Below, piece after piece: positions 1-58,002 of a stretch of DNA of 58,002 nt; the stretch's first letter is position 1, and each line of letters starts with the position of its first letter. Under the pieces are notes generated by a model. That model was not told the DNA's origin, did no database searches, and saw nothing but the letters and a program-made list of their open reading frames with translations. A program made the translations under genes and the position numbers. Origin of the DNA: Thermoplasmata archaeon (GTDB taxonomy: Archaea > Thermoplasmatota > Thermoplasmata > Thermoplasmatales > Thermoplasmataceae); contig JAKAPZ010000003.1 in the NCBI GenBank assembly GCA_021822985.1, forward strand, positions 1 through 58,002. Reading direction: 5' to 3'.

Positions 1-292
1 TTGAATGTTTGGAAACATTCTGCCATCCAAGATTGCCAAGGCTGACACTGCTTCCGCAATATTCGCAGGTCATCACTGTTTCACCCTGCTGTGGCTTTAT
101 TGGGGCCCCGCATCCAGGGCACTTCAATTCCGTAACTCCTGAGCTTGCCAGAGTCTGCCTCTGGGAATCGCCTGAATTCTGAGGGGTATTCTGTCCAGCA
201 GGGTTTCCTGATGCCTGATTCATCCTGTTTCCACACTTAGAGCAAAATACTGCATCATCTGGCAGTTCAGTTCCACATTTTACACAAAACAT
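1..292 (-). CDS. Zinc-ribbon protein, 3' end beyond window
   Basis: The reading frame starts with ATG at 292 and runs off the left edge after 97 codons. Two zinc-ribbon units are visible: an N-terminal CVKCG...CSKCG pair within the first 25 residues, and a CPGCG...CEYCG pair near residues 54-75, joined by a Gln/Ser/Asn-rich linker. It lies 10 nt behind the SPFH-domain gene on the same strand, so it is probably the third gene of that operon. Zinc ribbons of this kind usually bind partners or nucleic acid; no enzymatic domain is visible in the part seen. Exact function unknown. Confidence 0.75.
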   Translation of the reverse strand, partial: MFCVKCGTELPDDAVFCSKCGNRMNQASGNPAGQNTPQNSGDSQRQTLASSGVTELKCPGCGAPIKPQQGETVMTCEYCGSSVSLGNLGWQNVSKHS

Positions 293-302
293 TTTTTTTC
301 AC

Positions 303-1466
303 CTACATTTTTTCTCCGCAATTGGGGCAAAACTTCGTGCCATTTGGTGTTTCTGTTCCACATTTCTGGCATTTTATGGTGGAATTTTGCTGAACATGTT
401 CACCACAGTTAGGGCAGAACTTGCTTCCTTCAGGAATGTCAGTGCCGCATTTGGAGCACTTTACAGAAGCCTTTCCCGGTTTTTCCTGTACCTTGTTCAT
501 ATCGTTGCCGCAAGACGGGCAGAATCTGGAACCAGCAGGCACAAGAGTTCCACATTTTGGGCATGGAGAATTCTGAGTCTGCCATTGCCCTGCAATTCCT
601 CCTGACATTGCATAACCCATTCCAGCTCCAGCTCCCATACCTACACCAAGCCCTGCGCCCAAACCTGCCATTCCACCCTGATTCTTGGAGGCGTCAACCA
701 TAGCCTGTCCTGCCTGATACTGGAGATAATTCACTCCAAGCACAGACATTTCGGATCTTGTGTCGATGGCTTTCTGGACTTCATCTGGCAGTGATATATT
801 TATCCCCTGAAGCTTGGAGATTTCTATGCCATACTGCTGGAAATTCTGAGGTGCGAGGCCAAGAGTCGCCTGCTCAATATTCAGGAGGCTTGAAGGAATA
901 TCTGTGACTTTTGTACCATTATCCTTCATTTTACCCAGAACGTTGTAGAGCAACACAACGATCTGATCCTTTAACCTCGATTCCACATCGGCTGAAGTTG
1001 CAGCATTGAATGTTCCAACAAATTGATTTATGAAAAGCGCAGGATCAGTAATCTGCCACCTGTACTGGCCAAATACCCTCAGATTGACAATTCCAAACGT
1101 TGGGTCCATGAACTGGTAGGGGCTCTGGCTTCCGTATTTTCCATCCATTATTCTCTTCTGGATATAATAGACTTCAGCCTGCTGCTGTACTCCTGTGAAG
1201 AATTTCAAAAGTTCTCCAACAACTGGAGCGTTGAAATCTGTGAGCGCATATCTTCCAGCCTTGTCAAAATAAGTGAGAACCTTTCCATCCCTGAAAAAGA
1301 CTGCAGTTTCGTCTTCCCTGATCACTATATTATCATTGAATCTGATCAGTCTTGGCACCTTCCACATTGCATTGCTCTCCTTGAACTGAGTCTCCCATGC
1401 AATGGTGATCGAACCTTCCACGCTTCCACCCTTATAGGGGATCTTATCGGATTTCTTTCCAAACAT
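303..1466 (-). CDS. SPFH-domain protein with three C-terminal zinc ribbons
   Basis: 387 aa. Residues about 1-240 match the SPFH (band-7-like) 'virion core protein' family of soluble proteins: an N-terminal GSITIAWETQF segment followed by the long beta/alpha domain. A Gly/Ala/Met-rich hinge follows (around 255-295), then three zinc ribbons, each of the CxxCG...FCPxCG type. ATG at 1466 has GGTGA 6 nt upstream, which overlaps the end of the preceding gene, so the two are probably translationally coupled. SPFH proteins form oligomeric scaffolds. The family has been linked to membrane or stress functions, but no biochemical role can be read here. Confidence 0.8.
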   Translation of the reverse strand: MFGKKSDKIPYKGGSVEGSITIAWETQFKESNAMWKVPRLIRFNDNIVIREDETAVFFRDGKVLTYFDKAGRYALTDFNAPVVGELLKFFTGVQQQAEVYYIQKRIMDGKYGSQSPYQFMDPTFGIVNLRVFGQYRWQITDPALFINQFVGTFNAATSADVESRLKDQIVVLLYNVLGKMKDNGTKVTDIPSSLLNIEQATLGLAPQNFQQYGIEISKLQGINISLPDEVQKAIDTRSEMSVLGVNYLQYQAGQAMVDASKNQGGMAGLGAGLGVGMGAGAGMGYAMSGGIAGQWQTQNSPCPKCGTLVPAGSRFCPSCGNDMNKVQEKPGKASVKCSKCGTDIPEGSKFCPNCGEHVQQNSTIKCQKCGTETPNGTKFCPNCGEKM

Positions 1467-1467
1467 A

Positions 1468-2013
1468 TTACTTCACCCTGATATTCTCTATCTCTTCCAA
1501 CCTGTGTGACCATGATTCCCTGCACTGCAGCGCAAAAGATTTTGATTTTGCAATGAGAGATGAAAGTTCCTGATCACTCATGGAGCATGGATCTGCTGTA
1601 GCTCCAAGAAGATTCTTGATTTCATTTCCAGAATTTACGAATGAAAAATCAAAATCATATATTCTGTCAAGACTTGCATTCTTTATTTTAATGGGGGCTG
1701 CAAATCCCGAATATCCCTGCTCGGCATGCATAATATCGCCACCCAGTGCCTGTAATAGAGAAATCAAATCGGCAAGGCTGAGCAGATTTGACATTTTAAA
1801 ACACTGGCTCAAACTCTGCCTCATATTTTCCAGTGTGGTTATACAATTACGGAAGATACCTGACACCTGTGATCTCAAAAGCTGATCAGCTATCCTGATG
1901 TCTTCCTTTTGCCTGTATCCAGAAAAACCTGGAACTAAAATCTGAATTTTTTTGAGAATGGATCTGTTATCTTCGACCTCACTTCGTATATCATTGCCCC
2001 CATCCTGTTTCAT
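1468..2013 (-). CDS. Conserved hypothetical protein, first gene of SPFH operon
   Basis: 181 aa, not recognised. Predicted mainly helical and soluble, with no signal peptide or membrane segment. It ends 1 nt before the SPFH gene start, and the SPFH Shine-Dalgarno lies in its last codons, so the two are co-translated. Start ATG at 2013; an AT-rich stretch upstream (2014-2083) separates it from the broken membrane-protein gene and is the likely operon promoter. The context suggests a partner of the SPFH scaffold. That is inference. Confidence 0.65.
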   Translation of the reverse strand: MKQDGGNDIRSEVEDNRSILKKIQILVPGFSGYRQKEDIRIADQLLRSQVSGIFRNCITTLENMRQSLSQCFKMSNLLSLADLISLLQALGGDIMHAEQGYSGFAAPIKIKNASLDRIYDFDFSFVNSGNEIKNLLGATADPCSMSDQELSSLIAKSKSFALQCRESWSHRLEEIENIRVK

Positions 2014-2083
2014 ATGTCTGTAATTATGAAGACGATATATATTCTTTTATCTCTGTATTCTTTAGAGATTAAATATATTCTAT

Positions 2084-4008
2084 TTAGCTGATGGATGAAT
2101 TATTGTAGTTTGGCCCAAATATGGATACATTTTGGAATTTTGCATTGCCGGATGAGTCAAATAAAGCATACCCATGAACGATAAATGAGTCTATATTTAC
2201 TGTGACATTGACATAATATGTATTTTTAACATGAAATATTTTTTCATTCAGCATTGAGAAACTGACATTTATTCCGTTGCTTGAGTTGAAATCCATGATA
2301 TTTACCGATGTGGAAGATGAATTTGTGGAAAAATTCAAATTGTATATTCCCGGAGAGATGTAAGGAATCGTGAAGATTAGCCCTTTATGTATAAAGTTTG
2401 AAATGTTATGAGTCTGCACAGGAATGTGTGAAAGGTATACTGGCGGAGAATCATAATTCCTTGCAAGGAGGAGAAATCCATCCAGAAAAGCTTCCACACC
2501 GTAGGATCCGCTTGAATAGTATCTGCTTACAGCCTTTGAAAAGTTTGAGTTTAATTGGTTCCCGTACTCATAACCCATAACATAATCAACTCTGCTTGAA
2601 ATTGTGCCATTCATGAGCATAATCTTTGCGTAGTTCGAAGAATTTAACATTAGGCTATATACACCAAGACAGGAAAGGGCAGGATCGTGAACATCAACAT
2701 AGGGGAGATTTCCCTGATACAGAACATATGGATCATTTGGCGGTATGAGATTTACCACCTTCACATAGTCGGCATAAGTATTCATGTTTGGCGGATAGAT
2801 ATTCATATTGAATTTGTTGGGATCGTAATTGTTGAAAGGGCTGTAAGGCTGGAATATAACAGCAGTGATGATAATTATCACGAAGAAAACAACAGCCCTT
2901 CTTCTTTTTGCGATTTGTAACTTTAAGATATGAATGATTTCTTTTACCTTATTTTTTTTCTGAACTGGATTTGAAATGATTCTATCCGGTATTTGGATAT
3001 TATCAAGAATCAGCAGAAAAATGAATGGAACATATAGACCTGAATACTGATAGTGGTTAAAATATGGAAAAAAGTAATACCTATAATTGCTGAGAAACAT
3101 AAGAGCCATATAGGGGAATGTGAAGAAAATCCACTTGAACTTCCTGATAGGAATATAGATAATCGGTGAAAAAATCAGAATGACAGTAATTATCTTGTTT
3201 TCAATGTTTTGCATGAAGTAGTCATATAGAGAATAACCGGCAATATGAAAATATCCGGTTACAGGGTTGGTATAGCCTATTTTTTGGGCAATTAAAAAAT
3301 ATGAATCGGAAATGAGGAAGAAAGAAATTATTAAAACACCCCCATGATCAAAGTGTTCAGGATTGCAAATTTTTTGACTCCATACTCGATTTCCCCTTTA
3401 TTGAGAACTATTTTTGAAAAAATTAAGAATACAAATAGAAAAGGAAAGATCATGAATGGAAACCTGACTGAACCTGCCAGAAACAAAGAAAGAGTGGAAA
3501 GCTTATAATGTCGTGTTTCAAATAAATATATTCCCAGAAGAAAAAACAATATGAAAAATGTCTGGAAATGATAATCAAAATAGAATGCACCTGCGAGTGG
3601 AAAATAGATCAGATATGATAGAGAGATAAGCATGGATGAAACGTTGTCTTTTATTTTCAATTGGGCTAATTTGAAGATAATATAGGCAGGAACGCTCAGG
3701 GCAATTTCCTGAATTACAAGCATCCCCGGTATGCCATCGATCAATATCAGTGGGGAAAATAAGAGCCTGTCCAGTGAAAAACCTGCCATGTACATTATGA
3801 AAGGAATATTTATGTAATGAAGATTATATTCCAGTGTGAGAGAGATTATGCCGGAATCGAAAACTCTGTCCATCATCGAATAATATCTCAGAAGAGAAAT
3901 TGTGCACCATACTAAAGAGTTCAGGATTACCCCTGCTATGACGGTTAATTCAGGGTAGGAAATACTCCTAAATTTAAGAACAATCCTATGGGAGAAACCA
4001 AATCTCAT
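2084..4008 (-). pseudogene. DUF2079 membrane protein, split by a single frameshift
   Basis: Two adjacent frames encode the halves of one DUF2079-family polytopic membrane protein: 3331-4008 (225 aa, N-terminal membrane segments) and 2084-3214 (376 aa, remaining membrane segments plus a sequon-rich exterior domain). The N-terminal frame stops just after a run of five C on the + strand (3339-3343, G in the gene). With one extra G there, the frame continues without a stop through 3330-3215 into the C-terminal half, giving about 641 aa. The paralogue at 25010 (600 aa) is intact and aligns with both halves, for example YFPLAGAFYFDYH against YYPFSGVYWFDFH. Either a genuine inactivation, a homopolymer sequencing error, or a phase-variable or -1 frameshift site. 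Confidence 0.85.
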
Positions 4009-4116
4009 CTTTCAGATGCAAATTTAAATTCGCATAATAAATTTTTGATTCTTAAAAAATTTTCACAATTGGTTTATGCACCGGTGTGTGAATTAAAAAA
4101 TTTTGTGAAGCGATGT

Positions 4117-4530
4117 TCACTGATTAAGGGAATCGATTCTTTTAAGCATCTTCACGACAGATTCTACTGCATCCTTGGCCATCTCAATTCTCGCTTCGGC
4201 CTGAAGCCTGGTTTCACCGGGGCCAGAAATGCCAAGAGACACTGGCTTTCCTTCCGAAACTGCTATGTCCATGATCTTTCTTGCCGTGTTCTGCATTATT
4301 ATGTCATCATGATCAGTTTCACCCTGCATCACCGCTCCAAGCGTAACAACTCCATCAACCTTTCCTGTTTTCAGAAGTTTCAATACCCCAAGCGGTATCT
4401 CAAAAGTGCCCGGTACCTTCAATACCTTCTCAACCTTTGCTCCCAGAAATTCAGCGTGTTCTGTGGCCCTCTGTAACATCATCATCGTTATATCGTAATT
4501 ATATTCTGAAACAACTATTCCTATTTTCAT
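4117..4530 (-). CDS. ribH: 6,7-dimethyl-8-ribityllumazine synthase
   Basis: 137 aa from ATG at 4530. It condenses the ribitylaminouracil intermediate with 3,4-dihydroxy-2-butanone 4-phosphate to form lumazine, the penultimate riboflavin step. Visible signatures: IVVSEYN at the N-terminus, VPGTFEIP, and GAVMQGETDHDD around residues 70-80 with the family's catalytic histidine. A GTG at 4539 would add three residues, but it lies inside the GGTGA Shine-Dalgarno of the ATG, so the ATG is preferred. Last gene of the ribB-ribL-ribC-ribH operon, 12 nt behind ribC. Confidence 0.95.
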   Translation of the reverse strand: MKIGIVVSEYNYDITMMMLQRATEHAEFLGAKVEKVLKVPGTFEIPLGVLKLLKTGKVDGVVTLGAVMQGETDHDDIIMQNTARKIMDIAVSEGKPVSLGISGPGETRLQAEARIEMAKDAVESVVKMLKRIDSLNQ

Positions 4531-4542
4531 ACATTTCACCTT

Positions 4543-5034
4543 TCAGTGCCTTATTTTGCTTCCCTTTGCGTCTCCCATTGTGCTCCCTACATCCTCAAAT
4601 CCCTGTCTCAAACCTTTCCCCTTGTTCTCTTCCAGCTTTTCCGGGGAAAATAGGATGTTGTATGCGTTCACTGCATGTTCCCTTGCTCTCATGTCGCACA
4701 GCCATGAAAGCTCTCTGTCATTCTTTGCCTCATCCTCATGGACAAATACCTCAATAATGTGTTTCTCCACCTTGAGCTGTACCTCCATGAGTCCTGTGGA
4801 TGCTATCTGTGCAGATATCTTGTCCACGGGCTTTTTTCCCGGCATTCCGCAGGCAATCACTATATCCGCATTTCTCCTGAACAGGATGAGGGAGGCAACA
4901 GGCAGATCCTTTATGCCCGGAACCGTGTATTTTATGATCCTGAATCCTGTACCTGCCTTCCCCAGTTCGTCCTGGGCAGATTTGCCCATATCATATCTTG
5001 CGAACGTTGTGTCTGCAATGCCGATGATCTTCAT
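4543..5034 (-). CDS. ribC: Archaeal-type riboflavin synthase
   Basis: 163 aa. It dismutates two lumazines to riboflavin. This is the archaeal enzyme, related to lumazine synthase and not to bacterial RibE. Recognised by KIIGIADTTFARYDM at the N-terminus, KYTVPGIKDLPVA near residue 37, CGMPGKKPVDK near 62 and the conserved HEDEA segment near 98. The ATG at 5034 overlaps the ribL stop by 4 nt (ATGA), indicating translational coupling. The tail after residue 130 is Lys/Gly-rich. Confidence 0.93.
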   Translation of the reverse strand: MKIIGIADTTFARYDMGKSAQDELGKAGTGFRIIKYTVPGIKDLPVASLILFRRNADIVIACGMPGKKPVDKISAQIASTGLMEVQLKVEKHIIEVFVHEDEAKNDRELSWLCDMRAREHAVNAYNILFSPEKLEENKGKGLRQGFEDVGSTMGDAKGSKIRH

Positions 5035-5462
5035 TTTCCATCTATTTCCAAAATCTTTTTCCTTATTTTTCTTGTGCCAAGTGGTTCTTTCGTTTCAAGC
5101 TCAAATGAGGAGCACCTGTACACTTCAGTATTTACACCCCTTTTCTTTGATTCCTGGACTATCACATCCGGATCGAATTTTTGATCGAAACCCAGAGTTA
5201 TGACATCTGGCCTGACACTGGAAATTGTGTCAAAGATGTTTCCACTTCCACCGATAATTGCCTCATCAACTGGCTTAAGGGCCTCCACAACCTTTCTTCT
5301 TGTTTCCTGCGAGAATAGAAGCGTCTTTCCGTTTTTCTTTGCATTCTCATCAGATGCTATGACAACAACAAGCCTGTCCCCCTGTTTTTTTGATTCTTCA
5401 AGATAGTGGATATGCCCAAGATGTATGATGTCAAAAACCCCCGTTGCCATTACCTTTTTCAT
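5031..5462 (-). CDS. ribL: FAD synthetase (FMN adenylyltransferase)
   Basis: 143 aa nucleotidyltransferase of the cytidylyltransferase fold. It adenylylates FMN to FAD. The HxGH nucleotide-binding motif is HLGH at residues 16-19, and the family's second region is seen as TRRKVVEAL near residue 57. The start at 5462 lies 32 nt inside the end of ribB; a second in-frame ATG at 5450 (MATGVFD) is an alternative start. Its place in a riboflavin operon supports RibL rather than a lipid cytidylyltransferase. Confidence 0.92.
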   Translation of the reverse strand: MKKVMATGVFDIIHLGHIHYLEESKKQGDRLVVVIASDENAKKNGKTLLFSQETRRKVVEALKPVDEAIIGGSGNIFDTISSVRPDVITLGFDQKFDPDVIVQESKKRGVNTEVYRCSSFELETKEPLGTRKIRKKILEIDGK

Positions 5463-6147
5463 TTGCCCACTGGCGGATAATTTCTTTCCCCTCTATAAAT
5501 ATTAAGCCATGATTTTCGGCATATTTTTCAGCATCTGTTCTTGACATGGCTTTTCCATCGTCACCAAGCATCTCTGCTATGGTTGCTGAAGGGTATAGCC
5601 CGGCTGATTCAACCATATATGTTGCCAGTTCTGTATGCCCCTTCCTTTTATCGAAATAGCCCTCCCTTGCAATGAGTATGCTAACATGGCCTGGAATCCT
5701 GAATTTTTCATAGAATGATTCCACTGGTTTTCCATTCGTGTTCATGCCGGAAAGAAACTGCACAAATTCTGTTACTGTCGTTGCCCTGTCCCTGTCGCTG
5801 ATGCCCGTATAAGTTGATCTTGAATTAATGGTGAATGTAAAAGAAGAATGGGAATCGTATTTCATATCGCCCGCGTATGTGGCCTTTTTTCCATAAGAAA
5901 GAAATCTTGAATACAGTTCCTCCAGAAATGGCATGCTTAAAATATTCGCTTGAGATTCCTTAATGGTGGTGCATATAAGTCCCCCGGATTCTTTCCTCAG
6001 CATTCTTATGGCATTGAAATCAACAAACTGTGATGCAAAGACCATGTCAGTCTCCCCCTCCCGTTTCTCATGGTCAAAAATAAGCAAGGGTTTTCCTGAT
6101 TCCAGTTCGCTCTTCACTGATTCCTGCAATCCGTATTCTTTCATCAT
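5431..6147 (-). CDS. ribB: 3,4-dihydroxy-2-butanone 4-phosphate synthase
   Basis: 238 aa. It converts ribulose 5-phosphate to the four-carbon riboflavin precursor plus formate. Signatures: a DHEKREGETDMVFAS segment near residue 25 with the acidic metal-binding cluster, RKESGGLICTT near 50, and PGHVSILIAREG near 150, followed by KGHTELATYMVESAG. First gene of the four-gene flavin operon. GTP cyclohydrolase (arfA), the reductase and deaminase, and riboflavin kinase are not in this window. Confidence 0.94.
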   Translation of the reverse strand: MMKEYGLQESVKSELESGKPLLIFDHEKREGETDMVFASQFVDFNAIRMLRKESGGLICTTIKESQANILSMPFLEELYSRFLSYGKKATYAGDMKYDSHSSFTFTINSRSTYTGISDRDRATTVTEFVQFLSGMNTNGKPVESFYEKFRIPGHVSILIAREGYFDKRKGHTELATYMVESAGLYPSATIAEMLGDDGKAMSRTDAEKYAENHGLIFIEGKEIIRQWANEKGNGNGGF

Positions 6148-6208
6148 GAGACCTTATTCTGAGAGTGAATAAATATTTTTGGTAATTACCAATTAATGAG
6201 TTGAAATT

Positions 6209-6664
6209 ATGTTAAATATAAGAGACGCCACTGAGAAAGATATAAAAATAATCAAACTTCTGGAGGACAGGGCATTTCTACAGGATGCATATGATGTGGA
6301 GATGCTGCTCACTGCAATTCTTGAAAGTGAAGGGATGTCCGTAATTGCAGAATATGATGGTGAACCTGCTGGCTATTCAATAGCCATAGGGATGAAGGAG
6401 AGAAAGGCAGATATAGAGAGCATTTGCGTTGATCCAGGATTCCGCGGCAAAGGAATCGGAATGGGACTGCTCACGGCCATAGAGCAGAAAATGATGGAAA
6501 GAGGCTTTACTGAATCTGTGCTTGAAGTGAGGGAACATAACAGAAGTGCCATAGCGCTGTACGAAAAGGCAGGATATATTCACGTAAAAATACTGCATAA
6601 TTTTTATGAAGGAGAATTTGAAGGTAGTAGAGATGCCATCAGGATGAAAAAAATTTTGAGGTAA
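6209..6664 (+). CDS. RimI-like GNAT N-acetyltransferase
   Basis: 151 aa single-domain GNAT protein. The acetyl-CoA loop is R-x-x-G-x-G/A in GFRGKGIGMGLL near residue 76, and the C-terminal motif is EVREHNRSAIALYEKAGY, typical of RimI/Ard1 N-terminal acetyltransferases. Probable role: N-alpha-acetylation of proteins. It is divergent from ribB. Its last 26 nt overlap the end of the convergent HD gene. Confidence 0.85.
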   Translation: MLNIRDATEKDIKIIKLLEDRAFLQDAYDVEMLLTAILESEGMSVIAEYDGEPAGYSIAIGMKERKADIESICVDPGFRGKGIGMGLLTAIEQKMMERGFTESVLEVREHNRSAIALYEKAGYIHVKILHNFYEGEFEGSRDAIRMKKILR

Positions 6665-7772
6665 AATTTTCTATTTCATTTTTCCTTTCTGATTCTCCAT
6701 AGACAAAAATTTTCCTCATGTTGAAGCTGTCATAGAGAGAATGAAGAAGCGGAGATATTGTCCGAATGTCGAGATATTTTCCATGGGCCATGACATCTAT
6801 CCTGTTTTTGACCCTGTCATCGTTTTTGAAACTGAATGGCGGCACTACGTCAATATATGCTTCCGGAAATCTGTCATTCATCTCTTTTCTGAATGATTTT
6901 TCATCTGATTCCTTCTTGATCTCATGTTGGGCTGTGAGCTTTACGAGCTCCCTCCTTTCCACTCTCCTGATAATATCTCCACCCTTACCATGCTTCAGCA
7001 TGTCGAGAAACTGCAGATCCTTCATAGAGGAAGTGCTTTTGCCCGGAGATTCCAAATCAACTGCCCTGCTCACCATTTTCTGTATGATTCTGACTGTCTT
7101 GTGAAAGTAGACAGACTTATACATGAGGAATCTGGAAATCAATAGGGATTCAATTGCAGGAATCCCCTTCTGCTCAATATAAATCCTCTCACCATCTGTC
7201 ATCAGCACTGAGACGATTCTCCTGAAATCGAATGGAAGAAGGTTGACACCAGTGTAATAACTGTCCCTGGCGAGATAATCTATTTCATCAGAGTCTATGG
7301 GTCCGCTGACAATACTCTCTTCCAGCGGGAACTCCCCGGATTTGGCAAGTATGGATACAACAACTTCTGGTTCAATGCTGTTTTTTTCCAGAATGTCCTT
7401 AATCTGCCCTGAACCTGCCTTGCCTCGAATGATATCCATTGAGACACTTTCATGCGAAATGCCATATTTTTCCATGAAAAAATTCTCGAACGAATGGCTG
7501 AACGGGAAATGCCCTATATCATGTAAAAGGGCTGCTGCCTTCAATTCTCCAATTCGTTTTGAACTCAGTTTTTCTCCCATTTTTTCTGCTATGTGCATTG
7601 TTCCAAGCGAATGCTGAAATCTTGTCTGGGTCGCGCCGGGAAAAACCATGTGGCACAGACCAAGCTGCCCAATCCAGTGAAGCCTTTGAAATTCTTCTGT
7701 GTCAATGATCTGCAGAAATTCCGGCTTGACCTCTATGGGGCCCCAAATGGGATCCTGTATTATCTTGAACAT
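6639..7772 (-). CDS. HD-domain phosphohydrolase (dNTPase-like)
   Basis: 377 aa. The HD-superfamily metal site is visible: QTRFQHSLGT (H), ALLHDIGHFPFSHSFE (HD plus following histidines), and GPIDSDEIDYLARDSYYTG (second D), as in the SAMHD1/YwfO-like phosphohydrolases. Likely a nucleotide triphosphate or phosphate ester hydrolase. The frame is open as far as 7928, but that part overlaps the SRP RNA gene, and family homology begins at MFKIIQDPIWGPIEV, so ATG 7772 is chosen. That ATG is only about 12 nt from the SRP RNA 3' end. No Shine-Dalgarno is visible. Confidence 0.88.
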   Translation of the reverse strand: MFKIIQDPIWGPIEVKPEFLQIIDTEEFQRLHWIGQLGLCHMVFPGATQTRFQHSLGTMHIAEKMGEKLSSKRIGELKAAALLHDIGHFPFSHSFENFFMEKYGISHESVSMDIIRGKAGSGQIKDILEKNSIEPEVVVSILAKSGEFPLEESIVSGPIDSDEIDYLARDSYYTGVNLLPFDFRRIVSVLMTDGERIYIEQKGIPAIESLLISRFLMYKSVYFHKTVRIIQKMVSRAVDLESPGKSTSSMKDLQFLDMLKHGKGGDIIRRVERRELVKLTAQHEIKKESDEKSFRKEMNDRFPEAYIDVVPPFSFKNDDRVKNRIDVMAHGKYLDIRTISPLLHSLYDSFNMRKIFVYGESERKNEIENFTSKFFSS

Positions 7773-7784
7773 GTTAATACTCAA

Positions 7785-8090
7785 TACCGAACGTTCCTGG
7801 TTCGGGCTTGGCGTCCTGTGAAGTTTACCCTTCAATTCTCTCGACCCCGCTCTCCAGAAGCACCGTAAGTTCAGATTACCGTTGCTCCCTTCCGGACCTG
7901 GCGGATTTTCTGATAGATATAAGGCCATGATTCCTTTGACTCATGACCATATAACCTTCGGTCCACTGGTGCGAAATTTCATCGATCATTGAAAGCTTCA
8001 CAGAGGCCAGGTTTACCTAGCCAGGAAGTCATCCCCACGTATAGACTTTGGGTCACAGAGGGCGCCTACCCCTCCGATCAAGTTCGGTAA
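7785..8090 (-). ncRNA. ffs: Signal recognition particle 7S RNA
   Basis: The helix 8 motif CAGGTCCGGAAGGGAGCAAC with its GGAA tetraloop lies on the minus strand near 7880-7900. The archaeal Alu-domain pattern GGAGGGGTAGGCGCCC followed by TGTGACCC lies near the 5' end. The ends pair in helix 1: TACCGAAC (8089-8082) with GTTCGGTA (7792-7785). Length about 306 nt, normal for archaeal 7S RNA. The 5' base may be up to 3 nt further out (8093). An AATATTAAA element about 25 nt upstream is the likely TATA box. No T-tract is seen at the 3' end before the HD gene. Confidence 0.95.
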
Positions 8091-8241
8091 ACCTTTATCA
8101 ATAACACTTTAATATTTTTTCTATACATACGGATCACTTTTTTTGACTTGAAGTTAAATAAAACAATTACCTGCAGTAATTTAAAAATATAAAAATCAAT
8201 GATAACTGCCATATCGGCTATATTTATATACAGGAAGTTTC

Positions 8242-8538
8242 ATGCTTAATACGGGTAAAATGAAAATAGAAATCGGCGAGAAAAAAACCCTGGAATTTAA
8301 AAAAGAAGAATTCAAAGGAGCTGACACACTATTACCTGTTACTGTCTATGAAAACACACTAGTCAGCATCGAGCTACTCGAAATCAATAAAAGCATTGGA
8401 AAGGCATTAAAGAATATCATTGAATCATCAGACAAGGAGAACACATTTGTAACCATTCAGAGAACATCAATGAAAACCTATTTGATTTACCCCGGTGCAG
8501 CTGTGATTGAAAAGGTCAGAAAAAGTGTTTCTGTTTAG
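8242..8538 (+). CDS. Small hypothetical protein
   Basis: 98 aa, not recognised: a charged, Lys/Glu-rich soluble protein without cysteines or membrane segments. A TATA-like element (TATATTTATATA, 8219-8230) lies just upstream. The distance fits ATG 8260 (MKIEIG, 92 aa) at least as well as ATG 8242, so the start is uncertain. It ends 4 nt before the convergent agmatinase stop. Confidence 0.6.
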   Translation: MLNTGKMKIEIGEKKTLEFKKEEFKGADTLLPVTVYENTLVSIELLEINKSIGKALKNIIESSDKENTFVTIQRTSMKTYLIYPGAAVIEKVRKSVSV

Positions 8539-8542
8539 GCTT

Positions 8543-9448
8543 TCACAATTTCTTTTTTGTTTCCCTGCTTCCGACAAAATCCTGAATTAATTTGGCAGCA
8601 AGCATTGCGGTATTTCCATTGTCAAAATCTGGCGTGAACTCCAATACGTCAAAACCGTATGTTCTCTTTGCTGTTTTTCTGATGAGAAATCTCACATCTG
8701 TATCCTTCAGCCCATATGGTTCAGGAGTACCCACACCTGGTGCATATGCAGGATCTATCCCATCCATGTCTATGGAAAAATAGAGTTTTTCAGGCAATTT
8801 TGATTCGATATAAGAATAGGAACTTTCAATTCCTGATTTGTTTATATCCTCAGCCCTAAGGAAAGTCACGCTGTTGTATTCAGGATCCTCATACTCTTCA
8901 ATCGAAGTAGATCTGGTTCCGAAGGAAAATATGTTTCCGGGGCCCAATATTTCAAGAGATCTTCTTGTGGCACAGGCATGATTGTTCCTGTTGCCCATAT
9001 AATCGTTCCTGAAGTCGGAGTGCGCATCGATTATTATCATACCATGGCCCTGATAATTTCTTATGGAACCACCCGTTATGGAATGCTCCCCACCTATCAT
9101 TATAGGTATCTTGCCATCTTTTCTTATTATGGAAACGACATTTTCCACTGAATCTACTGTTTCATCAGGGCTCTCCGTGACATACAGATCCCCGATATCA
9201 CACATGCCTGCTTTGGTAAAATCAACACCATAAGTTACATCGAATGATTCAAGGTTGTCGTATGCTCTTCTGACCTCCAGGGGGCCCCTTGAAGATCCTC
9301 TCCTGAAAGAGGATGTATAATCAAAAGGTACGCCAAATACTACGTATTTTGAGTCTTCATAATCAAAAACTGCGTCTGCCAATTTTCTGGGTGAAGCGTA
9401 GGCAGAGAGTTCTATTCCATGATCTTTCTGACTCCCATTGCTTCCCAA
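8543..9448 (-). CDS. speB: Agmatinase / ureohydrolase family enzyme
   Basis: About 301 aa ureohydrolase. The manganese-site motifs are GGEHS (near residue 120), DAHSD (near 142) and SIDMDGIDP (near 227), with [13 protein letters not shown] at the substrate side. It probably hydrolyses agmatine to putrescine and urea, although other guanidino substrates are possible. The assigned start is TTG at 9448, inside the last 37 nt of the aIF5A gene; a later TTG at 9382 is an alternative. The pairing with aIF5A links polyamine supply to hypusine formation (inference). Confidence 0.88.
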
Positions 9449-9795
9449 TAGGATACCTCCGTTCCAGCATTAACTTTTCCAACTTGCGTATCATCTATTG
9501 TCAGGATGAATGTTTCATATGTTTCTGTATCCATAAGCTGTGCTTCCTTGTTATTAACGCTAAGAACCTGGGCATTTTTCTTTTCTATAATTGGAACTTT
9601 TACCTTGTGCTTAACCGGATAAACGACGCTTCGCTTCTGATTGTCGAATATACCTATAGCAACTATTCGTCCCTTGGCTTCACCATGCTTCCCCGGTTTG
9701 GACATGTTAATTTCCATAATCTTGCACGGAGCATCATCAATGAGCATGTATCTTCCTACTTTCAATTCCCTAACTTCAGCTTCCTGCCAACTCAT
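9412..9795 (-). CDS. eif5a: Translation initiation factor aIF5A
   Basis: 127 aa. It binds the ribosomal E site and relieves stalling. The hypusine lysine sits in [14 protein letters not shown] near residues 30-43, where KPGKHG is the invariant loop. The N-terminal SH3-like and C-terminal OB domains are both present at full family length. Start ATG 9795 follows a GTGAT element. Transcribed with the agmatinase gene, which begins inside it. Confidence 0.96.
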
Positions 9796-9899
9796 AATAT
9801 CACTGCCATATATTTTTTGATAATATATTTTTTTATTTTACCCGGTCTTGCATGCGAGAATGATATATAATCCGTTCGAATATGGATTAAATGTTTTGA

Positions 9900-11018
9900 A
9901 TGAAAATTAACAGAACATATTCAGTTGCGATCATTACACTAATCGTGATGATCCCACTTTTGTTTTTTATTTTTATGTATGATATTTCAGAGTTTTCAGT
10001 GCCTTCTCCTGAATTTAACAGATTTTACGTGTACAGCATGACTTATGGATTCCTTGCTTCTTTAGCTGCTATAGTCCTATCATTTTCAATGAGAAATATG
10101 AAAAAAAGTTCGTTGCCCTATGGGTTGGCCCTGATAAATGGCGTGCTGTGGTTCGTGGATGGAATTTTGCAGTTGCAGCCTCAGATGCCCTATGGATTTC
10201 TTGCTTTCGTAATTTATCCCGTTATATCTGGAGTCCAGTACGATTCATTGTACAATTTCCTCATGATTGGATACAATATATGGATCATACATCCTTATCA
10301 GTTCAATGCCATCAGTGGGGCAATTCAACTGTTCCTTGGAATTTCTTTCATTTTCAACAGATCTGAAAGAGGGTTGAAAATCATTGCATATGTCACTATT
10401 GCCTGGAGTCTGATCATATGGGTATTTGGAGAGGCATTTGGTGGAATATTCAGCGGAATTCCTTCCTATCTTACCGGTTTCCCTGGTTCAGCATTCGTAT
10501 ATGTTATAATGACGGTTCCATTTATTTCCGGATATTTCAATTCAAAAGAGAAACTTGTAAATTATTTCACTTACTCTGTGATTATTTATTTCACCATATC
10601 TGCTATTCTTCAGGCAATTCCCGGGAACGGATACTGGCATAATGGGGCGTATGCAAACATTGTGTACTCCAGTCTTTTTAACCTTGGCGAACCTTATATC
10701 CTTTATTTATTTCTCAACAGCCTTTGGCCTGCTTTAATTTCCTTCAATTATTACCTGAATGTCATATTCGTAATAGTTCCCGTAGCACTCATAGTATTAT
10801 TATACAGTAAAAATAGGATTTCATTTTTATTCTCTGCAGCTTACATTTTTCCTCTCTGGGTCATATTTCAGAATATGGGTATTTACGTCAACCCTTCGAC
10901 AGATCCAAACAGCGGTTTGCCCCTTGTCATGCTCCTTCTTTTCCTGTATTTGTACACGTATGAGCCATCAATTGTCGGGAAAACAATAAATGGAAGAATA
11001 GAAAATAAAATATCCTGA
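9900..11018 (+). CDS. Polytopic membrane protein, unknown function
   Basis: 372 aa with about ten hydrophobic segments spread over the whole length. Conserved-looking polar spots are WVFGEAFGGIFSG (near residue 175) and a C-terminal STDPNSGLPLVMLLL stretch. I do not recognise the family with certainty; similar E-FGG/DPNSG patterns occur in uncharacterised bacterial membrane proteins. A TATATAAT element about 34 nt before the ATG (9862-9869) is a likely promoter, divergent from aIF5A. tRNA-Pro follows 19 nt downstream on the same strand. Confidence 0.65.
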   Translation: MKINRTYSVAIITLIVMIPLLFFIFMYDISEFSVPSPEFNRFYVYSMTYGFLASLAAIVLSFSMRNMKKSSLPYGLALINGVLWFVDGILQLQPQMPYGFLAFVIYPVISGVQYDSLYNFLMIGYNIWIIHPYQFNAISGAIQLFLGISFIFNRSERGLKIIAYVTIAWSLIIWVFGEAFGGIFSGIPSYLTGFPGSAFVYVIMTVPFISGYFNSKEKLVNYFTYSVIIYFTISAILQAIPGNGYWHNGAYANIVYSSLFNLGEPYILYLFLNSLWPALISFNYYLNVIFVIVPVALIVLLYSKNRISFLFSAAYIFPLWVIFQNMGIYVNPSTDPNSGLPLVMLLLFLYLYTYEPSIVGKTINGRIENKIS

Positions 11019-11037
11019 GTATTGCTTACTGGGTTAA

Positions 11038-11110
11038 GGGTCTGTGGGGTAGCCTGGTATCCTTCCAGCTTCGGGAGTTGGAGACTCCGGTCCAAATCCG
11101 GGCAGACCCA
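11038..11110 (+). tRNA. tRNA-Pro (anticodon CGG)
   Basis: The acceptor stem GGGTCTG (11038-11044) pairs with CAGACCC (11103-11109), discriminator A. The anticodon arm is CCAGC-TTCGGGA-GTTGG with anticodon CGG. The T arm is TCCGG-TCCAAAT-CCGGG. No intron and no encoded CCA. It forms the left neighbour of the accessory island. Confidence 0.95.
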
Positions 11111-11236
11111 TTATTTCTTTTAGAACTATTTTTACGGTACAATATATAATGTTTATCTATATTTGATGCAAACCATTAGCCACATTAAAACAGTTCAAAT
11201 CTAATTCTGATTAATAAAAGAAAAGCATTGAAATCA

Positions 11237-11662
11237 TTAAACAAATGGACTGCTGATTGCAATACCGGGTATTCTGATAAAATCCTTTTCGTTTTCAGTC
11301 ATAATCTTAATAATCCCATTTTCCTTCATTGTTTCAGCTATTAAGGTGTCAAGGAATGGTGTCTTGTAGATTTTTGAAATGCTTAAAGCCGTTTTTACTG
11401 TAAGGTGATTATAGCTTATTTTCAACCACTTTGGAGAAGTTACATAAGATTCCACAATAATTTTTGCAGTATCTGTTTTCACACCTAATCTGCGTGTAAG
11501 AGCGTTGAACAATTCAACAAGTATTTGATTGGATATTACTCCTTTCACCTCACCGGAAAACACTTTTTTGACAAATATCATGCATACTTCTCTTTTTTCT
11601 GGCTCAGACAGATCGTAGGCATAACAGAGCACATTAGTGTCAAAAAAAAATTCATCTTTCAT
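11237..11662 (-). CDS. vapC: PIN-domain ribonuclease toxin VapC
   Basis: 141 aa PIN domain. Acidic active-site residues appear in FFFDTNVLCYA (D), NQILVELFNAL (E) and KTPFLDTLIAE (D), with the fourth acidic position in the C-terminal TENEKDF segment. As a type II toxin it would cleave RNA. Its start overlaps the end of the preceding antitoxin gene by 11 nt, the usual VapBC arrangement. It lies 126 bp beyond the tRNA-Pro gene. Confidence 0.85.
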   Translation of the reverse strand: MKDEFFFDTNVLCYAYDLSEPEKREVCMIFVKKVFSGEVKGVISNQILVELFNALTRRLGVKTDTAKIIVESYVTSPKWLKISYNHLTVKTALSISKIYKTPFLDTLIAETMKENGIIKIMTENEKDFIRIPGIAISSPFV

Positions 11663-11888
11663 ACAAATCTTCCCTGCTGAACTTCCATTTTTTCATTTTA
11701 ATCCCCTCGTTCAGGAACCTCATATTTTCCCTAAGAATATCCTGATCGTCATTATTGAGCCATTCTTCAAGTGCTTCATTGAAAGCTTTACCAAGAGATC
11801 CCTTTCTGTTTCCAAACTTAAGCTTAGCTTTCTCTTTAACCCTTTTTTGTAAAGATTCATCGAGATTTACAGTCACTGTTTTTCCCAT
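11652..11888 (-). CDS. vapB: VapB-type antitoxin
   Basis: 78 aa. The N-terminal half (KTVTVNLDESLQKRVKEKAK) looks like a short DNA-binding beta-strand/helix module. The C-terminal half is a charged helix ending in WKFSREDLYER, the type of segment that wraps the PIN toxin. First gene of the VapBC pair. An AT-rich stretch (11889-11935) upstream carries TATA-like sequence. Assigned mostly by context and size. Confidence 0.75.
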   Translation of the reverse strand: MGKTVTVNLDESLQKRVKEKAKLKFGNRKGSLGKAFNEALEEWLNNDDQDILRENMRFLNEGIKMKKWKFSREDLYER

Positions 11889-12160
11889 AATACAAATATA
11901 ACTTTATATCTATTAAACATTTACATAAATGACAAATGTAAATCTTTTGCTTTCCATTCAATTCTTGTTTCCTCAGAGTCACTCTATGCATATTGCCGTT
12001 AATTAGCTAAATTGTTTATGAATAAGTATTCTGCTCACAAACTTTTATTCCTTTCCTATCAGTATAGTTAAAACCGAAATTTAAAAATCATTTCCTAAGA
12101 ATTGTCCCATATACTTTCAGGCACCATAAGACTTATCTTACCGCATAACCTCATTTATGT

Positions 12161-12538
12161 GTGGATAAGGATTCTGCTTACAACTTTTGTACACATTGGC
12201 TGGCAGCATGGACTGGTAACGATCCTGACAAGCTAATGAAGTTCTACGCCATGGATGCGTATTATCTTGATCCTGCCAATCCAAAGGGCCTTAATGGAAG
12301 CAGTGAAATTTTTCCTTACTTTCGTAAACTTTTAGCTCGTAACCCTGATTGGAAGTGGGACTCTGAGGAGATATTTTCTACCCTATCTGGTTTCGTTCTT
12401 AAGTGGAGGGCAGTTATTCCAACATCCAGTGGAACAATACAAATAAAGGGGCTTGACATTGTAGAGATCCGAGAAGAACTTATTACTCGCAATGAGGTTT
12501 ACTTTGACAGATTGCCATTACAGAATCCCAATAAATAA
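12161..12538 (+). CDS. SnoaL/NTF2-like protein
   Basis: 125 aa from GTG 12161; an upstream ATG is out of frame. The cone-shaped NTF2-fold pattern is visible: WLAAWTGNDPDKLMKFYAMDAYYLDP in the N-terminal helices, then FPYFRKLLARNPDWKWD, then beta strands ending EVYFDRLPL. Proteins of this fold include polyketide cyclases, epoxide hydrolases and many binding proteins, so the substrate cannot be read. It stands alone, with no neighbour within 270 bp upstream or 190 bp downstream. Confidence 0.7.
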   Translation: MDKDSAYNFCTHWLAAWTGNDPDKLMKFYAMDAYYLDPANPKGLNGSSEIFPYFRKLLARNPDWKWDSEEIFSTLSGFVLKWRAVIPTSSGTIQIKGLDIVEIREELITRNEVYFDRLPLQNPNK

Positions 12539-12624
12539 ACTCTTTTTGAAGATTGAAATACAACAAAGAATGAACAACTATAAATCCAACAATTCTGAAA
12601 AAACATCAATTCAATAAAACACAA

Positions 12625-12660
12625 TGGAAGGAGGGAGCAATTTAATGGATTGTGTTGATA
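12625..12660 (+). repeat. Decayed copy A of the tRNA-Cys-end/palindrome repeat
   Basis: GGAAGGAGGGAG followed by CAATTTAATGGATTGTG and TTGATA aligns with copy B at 16057-16093 with several substitutions and gaps. The DNA that follows (to about 13130) aligns with the DNA that follows copy B, so repeat and vapC were duplicated as one block. Weak on its own, convincing with its flank. Confidence 0.6.
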
Positions 12661-12730
12661 CGTGTTTTTATCAGGCACAATACCTGTCCTGAGAAACGTG
12701 AATAAAAGTGCGTGACAATGGCTACTTGGA

Positions 12731-13130
12731 TCATTTGAGTATTTTTTTATGTCAACAAATTTAACTTTACTTACCCCTTCATAAGATTTTGGAAATCTAT
12801 CGTCATTAGAAATCAGAAATCTGGCCGGATTTAATTGCGGTTGCTAGAATCATAGAAACTGGAAGTTTCAAACATGTTTTTGCTCTGACCTTAGTTGAGG
12901 TAACTGTGATATCTGCTGTTGAAGGAACTACCATCATACGTTTATCCGCGATGCCTGCAGAAAGAAATTGTTCAGCCTCAGACTTCTATTCTCTGGGTAG
13001 AATCACGTCAAGATTTCTGAAATAACCTGTGTTGGTATAACTGCATCCAAGTTTCTTTTCTCAACAGAAAGTAGAACCACTTGGAGTGCGAATAATGTTT
13101 TATTTACTTGTTAAGCACATTAACTGTAAA
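12731..13130 (-). pseudogene. vapC pseudogene, duplicate of the gene at 16165
   Basis: The DNA matches the vapC at 16165-16602 along nearly its whole length and in the same orientation, for example the shared run AAATCTATCGTCATTAGAAA near 12793, but carries substitutions and small indels that destroy the frame. The stop region (TCATTTGAGT on + strand) is conserved. Homology ends near 13130, so the first 12-15 codons with the PIN aspartate are lost and no vapB remains. The IS remnant begins directly beyond. An older, decayed copy of the cassette that is still intact at 16 kb. Confidence 0.85.
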
Positions 13131-13149
13131 CGCCAAGTGAAATTTACCC

Positions 13150-13730
13150 ATTATCGGCAATTGAAAAGTATCCAAAAAAGGCAGAACAGGATCAGAACTG
13201 CAGAAAGGACGATACTGGGAAGAGAGGAAAGGATATATTCCCTTACCAGAAGATCAAAGGATGGAACATGGTCAAAGAAGTGATCGGGATTATATTTCGG
13301 GAACAAGATTCACTCCGTAGTTGGGATGGACATGTCACCCATCCATGACTTTGTTGTGACTGATGCTTCCAAACATAATTCACACATCGATCCTGGCATT
13401 CCCAATTATCATAACAGAGGAAATTCGGATTCAGGAACACGAGGCATAGATGCAACCATGGACAAAGCCTCAAGGAATCATTCCCTGACCATAAAACAGA
13501 TCAGGAGGAATCTCAGAATAACAAGGAAGAGATCACCTTGCGAGAGGCCCTATTCTATCATGAAGAAAATATTTCATGGCAATCTTGTATTCATCACCAT
13601 GGTGAGGAGGGTAAGAGTCAGGGCAACATTCATGTGCCTTGGACATAATCTTCTCATGCCTATCTCACTGGAAAAGGAAGGCGGGATAGTTCAGCACTCA
13701 TTAATTGATGAAAAAAATAGAATAAAATAG
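13150..13730 (+). pseudogene. IS5-like DDE transposase, C-terminal remnant
   Basis: One frame, broken by an in-frame TGA at 13281-13283, reads DGTWSKK-stop-SGLYFGNKIHSVVGMDMS, then VVTDASKHNSHID and RGIDATMDKASRNHSLTIKQ, and ends RSPCERPYSIMKKIFHGN. This order matches the C-terminal catalytic half of IS4/IS5-type transposases (second D, then the E in the ERP-Y motif). The N-terminal catalytic part and terminal repeats are not recognisable. Nonfunctional remnant of an insertion sequence next to the truncated vapC copy. Confidence 0.75.
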
Positions 13731-13842
13731 ATAGAAAATATGGATCATGGGCCTGTCTTTTTCCATAATCTGTTTTAAAATTTTCGTAAAATGAATCAGA
13801 GTCAGAATCTTTGTAAAAACTTGGTGTAATTAGGAAACCTCT

Positions 13843-14172
13843 TCAGTATTTGAATCTCTTTTCATACTCCTTGTGTGGAAACCACTCCAACAGAATTGCA
13901 ATTATTTCAACTTCACTCCCAGCAACGGAATAAATCAACCTCCAAGCGTTGGGTAAGTTGTATTTCCATAGGTTGTCGATCTTATATTTGCTCACGTAAG
14001 TTTTTGGTATTTGCAATTTTGGTATCTGAATACCACAGAAAGGATTTTGCTTAAGGTCGTCAGTCGCCCGTTCCATGAATTTGTAAAGTGAAGGATTATC
14101 CGTCTTCATCCTGAGATAGGCTTTCTGGACATCTTCATCTGCAAATACCACTGTGATCCTCTTATCAATCAC
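13843..14172 (-). CDS. RelE/ParE-like toxin candidate
   Basis: 109 aa from GTG 14172. A short alpha/beta protein with a helical first half (EDVQKAYLRMKTDNPSLYKFMERA), the segment NPFCGIQIPK, and a beta-rich end with NAWRLIYSVAGSEVEIIAILLEW followed by HKEYEKRF. This fits the RelE/YoeB fold, where a C-terminal histidine/tyrosine patch acts on mRNA. It follows its partner gene by one shared nucleotide (TAGTG), as toxins usually do. Family by pattern and context, not by a diagnostic motif. Confidence 0.7.
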   Translation of the reverse strand: MIDKRITVVFADEDVQKAYLRMKTDNPSLYKFMERATDDLKQNPFCGIQIPKLQIPKTYVSKYKIDNLWKYNLPNAWRLIYSVAGSEVEIIAILLEWFPHKEYEKRFKY

Positions 14173-14435
14173 TACTTCAACACCAGCTTGCTGTTACTGT
14201 ACTTACTCACAAGTTCAGGATTCCACACCCAGATTATCTTACCTTTATCTTGGACAATCTTTCCTGAATCTTCCAAGTAAGAAATGATAAGGTTAAAAGT
14301 TTGGTACATCACTTTTTTTTCCAGTGAAAGCCAAAGCTGCCTCTTTGATGGATATTCTTCCGCTTTTCTCAGGGCATCTTCTACCATGAGAACTGTGTCC
14401 AACCTCGGATAGTGTATTATTGGCTTGTTCTCCAT
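14172..14435 (-). CDS. Antitoxin-like partner of the RelE-like protein
   Basis: 87 aa from ATG 14435 (MENKPIIHYPRLDTVLMVED). The frame is open to 14519, but a TATA box lies within that extension, so the shorter start is chosen as a leaderless gene. The body looks like a small winged helix: RKLW-like RQLWLSLEKKVMYQTFNLIISYLEDSGKI, then a beta hairpin and IWVWNPELVSKY. No classical antitoxin domain is recognised; the role follows from pairing with the RelE-like gene. Confidence 0.65.
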   Translation of the reverse strand: MENKPIIHYPRLDTVLMVEDALRKAEEYPSKRQLWLSLEKKVMYQTFNLIISYLEDSGKIVQDKGKIIWVWNPELVSKYSNSKLVLK

Positions 14436-14447
14436 TAGATTGTATAT

Positions 14448-14465
14448 TCTTATATAATATATAAA
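14448..14465 (-). promoter_or_regulatory. TATA box of the 14.2-kb toxin-antitoxin pair
   Basis: On the minus strand TTTATATATTATATAAG lies about 15-30 nt before ATG 14435, the spacing of a TATA box for a leaderless archaeal transcript. It falls inside the longer open frame and argues against the upstream start. Confidence 0.55.
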
Positions 14466-14582
14466 CGTATATACGTCCTTCATTGCACGAAATGAAATGT
14501 AATTGCTTTGCAAAACCAACCGTTTCCTAAAAGAATTACCACGAAGGATAAGTTAGTCATATGCCTAAGAGTTTACACAGGC

Positions 14583-14981
14583 TCACTTGAGATCATCAAG
14601 AGCCGTGTTCCCGATATCATTTCCGGGATTTCTCATGAGTTCTTCCATGATTCGTTTTTCCGCTTTTCTGTGATGGATAACGAATGTTGGTCCACGAATT
14701 CCAAGCTTCGCAGCCAACTCTTTGACTCCGATCTTCTTTGGGAAATCATAATAGCCATTCTCGAAGGCAGTGATTATGACTTCCCTCTGCATGTCCGTGA
14801 GCACATTCAAGGGCGAATCGGATGAGAACGAAGCGTCCTGAATGGATGAAACTTTGTAAGGGATCTGTGATTCTTCTGCCATCTTTAACAGTTTCTTAAT
14901 CGCGGAGACATTTCCCAGATAGGCAACCTTCACCCACCCATTTTCGTATGGATGGAGATCTGCATTTCTCTTGGCGGTCAT
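14583..14981 (-). pseudogene. HTH_10 (bacterio-opsin-activator-type) regulator, 5'-truncated
   Basis: 132 codons remain. The C-terminal helix-turn-helix is clear: LTDMQREVIITAFENGYYDFPKKIGVKELAAKLGI (about residues 62-96), followed by a recognition helix and KRIMEEL. Family members normally have about 90 more N-terminal residues. Here the frame enters, near 14950-14981, DNA that on the other strand codes for an MFS membrane segment, so the 5' part was lost by a recombination joining the two genes. A truncated but translated protein is possible. Confidence 0.65.
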
Positions 14982-15855
14982 CCTCAGTCTCTTCTTAATG
15001 GTTCTAGCTCTTGTGTTTCTGCAACGAAGCAGAGCACACTCTGAAGGAAAAGTTGACTACCTGAGCGCCTTGGCGTTAATGGGAGGGGGTCGGTTTCCCG
15101 CTTTTGTACCTATCGGAAGGTGCCCAGATGGGATGGTGGTCTTTCCAAGAAATATTGTTTCTAATCATTGGTGTGATTGCTCTCATCGCGTTCCTTTATC
15201 TCAGCATTAAGGGCTCAAGTCCACTTATCCCATTGGGGTTCCTCAGGGAACGGAATGTCCTTATCGCAAACACGATTGCTTTTCTGGCGGCGATGGCAAA
15301 CTTTGTGGCCTTTTACGCCTTCATATATCTAGCAGAATTGCAAAAGCCCTATGGTTTCTCCCTGAATGTCCTGGAAGCAGCAAGGGCACTTTTGCCCGCA
15401 ATGGTCGCCATGTTTTAGGCGGGATACTTGCCGGGACAGGGACTTCCAAGATTGGACCAAAACCGATAATTTTTGTAGGATCTTTGTTGATGTTGTTGAG
15501 CTTTATTCTTTTCATGGTAAACAGGGCAACGGTTTTTGACCTGCAGATGGACGCAGCCGTTTCTCTTGGAGGAATGATGCCATCGTTTGTATCCGTGGTT
15601 AACATGATTTCAGTGGCACTTCCGAGTGATTTCATTGCCGTGTGGCAGTCGGTCAACAACACATTGAAGAGCGTGGGGAACAGTGTGGGCCATGTTGTGG
15701 CCACAACGATCATGGCGCAATATACCGTCGCCGACACTGGTTTACCGTCAGGGGTTGCTTTCGATTCTATGTTTCTGCTGTCAATAATCATATCGATAAT
15801 GATCATAGCGATCACCCTGTTTATCAGCAACTACAGGCTGGCACAACCGAAATAA
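14950..15855 (+). pseudogene. DHA2-type MFS drug exporter, truncated and frameshifted
   Basis: Pieces in alternating frames follow the second half of a 14-TM EmrB/QacA-type exporter: FLMVLALVFLQRSRA...VDYLSALALMGGG (from about 14950), then GVIALIAFLYLSIKG...PLIPLGFLRERNVLIANT (frame of 15104, stop at 15416), then GPKPIIFVGSLLMLLSFILF and the C-terminal segments (frame of 15484, end 15855). At least two frameshifts separate them. The N-terminal half is missing at the junction with the truncated regulator. Dead gene. Confidence 0.8.
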
Positions 15856-15920
15856 AGCTGGGAATCGACGAGTTCGCAATGAACCATTAATCTATCTTGA
15901 AGGTCCGTACCGTATTGATT

Positions 15921-15940
15921 CCAGAGCATTATTGCTCTGG
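15921..15940 (+). terminator. Perfect hairpin behind the MFS remnant
   Basis: CCAGAGCA-TTAT-TGCTCTGG forms an 8-bp stem with a 4-nt loop 66 nt past the MFS stop. No T-run follows, so it may be a transcript-end structure or just a relic of the incoming element. The surrounding 15856-16056 holds no gene. Confidence 0.4.
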
Positions 15941-16056
15941 GTCGGAATTGTTGGAACGCTTCAATAGAGTCAGAGTACAAATACAATTTTGCGCGAATCC
16001 ATAGCTGTTTGCAGCTGGACTGCGTGTAAGATTGGTTTCAGACAAATTTGGAACAA

Positions 16057-16093
16057 GGATAGGTAGGGAGTCACTTAATTGATTAAGTGGATA
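16057..16093 (+). repeat. tRNA-Cys-end/palindrome repeat, copy B (att-like)
   Basis: GGATAGGTAGGGA (16057-16069) is identical to the last 13 bp of tRNA-Cys as read on the + strand (18934-18946). It is followed by GT, the near-perfect palindrome CACTTAATTGATTAAGTG and GATA. Copy C (17741) has the same structure with one change. The 3' end of vapC lies 72 bp beyond. Reads as an attachment site left by an integrated element. Confidence 0.8.
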
Positions 16094-16164
16094 CAAGACT
16101 TTATCAGGCAACAAGACCAGCCCTGAGAAATACACGCAATAGTACCTGATCAAGGTCACCTGGA

Positions 16165-16602
16165 TCATTTGAGTATTTCTAACACATCCGTGGATTTAAT
16201 TGTACTGACTCCTTCATAAGATTTGGGAAATCTATCGTCATTAGAAATCAGAAATCTAGCCCGGCTTTTGATAGCGGTTGCTAGAATCATAGAATCATGC
16301 AGTTTCAAACCTGTATTTGCTCTGACCTTAGCTGAGGTAATTGCGATATCTAAGGTTAGAGGGACTGTTATCATACGTTTATCAGCAATTACTGCAGAGA
16401 GAAACTGTTCAGCATCAGAATTTCTATTCTCTAGGTAGAATCCCGTCAGGACTTCTGAAATAACCAGTGTTGGTATAACTGCCTCCAAGTTTCCTTTCTC
16501 AACAGAAAGTAAGACCTCTTTGGAGTATGAATAATGCGTCGCTTCCTTGTTGAGCACGTTAAGAAAAACGTTTGTATCGATACAGGCTCTAATCCCACTC
16601 AT
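16165..16602 (-). CDS. vapC: PIN-domain ribonuclease toxin VapC
   Basis: 145 aa from ATG 16602, which overlaps the vapB stop by 14 nt; the longer frame to 16656 would run through vapB. The PIN acidic residues lie in RACIDTNVFLNVL (D), LVISEVLTGFY (E), GLKLHDSMILATA (D) and LISNDDRF (D). Intact, unlike its duplicate at 12731. Together with vapB it forms the cassette delimited by repeats B and D. Confidence 0.88.
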   Translation of the reverse strand: MSGIRACIDTNVFLNVLNKEATHYSYSKEVLLSVEKGNLEAVIPTLVISEVLTGFYLENRNSDAEQFLSAVIADKRMITVPLTLDIAITSAKVRANTGLKLHDSMILATAIKSRARFLISNDDRFPKSYEGVSTIKSTDVLEILK

Positions 16603-16849
16603 CTCTAATGCCTCTAAGTGTTCTTGAAGCTTCTTTCCCGAGTGGCCTGGCCTCATCTAAGACGGAGACTAAGCTATTCTTCTGCGCTTTCTTGATTATA
16701 ACTTCGCCATCTTTCTTCTCAAAGAGAATCTTGTCCCCACCTGAAACTCCCAATGCATTCCTGATATCCTTCGGGATTGTGATCTGACCTTTTGAGGTGA
16801 TTTTTCCTAGTTCTATCACTTGCGCATTACCAATGAGTAATGAATTCAT
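16589..16849 (-). CDS. vapB: AbrB/MazE-type antitoxin VapB
   Basis: 86 aa. The swapped-hairpin AbrB DNA-binding domain is clear in ELGKITSKGQITIPKDIRNALGVSGGDKILF (residues 13-43), with the typical KGQITIPK core. The C-terminal tail (ARPLGKEASRTLRGIRDEWD) should bind the PIN toxin. Likely autorepresses its own promoter, as the family does. Start ATG 16849. Confidence 0.88.
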   Translation of the reverse strand: MNSLLIGNAQVIELGKITSKGQITIPKDIRNALGVSGGDKILFEKKDGEVIIKKAQKNSLVSVLDEARPLGKEASRTLRGIRDEWD

Positions 16850-16915
16850 TACATTTAATCATTTCTATTTAACAGAAATACCTGCTCTTCGACCAGATCG
16901 GTGATCACTAACTAA

Positions 16916-16936
16916 GGATAGGTAATTAAGTAGATA
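16916..16936 (+). repeat. tRNA-Cys-end repeat, internally deleted copy D
   Basis: GGATAGGTA directly joined to ATTAAGTAGATA equals copies B and C with about 16 bp missing (GGGAGTCACTTAATTA region) and one substitution. It separates the vapBC cassette from the hydrolase cassette. Confidence 0.6.
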
Positions 16937-16954
16937 TTTCTGAATACGGAAATT

Positions 16955-17671
16955 TTATTGACAAAGTCTCACAAGAATATCGGCAAGCTCCTTCGGCTTG
17001 GTGACCATCGGATAGTGACCAGACCTCATGATAGTGATTTTTCCGCTCAAGTCCGTTCCATTCATCCCGTCTTTGGTCTTGCCATCTTTCGTACAGAAAA
17101 CGTATGCTTTTCTGATGCTATCATAGCTTGGTGAAAGTGAGATTGTGTCTTGGAACATCTTTATTGGGTGAGGAATCACCTTGGATATCATCCATTTCGT
17201 GTCCTGAGCTTCCAAGTCAAATGCCATCCCCTTCAACATTTCCTCAGTCAGAGGCCACTTTAACCCATCTCCATCATCCCTGCAATCTTCTAGAACACTC
17301 TCTCTTCCCTTTTCTGACCACGAAGTGAAAATGCCTTGAGGTAGTTGCGTATTTCTGGGAATGTTTGCGTCGAGGTAAAGGAGAGTCATTATTTTGTCTG
17401 GAATTTGATCCGCAATGCCTGCTACTACAATGCCAGCGAAGCTATGACCAACCAGTATAACATCCCGAAGGTCTTCATATTCAATGATATTTCTTACATC
17501 CTCAATTGCAGTGTTAAGTCCAATGTGCGGGTTTGAAAGATGAGACCTTTCTCCCAGCCCGGTGAGCGTAACCGGGACCACATCATGCCCGTATTCTTCC
17601 AAAATCGGAGCAAGTTTTTTCCATACCCAGCCGCCAAGCCATGCTCCTGGAACGAGAACAAAAGTCGACAT
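16955..17671 (-). CDS. Alpha/beta-hydrolase of the methylesterase/MES type (island copy)
   Basis: 238 aa. Starts FVLVPGAWLGGWVWKKL, as in the MES/hydroxynitrile-lyase-like esterases. Nucleophile serine in LVGHSFAG (near residue 77) and catalytic histidine in SGHYPMVTKP near the C-terminus; the acidic residue is not certain. Substrate unknown; small esters are likely. It is a clear paralogue of the chromosomal gene at 33060 (shared VLVPGAWLG, PVTLTG, GHSFAG, GHxPMVT). As the single gene between repeats D and C, it was probably carried in by the element. Confidence 0.85.
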   Translation of the reverse strand: MSTFVLVPGAWLGGWVWKKLAPILEEYGHDVVPVTLTGLGERSHLSNPHIGLNTAIEDVRNIIEYEDLRDVILVGHSFAGIVVAGIADQIPDKIMTLLYLDANIPRNTQLPQGIFTSWSEKGRESVLEDCRDDGDGLKWPLTEEMLKGMAFDLEAQDTKWMISKVIPHPIKMFQDTISLSPSYDSIRKAYVFCTKDGKTKDGMNGTDLSGKITIMRSGHYPMVTKPKELADILVRLCQ

Positions 17672-17740
17672 GAAAAGTTCATTGCTTGACTGATAAATAG
17701 TCTTTCATACGGCTCGCTCTCTGCCAAACAGGAACATAAA

Positions 17741-17777
17741 GGATAGGTAGGGAGTCACTTAATTAATTAAGTGGATA
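17741..17777 (+). repeat. tRNA-Cys-end/palindrome repeat, copy C (att-like)
   Basis: GGATAGGTAGGGA (17741-17753) matches the tRNA-Cys 3' end exactly. GT, the perfect 18-bp palindrome CACTTAATTAATTAAGTG (17756-17773) and GATA follow. It is the best preserved copy, 57 bp before the relBE pair and 1,180 bp from the tRNA. Confidence 0.85.
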
Positions 17778-17833
17778 GAAACTACAAACTCTTACACATC
17801 TGTGTAGGTTACTATACTAAACTTTAATTAGCT

Positions 17834-18082
17834 ATGGATAATTACACAAGTATGGAGACAACAATTCAGGTCAAGAAAGACCTAAAAGACAGACTTAATG
17901 CTCTGAAATTATACCCCAACGAGTCCTACGACTCAGTGATAAGAAGACTATCTGAACTCGCTGAAGATGAGGAGCCTCTTTCTAAAGAGACTATTCAAGG
18001 AATAGAAGAGTCACTGAAGGACATTAGGGAAGGAAAAGTTTACACTACGGAGGAAGTTAAAAAGAGGCTAAAAATTGACTGA
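17834..18082 (+). CDS. relB: RelB-like antitoxin
   Basis: 82 aa. The N-terminal METTIQVKKDLKDRLNALKLYPNESYDSVI resembles a ribbon-helix-helix DNA-binding module. The C-terminal part is an acidic helix region (LAEDEEPLSKETIQGIEESLKDI) ending in TTEEVKKRL, the usual toxin-binding tail. It overlaps the toxin start by 8 nt. A second ATG six codons in is an alternative start. Confidence 0.85.
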   Translation: MDNYTSMETTIQVKKDLKDRLNALKLYPNESYDSVIRRLSELAEDEEPLSKETIQGIEESLKDIREGKVYTTEEVKKRLKID

Positions 18083-18335
18083 TTACGAGGTCAAGTGGAC
18101 AGAATCATCAGTCAAGGGATTGGAAGAATTAAACAAAGCTGACTCCGAAAGAATTCTGGAGAAAATGAGAATCGTTAGCAAGAACCCATTTCATTACGTT
18201 AAACGGCTCAAAGGGGTTCCGCTTTACAGTCTAAGAATCGGAAAATACAGGGTAATCATGAGCATCGAACGAAATCGCCTTGTGATTCTAATCATGGATG
18301 TTGGAAACAGAAAGAATGTATATGACGATTTGTAA
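18075..18335 (+). CDS. relE: RelE mRNA-interferase toxin
   Basis: 86 aa from TTG 18075, full family length. RelE pattern: YEVKWTESSVKGLEELNKADSERI at the N-terminus, NPFHYVKRLKGVPLYSLRIGKYRVI in the central sheet and VGNRKNVYDDL at the end, with basic and aromatic residues in the positions that act on ribosomal A-site mRNA. The 8-nt overlap with relB supports coupled translation. Confidence 0.9.
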   Translation: MTDYEVKWTESSVKGLEELNKADSERILEKMRIVSKNPFHYVKRLKGVPLYSLRIGKYRVIMSIERNRLVILIMDVGNRKNVYDDL

Positions 18336-18352
18336 AATCTAACGGAGTAGGA

Positions 18353-18853
18353 TTAAACTTCTTTTGACATTCTTACCCAATTCTTGGAGAATTCTTCCGA
18401 CATTCCGAGAACCTTAGAAAATCCACTGTGCTCATAGAATGTTATTGCCCTATCGTTTATTTTTAGTGTGTCCGTGACTATCGCTTTCAAATTGTCTAAA
18501 GGGATAATTCTTAACAAAAAGCTACCTATACCTCTACTTCTGTATAGAAAGTCAACAACTATTTCTTCAATATAGAATTCATCAGAGGAACATCCATGCT
18601 CAGAGAGAACTTTTTTATTCTGACTTCCAGCTAGCCATCCAACTATTTCCGAATCTATTTCGGCAATCAAGCATAAGTATTTGCCATTGTTTACGTAATC
18701 CTCAACAAAACCCTTATCGATTACCAACTGATTATTCTTTGAGGAATTTCTATTGATTATCAGGTATTGACTCAGTGATTTTTCCAGCATCTCAAACATT
18801 CTTTCAATGTCAGATGCATTTGGTTTCGTTAGCGAGATTTCTAACTTTTTCAA
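18353..18853 (-). CDS. GNAT-family N-acetyltransferase
   Basis: 166 aa. The acetyl-CoA loop is visible as FLYRSRGIGSFLL near residue 106, preceded by the beta-4 strand EFYIEEIVV. The C-terminal motif is INDRAITFYEHSGF. Substrate unknown. It is the gene closest to tRNA-Cys inside the island, convergent with relE, with a 79-bp AT-rich promoter region towards the tRNA. Confidence 0.8.
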   Translation of the reverse strand: MKKLEISLTKPNASDIERMFEMLEKSLSQYLIINRNSSKNNQLVIDKGFVEDYVNNGKYLCLIAEIDSEIVGWLAGSQNKKVLSEHGCSSDEFYIEEIVVDFLYRSRGIGSFLLRIIPLDNLKAIVTDTLKINDRAITFYEHSGFSKVLGMSEEFSKNWVRMSKEV

Positions 18854-18932
18854 TGTAATTATAATATTGATAATCTACATTAAAAATTGTATATATATGG
18901 TAATTCATAGGAGAGGAAAAGTATAGGTCAAG

Positions 18933-19004
18933 AGGATAGGTAGGGATTTGAACCCTAGTAAATGGGATCTGCAGTCCCACGCATCACCTCTCTGCCACCT
19001 ATCC
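18933..19004 (-). tRNA. tRNA-Cys (anticodon GCA)
   Basis: The acceptor GGATAGG (19004-18998) pairs with CCTATCC (18940-18934), discriminator U, as expected for Cys. The anticodon arm is TGGGA-CTGCAGA-TCCCA with anticodon GCA. No CCA encoded. Its 3' end (18934-18946) is the sequence copied in repeats at 16057 and 17741, so it is the likely integration target. Confidence 0.96.
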
Positions 19005-19107
19005 GCAATTCGGGTATTCCAAAATACATATTTATTTTTCCCTTCGAATCCCCACTAGTTTTTCCAAAAATAATAGGTTTCTAAAGTTGGGCCTTGAAAA
19101 ACTATAA

Positions 19108-19572
19108 GTGATCATAAACTTAACCATGATGGCATCCCCCAAACCCTTAACAACATTCAAGGCGGCCCCACTTACATTTATTCCCTTTTCCATTGCTTTG
19201 GCAATTATTGCGATTATTATACCAATCTACCTTTATCCTGGTTTTTTTGTTGCCGACTTTTTGAACCTTTTCCCCTATGTAATAATGCTTGTCTTCATTT
19301 TTTATTATAACAGGGAAAGGTACAGGAAAATTGCAACAATAGAAATTTATGAGGATCGGCTCTTTATCATCAAGAAATCCGAAAAAAACAGTGTGAAATT
19401 TAATGAGATATCTGAAATCAAAAGATTGCCGGAATATGGAAAAAAACTTTTTTCTTTAAAACTTGAAAGTGGGAGAAACGTTGGGCTATATGACAGATAT
19501 CTAATGGATTGCAAGACCAATTTTATAGATTTTCTGTCAGCAAGATCTGGAATAGAGATACTTGCCTCATAG
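19108..19572 (+). CDS. Small membrane protein with cytoplasmic beta domain
   Basis: About 154 aa from GTG 19108; ATG 19126 is as likely. Two hydrophobic segments (IPFSIALAIIAIIIPIYL and FPYVIMLVFIFYY) are followed by a soluble beta-rich domain (IATIEIYEDRLFIIKKSEKN...) resembling the bacterial-PH type of small membrane proteins. Function unknown. It is followed at 34 nt by a second membrane protein gene on the same strand. Confidence 0.6.
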   Translation: MIINLTMMASPKPLTTFKAAPLTFIPFSIALAIIAIIIPIYLYPGFFVADFLNLFPYVIMLVFIFYYNRERYRKIATIEIYEDRLFIIKKSEKNSVKFNEISEIKRLPEYGKKLFSLKLESGRNVGLYDRYLMDCKTNFIDFLSARSGIEILAS

Positions 19573-19605
19573 TGAATATAAATATCAGAATATGATGTAT
19601 TCAGA

Positions 19606-20052
19606 ATGGCGAAATCTGACATGCCCCATGGAAAAAAGAGCAATGCCTACAAATTTATTGCTTTGATGGCCATTGTGCCAATTTCCATAGAAATTATGCT
19701 ATTTTTCACTACCAATGTCGTCCGTATTGATTTTATTTTTTATACTATCATTTTATCATTATTTTGGATCATTTTATCCTTCTTGACGGGAAACAATTCA
19801 GTTTATTCGTTATTGTTTTTTCCTTTCATCATTTTTGAGATATTCATGGCAATGATTGATCAGAATCCTGCATCACTTGTATTTGATAAAAACATGATAT
19901 TGATCCTTTATATATTTAGCAATTTCGTGACCGGTGCTTTCCTTTTGGAAAAAAGGACAGGCAGGAAATATGTAAAGAAAAAGAAAGTAATGTATGAGGA
20001 TGAAATAAAGGAAGTCTTAAAGGAATTTGAATATCTTGAGCCCCCCTCTTAG
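19606..20052 (+). CDS. Small membrane protein, unknown
   Basis: 148 aa with four hydrophobic segments between residues 12 and 115, then a charged Lys-rich tail (EKRTGRKYVKKKK...) likely in the cytoplasm. Not recognised. Probably co-transcribed with the preceding gene. It ends 8 nt before the convergent rhodanese stop. Confidence 0.6.
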   Translation: MAKSDMPHGKKSNAYKFIALMAIVPISIEIMLFFTTNVVRIDFIFYTIILSLFWIILSFLTGNNSVYSLLFFPFIIFEIFMAMIDQNPASLVFDKNMILILYIFSNFVTGAFLLEKRTGRKYVKKKKVMYEDEIKEVLKEFEYLEPPS

Positions 20053-20060
20053 GAAAATTT

Positions 20061-20657
20061 TCAGTATCTGTATCCTCTTGATCTCAATTCATTCATTCCG
20101 CCGTCTATATTTGCAACATTGAATCCCCTGTCAGCAAGAAACATTGTTGAGTACATGCTCCTGTTTCCATGTTCACAAACAAGCGCGTATTTGTCGTTCC
20201 GTTCCAGAGATTTATAATTCTGGAAAAGTTCATTCATAGGCATAAGTATTGCATCTTCTATGTGACCAGAGGCCCATTCAAAGGGTTCCCTCACATCAAT
20301 GACCTTCCATTCATCCCTTTGCTCAAAATATTGCTCAGGAGTCAGATTTTTTGCATGGGACTCGGTGAACTCCCCTTCCCTGAGAAAATCTGAGTAAAGA
20401 TAGATGATCGGATCAATCCCTTTGGTTGCAAGGGTCCCCCTGATCTTATTTGCATATGCCTCATTGGCTGCAAGAAAAACCATTTTTTTCTTTGAATTTC
20501 TGGCATATTCAGCAATATCGTCAGGCCACCTTTTTTCATAGAATGTTGCAAGGGCAGAATTGGGTATGTGTGAATCCATGTATTCCTCAAATGTTCTGGT
20601 ATCTACCAGTTCCGTTTCATTTTTTTTGAATGATTTTGTATCGTCCTGTATAGACAT
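20061..20657 (-). CDS. Tandem rhodanese-domain protein
   Basis: 198 aa with two rhodanese halves. The first (ELVDTRTFEEYMDSHIPNSAL, residues about 15-90) lacks a cysteine in its loop. The second (VIDVREPFEWASGHIEDAILMP, then ALVCEHGNRS near residue 163) carries the catalytic cysteine. Likely sulfurtransferase or thiosulfate/persulfide handling. The inactive-active order is the same as in classical thiosulfate sulfurtransferases, but at much reduced length. Confidence 0.82.
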   Translation of the reverse strand: MSIQDDTKSFKKNETELVDTRTFEEYMDSHIPNSALATFYEKRWPDDIAEYARNSKKKMVFLAANEAYANKIRGTLATKGIDPIIYLYSDFLREGEFTESHAKNLTPEQYFEQRDEWKVIDVREPFEWASGHIEDAILMPMNELFQNYKSLERNDKYALVCEHGNRSMYSTMFLADRGFNVANIDGGMNELRSRGYRY

Positions 20658-20741
20658 ATATGTTCCATATCAATTTTACATAAATACATTTTTTGTATTA
20701 TTATTTACTACAAGTAAATATTTTTTTAAAAATAATATAGA

Positions 20742-21755
20742 TCATATTCCAGAATTCTGAATTCCCATATAGAAATCAATGCTTCTTCCGGGGGATAGTG
20801 CGTGGAAGATCAGAATTCCTGCTATGAAGAAACATTCCCTGCATCCATGTCCAATGAATAAGGAGAACATCCTGAAAGCACCGGATAATGAGCCTTTTCT
20901 TTTTATGCTGTATATAATATCATTTGCATGCATTTTTTCCATAAATACTTGGTTGAATAAATCATAATTCTTATTGCTGCTGGAAAGAGTCCTGGAGAGA
21001 AGCTCGAGATTTTCCATTGATTCAGTCGTGAATTTATGTTTTGCAAAAATAAACTTCTCTCTTGAAGCTTTGATTCCTGTGACGCTTTCATGTTTACGGT
21101 AAAGGGTGAGTTTCTGCCCCGTTATTCCAATTTCTTTCCCATAATCTACTGCCATTAAGAAAAGCGCCTTATCGAGGCTTCTGTTCAGTTTTTTCAACAC
21201 AGATGAATATTTCTTTGCAAAATCTGCACGTATTGAAATGCATGAAACATACCAGTCAGCTCTTTTTGAAGTTAGTTTTCCTGTTTTTATCGTCCTGTTT
21301 TTCCCAGAAAGATCAAATTTTAGCATTTCACTTTTGTTATTATCCGTCATAGTCCCCATATTAATGTCAAATTTCGTATCTTCCGATATGACTTGAATAT
21401 CGTTATGTATATATGACATTCCCGGATTTTTTTCAAATATTTCCAGAACCCTTGAGATCTTTTCACTGTGGAACATGTCATCATCGTCAAGAAAACAGAT
21501 TATGTCACCATTGCTTGAATCGATACCTGCAGCTAATTTCTCTCCAAAGCTATCCTTATCTGTAATAATGTTCCTTATTGATTTGCCTTTCATGAATTCG
21601 CTAAGTTCGGGGTCATCAAAATTGCTTACAATGATAATTTCAATCGAAACATCATGTTTTATTTCCTGATGGAGGATAGATTCTATAGCATCCTTCAGAT
21701 ACTTCTTCCTGTTGTGAGCAGTTATGACCACAGATACTTTTTTTTCAGCTTTCAT
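20742..21755 (-). CDS. Family 2 glycosyltransferase
   Basis: 337 aa GT-A enzyme. N-terminal VSVVITAHNRKKYLKDAIESI is the nucleotide-sugar strand, with DGDIICFLDDDDM-like SNGDIICFLDDDDMFHSEK carrying the DxD metal site near residue 90. A hydrophobic helix near the C-terminus (ECFFIAGILIFHAL) may tether it to the membrane. Last gene of a four-gene glycan operon; its start overlaps the preceding gene by 11 nt. Confidence 0.88.
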   Translation of the reverse strand: MKAEKKVSVVITAHNRKKYLKDAIESILHQEIKHDVSIEIIIVSNFDDPELSEFMKGKSIRNIITDKDSFGEKLAAGIDSSNGDIICFLDDDDMFHSEKISRVLEIFEKNPGMSYIHNDIQVISEDTKFDINMGTMTDNNKSEMLKFDLSGKNRTIKTGKLTSKRADWYVSCISIRADFAKKYSSVLKKLNRSLDKALFLMAVDYGKEIGITGQKLTLYRKHESVTGIKASREKFIFAKHKFTTESMENLELLSRTLSSSNKNYDLFNQVFMEKMHANDIIYSIKRKGSLSGAFRMFSLFIGHGCRECFFIAGILIFHALSPGRSIDFYMGIQNSGI

Positions 21756-22827
21756 ATAATTTTACCAGCCTACCCATAATGGTTTCTGTTGCATAATTTC
21801 CTTCAAGCTTTTTCCTGACAGAATCCAGATCTGATATTCTCCTGTAATTCACGATGGCTTCCCTCATCCGGGAAGGGGAATCAACAATCTGAAGCATTCC
21901 ACTGCCGGATAGCTCCTTCGCAATACCGGCATCAGCAGATATGACTCTTGCTCCTGAATAAACGGCCTCTACAATTGCAACTCCAAAGGATTCGAATTTA
22001 GACGAAAAGAGAAAAGCATCTGATCCTCCCATCAGAGTATATAGATCCTTATCAGGGATATTACCTGCAAAGATCAGGCTGACTCCATTTTCAGAAGCAA
22101 GTTGTTTCAGGTATCCAACATACGATTGATCAGGGGTGTTTCCTGTGAGCACAAGAGGCTGCTTCAATCCCTTGATCGCTTTAATGATAAATTCTATATT
22201 TTTATTTCTTTGGAGGCCCCCAGAATGAATGAAGTATTTCCCCATTTCCAATCCGTATTTGGATGTGATTTCATCGACATTCCCGGATACCGATATCCTG
22301 TGAAAGTCCACAGGATCCGGAATGACTGATATTTTATCCCCAAGATCAGGTGCAAGTTCGGTGGTTATTGCTTTTTCTTTTTCAGTGAGTGAAATGATGT
22401 GATCAAATTTAGCAAGGAAAGATGGCATGAATTTTCGGTAATATACAGAATTTATTGTTCCTCCATAAATAAGCTGGTAAAACCCATGTGCTGTGAACAG
22501 TTTTTTGCCATTTATTCTGTTCAGATGCAGGTAAAGATAGTCAGAACTCCATACTCTCTGACCATGTATGTGATATATGTCCGAATTGTTTCCCCTGAGC
22601 AGTTTCCAGTAATCTGATGGCGGGAATCTGAATTTTCCAATTCTACGGAGATTTATGCCATGATACTGGATCTTTTCGCTGTTTTTCAGTGCCTGCAAAT
22701 CTTCCAAATCAGAGAAGACGTGCATTTCATTCCCCATCTCGGAAAGTGCATCAACTGAAGTTTTGACTACCCTTTCGGTTCCTCCAGTGTGAGGAAAATA
22801 ATGATGGCTTGTTACGGAAATTTTCAT
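21745..22827 (-). CDS. Family 4 glycosyltransferase
   Basis: 360 aa GT-B enzyme. N-terminal Rossmann half with SHHYFPHTGGTERVV. C-terminal donor-binding half with FIHSGGLQRNKNIEF, then DAFLFSSKFESFGVAIVEAVYSGARVI (the E-x7-E retaining motif near residue 290). Probably builds surface polysaccharide or the N-glycan. The start overlaps the epimerase stop by 4 nt (ATGA). Confidence 0.9.
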   Translation of the reverse strand: MKISVTSHHYFPHTGGTERVVKTSVDALSEMGNEMHVFSDLEDLQALKNSEKIQYHGINLRRIGKFRFPPSDYWKLLRGNNSDIYHIHGQRVWSSDYLYLHLNRINGKKLFTAHGFYQLIYGGTINSVYYRKFMPSFLAKFDHIISLTEKEKAITTELAPDLGDKISVIPDPVDFHRISVSGNVDEITSKYGLEMGKYFIHSGGLQRNKNIEFIIKAIKGLKQPLVLTGNTPDQSYVGYLKQLASENGVSLIFAGNIPDKDLYTLMGGSDAFLFSSKFESFGVAIVEAVYSGARVISADAGIAKELSGSGMLQIVDSPSRMREAIVNYRRISDLDSVRKKLEGNYATETIMGRLVKLYES

Positions 22828-23600
22828 TGAAGTTCACTTTTGAGCTTTTCCAGAATCTCTCTGATGCCGACTTCGAGTGCAACTGGATTCTTTACGGGAG
22901 AATTTCTTGCTACCAGGTTTTCTGCCTCTTCAAGCACATAGGGCCTTTCCTCAACTTCTATGCTTTTTCCGGTTAAAGATTCGACCATTTTGATAAGCTG
23001 GTTCACAGATGTGCCTTTCCCTGATCCCAGTTCATAATCTCCTGATTTTATATTCCCATTGACCACTTCCAGGACAGTTTTTGATAAATCCTTCACGTTA
23101 AGATAATCCCTCACATGAGAACCGTCACCAAATCTTATGGCTTTCTCCCCTGAAAGGGCTGCTTTGGAGAATAAATACACTGCACCTTTTCTTGCATTCT
23201 TTCCATAAATGTTGAAAAGCCTGAAAATAACTGCTCTTGTTCCGTAAAGATTCCTGTAAAGGTTGATCCATTCTGTCCCATGTTTTTTTGACATGGAATA
23301 TGCATTGGTTGGCTCTGCAGTTGATCCTGATGATGGGTACAGGAAAAGTGCATCAGATTTTCTTGCCATTTCAAGGCATTTCATTGTGAGGGCAAGGCCA
23401 TCTGCAAAATATTCATATGGATAGTTCAGTGAATTTCTTATTAGAGTCCTGGCACCAAAATGGAGTATAATATCAAATTTTGATTCTTCAGGTATTCTGT
23501 CTTCTATATCTACACCGACCGGATCGTATCCACTGTTCCTGAGATCTTCCATAATCTGTGATCCAATGAAACCCCTGCTCCCCGTTACCAGTATTTTCAT
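22824..23600 (-). CDS. NAD-dependent sugar epimerase/dehydratase
   Basis: 258 aa extended-SDR protein. The NAD loop is VTGSRGFIGSQI (residues 5-16). The catalytic S..YxxxK appears as SSGSTAEPTNAYSMSKKHG (near 91-109). RLFNIYGKNARKG and DGSHVRDYLNVKDL are typical of UDP-glucose 4-epimerase-like enzymes. Shorter than GalE (about 330 aa). Supplies a nucleotide sugar to the flanking transferases (inference). Confidence 0.88.
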   Translation of the reverse strand: MKILVTGSRGFIGSQIMEDLRNSGYDPVGVDIEDRIPEESKFDIILHFGARTLIRNSLNYPYEYFADGLALTMKCLEMARKSDALFLYPSSGSTAEPTNAYSMSKKHGTEWINLYRNLYGTRAVIFRLFNIYGKNARKGAVYLFSKAALSGEKAIRFGDGSHVRDYLNVKDLSKTVLEVVNGNIKSGDYELGSGKGTSVNQLIKMVESLTGKSIEVEERPYVLEEAENLVARNSPVKNPVALEVGIREILEKLKSELQ

Positions 23601-23623
23601 AGCAATGAAGTGAAAACAATAAA

Positions 23624-24781
23624 TTAAATGTTTTCCATAGGATTCATTTTGATCTTCTGATTAAGATCAATCAATGTTGAGAAAAACATTTCATTGATCC
23701 GCCCTGATGAATAATTATCCATGAAGAAATTCCTTCTTTCTTCCCTGTTCTTCCTCAAAATTGCAATCCTGTCGATTGCATTCCTGATCTCATCAGAAAC
23801 GGCCTGAGGATTGCTTTTGATGAACTTGATAACTTCATGATTTTCCGCTTCCCTGAATGATGATCTTATTACCGAACCTGCAATGATGTAACATCCTGCA
23901 GACATTGCCTCTATGACTGTATAAGGGAAGGAATCCCAAAGGGTTGGGTAGATGAAAATATCGCTGTTGCAGTACAGATCATGAAGATTACTGTCACTCA
24001 CCCTGCCTAATACCCTTATTCCATTTTCCTGATCTTCCTGTACCTGCAGCGTGCCGGCACCAATTATGGAAAGCGTTGAATTGTCCTTGGCATGAGACAT
24101 CTTCCACCCATTTATAAGAATGTCAATCCCTTTTATTTTTTCCATCCTCCCCACATAGAGAAATTTAATTTTCTCATCCATTCCGGAACTTTTGCATACC
24201 ATTTCCGGTGTTCCGTTAGGCAATTCCATAACCACGCCCCTTTTGGAAAATTCCTTTTTAAGTTTGTCTCTTCCAGGGTAGACATGAAAGGCAGAAATAT
24301 TTCTATAAATAATGCCAGAAGCGTACAGTTTTGCCTTCATAGTGTTCAATAACCCCTGATCATGAAATTCTGTGTGAGATGATCCCATCAGCACTTTTCC
24401 TCTGAAAAGCCTCCAATACTGATTCTTTGTAAGATAGATCACTTCACTGCTATCTTCCCGGAGATTAATCCTGTAGTACCATGCAGTGAAAAATAGAAAA
24501 AATGGCAAAAGGAAGTTGTCAAGAGTAAATGACATTATCCTGTTTCTCCTGAAAAATCTAAATTTGTTTTCAAAAAGGTTCAATTTTATACCCTTAAATT
24601 TTTTTAAATATTGTGATTCTTCTTCGAGCCTCTTCTGATCTGAATAACTGGTGCTTATTATAGTGATTTCAAAATTCGATGGAACAGTGCTCAATGTGTT
24701 GATAAGCCACCTCTCAACGCCACCACCCATTGCAGGATCCGTTATAATATGAAATCCAAGGTGTGGTGCGTTGCCGGGCAT
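23624..24781 (-). CDS. Family 4 glycosyltransferase
   Basis: 385 aa GT-B enzyme and first gene of the operon. N-terminal HIITDPAMGGGVERWLINTL is the acceptor-side loop. C-terminal FLYVGRMEKIKGIDILINGW and DIFIYPTLWDSFPYTVIEAMSAGCYIIA carry the donor site. A hydrophobic stretch near residues 85-105 may associate with the membrane. The 228-bp divergent region 24782-25009 to the DUF2079 gene holds the promoters; TTAAATTTATAG near 24968 is a TATA candidate for the rightward gene. Confidence 0.88.
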   Translation of the reverse strand: MPGNAPHLGFHIITDPAMGGGVERWLINTLSTVPSNFEITIISTSYSDQKRLEEESQYLKKFKGIKLNLFENKFRFFRRNRIMSFTLDNFLLPFFLFFTAWYYRINLREDSSEVIYLTKNQYWRLFRGKVLMGSSHTEFHDQGLLNTMKAKLYASGIIYRNISAFHVYPGRDKLKKEFSKRGVVMELPNGTPEMVCKSSGMDEKIKFLYVGRMEKIKGIDILINGWKMSHAKDNSTLSIIGAGTLQVQEDQENGIRVLGRVSDSNLHDLYCNSDIFIYPTLWDSFPYTVIEAMSAGCYIIAGSVIRSSFREAENHEVIKFIKSNPQAVSDEIRNAIDRIAILRKNREERRNFFMDNYSSGRINEMFFSTLIDLNQKIKMNPMENI

Positions 24782-25009
24782 ATCATGTGAATATCATCGG
24801 GTATAAAAATTTAAGAGCACTGTCCAATTTTATATCATACAACTCGTACAGGCTTTTGAAATATGGCATGTTGTGTTAAATTAAATAGTAACTCTCAGGA
24901 ATTCTTAATTACTTTTCGCTCGCATTTATCGTAATTCACTGTGAAAAAGACTTTTCACCCGCAATGGTTAAATTTATAGTTTCTATTATTTTATCGGAAA
25001 AGAATAAGC

Positions 25010-26812
25010 ATGAGAATAAAGTTTCATTCTATTGCACAGCATTTTAACAATTCTGCAGCCAATTTTCTTAAGGATGGCTACAACACTCTCGCAATTCTTA
25101 TTGCTACCGTGTTTGCAATTATTTTCTGTTACATTTCAATTATGAGATATCTGTCACTGACTGAAAATGTACTTGATCTCGGTGTTAATGCAGAACTCCT
25201 TTATGGTGTACTCAGAGGGGGCCTCTTCGCTACCCCGTCCAATCCCTATCCTATCGCCTTTGCAAAGCTCATCTATATACCGCTTGGTGTGATTTATTAT
25301 GCTTATTCAAAAGAGTGGATACTTCTCATATACCAGAATATTTTTCTTTCGCTCTCGCCGATCGCATTGTATTTTATTGGAAAGCAGTCCGGCCTTACTA
25401 AAAGAATGTCAATCATAGTTGAAATACTCTTTTTCCTTTATTACCCATTCAGTGGAGTATACTGGTTCGATTTTCATATGATGGCTTTTTTCCCCACACC
25501 TTTTCTTTTTGGAATTTTTATGTACAGAAAGAACAGCAGGATGTGGATTCCATTGCTTTTTATTGCTGCAATAACAGATTATATGGCCCCTATAATCGTG
25601 GGCTGGTTCCTGATCATTGAGATAGGCAAAAAATTGAAAAATCAGGAAAGTTTCAGAAAACTGTCACCAGAATTATTTTCAATTCTTATTCTTTTCATCA
25701 TATTCCTTCTTCCAACGCTCTATACGATGCATCCTTATTATTCGAATTACCTCAACGTCCAAAACAATATAGGCCTTTATCTTACGCCGACGCTGAAATA
25801 TGACTTTGTCTTAAGAGTGCTTCTTCCACTCTTGTTCATCCCTCTTGCAGGGATAGAGTATTTTTCAATGATTATTCCATTTGCTGCCTTTGTCCTTTTC
25901 AACAACTACGCCCCTTACCAGAGCCTTTTGTTTTTCCAGTACCCTGCCCTTTATACCCCAATCGTCATGTTCTCCCTAATTGTAGGGCTTTCAAGGATCG
26001 AACATTCACTTAAGAACAGCAAATCAAAATTCCTGAGCATGAAAGGCTTGAAGATCATTACTGCTTATCTGCTTGTCATAAATATTCTGTTTTTCTCCTT
26101 TTATACTCCCATTGGAGACATGTACACCGGAACCATTGATAAAAATACTTTGGAACCACAACTGACCGGGGCAAACCAGTATTATGATATTGCAGCCAAG
26201 ATGGTGCCTAAACCGTATGATTCTGCCATATTTGCAATGATGTCATATGTTCCCGCAGGTTCATCGGTACTTGTGCAGGGAAATCTTCCTGAATTGATGC
26301 AGAATCATGTAGCATATATGGGAATTTGCAAGGGGAATCCTGCACCGCAATACATTTTGAATGATCCTTACAATTATCAATTCTATAATGCACTTCCGGT
26401 TGCATCTCCGGGGATCAATTTTACATTTATTGGTGCTTCGAACCATTACATGCTCAATTACAATTATGGATTGTACTCTTCCTATGAGGGGGCCACACTT
26501 TACGAATTAAATTATAGTGGGCAGCCAGTTTCTTTCACCCCATTTACATGCGAGATCAATATGTCAATTACAGGAACTGCGTATAGATTACATTTTCTTC
26601 CACCGGGAGATTATAATATTTCCATTTATGGTGTGCCTGATTCGAATTCTACACTCATGATGGGGAACACCACAATTTTACACCCGGTGTTCTCTTCAGG
26701 AATTGAATATTTTAATTTCAACACCAACGTTTATTTAAGCGGTTTAGTACTATGGTTAAAAAATGCATCAGACTCTAACAATACTGTGTACATTACCCAG
26801 GAGAAGTTCTAG
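25010..26812 (+). CDS. DUF2079 polytopic membrane protein (intact copy)
   Basis: 600 aa. About ten membrane segments (residues 25-355) with an FDFHMMAFFP segment near 155, typical of DUF2079 and reminiscent of GT-C glycosyltransferases. After a last membrane helix near 350 comes an exterior domain of about 230 aa rich in N-x-S/T sequons. Intact paralogue of the frameshifted gene at 2084-4008. It ends directly at the next gene's ATG, so both form an operon. Probably part of surface glycan assembly (inference). Confidence 0.85.
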   Translation: MRIKFHSIAQHFNNSAANFLKDGYNTLAILIATVFAIIFCYISIMRYLSLTENVLDLGVNAELLYGVLRGGLFATPSNPYPIAFAKLIYIPLGVIYYAYSKEWILLIYQNIFLSLSPIALYFIGKQSGLTKRMSIIVEILFFLYYPFSGVYWFDFHMMAFFPTPFLFGIFMYRKNSRMWIPLLFIAAITDYMAPIIVGWFLIIEIGKKLKNQESFRKLSPELFSILILFIIFLLPTLYTMHPYYSNYLNVQNNIGLYLTPTLKYDFVLRVLLPLLFIPLAGIEYFSMIIPFAAFVLFNNYAPYQSLLFFQYPALYTPIVMFSLIVGLSRIEHSLKNSKSKFLSMKGLKIITAYLLVINILFFSFYTPIGDMYTGTIDKNTLEPQLTGANQYYDIAAKMVPKPYDSAIFAMMSYVPAGSSVLVQGNLPELMQNHVAYMGICKGNPAPQYILNDPYNYQFYNALPVASPGINFTFIGASNHYMLNYNYGLYSSYEGATLYELNYSGQPVSFTPFTCEINMSITGTAYRLHFLPPGDYNISIYGVPDSNSTLMMGNTTILHPVFSSGIEYFNFNTNVYLSGLVLWLKNASDSNNTVYITQEKF

Positions 26813-28522
26813 ATGACAGACCGTTCCATTGTTGATACAAGGATTCTGCTTGAGAAATTGGGGTTTTTGGCTTTAGGTGCAGTTGTTCTGATTCTTCCTA
26901 ATGGGCTCTATGCTGACACCGGTTACATATCACCCATTGCCATTTTGATGGAAATTGTATCATATGTTATCGGTTTTTTACTTATCGTGTATGGCCTTTC
27001 AAGCATCCGCTCCCAGATTGTAGACAGAAGGAATATGGTTATTTTAATGGCTTCTGCCATTGCAATAATGACAACGCTGTATCTCTTCTACGGTATTTTT
27101 GCAAAGAGCGGAATAACTGACGAGATGTACATAGATATCTATTCTGCAAAAACTATTCTTAACGGAATCAATCCTTATGGACTTAAAATTCCCATAGGTT
27201 CATTCATAGCAAATGGAGTTCCGATCTATTTTCTAACTCCCACAATGAATGGCAGTTATATTAATTCCCTGGAGTATCCTGCATTATCATTTCTCATCCT
27301 CATACCTTTTATCATTTTCAACATAAATCCGGTACTGCTTCCTGTCCTGTTTTCATCCATTCTAACGATTATTATAGCTGTGAGATACTTTAAAAGCTCT
27401 ATTTCCTATGTTACACCTCTCGCAACCGCGTTATCATTGATCAACCTTAATGTGATTTTCTTTTCGCTGAGCGGTATGAATGATGTGGTATGGGCAGTAT
27501 TTTTGTCCCTTTCAATAGTTTTCATTGGCAAAAAATTCACAGGAGGAATCTTTTATGGATTATCCATTGCATTTAAACAAGTTCCATTCATACTCTTTCC
27601 ATTTTTGATAGTATACATATACAAAACATATGGTATGAAAAAAGCCCTGTATTTCATAATTTCTGCCATTCTTGTTTTCATGATTTTCAATCTTCCATTC
27701 ATAATATGGAACCCGGGAACTTACATCCATTCTGTCATTTCACCAGAGTCCGCTTCACTGATAGGAATTGGCTTTGGCCCGTCCCAATTTGCATTTGCAG
27801 GATACGCGCCTTTTGTAAATAATTATGTTTTTGGAGTTGCCGCTGTTGTCTTTATACTGGTAGCACTTGCCCTCTACTACATTAATTTTGAAAAATACAA
27901 ATATGCACTGACAGCTATTCCATTGATATTCTTCCTATTCAATTACAGATTGCTTGAAAATTACGTACTGTTCTGGCCCATAATTTCATTGCTGATGATT
28001 CCACAGATGTTTGAAAATTACACTCTGGAAGCAAAGAAAGAATTCGATATTCATAAATTGAAAAGTAAAATTGACTGGACAAAAATAAAACCGATAATCA
28101 CTGCATTTTTCCTTGCCATACTGGTGATTGCCCCTGTCACTGCATTGGCGTACAGTTATGAAACATACCATAACAATGTAAACATCCTGTCTGTTGATGA
28201 ACTTGGCACATCAAATGGGAATATTTCCAGCTTGTTAGTGAAAGTTGATATTCTAAACGGCAATTTTTCATTTCCGATGAATTTCAGGATCCTGACCGGG
28301 GGCCCCCTTCTTTACCCGAATGGATATCTCTGGAACGTAAGCTCTGTGAAGAAAATTTCAGCAAATGTTGAAGAATTTTCCATATATACAAACTATTCGG
28401 CACAGGAGATTACGAATGGAAATAGATACATCCTTGAGGTGTATTCCATAAAAATGTCCGGCTGGGAAGAGATCAGTTACAGCACTTCAGGACTCAGCTA
28501 TTCATCTGTTTCCTGGTACTGA
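26813..28522 (+). CDS. GT-C membrane glycosyltransferase, GT87-like
   Basis: 569 aa with about eleven membrane segments. GT-C features: an acidic pair early in the first exterior loop (GITDEMYIDIYSAKTILNGINPYG, near residue 103), SLEYPALSFLILIPF and GLSIAFKQVPFILFPFL, as in polyprenyl-phosphate-mannose-dependent GT87 enzymes. A C-terminal exterior domain of about 130 aa follows a last helix near residue 440. Starts immediately after the DUF2079 stop. Likely transfers a lipid-linked sugar at the membrane; the sugar is unknown. Confidence 0.8.
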   Translation: MTDRSIVDTRILLEKLGFLALGAVVLILPNGLYADTGYISPIAILMEIVSYVIGFLLIVYGLSSIRSQIVDRRNMVILMASAIAIMTTLYLFYGIFAKSGITDEMYIDIYSAKTILNGINPYGLKIPIGSFIANGVPIYFLTPTMNGSYINSLEYPALSFLILIPFIIFNINPVLLPVLFSSILTIIIAVRYFKSSISYVTPLATALSLINLNVIFFSLSGMNDVVWAVFLSLSIVFIGKKFTGGIFYGLSIAFKQVPFILFPFLIVYIYKTYGMKKALYFIISAILVFMIFNLPFIIWNPGTYIHSVISPESASLIGIGFGPSQFAFAGYAPFVNNYVFGVAAVVFILVALALYYINFEKYKYALTAIPLIFFLFNYRLLENYVLFWPIISLLMIPQMFENYTLEAKKEFDIHKLKSKIDWTKIKPIITAFFLAILVIAPVTALAYSYETYHNNVNILSVDELGTSNGNISSLLVKVDILNGNFSFPMNFRILTGGPLLYPNGYLWNVSSVKKISANVEEFSIYTNYSAQEITNGNRYILEVYSIKMSGWEEISYSTSGLSYSSVSWY

Positions 28523-28607
28523 CAGGACATGATTTTCAGTTTTTGGCTGCCAAAGTTCGTGAAGAAGATCATCAGAGTGGAAAACCTGACAAATTTTATG
28601 CCGTTGA

Positions 28608-29918
28608 CTATTCTACATGCAATGTCCTGACATCGGAGAATATCAGAAGCCCAAGTGTGAATACAGCAGTGCCTATAGCAGCCAGAGTGAAATCGACATT
28701 CAGCCCAAAGAAAGATATGACTATTCCGCCAGCTATCTGTCCGACTGGCACAGCAGCGAAACTCCCAACCTCATCAAGGCTCAGGTATCTGGCCAGCATG
28801 TCGTTAGGTACGTATTTCTGTACTGCTGTAAGGAAAACATTGTTGCCAAAACCCCCAAATACTGTGAGAGTGAAGAGGAACCCAATTGCAGCAATGGTAG
28901 AATGGATCAGTACGAGACCAAATATCAAAAGTCCTGCAATTCCCCACGGGATTGTGTACCACTTTCCGAAGGATCTGTATGCATGCAACCTTCCGACCAG
29001 GAGTGAGCCCACACCGAAGCCTGCTGCCATAGAAGCTGAAATTAACCCAAAAACAAGGGCCCCCTGGGCGAGGATAACATTCACGTAGATCACAAGAAAC
29101 GTGAAGAACATAGTAAGGAAGAAGTTGGCTCCAAATGCAGCAAGAGTGATTTTCAGAAGTCCCCTCTCCCCCCTTATGTATGCTATGCCGCCTTTTACCT
29201 GGCCGAAGAATGGTTTTTTCTTTTCCGCAGATGTGGACTGATCCTTTGGTCTGGTTGGTACGGACATTGCTACCATCGCTATGAACATAGCAGAAATCAG
29301 GTATCCTGCACTGTTGAATGTGAGAGTGAGTCCGGTACCGAATACGGCTATCAGTATGCCTCCCAATGGGCTGCCTATGACGGATGTGACCTCCTGAGCA
29401 ATTGAGAAAAGGCCATTTGCGTTGGCCAGCTGATCTTTTTCAACTGCGACAGGAAGGAATGAATTGATAGCCGGGCGAAATAAGGACTGACCTATTCCAA
29501 GAATGAATACGGCTGCAAGAAGAGAAAACAGGTTGAATCCCGTAAATATAAGACTGGCGGCAAATATTATTAAAGTAAGTGCCCGAATGGAATCAGCCAA
29601 TATCATTAGTCTTAGCCTATTATACCTGTCAGCTAGTGCCCCTGCGATTATGCCAAAGGTTATCCTTGGAATAAAACCGAAAATTCCTATCAGTGCAATG
29701 TCGAATGCAGAACCTGTTTCTGCATAAACAAGCCATATTATCGCCAGGGAGCCGGCAGAAGAACCCAGTGAGGAGGAAACTGAGCCACCAAATAGTTTTG
29801 CAAAGGCACGATTGTGGAACAACCCGGATTTCCTGCGAATGCCTGCAGTTCCTGAATCCACCATTTCAAGCGATGATGTCCCCTGAGTAGCTGAATTGTT
29901 TTCATCTGTAATGACCAT
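28608..29918 (-). CDS. MFS transporter (MFS_3/EntS type)
   Basis: 436 aa, 12 membrane segments after a 40-residue cytoplasmic tail. The loop 2-3 signature is GIIAGALADRYNRLRLM near residue 95. The symmetric loop 8-9 region is GFGVGSLLVGRLHAY. Closest in pattern to the enterobactin-exporter-like MFS_3 group, so an efflux role is likely; substrate unknown. Convergent with the GT87-like gene. Confidence 0.88.
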   Translation of the reverse strand: MVITDENNSATQGTSSLEMVDSGTAGIRRKSGLFHNRAFAKLFGGSVSSSLGSSAGSLAIIWLVYAETGSAFDIALIGIFGFIPRITFGIIAGALADRYNRLRLMILADSIRALTLIIFAASLIFTGFNLFSLLAAVFILGIGQSLFRPAINSFLPVAVEKDQLANANGLFSIAQEVTSVIGSPLGGILIAVFGTGLTLTFNSAGYLISAMFIAMVAMSVPTRPKDQSTSAEKKKPFFGQVKGGIAYIRGERGLLKITLAAFGANFFLTMFFTFLVIYVNVILAQGALVFGLISASMAAGFGVGSLLVGRLHAYRSFGKWYTIPWGIAGLLIFGLVLIHSTIAAIGFLFTLTVFGGFGNNVFLTAVQKYVPNDMLARYLSLDEVGSFAAVPVGQIAGGIVISFFGLNVDFTLAAIGTAVFTLGLLIFSDVRTLHVE

Positions 29919-30337
29919 TGCCGGTTTAGATAATGTATCCTCATTTAAACGATGCGTATCTTTAGGTGTGATTCTTAATTCAATATGGATCCGCCATATG
30001 TCTCATCCGGTTGTACTTGATTTTTCACTTGCCTATATCCAAAGCTACCAGTCATATCTTTTGATTTTTTGTTGAAGTAATATTTTCTACAGAATACAAT
30101 GGAAAATACGCCGCTTTTAGATTTTTTACAATTACGATAGTAGAAAAGGCTTAATACCAAAGTGTTTAATGTATGGACAATTAGTTTTAAAATTTTCATA
30201 ATTTTTAATTCTTATGGATTGTTTTTGTAATTTCTGGTAAACTTTTAAATACATTGTTATTAGTTAAGTATGGCTAACAGACTGACAACAATGAGAAAAA
30301 ACAAAATGTTTTTATACCGCTTAATTAATACTATGTT
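29919..30337. other. Intergenic region with promoter of the RHH operon
   Basis: 419 bp without a convincing gene; a 74-codon minus-strand frame at 29975-30199 has no start signal or recognisable content. TTTTTATA at 30309-30316 sits 22-29 nt before ATG 30338 and is a good leaderless promoter. CATTGTT (30252-30258) and its inverse AACAATG (30287-30293) flank a possible operator 45 nt further up. Confidence 0.5.
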
Positions 30338-30736
30338 ATGATGCCAGAAACAAAAGACATTAAGATCACTTTGAGAATATCAGAAGACGATCTGGATCAG
30401 ATTGATTCTTTTCTTGAAGAAAACCCAAAATTTGGCAATAGGTCGGAGTTTCTGAGAAATTGTGCGCTTGAATCAATATCGAGAATCCTGAATGTCAGGG
30501 GAGAGGGGCAGGGAGATCTCAAGCTCACTGAAAGAGAGAATATAATTATAGAAAAAATGATAAAGATGGGATATTACTACAACAGGGAAGATGCTGTAAG
30601 GTCCATAGTGGATTACTGTTTTGATACGGGAATAATAAAAGCAATTTTTGAAGACAAAATTAACAGGTTCACACAGATAGAGAGTTCCATTATGAGGGGC
30701 TACAATGTTCGTGAAGACAAATATGGGAGGTTGTAA
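30338..30736 (+). CDS. Ribbon-helix-helix transcriptional regulator
   Basis: 132 aa (or from ATG 30341). The RHH/CopG domain is KITLRISEDDLDQIDSFLEENPKFGNRSEFLRNCAL (residues 8-43), with the N-R-S-E-F-L-R helix. The rest is a second helical domain with a repeat-like VRSIVDYCFDTGI segment. Its gene precedes an unknown 250-aa gene by 2 nt. RHH genes upstream of a partner they control are known in euryarchaea (CdrS with ftsZ2), but the partner here is not FtsZ by motif. Confidence 0.82.
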   Translation: MMPETKDIKITLRISEDDLDQIDSFLEENPKFGNRSEFLRNCALESISRILNVRGEGQGDLKLTERENIIIEKMIKMGYYYNREDAVRSIVDYCFDTGIIKAIFEDKINRFTQIESSIMRGYNVREDKYGRL

Positions 30737-30738
30737 AA

Positions 30739-31491
30739 ATGGAAGTTAGAGAAAAAGCGCATGAAACTACAAGAGCTTTAGTCTACAACATTGACCAGAG
30801 TGCAAAATACAGCATTTACAATGGTATAAGCATACTGGTGATTGGAAACAGCATGAGCAGGATATTTGAAAAACTTTCTGACAGGACAGGAAAAGAAATT
30901 CCTGCAACCAGGACTGGAGTATATTTTGTAAAGGAAGTAAATAAAGGCACAAAGTTGGGAATGGCCCCCACCAGAGGATACTTGAACATCTCGAAAAACG
31001 AATTTCAAAGAGAAGCAGAGATGATAAAACTCATGGATGCAAATGGCTTGGAATCCGATGAGGAAATAGAAAAACTGGACAACCCCGATATCAAGATTAT
31101 GGCACTGACAGATCTTGTCTCAGATTCTGATTTCAGGAAGGGCGCAGAACTTGTGGCGGGCATGATTGACCGTACATGCGCAACCATAATAGTGAGTGAC
31201 TTTGATGACGAATTTGCAAGGAAAATACATGCATCGCTTGTCACTAAAATTCCAGTGACGAGAGAGGCAACAGCATCCTTTGTCATAAGAAACAGGGATC
31301 CATCAAAAGCAAATGTAGAGGCTGCAACGCTCATAAACAGCATAAAATCCAGGATGGATAATTTCACTGTTGTGGAAAAAAAGAGGCTGATGACAAAGAT
31401 TCCTGTCATGGAAAACATCAAAGAAGACCTCGAAGACAAAATCATAAAAAATGTAATGGATTTTGTGGATATTGTACCCACAATCATTTAA
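30739..31491 (+). CDS. Conserved hypothetical protein in RHH operon
   Basis: 250 aa, soluble, alpha/beta. N-terminal strand ISILVIGNSMSRIF, a middle charged helix (NEFQREAEMIKLMDANGLESDEEIEKL), then DLVSDSDFRKGAELVAGMIDRTCATIIVSDF and a C-terminal half with NVEAATLINSIKSRM. No P-loop, tubulin GGGTGTG loop or metal motif is visible. Co-transcribed with the RHH regulator. Function unknown. Confidence 0.6.
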   Translation: MEVREKAHETTRALVYNIDQSAKYSIYNGISILVIGNSMSRIFEKLSDRTGKEIPATRTGVYFVKEVNKGTKLGMAPTRGYLNISKNEFQREAEMIKLMDANGLESDEEIEKLDNPDIKIMALTDLVSDSDFRKGAELVAGMIDRTCATIIVSDFDDEFARKIHASLVTKIPVTREATASFVIRNRDPSKANVEAATLINSIKSRMDNFTVVEKKRLMTKIPVMENIKEDLEDKIIKNVMDFVDIVPTII

Positions 31492-31492
31492 T

Positions 31493-31969
31493 TTATTTTG
31501 TAATTGAATTTCTTATTTCTTCCAGTGTCATTGTCCTTTCACAGTAATGGCATCTGTATAGATGTGTATCACCTTTCTTCTCCATGGTGAATACTGTTTT
31601 TACGGGTTCTTTCGCATTTGTGACGCAGTTCTGGTTCTGGCATTTTATTATATCATCCACCCGCTCAGGAAGAGATACATTGAACTTTTCCTTGATTGCG
31701 AAATTCTCCACTATGTTTATGGTAGCATTGGGGGAAATTATGCTGATGAGATCAAGTTCCTTTTTTCTGAGTTTCTTTTTCTCTATCTTAACCACATCCT
31801 TGTTGTTTCCATTGCTGCTTCGTACATTCATAAGGAGACTGACAGTGAACCCGGACTTGCCTGTAATCTTGAGAACTGAAAGGACTTCCAGAGCTGAACC
31901 CGGATGTATGTGGTCTATCACTATCCCATCCTCTATTTTGCTTATTTTCAATGTTTTTTCTTCTGACAA
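31493..31969 (-). CDS. pyrI: Aspartate carbamoyltransferase regulatory chain
   Basis: 158 aa from TTG 31969. A perfect GGAGGTGA Shine-Dalgarno (31982-31975) precedes this TTG by 5 nt, and the longer start at 31984 would lie on that site. Nucleotide effector domain in KISKIEDGIVIDHIHPGSALEVL. Four zinc cysteines near the end (KCQNQNC and YRCHYC). Binds the catalytic trimers and transmits CTP/ATP control of pyrimidine synthesis. Confidence 0.94.
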   Translation of the reverse strand: MSEEKTLKISKIEDGIVIDHIHPGSALEVLSVLKITGKSGFTVSLLMNVRSSNGNNKDVVKIEKKKLRKKELDLISIISPNATINIVENFAIKEKFNVSLPERVDDIIKCQNQNCVTNAKEPVKTVFTMEKKGDTHLYRCHYCERTMTLEEIRNSITK

Positions 31970-31970
31970 T

Positions 31971-32891
31971 TTATTCACCTCCAAGTATCATATCCACAAT
32001 GGCCATCCTGACGAAAACACCATTTTCGGCCTGCCTGAAATACATTGCCCTTGGATCATTGTCGACTTCAGGGTTAATCTCATCTACCCTTGGCAGAGGG
32101 TGAAGCATAATGGCTGTTTTTTTCATCTTGGAGACTGTTTCGGCATCGAAGGAGTATGAACCAATGACTTTGGCATAATCGTTGAGATCAACGAATCTCT
32201 CCTTCTGTATTCTTGTAATGTAGAATACATCGCTCCTGTTGAGAACCTCATCCAGATTGGTGCTTTTTATTACCCTTTCAGGGTTCCTCAGTGTGCTGAT
32301 TATATGATCCGGCATTTCAAGAGAAGCAGGTGAGACGAGTGATATGGTTGCATCGAACCTGTTCAGTGCCCTGATCAATGAATGAACTGTTCTTCCATAT
32401 TTCAAATCTCCAGCCAGTGTGATATGCAGTCCATTGAAATTTCCAAATTTTTCCCATATGGTGAAAAGATCAAGAAGAGTCTGGGTCGGGTGCTGGCCAG
32501 ATCCATCACCGCCATTTATAACTGGTACGGAAGAAAATTCAGCAGCCAACCTTGCTGCCCCTTCCATAGGATGCCTCATCACTATTATATCAGAATATGA
32601 GGATGCCATCCTGATGGTATCAGCCACAGTCTCGCCCTTGGATGCAGAACTGCTCTTGGGTTCGGATACAGTGATCACAGATCCGCCAAGCCTGTGCATT
32701 GCACTTTCAAAGGAAAGACGTGTTCTTGTACTCGGTTCAAAGAACAGAGTGGCCATTATCCTTCCATCCATAGATTTGATCTTTTCTCCCTTTGACAACT
32801 TTTTCTTGAACTGGGAGGCATTTTCAAAAACCTTAAAAATATCCTCGTTCGAAATGTCCCCGATATTGACAATATCTTTTTTCTTCAGCAT
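31971..32891 (-). CDS. pyrB: Aspartate carbamoyltransferase catalytic chain
   Basis: 306 aa. Carbamoyl-phosphate loop FFEPSTRTRLSFE near residue 51. Second-domain motifs NGGDGSGQHPTQTLLDL near 130, HPLPRVDEI near 262 and DPRAMYFRQAENG at the C-terminus. Catalyses the first committed step of UMP synthesis. The pyrI Shine-Dalgarno lies in its last codons, so both chains are made together. Confidence 0.97.
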   Translation of the reverse strand: MLKKKDIVNIGDISNEDIFKVFENASQFKKKLSKGEKIKSMDGRIMATLFFEPSTRTRLSFESAMHRLGGSVITVSEPKSSSASKGETVADTIRMASSYSDIIVMRHPMEGAARLAAEFSSVPVINGGDGSGQHPTQTLLDLFTIWEKFGNFNGLHITLAGDLKYGRTVHSLIRALNRFDATISLVSPASLEMPDHIISTLRNPERVIKSTNLDEVLNRSDVFYITRIQKERFVDLNDYAKVIGSYSFDAETVSKMKKTAIMLHPLPRVDEINPEVDNDPRAMYFRQAENGVFVRMAIVDMILGGE

Positions 32892-32982
32892 TAAAAATTA
32901 AGATGCTTCTTCAATATATAACCATTCGTTAAGTGTCTTATTCAATATTTTAGCGCTTCAGGAGAGTAAATTGAATCATTTC

Positions 32983-32998
32983 TTTTATACGTATAAAA
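32983..32998. promoter_or_regulatory. Perfect 16-bp palindrome between pyrB and hydrolase
   Basis: TTTTATACGTATAAAA lies in the divergent region, 92 bp before pyrB and 62 bp before the hydrolase start. It may be an operator or two back-to-back TATA boxes. The distance is long for leaderless starts on either side, so the role is open. Confidence 0.4.
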
Positions 32999-33059
32999 AG
33001 TTAAGGCATCAAATATGCTTATGGAACTTCTTTATTTATTCTTAAAACATACTTAATAC

Positions 33060-33785
33060 GTGAGAACAAAAAACATTGTTCTGGTACCCGGTGCATGGCT
33101 GGGTGCATGGGTGTGGAAAAAAATAGTGCCTCCTCTTGAGAAACAGGGCTACAATATCTATCCCGTTACATTAACCGGGATGGGCGATAGAAAACATCTT
33201 GCATCCGACAGATTAGGAATGGAAACAGCAATACAGGACGTGATAAATGCAATAGAGTATGATGATCTGGAGGAAATCATCCTGGTGGGGCACAGCTTTG
33301 CAGGAAAGGTTGTTTCTGCAGTTGCCGACAGGATACCGGAAAGGATAAGACTCATACTTTATATGGACGCCTTTGTGCCTGAAAATGTTACCACTCCACA
33401 GGGAATATTCGACCCTGAATCTGAGTATGGCCCGATACCCCCGGGGGAGATAGGCATTCCCCTGACAGATAGTATTATAGAAGCCATAGGCAGCGATGTA
33501 AAGGGTGAGGATAGGAAATGGATGCTTCAGAAAGGGACAACCTGGCCAATAAGGCTTGCCAAAGATCCTATAACCATATCTGACAAATTCAGGAAACTTA
33601 AGAAAGCATACATAATCTGTATATTGCAGAACGAAAATGAACTTTCAGATGGTGAAAGAAATGATCTTAAAAAATATCTTGATAAGCTGGAAGGGCCATA
33701 CAGGATAATAAAAACTGGCCACTGGCCCATGGTTACCAGACCAGAAGAACTGGTCAGATATATGATTGAATTGTCAGGAGAATGA
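33060..33785 (+). CDS. Alpha/beta-hydrolase of the methylesterase/MES type
   Basis: 241 aa from GTG 33060. IVLVPGAWLGAWVWKKI at the N-terminus, nucleophile in LVGHSFAG near residue 80, histidine in TGHWPMVTRPEE at the end. Paralogue of the island gene at 16955, differing mainly in the cap region (residues 115-200). Probably an esterase of small or plant-like esters; substrate unknown. tRNA-Thr follows on the opposite strand. Confidence 0.86.
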   Translation: MRTKNIVLVPGAWLGAWVWKKIVPPLEKQGYNIYPVTLTGMGDRKHLASDRLGMETAIQDVINAIEYDDLEEIILVGHSFAGKVVSAVADRIPERIRLILYMDAFVPENVTTPQGIFDPESEYGPIPPGEIGIPLTDSIIEAIGSDVKGEDRKWMLQKGTTWPIRLAKDPITISDKFRKLKKAYIICILQNENELSDGERNDLKKYLDKLEGPYRIIKTGHWPMVTRPEELVRYMIELSGE

Positions 33786-33841
33786 TTTCCACATGGTGTG
33801 CAGATACAAATTGGGCCCTTTATTTACTGATTTCCAAAAAA

Positions 33842-33914
33842 AGCCACTGGAGGGATTTGAACCCCCGACCTGCTGATTACAAGTCAGCTGCTCTACCACC
33901 TGAGCTACAGTGGC
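33842..33914 (-). tRNA. tRNA-Thr (anticodon TGT)
   Basis: The acceptor GCCACTG (33914-33908) pairs with CAGTGGC (33849-33843), discriminator U. Anticodon arm GCTGA-CTTGTAA-TCAGC with anticodon TGT. T-loop TTCAAAT present. The 199 bp to the next gene at 34114 carry only its promoter region. Confidence 0.96.
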
Positions 33915-34113
33915 AATAAAGAGGTAAATCCTTCTTATTAGATATACTTTAAGAATTGAGTAAACAGAGATGCCTTTTTATTGAATGCAGAAAAAATCAA
34001 AGCCAATAATGCTTTCGTGCATTTCTGCTACAGGAAACTTTCCAAATTAATAGGGCCTGCTCCAATACTGCATTGAAGATGGGATGCAATTATAAGCCAA
34101 TGTACAATCAGGA

Positions 34114-34932
34114 ATGCTGAAAATGCAATTTAAGAAAGATCTGAGATGCATTCAAATAAAAGATATTGAATCCATATCCACTTATGAATGGCTGGAACTC
34201 TCTTTTTTCCAGAATTTCCTAAAAAAATACGTCATCCAGGGGATTTTGTCAGGCTCTACTGTGCTGTATTCAATCAATTCTAAAGATCAGGTGACAGGAA
34301 TTTTTATCTATTCACAGGAAGAGAGAGAAGGGGCCATTTTTGCCAAAGACGTTGAATCTTTCTCTCTTCTTGCCCCTCATGGGAGGAATGTTTCCATCTT
34401 CTCGGAATTGAAACTTCCGATAAAAGGAGACAGATACCTCATAATGGAAGGCGACATATCCGTTGGTTCAGATGTGCAATCCTGTGGAAACCTCATAGAA
34501 GTTCTTCAAATTTCAGACCTCCCTGATCTGATGGAGTGTGTCAAAAGTGTTTATTCCTTTGCACAAAGCTCATCTGTCAGGGCCTCACTTCAAGACGGCG
34601 ATATATGCTTCATTGCCAGAATCAACAACCATATAGCAGGTTTTGCGTTTTTATCCATTGCAAATCATGATGGGAGGTTTCCGCTCATAGGAGTTCTGCA
34701 GGAGTACCATGGCCTCGGAATAGGAAATGATCTGATGAGAGCCAGAATGTCATTCCTGAAAAAAATGGGAGTCCGCAGGGTGTTTTCTGAGATAGAGGAA
34801 CATAATGTTCGCTCCCTTGAATTGTCTAAAAAATTCGGATTTAAGCCCGTGGGGCAATTGTGGCTATACGGGCCTGATTCAGGTTCTTGGAGCGCCACAA
34901 TTGGGGCACTTGGACAGAGTGGTGTCAATTAG
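34114..34932 (+). CDS. GNAT acetyltransferase with N-terminal extra domain
   Basis: 272 aa. The C-terminal GNAT domain (about 130-270) shows the acetyl-CoA loop in VLQEYHGLGIGNDLM and ENNxRSxxLxxKxGF-like EEHNVRSLELSKKFGFKPVG. The first 125 residues look like a degenerate second GNAT fold without the acetyl-CoA motif. Substrate unknown. Its last 54 nt overlap the end of the convergent zinc-ribbon gene. Confidence 0.78.
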   Translation: MLKMQFKKDLRCIQIKDIESISTYEWLELSFFQNFLKKYVIQGILSGSTVLYSINSKDQVTGIFIYSQEEREGAIFAKDVESFSLLAPHGRNVSIFSELKLPIKGDRYLIMEGDISVGSDVQSCGNLIEVLQISDLPDLMECVKSVYSFAQSSSVRASLQDGDICFIARINNHIAGFAFLSIANHDGRFPLIGVLQEYHGLGIGNDLMRARMSFLKKMGVRRVFSEIEEHNVRSLELSKKFGFKPVGQLWLYGPDSGSWSATIGALGQSGVN

Positions 34933-35118
34933 CACTCCGCAATATTGGCACTTTACCTTTACCACTTCCTTGACTATTATTTGTTCCCCATAAGGTTGTT
35001 TGACTGTGAGATGAAGTGGCACAGGGTCAGGTCCCGGAGTGGGATCCACATTAACTGGATCAAAACTGATATTTCCATCGGAATGCTCTTTCAATTTTTT
35101 ATTTTTGTCGAATACCAT
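34879..35118 (-). CDS. Small zinc-ribbon protein
   Basis: 79 aa. A Pro/Asp-rich linker (DPVNVDPTPGPDPVP) is followed by one zinc ribbon, KCQYCG...KCPNCGAPR, at residues 55-77. Its length and plan suggest an adaptor. Third gene of the leftward cluster with the 509- and 390-aa proteins, 80 bp behind the former. The 3' end overlaps the convergent GNAT gene by 54 nt. Confidence 0.65.
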   Translation of the reverse strand: MVFDKNKKLKEHSDGNISFDPVNVDPTPGPDPVPLHLTVKQPYGEQIIVKEVVKVKCQYCGVLIDTTLSKCPNCGAPRT

Positions 35119-35198
35119 GTTATACCAAAATATGATACCTTACAATATGATTAACGTTGCCATTCTGCGCCATTTAAAAAAATATGGAGAAAATTGAT

Positions 35199-36728
35199 TT
35201 ATCCGTTGGTTCCTCCTGACAGGTGAATATGCCCGGGGTGTGATCCTCCAAATGCGCTATATGTTGCAAAGTACCCTGAATGAACACATGCAAATCCCAC
35301 ATAGTAAGGCATTACGAAACCATAGGGCCTGTATGTGAACTGGACTGGCGTATTCTTGATTTTAGCTGTAGTGTCAAGTTGCTTTATGGTTTCATTTCTC
35401 ATTCCATGAACTGCCCTTACGGCAAGCCCTATCAATTCCGGCTGATCCATGTCCCTGATGTAACGCCCCAAAATTGTATATGCCCTGGACAAGAGATTCA
35501 GTGCTTCATTTGCCTCAAAAATGGAAATTTCTGCAAGAATTGCAGATGCCACAAGCGGATATTCCAGATAGTTTTTCACACCCTCTATTATGATGCCAAG
35601 TTTCGTCTGGAAACCCTCAGCAGGTATTTCAGATATGGCTAGATAGGCAGAGGCAAGTTCTGTATCTTCTGACTGATCGTATCCCCATGACTGGAATATT
35701 TTTTTCATGGACGAGAATTTGGAAATTATTTCATCCATTGGCTTATTGATAATTGCCATGACAGTAGCCGCATCGGTGGATGGTGTAACGCCCATGTACT
35801 TCTCAAGCCTGTCAAATGGATAGTTGCCAGACTGATCCATTCCGAGGTAAAGCATGCTTGCTACACCCATAGCGGATTCCTTCGCGATATGGAGTTTCTT
35901 ATGGACTGTTTTTTCAAGTTCCACTATCTGGTCGAGAGTCTTGTCAAGATCCACGGGAGATTCTGACAGCATTTCTGCACCCATTATCACATTGTCTGAA
36001 TTTTTGGATTCTCCCCTGAGGAATCTGTAAGCAGAAACAAACTTCTTGTCCATTGCAATTGCATCACCTTCAATTTTTGACAGACCCACGCAAACGCTCC
36101 ATAGATGGGATTCGTCCACATTTTCCATGCTTGGGTTCAATCTGCCAAAGTGCAGGACTGAATCTTTTGCGATTTCAGTCAATTCATCATCTACTGCTTT
36201 TTCCTGAATTTGATAATCAGAAAGTGCTATATCTGATACCCTGTACATCTTCAGAGTCAGATTTGACAGTAGCGCTTTCCCCGTTGTTGTCATGCCAACA
36301 TAATAATTTCCGTTTTTGTAAAGAGATTCCATGACCGTCTTTTTAGATATAAGATTTGCAATCACAGATTGATCTTCTGCTAATTTGGATGAATACTCCT
36401 TTATTTTTGAATTTTCGTCACTTATTTCGGCACGGATCTCTTCTTTCTTTTGCTCACCCCTAAGATGGAATGATATGGATTGCTCTTTTTTCTCTGATTC
36501 AAATTCCAGTATCTTTTCATCTCCAAGAGACTTGCGATCTGCATACTCAGCAGTCTGGGCATCTCCCAACCTTGCAACCTCATCAGATAGTGACTTATAT
36601 TCTGCTTCGGAAAAGATATTGGCGGCCCCAATTTGTTTCAGTTCTGTTCCTTCCTGTTCGTTCAGATCTGCGATTTCCTGTTTTATATTTAAGCTATTCA
36701 ATATAGCCTGAGCCCTTGCGCAATTCAT
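35199..36728 (-). CDS. Coiled-coil protein of unknown function
   Basis: 509 aa from ATG 36728, 4 nt after the upstream stop (TTG 36743 would add five residues). Residues about 10-130 are strongly charged with heptad-like Glu/Lys/Ser content, probably a coiled coil. The rest is helical. The C-terminus is a Tyr/Gly/His-rich tail ending HSGYFATYSAFGGSHPGHIH plus Gly. Not recognised. No membrane segment or signal peptide. Tightly linked to the 390-aa protein. Confidence 0.65.
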   Translation of the reverse strand: MNCARAQAILNSLNIKQEIADLNEQEGTELKQIGAANIFSEAEYKSLSDEVARLGDAQTAEYADRKSLGDEKILEFESEKKEQSISFHLRGEQKKEEIRAEISDENSKIKEYSSKLAEDQSVIANLISKKTVMESLYKNGNYYVGMTTTGKALLSNLTLKMYRVSDIALSDYQIQEKAVDDELTEIAKDSVLHFGRLNPSMENVDESHLWSVCVGLSKIEGDAIAMDKKFVSAYRFLRGESKNSDNVIMGAEMLSESPVDLDKTLDQIVELEKTVHKKLHIAKESAMGVASMLYLGMDQSGNYPFDRLEKYMGVTPSTDAATVMAIINKPMDEIISKFSSMKKIFQSWGYDQSEDTELASAYLAISEIPAEGFQTKLGIIIEGVKNYLEYPLVASAILAEISIFEANEALNLLSRAYTILGRYIRDMDQPELIGLAVRAVHGMRNETIKQLDTTAKIKNTPVQFTYRPYGFVMPYYVGFACVHSGYFATYSAFGGSHPGHIHLSGGTNG

Positions 36729-36732
36729 ACTA

Positions 36733-37905
36733 TCAAAGATCAATAAGTGTTATTGTTCTATATAATTTTTCCAATCTGAGAGTATTTTGGATGGTGATCT
36801 GCAATCTTTCAGTGCTGAAATTAGCTTTCAATATGGGCTCATTTTTGAGTGCTTCCTGGACAAGCATTGGAAATTGCACCCTTCTCTCGGTTATATCGTT
36901 AAACCTCCTCTGCCTTTCCTGTTCAAACTGCTCCATAGCAAAAGTAAATTCGTATAGTGATCTGTAAAACTGCTCATCTATCTTCTCTCCAACTCTCGAT
37001 TCCAGAATGTAATTGCGTTCAACACCCTCCAGATCAACGAAATATAATGTTCCATCAGGGGCCACAACTGCATCCTTGTCTATCCAGACATCGAAATAAT
37101 CAAGCCCGCTGAATGATCCGTCCTCCTCAATTCTCATTGTGCGTGCAAATATGGATAGTGCTGCTAAACCGCTTCTTATGAAATTGATCTCAAATTCGAT
37201 AGCCTGCATGTTTGATTCTATTGAAAACATGTCAAATATTCTTGAAATATTTGAGCCAAGTGTGTTGTAAGAATGGAAATATATTCTTACGTTGGATGGA
37301 ACCAGCCTCAGCTCCTGTACGAACCTGCCCTTAAATTTCCTGTACCAATATAAGCCCCTGATTTCATTCTCCATTTCCTCAGGAAGGTACATTAATCTTA
37401 TGACCGGAGCTATCATAAAACCATTGATGCTTAATGGTTCTGCCATGTTTGAAGTCTTTAGGGCAATTATTCCATGCTCCTCTCCCTGGCCCCCATATGG
37501 TGAGCCCCGAAGCCAGACCTCTCCGGTTATGAATCTTCCCAGTGTGTCATTCAACTTATTCAGCCTCTCTGAGGTACTCCTGCTTCTCGAAATGACAAGC
37601 GTGTTTGACCTGTTAAGCAATTCCATTGAGTATGGATCTGTGGTGGAACCTATTCCCTTAACGCACAGATAAAAGTCTGTTTTTCCAATTGTCACAAATG
37701 GTTCTGGATATATGGCGCTTCTGTTATCATCTTCTATAAATTCCATTGGTTCATAAGAGTATTCAGGGAACATATCTTTCAATGATTCCGGGACATAGAT
37801 TCCTTCTACAGACTGAATTTCACTCTGCTCGAACATATTATTGATTTTCTTTTGTCCTGTCTTCATGTAAAATAATTTTATAGGTTTGCCGGGAATTTGA
37901 ACCAT
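36733..37905 (-). CDS. Unrecognised 390-aa protein, possible kinase-like fold
   Basis: Starts at ATG 37905 with a TTTTATAAT box about 20 nt upstream. The sequence is soluble and mixed alpha/beta. IGKTDFYLCVKGIGSTTDPYS (near 72) and DVWIDKDAVVAPDGTLYFVDLEGVE (near 275) faintly recall the lysine and the D-x-E catalytic end of atypical kinases, but no complete motif set is present. First gene of a three-gene unit with the coiled-coil and zinc-ribbon proteins. Function unknown. Confidence 0.6.
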   Translation of the reverse strand: MVQIPGKPIKLFYMKTGQKKINNMFEQSEIQSVEGIYVPESLKDMFPEYSYEPMEFIEDDNRSAIYPEPFVTIGKTDFYLCVKGIGSTTDPYSMELLNRSNTLVISRSRSTSERLNKLNDTLGRFITGEVWLRGSPYGGQGEEHGIIALKTSNMAEPLSINGFMIAPVIRLMYLPEEMENEIRGLYWYRKFKGRFVQELRLVPSNVRIYFHSYNTLGSNISRIFDMFSIESNMQAIEFEINFIRSGLAALSIFARTMRIEEDGSFSGLDYFDVWIDKDAVVAPDGTLYFVDLEGVERNYILESRVGEKIDEQFYRSLYEFTFAMEQFEQERQRRFNDITERRVQFPMLVQEALKNEPILKANFSTERLQITIQNTLRLEKLYRTITLIDL

Positions 37906-38152
37906 GAATGTGCATTAATTGAGATTATAAAAGCTAGAGCTTTGGCAATCCGGGAAACTTATTAATGAGGGGAAATTTCTTTGAAAATGTGTAGAAAATA
38001 TATTAACTGCTTCAACGCACAGAAATTCAATATCCCTATTTTCTCACAGATGCTTTATCTAAACTGACTTTTGAATGGAAAACGTTTTTTATTGCCATCT
38101 TTAGAAGTGATTGTACCAAATAATTTATATTTATAAAAGCAGTATTTGTTTT

Positions 38153-38686
38153 ATGAAAACTACATATGTGATTGCAGTTGTGGTCATAATTCTGGCTGCA
38201 GGCTTGGGTTCCTATGCATACGTATATGAACAGGGCCAAAACAGTGGAAATATGACCTTATCAGTGGCAGATCTCAGCATATCAGGAGTTAGTGCTGTAT
38301 ATATAAAATTCAGTGAAGTATCGCTTCACAAGGCCCCCGCCAATGGTTCGACCAGCAGCACACAGGGTGGATGGACAAACTATTCTATAAGCACTCGCAC
38401 CATAGATATCCTTAACCTTACAGCAAGCAATGCTTCGGTCCTTGGAAATATATCCCTTGGCACAGGCACTTACACAATGATAAGGCTTTACATCACAAGT
38501 GTGACAGTAACCATTTTGGGAAGTAATTACAGTTTCAAGCTCATGTCCCCTTTTGCATTCATAAACCATCCATTCACCATATCGGCACATTCCACTACTA
38601 ACGTGATGCTGGAATTCAACCTGAGCAGCGACATGAGCATAACATCAAAAGTATTTACTCCCAACATAGGCATAGTTGTTTCCTGA
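38153..38686 (+). CDS. DUF4382-domain membrane-anchored exported protein
   Basis: 177 aa. An N-terminal signal/anchor (TTYVIAVVVIILAAGLGSYAY) precedes one DUF4382 domain: SVADLSISGVSAVYIKFSEVSLHKA, GWTNYSI, TIDILNLTASNASVLGNISLGTGTYTMIRLYI. Several N-x-S/T sequons fit a glycosylated surface protein. ATG 38153 is chosen because the frame upstream (TTG 38111) has no signal and TTTATATTTATAAAAG lies 15-30 nt before the ATG. Function of the family unknown. The 247-bp gap 37906-38152 otherwise holds nothing. Confidence 0.75.
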   Translation: MKTTYVIAVVVIILAAGLGSYAYVYEQGQNSGNMTLSVADLSISGVSAVYIKFSEVSLHKAPANGSTSSTQGGWTNYSISTRTIDILNLTASNASVLGNISLGTGTYTMIRLYITSVTVTILGSNYSFKLMSPFAFINHPFTISAHSTTNVMLEFNLSSDMSITSKVFTPNIGIVVS

Positions 38687-38696
38687 ATATCATAAA

Positions 38697-38728
38697 GTGG
38701 CATTGATACGCCACATTTTTTTACTTTT
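38697..38728 (+). terminator. Hairpin plus T-tract terminator
   Basis: GTGGC-ATTGATAC-GCCAC (38697-38714) followed by two T-runs (38716-38728), 11 nt after the DUF4382 stop. Confidence 0.6.
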
Positions 38729-38772
38729 TTTAAAACTGTAAGTTTTTAAAGGCTTTTTGCCATACCGTGTAG

Positions 38773-39852
38773 ATGACAGTCAAAGGAGTACTCATGGCAG
38801 GTGGAAAGGGAACAAGGCTCAGACCCATAACATATTCCATACCAAAACCGCTGGTTCCTGTTGCGGGAAAACCATGCATAGAGTATCCCCTTAATTCGTT
38901 CAATGATGCAGATATAAAAGATATTATCATCACCACAGGTTACAAGTATGAATACCTAATCTCAGGGCTCCTAAAGAATGAAAGGAATAAACAGAATATC
39001 CTTTTTTCAGTAGAGAGAGAGCCTGCAGGAACCGCCGGGAGTGTCAAACTCGTCCACGGATTTCTGGATGATACATTTGTGGTGGGAAGTGGAGATATCC
39101 TGTTTGATTTTGACATTAAAGCTGCAATCAAAAATCATGAAAAGAGTGGAAAAGCAGCAACTATTGTGCTTACTGAAGTTGAAGATCCAAGCCAACTCGG
39201 AATAGTAGAATCAACAGATGGCATCGTGAAAAGATTTCTTGAAAAACCTTCTGCATCTGAAGTGTTCTCTAACAAGGCAAACACAGGCATATATATTCTT
39301 GAGCCTGAAATTCTGGAACATATTCCTGAGAATGAAACTTATGATTTTGGAAAACAGCTTTTTCCTAAACTTCTGTCTGAAGGTGTGGAAATTAATTCAT
39401 GGGAAGGAAAGGGCGTTTGGCTTGACACCGGAAGGCCTAAAGAACTTATTGCAGGAAGCCAGATCATGGCATCAAGATATGGATTTGAAATCAAGGAGAA
39501 AAATATCAATGGTAGCATTATCATGAAAGAAAGGCCCATTGGAGACAGTTACAAAATCAACGGAAACTGCTATCTTGGAGAGAATGTGAAAATTGGAAAG
39601 GAAACTTCCGTGCACAATTCCATGATTTATAACGGTGTGGAAATTGGAGATAACGTGAAAATATCTGATTCCATTATATTCAACGGATGCAGGATAGATA
39701 ATGAAACAGAACTCTCCGGGTCAGTCATAATGGAGAATACATCTATTGGAAAAAAATGCATCATCAACAGAAGCGCACTGTCGTCCAATCTGAACATCCA
39801 GAATAGTTCAAGGATTTATGATGTGTCTCTATCATCAAATTCTTCCGAATAG
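38773..39852 (+). CDS. Sugar-1-phosphate nucleotidyltransferase with beta-helix domain
   Basis: 359 aa. Nucleotidyltransferase signature GVLMAGGKGTRLRPITYSIPKPLVPV at residues 5-30, GSGDILFDFD metal site near 105, and EKPSASEVFSNKANTGIYI near 160. From about residue 245 hexapeptide repeats (NCYLGENVKIGKETSV, GVEIGDNVKI) build a left-handed beta helix. Makes an NDP-sugar (GDP-mannose or dTDP-glucose type) for the glycan enzymes; which base cannot be told. Confidence 0.9.
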   Translation: MTVKGVLMAGGKGTRLRPITYSIPKPLVPVAGKPCIEYPLNSFNDADIKDIIITTGYKYEYLISGLLKNERNKQNILFSVEREPAGTAGSVKLVHGFLDDTFVVGSGDILFDFDIKAAIKNHEKSGKAATIVLTEVEDPSQLGIVESTDGIVKRFLEKPSASEVFSNKANTGIYILEPEILEHIPENETYDFGKQLFPKLLSEGVEINSWEGKGVWLDTGRPKELIAGSQIMASRYGFEIKEKNINGSIIMKERPIGDSYKINGNCYLGENVKIGKETSVHNSMIYNGVEIGDNVKISDSIIFNGCRIDNETELSGSVIMENTSIGKKCIINRSALSSNLNIQNSSRIYDVSLSSNSSE

Positions 39853-39934
39853 TTTACCTTTCCATTTCAGGTTAATCATTTCAATTCTGAACATTTTCTC
39901 AAAAAAAATATTAACGACTATTATATTTTGACTT

Positions 39935-40873
39935 ATGCCAGAGAATTATATAGAAATAGAAAATCTTCGGAAAACATACGACGGAAAGAAATATGCTCTG
40001 GATGGCCTTACATTTAATACAGGAAAAGGTGAGATCTACGGGCTTCTCGGTAAGAATGGCGCAGGGAAGAGCACCTCCATAAAAATCATGACGACCCTGA
40101 TCGGATTTAACTCCGGAAAGGGGACTGTCGCAGGTTATGATATTGTGAAAGAAGCAGCAAAAATAAGAAAATGCATTGGTGTTGTGCAACAGGAAGAATC
40201 CTATGATTTTGCTACAGTAGAGAATAATTTTAAACTTGCAGGGTTACTCTGGGAAGTCGGAAGGGAAGAGAGAGATTCCAGAATGAATGAACTTATAGAT
40301 CTATTCGGGCTGGATGAGATTCGGAAAAAGAGAATGTTCGATCTCAGTGGTGGACAGAAAAAAAGGGTGCAGGTTGCAAGGGAATTCATGCACGACATGA
40401 AAGTAATATTTCTTGATGAACCTACAGTCGGCCTTGATCCTATAATGAGAAGAAAAATTCTTGACTACATCAGGCAGAAGGCAAACAAAGGCCTCACAGT
40501 CCTTTTCACTACACAGAACCTTGAGGAGGCTGACATGATCTGTGACAGGATAGGCATAATCAATAATGGCATGATTGTGGAAGAGGGCACTTCAAGCCAG
40601 CTTAAGAACAAGTATGGGAACCTCAGGACTCTTACTATCTGGGCCGGAGATGAATCAATGCTTTCAAAGGAACAGGTACAAAATATTTTTTCAGATCTTT
40701 CGTTTGATCAACTTGAGGTCAAGGAAAATGTCATTACCATAATCACGAAAAATCTTGAGAAAAATCTTGGCAAAATAATGTCTTTGCTCTCAGCTAACAA
40801 TATTCAGGTTGAAAGAATAAATGTGGAAAATCCAACTCTTGATGATGTTTTCATAAAGGTGGTGCAGAAATGA
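39935..40873 (+). CDS. ABC exporter ATP-binding protein (DrrA type)
   Basis: 312 aa. Walker A GLLGKNGAGKSTS near residue 35, signature LSGGQKKRVQVAREF near 138, Walker B VIFLDEPTVGLDP near 157, and a C-terminal extension typical of drug or lipid exporters of the DrrA/CcmA group. The stop overlaps the permease ATG by 4 nt. Confidence 0.95.
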   Translation: MPENYIEIENLRKTYDGKKYALDGLTFNTGKGEIYGLLGKNGAGKSTSIKIMTTLIGFNSGKGTVAGYDIVKEAAKIRKCIGVVQQEESYDFATVENNFKLAGLLWEVGREERDSRMNELIDLFGLDEIRKKRMFDLSGGQKKRVQVAREFMHDMKVIFLDEPTVGLDPIMRRKILDYIRQKANKGLTVLFTTQNLEEADMICDRIGIINNGMIVEEGTSSQLKNKYGNLRTLTIWAGDESMLSKEQVQNIFSDLSFDQLEVKENVITIITKNLEKNLGKIMSLLSANNIQVERINVENPTLDDVFIKVVQK

Positions 40874-41652
40874 AAATTCCAGCTTTCCTGAGGCTTACCA
40901 TAAGGAACGTAGTTGTGAACACGGATATGGGCACGATGATTTTCATGCTTGGGCTTCCGACATTATATCTTTTCGTGATGGGTTTCATGTTTCAGGGCAT
41001 AGTTCCAACGGGCCTTCAGATAAAACAGAACGGGCTTGATATCCCTTATACCACTTTTCTTGCACCCGGAATAATTGCACTACAGTCCTTCACTGCAGGA
41101 AATATCGGGGGAGGAATGCTGTGGTCTGACAGAAGATGGGGAATGTTCGAGCAGATAATGGTGGGCCCCTTCAGGAGATTTGAATACCTTCTTGGAATAA
41201 TATGCGTTTCCATTTTTTTCGCAATTGTGGGTTCACTTATCATGCTCGCATTTGCCCTTGCAATACCTGTCAGTTTCAATTATAACCTTATTGGAGTCTT
41301 ATCTTTCCTTGTCACCATAGTGATGGGTACCATACTGTTCTCTTCATTATTCCTGATCATTTCAGGCATAGCAAAATCCATGCAGGCTTACCAGACCATA
41401 ACCATAGTGCTCTTCTTCCTTCTGGACTTTGCAAGCACATCATTCTACAATATCACGTCCAGCACTCCTGTCTGGCTGGTGTACATTGCAGACATAAACC
41501 CCCTGACTTACATATCCAATATTCTCAGAGATTCATTCATATACGGTGTGAATTACCAGACATTCACATCCATGGGAATAATTTTTGCTGGAATGGTCGT
41601 ACTCTTCGCCATATCAATGAGAGTCTACAGGAATATAAGATCCGGAATTTAG
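40870..41652 (+). CDS. ABC-2-type exporter permease
   Basis: 260 aa with six membrane segments, ABC2_membrane family (DrrB-like). Conserved loop TTFLAPGIIALQSF near residue 58 and NPLTYISNILRDSF near the C-terminus. Works with the upstream ATPase. The downstream Fe-S-type regulator may control it, 53 nt away. Confidence 0.92.
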   Translation: MKIPAFLRLTIRNVVVNTDMGTMIFMLGLPTLYLFVMGFMFQGIVPTGLQIKQNGLDIPYTTFLAPGIIALQSFTAGNIGGGMLWSDRRWGMFEQIMVGPFRRFEYLLGIICVSIFFAIVGSLIMLAFALAIPVSFNYNLIGVLSFLVTIVMGTILFSSLFLIISGIAKSMQAYQTITIVLFFLLDFASTSFYNITSSTPVWLVYIADINPLTYISNILRDSFIYGVNYQTFTSMGIIFAGMVVLFAISMRVYRNIRSGI

Positions 41653-41679
41653 AATATAATAATTATGAACAAATAAGTT

Positions 41680-41696
41680 TATTTATTTTATAAATA
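41680..41696 (+). promoter_or_regulatory. TATA-overlapping inverted repeat before the regulator
   Basis: TATTTAT-TTT-ATAAATA, 10-26 nt upstream of ATG 41706, is both a likely TATA box and a possible site for autoregulation. It is AT-rich, so chance is not excluded. Confidence 0.4.
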
Positions 41697-41705
41697 TCTA
41701 TTTTT

Positions 41706-42356
41706 ATGGAAGTTAAAAAAATATCATACCCTGTTCACAGGGAAATTTTTATCATTCTCAAGAAAAACTCCAGAATGGATCTTGGTGAAATCGCTTCTGC
41801 ACTGGGAATATCTAAGACTGCAACATTGAAATGGCTTGTCAAAATGGAAAATGAAGGGCAGGTCAAAAGAACTGTCAGGCACAACATGACAGGGAGGCCC
41901 TCGTACATATTCTCACTTTCTGATGATGGCAAGGCTTTTGATCAGAATTCTAACCAGAATTCCATACTTATGGATCTGGTTGATTTCATGAAGGATCATG
42001 GAATGAGTAAAGAGTTTGACGAATATCTTTCCGAAAGGTACAGGAAAATAACGACTCTTTATGGTGACCAGCTTATGGGTTTGCCTGAAGAAAAAAGAGT
42101 CCGGAAGCTGCTTGAAATGAGGAATGATGATGGATACATGGCAGAACTGAAGAATGATCCCTCCGGCAATCCTATTCTGACAGAGTACAACTGCCCCATA
42201 TTCAAGATTGCATCCAGATTTCCGGCGACTTGCAAACTTGAGACAGATATGTTCAACAAAGTGATGATGATGGATGTAGAAAATAACCACAGGCAGATAG
42301 ATGGAGTTGATTGCTGTGTATTCTCCCTGAGAAGGAGAAGGGAAAAATATGAATGA
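41706..42356 (+). CDS. SufR-like winged-helix regulator with cysteine cluster
   Basis: 216 aa. The N-terminal winged helix (IFIILKKNSRMDLGEIASALGISKTATLKWLVKME, then RPSYIFSLSDDG) is of the DeoR/ArsR kind. The C-terminal part keeps the cysteine spacing of SufR-type Fe-S repressors: YNCPIFKIASRFPATCKLE and, about 27 residues later, VDCCVF. It probably senses Fe-S status, redox or iron. Its position behind an ABC exporter suggests that transporter as a target. Confidence 0.78.
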   Translation: MEVKKISYPVHREIFIILKKNSRMDLGEIASALGISKTATLKWLVKMENEGQVKRTVRHNMTGRPSYIFSLSDDGKAFDQNSNQNSILMDLVDFMKDHGMSKEFDEYLSERYRKITTLYGDQLMGLPEEKRVRKLLEMRNDDGYMAELKNDPSGNPILTEYNCPIFKIASRFPATCKLETDMFNKVMMMDVENNHRQIDGVDCCVFSLRRRREKYE

Positions 42357-42423
42357 CAGTCAGGCACCATATGTGGAAAAGTTTAAACCATTGCTATCAT
42401 AAACCCCCTATACAGGTGATTAT

Positions 42424-42801
42424 TTGGGAAGATTTCAAGGCACATCACTAACTAAGCCATCAGGTGGAAAAAGAAGAAGCTCAAGATCCAAGAGAAGATC
42501 TGAAATAGGAAGAGAGGCAACTCTTACAAGAATCAACAATACTCAGAGAAAAGTTCTGAGAATAAGAGGGGGAGCAGAGAAAACAGTGCTTCTTAACTCA
42601 AACCAGGTGAATCTTTACGATCCTAAAACAAAGAAGACTGTTGCATCAAAAATTGTAACCGTGAAGGAAAACCCTGCAAACCCGCACTATGTGCAGAGGA
42701 ACATTATGAACAGGGGAACAGTCATAGAAACAGATAAGGGACTTGCAAAAATTACATCCAGACCCGGTCAGGATGGAGTCATTAATGCAGTGCTTCTATG
42801 A
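42424..42801 (+). CDS. rps8e: 30S ribosomal protein S8e
   Basis: 125 aa from TTG 42424, with GGTGAT seven nt upstream. S8e signature: GRFQGTSLTKPSGGKRRSSRSKRR at the start, then KVLRIRGGAEKTVLLNSNQVNLYD and NPANPHYVQRNIMNRGTVIETDKGLAKITSRPGQDG. Archaeal/eukaryotic small-subunit protein. The stop overlaps SRP19 by 4 nt. Confidence 0.95.
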   Translation: MGRFQGTSLTKPSGGKRRSSRSKRRSEIGREATLTRINNTQRKVLRIRGGAEKTVLLNSNQVNLYDPKTKKTVASKIVTVKENPANPHYVQRNIMNRGTVIETDKGLAKITSRPGQDGVINAVLL

Positions 42802-43049
42802 AAGTTACACTGTACACACAATATTTTAATCCCAAAATCACCAGGCGGCTTGGAAGAAAAATCAGCATTGAATCCGCAAAAAAATTTTCAGAAGACAAAC
42901 TTGCAGACATATTGAAACAGTTGCATGTCCAATATGAAGTGAGAGAGGGTGCGTATTCAAGAATCCCCTATGAAAAATGTAATATTTACGTTATAGAATC
43001 AAGCGTCAGGAAAACAACACTGATCAAGATGATAGAAAGAAAGATCTGA
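42798..43049 (+). CDS. srp19: Signal recognition particle protein SRP19
   Basis: 83 aa. NPKITRRLGRKISIESA near residue 12 is the RNA-binding core that contacts helices 6 and 8 of 7S RNA. Full archaeal length. Its RNA partner is encoded in the same window at 7785-8090. Co-translated with S8e (ATGA overlap). Confidence 0.92.
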   Translation: MKVTLYTQYFNPKITRRLGRKISIESAKKFSEDKLADILKQLHVQYEVREGAYSRIPYEKCNIYVIESSVRKTTLIKMIERKI

Positions 43050-44075
43050 TCACGCTTTCCTTTGGACCTTTTTCTTTTTTATGGTATAATAAGTGAGCGG
43101 GTGTTTTACCCTTTCATCTGCGCATATCGGATCATCTCCCATATAGCACAGGTGATTCGAACGAAGTGTTTCGCATTTCGGAGGCGTGTATTTGATTCCG
43201 GAGATCAGGCCCATGACGTGCCTGACCTGGTACTCCGTTATTCTTGCGCTGAAATCCGGAACTGTTCCGAAGATTCCCATTATGTCTTCCTGCTTCATTC
43301 CGACCTTGTTCAGGAATGAGACCATTGCGAACCTGCCCATGTGCGGCAGGTTGATCCCGTTTCTTATGTCGCTAATGTAATGCTTTATGCAGGGAGGGAA
43401 GGATTCGACATCTATGGGGCCCATCTCTGTTTCAATCTTAATGTTCTGTGCCTTCTTTGCGAGAGACTGAAAAGTGGATTCAAAGTTCTCAAAAATCTCC
43501 AGAGCGATATCCCTGTCTATTATCTCTATCAGATATTTTATGAAAGATACTGATGCTTCCCTGATAATTTTTCGAAGGAGGTCATCATCTATGAGTACTG
43601 CACCATCTTCCATTGACTGATAGACAAGCCTGAACCTGCTTCCGGATATTTTCGTGCAGTATTTTGTGAACTCTCCCACTGGAACCGTATAATTGCCATC
43701 AAGCACATTATAGTCAATGTGAAGTTCGAAAATATTTGCCTTAAGAACAAGTTCCTCGCCGGAAAATTTCATCATAGATGATTCTACAATATCCCTTATC
43801 CTGTAGATCACCCTACCCGTGAGCGGTTCAGAGTCTATGATTTTTAAAAACCATGCAGCAAGTTGCATTTCCCTATATTCAGATTTTGTGAGGTCTTTGA
43901 AAAGAGATGTCCTGAAACGTTCTGGCTTGACACCTTCACATACTGCATCAATCAGCCTGAACAGGCGCTCAATTTTTTCTGAAAATGTCCCAAACGGATC
44001 ACCGGGGCCGTAGAGTATGTCCCTGAAATAATCCTCCCCGGTTATCTTTTGATTTTCCATTGAATTTATGCTCAC
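43050..44075 (-). CDS. priL: DNA primase large subunit
   Basis: 341 aa. Helical N-terminal domain that binds the small subunit; the C-terminal domain has the four Fe-S cysteines: PPCIKHYI (near 240), CETLRSNHLC (near 312 and 321) and DPIC (near 327), followed by HPLTYYTIKKKK. Works with PriS in primer initiation. Convergent with SRP19, with abutting stops. Confidence 0.92.
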   Translation of the reverse strand: MSINSMENQKITGEDYFRDILYGPGDPFGTFSEKIERLFRLIDAVCEGVKPERFRTSLFKDLTKSEYREMQLAAWFLKIIDSEPLTGRVIYRIRDIVESSMMKFSGEELVLKANIFELHIDYNVLDGNYTVPVGEFTKYCTKISGSRFRLVYQSMEDGAVLIDDDLLRKIIREASVSFIKYLIEIIDRDIALEIFENFESTFQSLAKKAQNIKIETEMGPIDVESFPPCIKHYISDIRNGINLPHMGRFAMVSFLNKVGMKQEDIMGIFGTVPDFSARITEYQVRHVMGLISGIKYTPPKCETLRSNHLCYMGDDPICADERVKHPLTYYTIKKKKVQRKA

Positions 44076-44130
44076 ACCTCCAGAAGAACATGAGTCATTT
44101 GGACATATTCTTTCCTATCAGGCAGGGTGG

Positions 44131-45210
44131 CTAGATTTCCGTTATTTCTGGTGTTGCACCATGGCTCAGCTTCTCAAAGCCGTTCTTCTTCACCAGAACG
44201 TCATCCTCTATCCTGACACCGAACTTTCCCTGCATGTAAATTCCCGGCTCGTCTGTTACAGCCATATTCTCCTTCAGCGGGAAGTCAGACCTGCTTGAAA
44301 GTGCCCCATGATCATGAACCTCAAGCCCTATGCCATGACCCAATCCATGGATGAACAGCCCCTTGTATTTTGTTGAGTCGATTATTTCCCTTGCCTTAAG
44401 ATCAATATCCTTTCCATTTGCCCCTTCCTTTATGAGATTCATGGATTCTTTCTGTGCCCTGAATACTATTTCATATACTTCCTTCATTTCTGGCGTGGCC
44501 CTTCCAAAACATGCAGTTCTGGTTACGTCAGAACAGTATCCGCTGTACATTGCCCCATAGTCAATCAGGACAATGTCCCCCTTCCTCAGTTTCCTGTCGC
44601 CGGGAGAATAATGCGGCTGGGAAGAGTTTTCTCCAAAGCCCACGATTGTGGAAAATGAGGGCCCATCTGCACCATTCCTCATCATTTCATATACGACCAG
44701 TGATGCTGCTTCTTTCTCAGTCATTCCTTCCTTCAGTGATTCATGCACTTTCCCTATGGAATCGCTCGCTATTTTTGCAGCTTCTCTTAAACTTTTTATC
44801 TCATCTGAATCCTTTATGATCCTTGCCTCTCCTATGGAAACGGAAATATCAACAAATTCCTTGTCCGGAATTATTCTGAGGAGGTTCTTGTAACTCTCCA
44901 GTGTCAGTGATGAATAATTGAGGCCTATTGTGTTGTATTTTGAAAGATCCTGCCTCATCATTTCCTCGTAATCCTTCATGGTGTTGAAAATTTTTGTTTC
45001 TATTCCGGTTTTTCTTGCCGTTTCTTCTTCAAGGACTGATGTGTATATGCATGCCTTATCCTGCGTGGCAATGATGTAGGAATGCTCAAATATTCCACCA
45101 TGGCTCTTTGTAATATATTTGAATGTTTTATCAATGGAGTTTTCTCCACCATTCAGTATAAGAATTGCTTCAGCTTCTCTTGCAAAGTTGAAAAGGTCTT
45201 TGTATGCCAT
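44131..45210 (-). CDS. pepQ: Xaa-Pro dipeptidase (M24 family)
   Basis: 359 aa. N-terminal creatinase-like domain (1-125). Catalytic pita-bread fold with the two-metal ligands: LIDYGAMYSGYCSDVTRT (two Asp), HGLGHGIGLEVHD (His), DEPGIYMQG (Glu) and VRIEDDV (Glu). Cleaves dipeptides with C-terminal proline, important for a peptide-consuming organism. Confidence 0.93.
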   Translation of the reverse strand: MAYKDLFNFAREAEAILILNGGENSIDKTFKYITKSHGGIFEHSYIIATQDKACIYTSVLEEETARKTGIETKIFNTMKDYEEMMRQDLSKYNTIGLNYSSLTLESYKNLLRIIPDKEFVDISVSIGEARIIKDSDEIKSLREAAKIASDSIGKVHESLKEGMTEKEAASLVVYEMMRNGADGPSFSTIVGFGENSSQPHYSPGDRKLRKGDIVLIDYGAMYSGYCSDVTRTACFGRATPEMKEVYEIVFRAQKESMNLIKEGANGKDIDLKAREIIDSTKYKGLFIHGLGHGIGLEVHDHGALSSRSDFPLKENMAVTDEPGIYMQGKFGVRIEDDVLVKKNGFEKLSHGATPEITEI

Positions 45211-45289
45211 AGTTCTACATATGTTGTAAGTATATATTACCTCCCAGTACTAGAAATATGCAGAAAAAGTATATTGCGCTATGATAAAA

Positions 45290-45895
45290 TTATGCCATAT
45301 ATTTCCTGCATATGTCAAAAAATTCCTGTGGTTTGTTAAGGTATGCAGCATGCTTTCCACCCTCTATCACTTCCAGGTTGCTGTTTTGCAATTTCCTTAT
45401 AATGGGTTCCACACCGCTGAGCGGTATGATATCGTCCTTGTCGCCCCAGACAAACAGCTTTTTGCATGTGATATCAGAAAGATTGCTCTGGTGGAACCAT
45501 GCAGGAGCTACAAGTATCATGCTGTTGAGTCTGTCCCTGCAGAATGACCATGAATCGATCAGGATTCCGCCACCCATGGAGGGGCCAATGGCTGTGCAGC
45601 TTTTCACTCCGACATGATCCAGGAAGCTGCAGATAAATTTGCCTGCATTCAAAATCTGCCCCTCCCTGATCCTATATTCGTCAAGAGAATCAGATTTTCC
45701 AAATCCGGGATAATCAAGCATAATCGTCCTGTAACCCATTGAAGAAAATTGCTCTATGGCCCCTATATTTACCCATTCATTTGAGGAAAAAGAATATCCA
45801 TGCATAAGCAGTACGTTCTTTTCCTTTGAATTTTTTCCAGAATCAATATAAAAAATTTTTTTTCCCATAGTTTCGAAATAACTTCCTGAAACCAT
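45290..45895 (-). CDS. Alpha/beta-hydrolase
   Basis: 201 aa, short for the fold. Oxyanion LLMHGYSFSSNEW near residue 30, nucleophile elbow IGPSMGGG near 98, acid in VWGDKDDIIP, histidine in EGGKHAAYLNKP. Resembles carboxylesterase or peptidase-like hydrolases without a cap domain. Substrate unknown. Confidence 0.82.
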   Translation of the reverse strand: MVSGSYFETMGKKIFYIDSGKNSKEKNVLLMHGYSFSSNEWVNIGAIEQFSSMGYRTIMLDYPGFGKSDSLDEYRIREGQILNAGKFICSFLDHVGVKSCTAIGPSMGGGILIDSWSFCRDRLNSMILVAPAWFHQSNLSDITCKKLFVWGDKDDIIPLSGVEPIIRKLQNSNLEVIEGGKHAAYLNKPQEFFDICRKYMA

Positions 45896-45984
45896 GAAAA
45901 TACATGAACTTTAAACATATAAATCAATCGCATAACAATTTCGGCTGCTTCTGTGCTCTACGTGAAATTAAAAAAAATTAATGA

Positions 45985-47316
45985 ATGCAATTAGCATTTC
46001 AAATAATGAAACTTGTGGTGATTGGTGGTGGAGCAGCTGGCATGTCAGCAGCCTCAAAAGCGAAGAGGGAAAATTCAAAAATTGAAGTCACCGTGATAGA
46101 GAGTGGCAATTTTGTCTCTTATGCTCAGTGCGGAATACCATATTATCTATCCGGAGTTGTAGAGAATCATGAAAAATTAATCCATTATCCCCTTTCAGAA
46201 TTTGTAGAAAAAAGAAACATAGATGTGAAGACAGGCAAATCGGTGGAGAAAGTGGATTTCCGTGAAAAAAAAGTTATTTTGAAGGATGGGGAAAAAATCT
46301 CTTACGACATTCTTGTGATTGCAACAGGCGCTTCCCCAAAAAAGAATAAATTCAATGGGATGAAAAACACATTCTTTGTCAGGAGCCTTGACGGGGCCAT
46401 TGAAATCAGAAAGCAATTGCATGGGAATAGAATAGCAATAGCCGGAGATGGTGTGCTTGGAATGGAACTTGCTGCAGAATTGTCCAGCCATGGAAAAAAT
46501 GTCACCATGCACTCAAAACACGATTCTCTTTTTCCGGTGGTGGATTCAAGAGTCACAGAGGGAATGATTGATTCCTTCAAAAAGCGCGTGAATGTGAAAT
46601 TAAATTCCACAGTAGAAAATATTGCTGAGAAAGACGGTTCGCTCATGGTTTCAGATTCAACAGGTTCTGTACAAAATTATGATCATATTATCTTTGCAAC
46701 CGGGATCACTCCAAATACTGGATTCCTGAAAGGAAGTGAACTGGAATTAGATGCATCAGGACTTATTGCAGTGGATGATGGGATGAGAACATCAAACGAA
46801 AATGTATATTCAGCAGGCGATTGTGCAACTTCATTCAACAGGATAACGGGAAAGCCTGAATGGCACCCACTTGCTCAGGTTGCCAATAAGATGGGAAGAG
46901 TTGCAGGATCCAACATAGCAGGAAAAATAATGCACTACAAGGGGGCCCTGGGCTCTACACTGGTCAAAATTTTCGAATATGAGGTCGGTTTCACCGGTTT
47001 GACGGTGGAAAAAGCCAAAAAAAATGGATTCAATCCAAAGGAAATATTCATAAAAGGATCAAGCAGGGCAAATTATTACCCGGGAGGTTCGCCTATGAGG
47101 CTCCTCATGGTATACGATCAGGATACGGGGAGAATACTCGGTGCCCAGATAAGCTCGAAAGATGGTGGCGCATGGAGGCTGAACACACTTGAAACAGCCA
47201 TTTATTCAGGCATGGATATGGAAACGCTCTTCTATAATGACCTGGGATATACCCCTCCATTCAGCCAGGTCTGGGATCCTATAATAACAGGGGCAAGCCT
47301 TTCCATGAGGGATTGA
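45985..47316 (+). CDS. CoA-disulfide reductase / NADH oxidase-like flavoprotein
   Basis: 443 aa (436 from ATG 46006, which matches the family start MKxVVIGGG and is preferred). FAD loop VIGGGAAGMSAASKAKRE. Single redox cysteine in SYAQCGIPYYLSG near residue 45. NAD loop IAGDGVLGMELAAELSSHG near 155. VYSAGDCATSFN FAD-closing motif near 275, then a dimerisation domain. Reduces CoA disulfide or oxygen; part of thiol redox control with the Msr genes nearby (inference). Confidence 0.9.
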   Translation: MQLAFQIMKLVVIGGGAAGMSAASKAKRENSKIEVTVIESGNFVSYAQCGIPYYLSGVVENHEKLIHYPLSEFVEKRNIDVKTGKSVEKVDFREKKVILKDGEKISYDILVIATGASPKKNKFNGMKNTFFVRSLDGAIEIRKQLHGNRIAIAGDGVLGMELAAELSSHGKNVTMHSKHDSLFPVVDSRVTEGMIDSFKKRVNVKLNSTVENIAEKDGSLMVSDSTGSVQNYDHIIFATGITPNTGFLKGSELELDASGLIAVDDGMRTSNENVYSAGDCATSFNRITGKPEWHPLAQVANKMGRVAGSNIAGKIMHYKGALGSTLVKIFEYEVGFTGLTVEKAKKNGFNPKEIFIKGSSRANYYPGGSPMRLLMVYDQDTGRILGAQISSKDGGAWRLNTLETAIYSGMDMETLFYNDLGYTPPFSQVWDPIITGASLSMRD

Positions 47317-47935
47317 TTGGCGCATACCAGTCTTCTTTCATGTTCACTGAAACTCTCGGATTAAATTCCTTCCCATCATATTCCATACCAAGAAAAGCAC
47401 AGTTCAGGAATGTTCTTGGCAATGGATCAATGCTGATGAATTGCTTGAGAAAAGCACACATTGTTCCCCCATGAGAAACGATCAGAATATTTTTCCCTGC
47501 TGATTCCTGAAAAATTTCCTTAAGAGCATTGGTGACTCTTGAAATAAAGAGATCTGATTTTTCAATTTCAGGAATTCTGTCAAAATCCTCAGAAAGGATC
47601 GACCCAACCTTTGCACCGAATTTATTATTGATGTCAACAGTGGTCATATTCCTCACGCCATCCATCTCCCTTTCCTTAAGGTCATATACCCGAATTGCCC
47701 TAAGTGCATTTTCTGGGCCAATGGAGTATGAAATAGTCTGGATACACCTTGTCTGAGGGCTTGTATAAATTGTATCAAATTTCATTTTTTCTATACGTTT
47801 TCCGATTTCTTCCGCCTGCCTTATTCCATTCTCATTCAATCCCTCATCAAAATAGTTACTCCAGTATTTTCTGCTGTTGGATACCGTTTCACCATGCCTT
47901 AGGAAAAAAATATTTCCATACTCGTCCTGTGACAC
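47279..47935 (-). CDS. Histidine phosphatase (phosphoglycerate-mutase-like)
   Basis: 218 aa. Phosphohistidine motif FLRHGETVSNS at residues 11-21. Acid in LKEREMDGV near 88; second histidine in VSHGGTMCAFL near 154. Could act on phosphosugars or cofactors; true mutase activity is not assured. The last 38 nt overlap the convergent CoA-disulfide reductase end. Confidence 0.87.
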   Translation of the reverse strand: MSQDEYGNIFFLRHGETVSNSRKYWSNYFDEGLNENGIRQAEEIGKRIEKMKFDTIYTSPQTRCIQTISYSIGPENALRAIRVYDLKEREMDGVRNMTTVDINNKFGAKVGSILSEDFDRIPEIEKSDLFISRVTNALKEIFQESAGKNILIVSHGGTMCAFLKQFISIDPLPRTFLNCAFLGMEYDGKEFNPRVSVNMKEDWYAPINPSWKGLPLLL

Positions 47936-47978
47936 GATGATGTATGGAAACAGGCTTTATATCTCTTACATAAAAATA

Positions 47979-48482
47979 TCAGTGTTTTATCCTGTCACCA
48001 ATGTGATGGAATTTCCCTCCGTGGAAGACTAACGGTTTTTCACCTTCACCGTAGTACCCTTCCAGAACAAGGCCGTTGAATGCCGCATGATCACCCACCC
48101 TGAATTCACTTTCCACCCTGCACTCAAAGGCGCATATTGCATTCTCAATCAGCGGGGCCCTTATCCTGCTTGATGGAAAAATCTTGAATTTTTCTGTTGC
48201 AAACTTATCCATATCCCTAATAGAATGGTTTCCTGCAATATGTGCCAGTTCTCCCTGTCGATCAGAGCAGTAGCTTATTCCAAATTCCCCGCTTTTCCTG
48301 ATCATTTCATATGAACCTCTCTCATATCCTACGAAAATTGTTATCATGTAGGGTTCAATGGATGATCTTATGGTCCATTCTGCAGACATGACATTTATCT
48401 TATCATCAACGGATGAGGTTATTAGGGCCACTGTGGTTGTGGAAAATTCCTGAGCTTTTTCTATATCTTTTATCACATGCAA
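47979..48482 (-). CDS. Flavin reductase-like FMN-binding protein
   Basis: 167 aa split-barrel flavoprotein. N-terminal TTTVALITSSVDDKINVMSAEWTIRSSIEP, and SGEFGISYCSDRQGELAHIAGNHS near residue 65, are typical of the flavin_reduct domain. Probably an NAD(P)H:FMN reductase or related FMN protein. Beside MsrA/B it may serve redox supply. Confidence 0.87.
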   Translation of the reverse strand: MHVIKDIEKAQEFSTTTVALITSSVDDKINVMSAEWTIRSSIEPYMITIFVGYERGSYEMIRKSGEFGISYCSDRQGELAHIAGNHSIRDMDKFATEKFKIFPSSRIRAPLIENAICAFECRVESEFRVGDHAAFNGLVLEGYYGEGEKPLVFHGGKFHHIGDRIKH

Positions 48483-48514
48483 CCCATGCTTAATGGAAAA
48501 ATAATTTTGCTGTT

Positions 48515-49054
48515 TTATCTGGCAGATTTCAGATGTTCAGAGTATATTTTCCTGAATTTTTCCATTTTTGGCGCAATGACTACCCTGCAATAGCCCTGAT
48601 TCGGGTTTTTCTCGAAATACCTTCTGTGATATTCTTCTGCAGGATAAAAATTCCTGAAGCTTTCAACGATTGTCACGATTGGTTTATCGTATACCTTTTC
48701 CCTTTCCATTTCAGAGATGATTTCCTTTGCCGCTGCACGCTGTGTTTCATTCATGCATATTATAGTAGATCTGTACTGTGTGCCTACGTCAGCTCCCTGC
48801 CTGTTTAGTGTTGTGGGATCATGCGTTCTGAAGAAAATTTCTATGATGTTTTCAGTGCTGATTGCTTCTGGATCATATGTGACTTTTACCACTTCTGCAT
48901 GGCCAGTTTTCCCTGTACAGACTTCCTCATATGAAGGATTCACTGCTGTGCCGCCTGAATAACCCGGGATTACTTCATTTATACCCTTCAGGCTGCTGAA
49001 AACTGCCTCCGTACACCAGAAGCATCCGCTACCAAGGATTATGCTTTCCATCAC
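48515..49054 (-). CDS. msrA: Peptide methionine-(S)-S-oxide reductase
   Basis: 179 aa. Catalytic cysteine in [12 protein letters not shown] at residues 8-19. [26 protein letters not shown] and YRSTIIC are family hallmarks. Repairs oxidised methionine. Overlaps msrB by 4 nt (stop of msrB with ATG of msrA), so both are translated together. Confidence 0.97.
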
Positions 49055-49416
49055 TGCTCACCCTTTCTGAAAACGAGGGAGATGGAATTGACGCAGTGCC
49101 TGATATTTTTATTGGTAAGCTGCTCTCCGGAGAAAACGTGTCCGAGGTGAGCACCGCAGGAATTGCACTGTATCTCAGTTCTGTGGCCATCCCTGTCAGG
49201 TATCCTCTTTACTGCCCCGGGCACTTCATCATCAAAGCTTGGCCATCCGCACCCGGAATTGAATTTGCTTTCTGAATTGTAAAGGAGTGCATCGCATCTC
49301 CTGCAATGGTAGGTTCCTTTTTCAAAGAACTCATCATATTCTCCGGTAAAAGGCATTTCCGTACCCTTGTGAACAATCACTCTTTCTTCCTGTGAATTGA
49401 GTTTTCTGTAATTCAT
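49051..49416 (-). CDS. msrB: Peptide methionine-(R)-S-oxide reductase
   Basis: 121 aa. Zinc cysteines in [10 protein letters not shown] and [12 protein letters not shown]. Catalytic cysteine in [11 protein letters not shown] near residue 109. GCGWPSFDD present. First gene of the msrB-msrA pair that repairs both methionine sulfoxide stereoisomers. Confidence 0.97.
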
Positions 49417-49509
49417 AATCAGTTATAACAAATAGAGATTTAAAAAATCGTAAAAAATTATTGTACTGTTGATTCCAGTATCAATATGAAGGCTTAAAAA
49501 TTAAAGAAC

Positions 49510-49692
49510 TCAAATCTTTTCAATGAACTGGTTTGCAAGGCTCTGAATGTGTTCTTCATGAGTGATATCGTGATGCTGCGACACATGTGCTCTCATATGT
49601 GTCAGTATATCTTCCTTTGAGTCTGCTTCTACGTGGAAGCCACACTTGTGCCCTGTGTTTTCACATTTATATCTGAATTTGCCCATGTTCAT
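49510..49692 (-). CDS. DUF1059 small protein
   Basis: 60 aa. KYRCENTGHKCGFHVEADSKEDILTHM-like sequence with two cysteines and a histidine cluster (HMRAHVSQHHDITHEEH) fits DUF1059, small likely metal-binding proteins common in archaea. ATG 49686 is an alternative start. Stand-alone gene; function unknown. Confidence 0.75.
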   Translation of the reverse strand: MNMGKFRYKCENTGHKCGFHVEADSKEDILTHMRAHVSQHHDITHEEHIQSLANQFIEKI

Positions 49693-49733
49693 AATAATCC
49701 CAGATATTATAAATAATTTTTCATAGTTGATAT

Positions 49734-50624
49734 TTACTTTACAATATCAAGGTAAGTTTTTTCTATACTGTTAACCGGTTCAACCCATTTCACTTCCAAT
49801 CCCTTGTTCATCAGCTTCAGAATAATGTCCTTGTTGCTGTCATTGTTTTTTGTTGTAATCGTTGCCCAATCGAGACCACTTTCAACAATTTCAATTCCAT
49901 CATAAGCAAAAGATCCGAAATTCAGTGGGCCTGAGAAAGTTACCCTCATCATGGAAACATTTCTCTCATTCTTCATATCAACCATTTTCTTCCCCTTATT
50001 CATTATTATTACCCTGTTGGCGATTTCTCTTGCCTCGCTGATTAGATGGGTGCTCATTATTATGGTCTTGCTATCCTTTTTGTTGATATTGATAATTATG
50101 TCGATGAATTCCCTCATCCCTCTCGGATCGAGTCCGAATGTGGGCTCATCCAGTATAAGAACATCAGGATCCATGACCATTGCAGAGGCCAGTGCAAGTC
50201 TCTGTTTCATTCCCCTTGAATACTGCCCGCATTTCCTGCCAATGTAATCTTGCATGCTGAGCATCGTGGAAAGCCTTTCTGTTTCACTTTTTATTTCTTC
50301 CCTTGAGGCACCTTTCACTCTGCATACGTAGTCCAGAATCTCATTCCCGCTGAGATATGGATAGAATTCAGGCAATTCCACAAGGGGGCCCACTTTCTCA
50401 AGAGCACCCATGGGATCATGCTCTACTATCACTCCACCAATTTTCACTGTGCCTGAAGTTGGGTGAACGATATTTGTTGCAATTTTGAGGAATGTGCTTT
50501 TTCCTGCACCATTTGGGCCAAGCATTGCTATGCATTCACCCTTCTGGACGCTGAGGTTAAGGCTGTCAAGGGCGATCAGCTTTCCGTACGATTTTGAAAG
50601 ATTTTCAACCTCAATTATTGGCAT
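49734..50624 (-). CDS. ABC exporter ATP-binding protein
   Basis: 296 aa from ATG 50624. A full GGAGGTGA Shine-Dalgarno lies 4 nt upstream, and the permease stop forms TGATG with this ATG. Walker A LGPNGAGKSTFL near residue 38, signature YSRGMKQRLALA near 138, Walker B VLILDEPTFGLDPRG near 157. Group of multidrug or peptide exporters (CcmA/BcrA-like). Confidence 0.94.
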   Translation of the reverse strand: MPIIEVENLSKSYGKLIALDSLNLSVQKGECIAMLGPNGAGKSTFLKIATNIVHPTSGTVKIGGVIVEHDPMGALEKVGPLVELPEFYPYLSGNEILDYVCRVKGASREEIKSETERLSTMLSMQDYIGRKCGQYSRGMKQRLALASAMVMDPDVLILDEPTFGLDPRGMREFIDIIININKKDSKTIIMSTHLISEAREIANRVIIMNKGKKMVDMKNERNVSMMRVTFSGPLNFGSFAYDGIEIVESGLDWATITTKNNDSNKDIILKLMNKGLEVKWVEPVNSIEKTYLDIVK

Positions 50625-51460
50625 CACTTCACCTCCTTTCTCTCAAAAATGACAGCCGTAATGCCAAGAGAAACTATGAAATAAAGGAACATAACAAGGG
50701 AGCAGAGAATTATCAGATGATTGGATGCGGGATAAGGACTGCTACCGCTCGTGCTGATGCCAAAATAAATGTCGATGTAAACTCTTGATGTTATGCTTGC
50801 AGCATCGCTCAGAAGATAGTATGGAGTCACTGAATAGAGAAGTTCGATCATTATTGTTGCGGCATTGAATACCAGGAGATAGATAATCAGTGCTGTGATG
50901 TAAGCATAGGTATTCCTGTTGAAAAGGCTGCTGATGAGGAAAGTGACGGCGGAAAATGAAAGGACAAACAGAAGTGTAAGCAGAAAGCTGTACAGCAACT
51001 GTATGATAAGAGAATTGAACAGGTACTGAAATACTGCAGCCTCAAATAATGTGTAGGTTATGACTATTATTGATGTCACCGTAACGGATGAGAAAAATTT
51101 TCCCAGGAGAAGAATGATCCTGGGTATGGGAAGTGTGAATACATGCAATGCAGTTTTTGTCTCTATTTCGCTTGATATGGAAGGAGAGCCAAAGAACACA
51201 GCAGCAAAAGCTGGAAGAGAGGAGAGGACAAAACTCCATAGATAACCCAGAATCTTCTCCTTAGCCCCTGTCCCCGATAGAACAAAATTCACAGATTGCG
51301 CAAACCTGTTCAGATCATTGAGATACCTGAATGAAAGATAGGTAAGAAGGCCGGATACGATAATTGCCATGGAAAACATCAGGTAAAAACTTCTTGATCT
51401 GTAATAGTTCTTCAGATAGTAGATATATGTGTCCCTGAACAGTGCCATTCTGCTCGTCAT
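50624..51460 (-). CDS. ABC-2-family exporter permease
   Basis: 278 aa with six membrane segments: one near residue 30, a cytoplasmic loop with SISSEIETKTALHVFTLPIPR (the gating helix of ABC-2 proteins), then five more. Partner of the following ATPase, translated in a coupled fashion. Substrate unknown. Confidence 0.88.
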   Translation of the reverse strand: MTSRMALFRDTYIYYLKNYYRSRSFYLMFSMAIIVSGLLTYLSFRYLNDLNRFAQSVNFVLSGTGAKEKILGYLWSFVLSSLPAFAAVFFGSPSISSEIETKTALHVFTLPIPRIILLLGKFFSSVTVTSIIVITYTLFEAAVFQYLFNSLIIQLLYSFLLTLLFVLSFSAVTFLISSLFNRNTYAYITALIIYLLVFNAATIMIELLYSVTPYYLLSDAASITSRVYIDIYFGISTSGSSPYPASNHLIILCSLVMFLYFIVSLGITAVIFERKEVK

Positions 51461-51512
51461 GTGTCAGGATTACTGAAAAATATTTAAAATTAGGGAAAAT
51501 TATTCCATGTTT

Positions 51513-52412
51513 CTAAGGAAGAGTTGCCCCTGATTTGGATAGATTTTTAATTATTATTGAAAAATCAGCTCCAGCAGTAGTGTATCCTATTGAAAGCTCA
51601 TAAGTAGCACTTGTTGCAGAGGATGTAGAATTGGTGATGCTAATAGTACCGTTTGAAAGTGTGCTTAAAGCTAGCATAAAGTTTGAAATTTGTGTTTTTT
51701 CAGAGGAATTTAGATTTATGAAAGTTATGTTTGTTGTTGTTGCTCCCATATTTCCATAAATTGTTACGAGAGGAATTGCTGTGTTAAATCCTGTCGTTCC
51801 ATTTATCTTGTACTGTGAGAAATTCATGTAAAATGAGATTCCATATCCGGAAAGTGCAAGATACTTTACACCGTTTTTCATGTACGTTCCAAAATGCTCA
51901 GCGTTTATGGATGCTTTTACTGACGATAGATTTCCTATGATCATATAATTTGATTCTACAGGGGATACGTAGACAGAGAGATTTGTGCTTTTGTTTGCAA
52001 CTGTGGTTAAGTTTCCTCCCAATCCGGAGTTAATTCCAGCCAAAGATGAAAGATTAAGATTCACCCCGTTCACTGAATATATGGAAAAACCATAATATGT
52101 ACTATTGAGTTCTGTAACATTTATTGTAGCATTCACAGAATTTTTAAAACCAGTGCTTGAACTGCTATTGAAGAATGATTCAAAGGATTTCATGTCATAG
52201 TTGATAATCAATGCTGAAGAATTGTTGGCGGTGTACGCATATAAAGAGAGTGTACTATTCTGATAGTGGACAACTGCATATGATTGCTGCGGGATAAAAT
52301 TTGTCATGGGCACATTGCCTGTTGCATTATATGTATAGGCAACGTAGGCTGTTGGAATACCGACTCCAACCACGATCACGGCCACTATTATTGCTTTAAT
52401 AAGTGGAACCAT
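51513..52412 (-). CDS. Sequon-rich membrane-anchored surface protein
   Basis: 299 aa. One N-terminal membrane segment (AIIVAVIVVGVGIPTAYVAY) anchors an exterior Ser/Thr/Asn/Tyr-rich beta domain with about 19 N-x-S/T sequons, nearly one per 15 residues. No cysteine, as usual for exported proteins of acidophiles. Family not recognised. Probably a heavily N-glycosylated surface protein. Starts ATG 52412 behind TATACTTTTTT on the minus strand. Confidence 0.7.
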   Translation of the reverse strand: MVPLIKAIIVAVIVVGVGIPTAYVAYTYNATGNVPMTNFIPQQSYAVVHYQNSTLSLYAYTANNSSALIINYDMKSFESFFNSSSSTGFKNSVNATINVTELNSTYYGFSIYSVNGVNLNLSSLAGINSGLGGNLTTVANKSTNLSVYVSPVESNYMIIGNLSSVKASINAEHFGTYMKNGVKYLALSGYGISFYMNFSQYKINGTTGFNTAIPLVTIYGNMGATTTNITFINLNSSEKTQISNFMLALSTLSNGTISITNSTSSATSATYELSIGYTTAGADFSIIIKNLSKSGATLP

Positions 52413-52505
52413 ATATAGGCATGCAAAAAAAGTATAATAATATGCTTACCAAAATGAGATATCCCAAAATTTAAAGATTATTTGCCACATACAATTGCCT
52501 GACAT

Positions 52506-52579
52506 GCCCGAGTGGGGTAATCTGGATATCCTAAAGGCCTGCGGAGCCTTAGATCCGGGTTCAAATCCCGGCTCGGGCG
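52506..52579 (+). tRNA. tRNA-Arg (anticodon GCG)
   Basis: The acceptor GCCCGAG (52506-52512) pairs with CTCGGGC (52572-52578), discriminator G. Anticodon arm AAGGC-CTGCGGA-GCCTT with anticodon GCG. T-loop TTCAAAT. No intron, no CCA. Confidence 0.95.
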
Positions 52580-52659
52580 TATTATAAAAACTAAGTTCTT
52601 GTTTTGAGATTTGCACTGTGGAAAACATAACAAAATTCAAGCTGCAATATCAGGATAAA

Positions 52660-53838
52660 TCACACAGAATTTTTGGAAGATTCCATAGCCATGAACTTTG
52701 GTATCGCGATGAAAGAGAATGCAGTTATCGGGAGCATTGCGAGTCCAATATAAATAAAAACTACATTCACAGGAACGTAAATTGATACAAAAGAGAATAT
52801 TGCAGCCATGACCGGGGTAGAACCACTCACAAAAACCCTCAGGAAAGCCATGACCTTCCCATATATTTCATTGGGCACTACACCCATAAGTTTTGCAGTG
52901 AGGGGTATGTTGATAATTGGAAGGAGAATCCCCAGAATAAGGGACATTGCGATATCAACGATTTCAAACCTGCTGATTCCAAGAGTTAGCAAAATTGGTG
53001 AAAATCCCAATAGGAAAAGCGATATCCTAAAGCCATTTTTTCCGGTAGCTGGAAACATTTTAGATATTGCTGACCCGAATATTCCGCCTATGGATATGGA
53101 GGCTACAAAAATTGTGTAATAAAGAGCTGATGACTTAAGGACTATATAGAAAAGCCCGGATGAATAGACATCAATTGATTCGAAAAGACCGTTAATTGCA
53201 AAACCAACAATCAAAAATCCCAGAATTTTCCTGTAAAAATAAATGGCTGAACGCATTTCCTTCATTCCTGTTCCTTCGCCTGATGTAGAGGATTCCTCCC
53301 TGGCAATAGAAGAGGTGAGAAAGGAAGCAAATACGATCAATAAGAGGATTATTGGGAAATATAGGCGGAAGTATATGATGCACACACCTCCAAGGGCAGT
53401 CCCAATGAGATTAGATGCAGATACAGTTCCCTGTGTGAATGAATTGGCGTCATGATACTGCTTTTCGTCAAGATGCTTCTTGATTGTTGCACTGAAAGAG
53501 TCACCTTTCATTGTCACTCCCAGAGTCAAAAGCGCCATGCTGGAATAAACAAAAATCAGTGAATAACCAAAAAATATAAAAATTGCAGAAGAAATTCCTA
53601 TTAATGTTCCCAGAAGTCCGATCACAGTACTGTTCTTTCTGTCAATCATATGGCCTATAGGCAGGGAAAAGGAAAGAGATGTGACCAGATAAATTGTTGC
53701 CAACATTCCGGCAAAAAAAACAGAATCATAATCTGTAACGATGATCCAGAGAAAAAATATGACAAAAGAATTGAATGCGATGCTTAACAGCACCCTCGAC
53801 ACAAGAAGTCTGTAAAAAAGTGGTGTCAGTGATGCCAT
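52660..53838 (-). CDS. MFS transporter
   Basis: 392 aa, 12 membrane segments. Loop 2-3 motif SLPIGHMIDRKNSTVIG near residue 58. The middle linker is short and charged (REESSTSGEGTGMKEM near 180). Exporter-like; substrate unknown. tRNA-Arg lies 80 bp beyond its stop. The region 53839-53962 to the next divergent gene is AT-rich promoter DNA. Confidence 0.85.
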   Translation of the reverse strand: MASLTPLFYRLLVSRVLLSIAFNSFVIFFLWIIVTDYDSVFFAGMLATIYLVTSLSFSLPIGHMIDRKNSTVIGLLGTLIGISSAIFIFFGYSLIFVYSSMALLTLGVTMKGDSFSATIKKHLDEKQYHDANSFTQGTVSASNLIGTALGGVCIIYFRLYFPIILLLIVFASFLTSSIAREESSTSGEGTGMKEMRSAIYFYRKILGFLIVGFAINGLFESIDVYSSGLFYIVLKSSALYYTIFVASISIGGIFGSAISKMFPATGKNGFRISLFLLGFSPILLTLGISRFEIVDIAMSLILGILLPIINIPLTAKLMGVVPNEIYGKVMAFLRVFVSGSTPVMAAIFSFVSIYVPVNVVFIYIGLAMLPITAFSFIAIPKFMAMESSKNSV

Positions 53839-53962
53839 CCAAGATTTAATACATTTAATTATAAAAATCTTATTGTTTGTAATATATATTATTAAGCACT
53901 TTAAAATATATCAAAATTGAGAAAATCAATCAAATTAATATAAAAAGATTCGATTATGATAT

Positions 53963-54349
53963 GTGAAGAATTGGAGCGCCCATTTTATCTTTGATCCCTC
54001 TTTTAAATGGAAAAGTCTGGAAAAAGTGTTTCCTGACATATTTCATATAATTAAAGGAGAAAAGGAACTTTCCCAGGAAGAGGAACAACACTATACCGTG
54101 AAACTTGAACTTAACTTGAGGGAAATAGCCAATGACAAAAAGCCAATTGGACTGCATTCTGAGGAAACCGGCCTTACTCTGATTTTTCCCCTGGACAGGA
54201 TCGAGATGACTGTCACGTACAACTATTCTTCAGAATCTGTTTATGATGCAGCCGAGTCCATATCCAAGCTGCTCAAGGCAAAAAAGATAAAGTTCAAGCT
54301 GGAATATGACAGAATGAAACTTATTGAGATCATAAAGGATAGAAAGTGA
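53963..54349 (+). CDS. Hypothetical protein
   Basis: 128 aa from GTG 53963, soluble, alpha/beta. Charged surface segments (KGEKELSQEEEQH) and an ending of alternating strands and helices (MTVTYNYSSESVYDAAESISKLLKAKKIKFKLEYD). Family not recognised. Convergent with the geranylgeranyl reductase, 3 nt between stops. Confidence 0.6.
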   Translation: MKNWSAHFIFDPSFKWKSLEKVFPDIFHIIKGEKELSQEEEQHYTVKLELNLREIANDKKPIGLHSEETGLTLIFPLDRIEMTVTYNYSSESVYDAAESISKLLKAKKIKFKLEYDRMKLIEIIKDRK

Positions 54350-54352
54350 GCC

Positions 54353-55396
54353 CTAAAGGCCACCAAACATCTTTTTCTTTATTGGCATAGGCATGATCTT
54401 TGCCAGAGTCATCAGCCGCCCTATGGATTTTGCACCATTCCTGTTCATTCTTCTATGCAGGTTATGATGCTTCATCAACCATGGTCTTATTTCTGAATCC
54501 CACTTTGCCTGATACTGCTGCGGATTGTCACTGATGGCTGCAAGTGCTGCTTCTTTGCCTGTCCAGAATGCTCCCTGAAGGCCTCCGGCCGTTGTATTTA
54601 GAACTGCGTTGATCATGTCACCGGTGTACATCCTGTTTTCCTCTATAACGGTTTCAAGAGGCATGCCCAATGGAATCTGGTGTGCCATTGTGGAGATCAT
54701 TTCTCCCTTTATCTCTGGAAATTTCTCCTGGAACCTGTACAGAACATCCTTCGGCTGTTCCCCCTTCAGAGGGTAGAAGCAAACACCAATTTTTCTTGAA
54801 TTTCCTGATTCAGAAAAGTCCCAGAAATATCCGCCTGGTGCATCATCACTGAACCATAAAATCATCTGAAAATCATCTCTTGCAGGAGCCCTTCTAATTT
54901 CCTCATATGCAACCAGAACTTCATTCCTCTGCAATTTCTTTCCGAAGGTTGATTGGGGGCCAGCGGCCATTATGATGTGCTTTGCAGTATATGTTTCGTT
55001 TTCTGTCTTCACTGTGTTTCCTGAAACCCCGTTGACTCTTGCATTCATCTTAATGTTGAGGTTACCGGCAAATTTCTCGGCAAGGAATTTTTCATAATTG
55101 GTAAAATTGTACACAAGCCCTACTGTTCTGCCAAAATTCAGATCAATTCTCCCTTTTTTGTCAGTTCTGAAACTCATGCTTGAAATCTCGGCATCTATAA
55201 TCTCAGGATTCTCAGGCATCCCTATTCTTCTAACCCATTCAAGAGAGACAGCTCCCGTAGATCTAACAGGGACTCCTATCTCTTTCTTCTTGTCCAGAAT
55301 AAGATAGTTCTTGCCATTTCTTTCAAGCACTGCACCAGCAGAGAGCCCTGCCGTTCCAGCACCAATTATTATTGCATCATAATCAAAATCTGTCAA
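54353..55396 (-). CDS. Geranylgeranyl reductase family flavoprotein
   Basis: 347 aa from TTG 55396; no ATG occurs before the FAD motif. GxGxxG in DAIIIGAGTAGLSAGAVLERNG (residues 6-27). VPVRSTGAVSLEWV near 41 and MYTGDMINAVLNTTAGGLQGAFWTG near 276 (second FAD contact) match the archaeal lipid reductases that saturate geranylgeranyl chains. Several paralogues are usual, so this one may act on another prenyl substrate. Confidence 0.87.
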   Translation of the reverse strand: MTDFDYDAIIIGAGTAGLSAGAVLERNGKNYLILDKKKEIGVPVRSTGAVSLEWVRRIGMPENPEIIDAEISSMSFRTDKKGRIDLNFGRTVGLVYNFTNYEKFLAEKFAGNLNIKMNARVNGVSGNTVKTENETYTAKHIIMAAGPQSTFGKKLQRNEVLVAYEEIRRAPARDDFQMILWFSDDAPGGYFWDFSESGNSRKIGVCFYPLKGEQPKDVLYRFQEKFPEIKGEMISTMAHQIPLGMPLETVIEENRMYTGDMINAVLNTTAGGLQGAFWTGKEAALAAISDNPQQYQAKWDSEIRPWLMKHHNLHRRMNRNGAKSIGRLMTLAKIMPMPIKKKMFGGL

Positions 55397-55484
55397 TATG
55401 AGGCAATTGCAGCATATATTAAACTTTTTTCATTCTGATTCACCGATTCAAAAAGTTTTTGGATGATTTACCCCATATTCAAGG

Positions 55485-55585
55485 AATGGCTGTATGGCTT
55501 AATAAAAAGATGACTAGCAGAATTGAGGTTAATTTCTGGGCTTTCTTAAGATTAACCTCAAGTTAAAGTGCCGCCAACAGCCATT
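55485..55585. repeat. Nested inverted repeat in intergenic DNA
   Basis: Outer arms AATGGCTGT (55485-55493) and ACAGCCATT (55577-55585), a GGC/GCC step inside, and inner arms TTGAGGTTAAT (55523-55533) and ATTAACCTCAA (55551-55561) around a 17-nt loop. All lie within the 268-bp gap between the reductase and MBL genes. May be a structured RNA, a miniature inverted-repeat element or an operator. No target-site duplication is evident. Confidence 0.6.
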
Positions 55586-55664
55586 TTAGCAATGAAGTCA
55601 CACCCCAATTGTCAGATTAAACTTTGTTCTTAAAAAAACAAATATTGAATAAAATAGATTATTG

Positions 55665-56633
55665 ATGAATACATTGGGAGCTATGAATCCTGAGATCAAA
55701 ATGTACACAGTCCCTATAACCATAAGGGCCCTCAAATTTGCATCTGTTTACAAAATAAAGACGGAAAATGGCACATATCTGATTGATGCCGGGATGGATG
55801 CTGCAGGTTCTGATTTTCTTGCCAATAATGGCGTTGATTTCTCTGAAATTGATGGAATTCTGCTCACTCATCTCCACATTGATCATCTCGGGGGAGGAGT
55901 GGTTGCCAGTGAAAAATATGGGGTTCCCCTATACATTGGGAAAGATGATCTTGAATTCATACTGAAGATGCAGAATGATGTGGAAGGTTATGCAATAAAT
56001 GATGAAAAACTTCTCGCGATGAGTGGCGTGCCGGATCCTTCTTCTCTTGCATTCAGAAAGGAGAATCCTGTATTTGCAAAACTTGATGAATATGTCAAAC
56101 TTTCAATCAACAGCTTTGAAAAATTGCCAGAATCAAAGACCGGCATTGGCTATCTTGATACCCCGGGCCACTCGCCTGGATCTACATGCTTCATCCCGAC
56201 AGGCACAGACATCATATTCACAGGTGATCATATTCTGGAGAAAATTACTCCAAACATTAGCTATTATGATGGTGTGACGAATTTTCTTGGCCAGTATATT
56301 GACAGCCTGAAAAAGACTGCACTCCTACATGTCAATAATGCATATCCAGGACATGGGGGCCCCTTCAGCAATGTGAAGGGAAGGATTGAATCCCTGCTTG
56401 AACACCACACTTTAAGAATGGAAGAAATACATAAAATTCTTGAAGGAAAAATGATGACTGCATACGACATCGCATGCAACATGACATGGAGCAGGGACAG
56501 AAAATTGGATTCTATGAATCACATGGAGAGAAAATTCGCCATAGGGGAGGCCATATCTCATTTGCGGCATATGGAATCCATAGGTATGTGTTCCACTGTG
56601 GAGAAAAATGATCTCATACTGTACAAGAATTGA
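55665..56633 (+). CDS. Metallo-beta-lactamase-fold hydrolase
   Basis: 322 aa from ATG 55665 (TTG 55662 or ATG 55683 are alternatives). Metal motif THLHIDHLGGG near residue 68. Further ligands in DTPGHSPGST near 170, FTGDHIL near 190 and NAYPGHGGP near 230, plus a C-terminal winged-helix-like tail as in the LACTB2/glyoxalase-II-like group. Probably a thioesterase or lactonase; substrate unknown. Confidence 0.87.
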   Translation: MNTLGAMNPEIKMYTVPITIRALKFASVYKIKTENGTYLIDAGMDAAGSDFLANNGVDFSEIDGILLTHLHIDHLGGGVVASEKYGVPLYIGKDDLEFILKMQNDVEGYAINDEKLLAMSGVPDPSSLAFRKENPVFAKLDEYVKLSINSFEKLPESKTGIGYLDTPGHSPGSTCFIPTGTDIIFTGDHILEKITPNISYYDGVTNFLGQYIDSLKKTALLHVNNAYPGHGGPFSNVKGRIESLLEHHTLRMEEIHKILEGKMMTAYDIACNMTWSRDRKLDSMNHMERKFAIGEAISHLRHMESIGMCSTVEKNDLILYKN

Positions 56634-56684
56634 AACACACACACTATGCAAAATTTATTAATGTTGTTACATTTTCACCCTGTT

Positions 56685-56758
56685 GCCGTCGTAGCTCAGC
56701 ATGGTAGAGCGTGTGCTTGGTAAGCACAAGGTCGCGGGATCGAATCCCGTCGGCGGCT
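56685..56758 (+). tRNA. tRNA-Thr (anticodon GGT)
   Basis: The acceptor GCCGTCG (56685-56691) pairs with CGGCGGC (56751-56757) with one G-U step, discriminator U. Anticodon arm TGTGC-TTGGTAA-GCACA with anticodon GGT. T-loop ATCGAAT. AAATTTATTAA about 30 nt upstream is a likely TATA box. Confidence 0.96.
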
Positions 56759-56877
56759 CTCTTATAAATTTAAAGAACTGCACATCAATCTTGCTATTAT
56801 AGAATGCTTTTCAAGTTTTGATGCGTGTTAAAGATAGATGGAAGAAGATATTCCTTGTTCCTGCAATATCACATTGC

Positions 56878-58002
56878 CTAAATTGCTTCTTCCATGATTT
56901 CCTTGGCTTCGACTGAAGTTTCAGCTGATGCCGATTTCCTGAAATTTACCGACTTAAGTGTCAGAATTGAGAATATAAGCAATGAGAGAGAAAGTATCCA
57001 GACGCCATAATAAAGAACTATTATGCCGATTATTATTCCAATGACGGAAAAAATAACCTCAATGTAGTCACTCCTGTCCATTTTTAAATCTGTATAATAT
57101 TTCATGTCAGTGGATGAATTCATCCCTCTTTTCGGTGTCCTGAAGAAATTCCCCCTCTTCCCCATAATGCCATTGGTAAAACCTATGGCAGCTCTTGTTA
57201 TCATGCATGCAGTGGTATATGACAACAGCGGAATCATTATTCCATTTTTAAAATTCAGGATATTCTGGACTTTAAGAGCATATGCGCCTGAAAGGTAAAA
57301 CAGAACAGTCGGAATTAAAAGAATTGCCACATAAATGGGGCTGCTGAAAATTGAACTGGAAGGGGCCTCGATTTGAAAAATTACAGCAAAAGCAGAAATA
57401 AATGTTGTTACCAGCCAGCTGACGTTTGAGTATGGGGCAAAGAATATATTGAAAAGTATAAACTTGTTCCTTATTGAAACATCTTTTGCGTTCACCGTGC
57501 TCCTGAACCTGTCGATCTCAAGTTTTGTCCATCCCTGCTGGACACGTGCTACCTGCTTTTTCCATGTCTCGAGAGTGGAAGGATCTTCACTCATTATCCT
57601 TGAATTGCTGAGATATATCCCTCTTGTTCCATTCAGGTAAATTTTCCATGAAAGATCTGCATCCTCAGTAATGGTGTGTTCTGACCATCCACCAACCTCC
57701 CTCAATACTGAGGTTTTGATCAGAGTGAATCCTCCCTGCAGGGAAAATGGGAGATTAAGCCTGTATGAACCCATCTTTGACAGCATATCACCCATGTCCT
57801 GTGATAATGCAAAAAGCTGTGTAATCCTGTTGAAGTACCTGTTATAATGTCCCACCCTGTATGAAACGAAAGACGTGTTTTTATGAGTTAGGATGGCATG
57901 TATTCCTTTTTTAAGCGTCTCTGGCTTTACTCTTGAATCTGCATCCAGAAGGAGTGTGTATTCGCCTGTTACCTGAAGAAGTGCCTTATTAAGGGCCCCG
58001 CT
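56878..58002 (-). CDS. Family 2 membrane glycosyltransferase, 5' end beyond window
   Basis: The frame is open to the right edge, so the start is outside the window; 374 codons are visible. LLLDADSRV near the edge carries the D-x-D site, then GGWSEHTITEDADLSWK (TED acid) and QQGW (Q/R-x-x-W) complete the processive GT2 set. Four or five membrane segments follow. Likely a polysaccharide synthase or polyprenyl-linked sugar transferase. Confidence 0.88.
   Translation of the reverse strand, partial: SGALNKALLQVTGEYTLLLDADSRVKPETLKKGIHAILTHKNTSFVSYRVGHYNRYFNRITQLFALSQDMGDMLSKMGSYRLNLPFSLQGGFTLIKTSVLREVGGWSEHTITEDADLSWKIYLNGTRGIYLSNSRIMSEDPSTLETWKKQVARVQQGWTKLEIDRFRSTVNAKDVSIRNKFILFNIFFAPYSNVSWLVTTFISAFAVIFQIEAPSSSIFSSPIYVAILLIPTVLFYLSGAYALKVQNILNFKNGIMIPLLSYTTACMITRAAIGFTNGIMGKRGNFFRTPKRGMNSSTDMKYYTDLKMDRSDYIEVIFSVIGIIIGIIVLYYGVWILSLSLLIFSILTLKSVNFRKSASAETSVEAKEIMEEAI

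Follow-up and report, generated by a model that had tools for sequence, protein, structure and literature searches.

A divergent kinase-like protein, a helical protein, a membrane protein and an acetyltransferase encoded in a conserved gene order in Thermoplasmata

Gene content and conservation of the locus

The window, i.e. the whole stretch of 58,002 nucleotides analysed here, which belongs to a metagenome-assembled genome of a Thermoplasmata archaeon, contains two complete genes on the minus strand (A and B), the remnant of a third (C) and a convergent gene on the plus strand (G). The features of the locus, with the evidence for each, are the following:

36733..37905, minus strand: gene A, a 390-aa protein with a predicted protein-kinase-like fold, new family (AlphaFold2 model, Foldseek, invariant motifs)
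35199..36728, minus strand: gene B, 509 aa from ATG (AlphaFold2 model, A3 alignment, counts of HPxH and of the C-terminal Gly)
35119..35163, minus strand: degraded putative transmembrane segment of C, interrupted by a TAA in frame (match to C of locus L014)
34879..35118, minus strand: gene C remnant, a predicted cytosolic tail with one four-Cys zinc ribbon (identity to L014 C, profile)
34114..34932, plus strand: gene G, a 272-aa GNAT acetyltransferase, convergent (Pfam Acetyltransf_1, 1.2e-11; its 3' end overlaps C)

The spacing given in the first-pass annotation, namely 4 nt between A and B and 80 bp between B and the zinc-ribbon ORF, agrees with the ORF coordinates. That annotation described an unrecognised three-gene unit. 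The locus is indeed a conserved module in which A and B match no curated family, and both are genuine genes, but the third ORF is a remnant of C and a fourth gene, G, had been overlooked. Apart from its overlap with C, gene G falls outside the interval to which the unit had been assigned (34879-37905). A and B are considered real genes because orthologues keep their order and spacing in 55 loci from other genomes and because, at saturated synonymous sites, dN between the window and L014 stays at 0.23 (A) and 0.26 (B).

These loci were found by scanning the contigs of GTDB representative genomes, and gene profiles were run over every ORF of the collected loci. The 55 further Thermoplasmata loci encode A, B and C plus a convergent G, and nearly all of them lie in metagenome-assembled genomes that carry the label Thermoplasmata or Thermoplasmatales; for three records, the labels Bathyarchaeota or bacterium probably come from binning. 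The arrangement is near-universal: A and B lie within a few bases of each other and are followed by C, while G, on the opposite strand, runs into C, and G is found in this convergent position in nearly all loci with sufficient sequence. Where a module gene is absent, a contig end nearly always lies at the site; in one locus (L052), A, B and C are present with room left on the contig, and G was undetected. A and B also co-occur in 12 more distant loci. When the neighbourhoods of 67 loci were clustered, no additional partner proved to be conserved: the most frequent family after the module genes was present in 10 of the 67 and at inconsistent positions. A is encoded in 7 of the 61 genomes searched (the window's genome counted), in 67 of the 400 genomes of a class sample and in 11 of the 293 genomes of a phylum sample. 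The distribution of the module is thus patchy, its hosts being acidophilic and soil-dwelling Thermoplasmata, and most sampled sister species of the window organism lack A. No described system with the A-B-C-G set was found in the literature searched, and the four genes are unmentioned in the passages searched of publications on the proteome and the genome of C. divulgatum.

In 10 of the 12 divergent loci, C and G form a single ORF (C::G), followed by A and then by B, in which the ectodomain and transmembrane helix of C are joined directly to the GNAT domain; examples are found in G086, which belongs to another class, in G345 and in family f64. Leaving G086 aside, nine of the other 11 divergent loci show an outright fusion; no C part was detected upstream of G in L104, and L112 is cut by a contig end. 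Fused and split loci lie on opposite sides of one 100/99 branch in the tree of A, in which the positions of two long branches (L093 and L111) should be read cautiously. The fusion is a Rosetta-stone link that ties G to the module, and it shows that the zinc-ribbon tail of C and the GNAT domain hold equivalent places behind the membrane. Gene order and gene fusion together connect the kinase-like protein A to a putative membrane receptor and to an acetyltransferase.

Complete C proteins of relatives are about 340-420 aa long (typically a type I membrane protein of ~345 aa). In them, a signal peptide is followed by an ectodomain of ~220 residues, a single transmembrane helix, a linker that is basic and Pro-rich, and a four-Cys zinc ribbon with CGAPRT or a close variant at its end. 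C is therefore predicted to cross the membrane once, with an ectodomain outside and a zinc-ribbon tail in the cytosol. The ectodomain has no match in Pfam, NCBIfam or the PDB, and the zinc ribbon is of a generic CxxC-CxxC type that falls under the Pfam cut-offs.

In the window, C covers profile positions 265-340 only, without start codon, signal peptide or ectodomain. Its 79-codon ORF shares 71% identity with the C-terminal 79 residues of L014 C. When L014 C was compared with the genome to which the window belongs, its residues 251-344 matched positions 34882-35163 with one in-frame stop, the translation across the remnant of the membrane helix being NQFSPYFFKWRRMATLIIL*GIIFWYN; no second copy of C was found elsewhere in this assembly. 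The zinc ribbon, first taken for a small gene of its own, is the surviving cytosolic tail (79 aa) of a broken ~345-aa membrane protein, deleted upstream and with a TAA in what is left of its transmembrane segment, and the 80-bp gap after B therefore holds the remains of the deleted receptor. Because the tail is still so close to that of L014, the loss is either recent or an assembly artefact. The receptor copy was probably shortened recently and, in this truncated state, has probably lost its sensing role; A and B may remain active, or the locus may be decaying. Whatever the family does elsewhere, a functionless, decaying remnant in the window genome is unlikely, though a reading to be taken seriously: the start codon, signal peptide and ectodomain of C are gone, a stop interrupts the transmembrane remnant and A is missing from most of the sister species sampled, but A and B are full-length and have been under purifying selection since the split from L014, and the deletion in C could also be an assembly error.

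Predicted structure of proteins A and B

Neither A nor B has a match above noise in Pfam, NCBIfam or the PDB sequences, and the same holds when the whole families are scanned. Structure prediction and structural search, proposed earlier as a check, were run for both large proteins and led to kinases for A and to nothing significant for B. The AlphaFold2 model of A (47 sequences) has a mean pLDDT of 92.6 and a pTM of 0.91. Foldseek against the PDB returned protein kinases at the top (prob up to 0.97, E 2.4e-3), with aminoglycoside phosphotransferase (APH) and NIS siderophore synthetases also among the matches, and the best two matches of the model in a viral library were kinases too. The fold of A is thus predicted with high confidence to be protein-kinase-like, and is called divergent because the Foldseek matches reach only E 2e-3 and TM-scores of ~0.3.

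Two features used to assign proteins to the protein-kinase-like (PKL) superfamily are found in A: the model has a two-lobe kinase-like fold, and the beta-3 Lys, the catalytic-loop Asp and the metal-binding Asp are present. Indeed, K83, D276/D278 and D291, whose kinase roles were assigned from sequence position and secondary structure, are conserved in at least 95% of 59 A sequences. These sequences represent both clades, and identity reaches 95% or more at 58 columns. Among the conserved motifs are D59-D60-N61-R62, located at the first beta turn; K83-G-x-G, which follows the third strand; R200-x-x-P-S204-x-x-R207, which follows the fifth strand; D276-K-D278-A-V; and D291-L-E-G. Judged by these motifs, the conserved residues are of catalytic type and occupy kinase-like positions (Lys / Asp / Asp-Leu-Glu-Gly). 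The faint atypical-kinase-like motifs first reported in the 390-aa protein are thereby supported by a confident model, by kinases as structural matches and by conserved catalytic-type residues, and A represents a new, divergent family of kinase-like proteins whose active-site signature is conserved.

A could also be a catalytically dead pseudokinase, A and B then forming a structural scaffold beneath the membrane and G being the sole enzyme. This is rather unlikely: A has no canonical HRD/DFG or glycine-rich loop, its fold is divergent and B is a long helical scaffold, but the invariant columns of A cluster in both clades in ATP-site-type motifs (DDNR, KGxG, DxxxDKDAV, DLEG), which a pure scaffold would not need.

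The AlphaFold2 model of B (pLDDT 80.8) has at its N-terminus a winged-helix-like element into which a charged coiled-coil hairpin (residues 54-135) is inserted, then an alpha-solenoid (residues 206-440) and finally a disordered, aromatic/Gly/His-rich tail ending in HPGHIH...G. The charged coiled coil and the Gly/His/Tyr tail recognised in the first-pass annotation agree with the composition of the tail and of residues 54-135, 40% of which are D/E/K/R. When compared by fold with the PDB, the B model matched designed helical repeats only, none of them significantly. A C-terminal Gly is present in all 65 complete B proteins (65/65), including those of a clade without a Gly-rich tail, and HPxH is present in 62 of the 65, at a variable distance of 6 to 18 residues from the end. 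Because the Gly is invariant while this distance varies, the alignment points to a strong constraint on the C-terminus itself, which raises a specific chemical question.

Comparison of A with SelO and microcin maturation enzymes

A may work like SelO, yet it is not classed as SelO because the profile comparison is not significant. PsSelO binds ATP in a flipped orientation, with the gamma phosphate held by Lys113, Arg176 and Arg183 (PMC8097203); the E. coli SelO equivalents are K107, R170 and R177. A shares with SelO a kinase-like fold, a D-x-R turn, K-G-x-G after beta 3 and an R-x3-S-x2-R motif of identical internal spacing, the arginines being seven apart in both; these three motifs belong to the N-lobe. 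It differs from SelO by D-x-x-x-D-K-D-A-V and D-L-E-G, where SelO has M-N-T-D-N and D-Y-G-P, and by ~60 additional residues between the motifs.

No match to PF02696 was found with Pfam among 47 members of the A family, no PF02696 protein was found in 21 relatives and SelO is absent among the best 50 Foldseek matches shown for A. Comparison of A with the SelO profile by hhalign, carried out with a single sequence, with a 12-sequence profile and with a loop-excised profile with 150 shuffles, gave E 0.02-0.04, which is not significant and lies within the shuffled range. A combined profile reached a best E of 0.004 against A, and some of 150 column-shuffled controls outscored the real comparison. 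The SelO phosphate-pocket pattern, which was picked post hoc, arose in 0 of 200,000 identity shuffles of the conserved columns of A. Membership of A in SelO was thus rejected, the resemblance being at motif level only, with no support from Pfam, hhalign or Foldseek. Membership in MchC was rejected as well: the profile comparison was not significant (E 0.028), while the positive control between SelO and MchC by the same method (97%, E 1.6e-10) reproduced the published relationship (PMC3281104).

The microcin maturation enzymes MchC/MceJ are a distant branch of SelO (PMC3281104). The site at which MceI/MceJ add their group is the carboxylate of a C-terminal serine (PMC7680869, PMC6071977) and, in microcins, a SelO-like protein and an acyltransferase jointly modify the C-terminal carboxylate (PMC6071977, PMC7680869, PMC3281104). 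The locus described here resembles these systems in that (i) a kinase-like gene adjoins an acyltransferase gene, which in microcins is of the HlyC type (MchD/MceI), (ii) a protein whose C-terminus matters is encoded nearby and (iii) A and MchC share the six letters VKGIGS at the beta-3 lysine of A. It differs in that B is a 509-aa helical protein and no microcin, and in that A-B-C-G has a membrane receptor instead of an exporter.

Proposed role of the module and other origins

We give an even chance to the proposal that A-B-C-G constitutes a lineage-specific module of Thermoplasmata, so far undescribed, for transmembrane protein modification (signalling). In brief, the ectodomain of C would sense an outside ligand or the state of the envelope, and the cytosolic ribbon of C, or the fused GNAT domain, would bring the acetyltransferase G to the membrane. 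A would be an active ATP-dependent transferase that modifies protein, by phosphoryl transfer or, as its SelO-like phosphate-pocket motifs suggest, by adenylyl transfer. B would serve as a scaffold, its coiled coil and alpha-solenoid being used for binding, and would also be the likely substrate, its C-terminal HPxHxH...Gly tail being what is modified or recognised. The sequences and models show the association of the genes, the topology of C, the fusion, the predicted fold and the conservation; the direction of signalling, the chemistry and the substrate are what we infer within this model. The combination of a one-pass sensor with a cytosolic modifying enzyme is reminiscent of membrane receptor kinases and GNAT modules, with the difference that here the GNAT domain is fused to the sensor and the kinase-like A is separate. 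To our knowledge, signal transduction in Thermoplasmata has been little described; a four-protein module present in a probably cultured relative and in many soil genomes would be a compact, testable system.

A bolder version, by analogy with microcin maturation, is that A adenylates the C-terminal Gly carboxylate of B and that a GNAT-fold partner transfers B to a membrane acceptor. This is improbable; if true, it would amount to an archaeal, receptor-controlled C-terminal protein-conjugation system, similar to MceI/MceJ and with an unrelated carrier.

A conflict or anti-virus defence system has a comparably slim chance. The distribution of the module is patchy and, in the nearest relative (L008/L014), the module adjoins DO-GTPase2 and GAP1-N2 genes, which belong to described conflict systems (PMC7159879). 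But A, B, C and the fusion protein have no match in PADLOC or PHROGs beyond coiled-coil or ribbon noise (the phrog_7459 match to B falls inside the coiled coil), a pattern scan of 2.9 M viral contigs yielded no homologue and the DO-GTPase/GAP1 neighbours are not conserved across loci. With PADLOC, PHROGs and the viral-contig scan all negative, a defence or phage origin was rejected. The DO-GTPase/GAP1 genes were also rejected as a fifth partner; their adjacency in L008 is the sole likeness to those systems, and elsewhere they are not part of the module.

The first-pass annotation had suggested that A, B and the zinc ribbon might form one scaffold or signalling system with the SPFH-zinc-ribbon operon of the window, which is very improbable, since SPFH is much more widespread than A, constant where A varies and unlinked to it. 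The likeness seen between the zinc ribbons does not hold up as a tie between the operons, the ribbon in question being generic and part of the membrane protein C. The proposed co-occurrence check gave a mixed answer: SPFH is enriched in genomes with A, but it is also common without A and hence not specific. Indeed, an SPFH gene is carried by 58 of the 67 genomes with A and by 174 of the 333 without A in the class sample (Fisher p 6e-8, uncorrected for phylogeny), and all nine genomes with A and without SPFH are less than 85% complete. This association reflects a widespread gene that is near-universal in those families. In the window's genus, G005-G008 and G010 encode SPFH and lack A. A dedicated SPFH partnership finds no support in co-occurrence or linkage, the distance between SPFH and A being 33 kb in the window and 268 kb in G009.

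C-terminus of B and genes beside the module in the nearest relative

The last residue of B, the 509-aa helical protein, is an invariant glycine in the window protein (C-terminus, 35199-35280) and in all of its homologues (65/65), and this glycine is preceded by an HPxH motif in 62 of the 65 proteins. In the nearest relative, whose loci L008 and L014 lie on one contig, the module is adjoined by a gene pair (L008:164-3519) encoding a DO-GTPase2 (PF19993, 1.3e-10) followed by a GAP1-N2 (PF20013, 4e-6). This pair is the core of a conflict system, here present in an archaeon.

Fused and disrupted forms of the putative receptor C

About 10 Thermoplasmatota loci encode a receptor-acetyltransferase architecture, as at L093:10398-12065, where a GNAT acetyltransferase forms the cytosolic domain of a single-pass membrane protein. 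At the related locus L015 (11671-12814), two ORFs together make up C, owing to a frameshift or a sequencing error; judged from sequence, this is a second case, after the truncated window gene, of a disrupted putative receptor.

Other genes of the window

1468-2013, minus strand: neighbour of the SPFH-zinc-ribbon gene, with a weak LIMLP_15305 family match (1e-7, below the cut-off)
6209-6664, plus strand: second GNAT, shorter than the module acetyltransferase G and distantly similar to it (E 1e-9)
38111-38686, plus strand: located upstream of A, encodes a DUF4382 protein (3.5e-17) whose N-terminus is signal-like

The DUF4382 gene lies outside the module. Two genomes from the same genus as the window have a TGA codon in frame within their SPFH gene match (G002:C55:71411-72592 and G009:C1:1110639-1111769).
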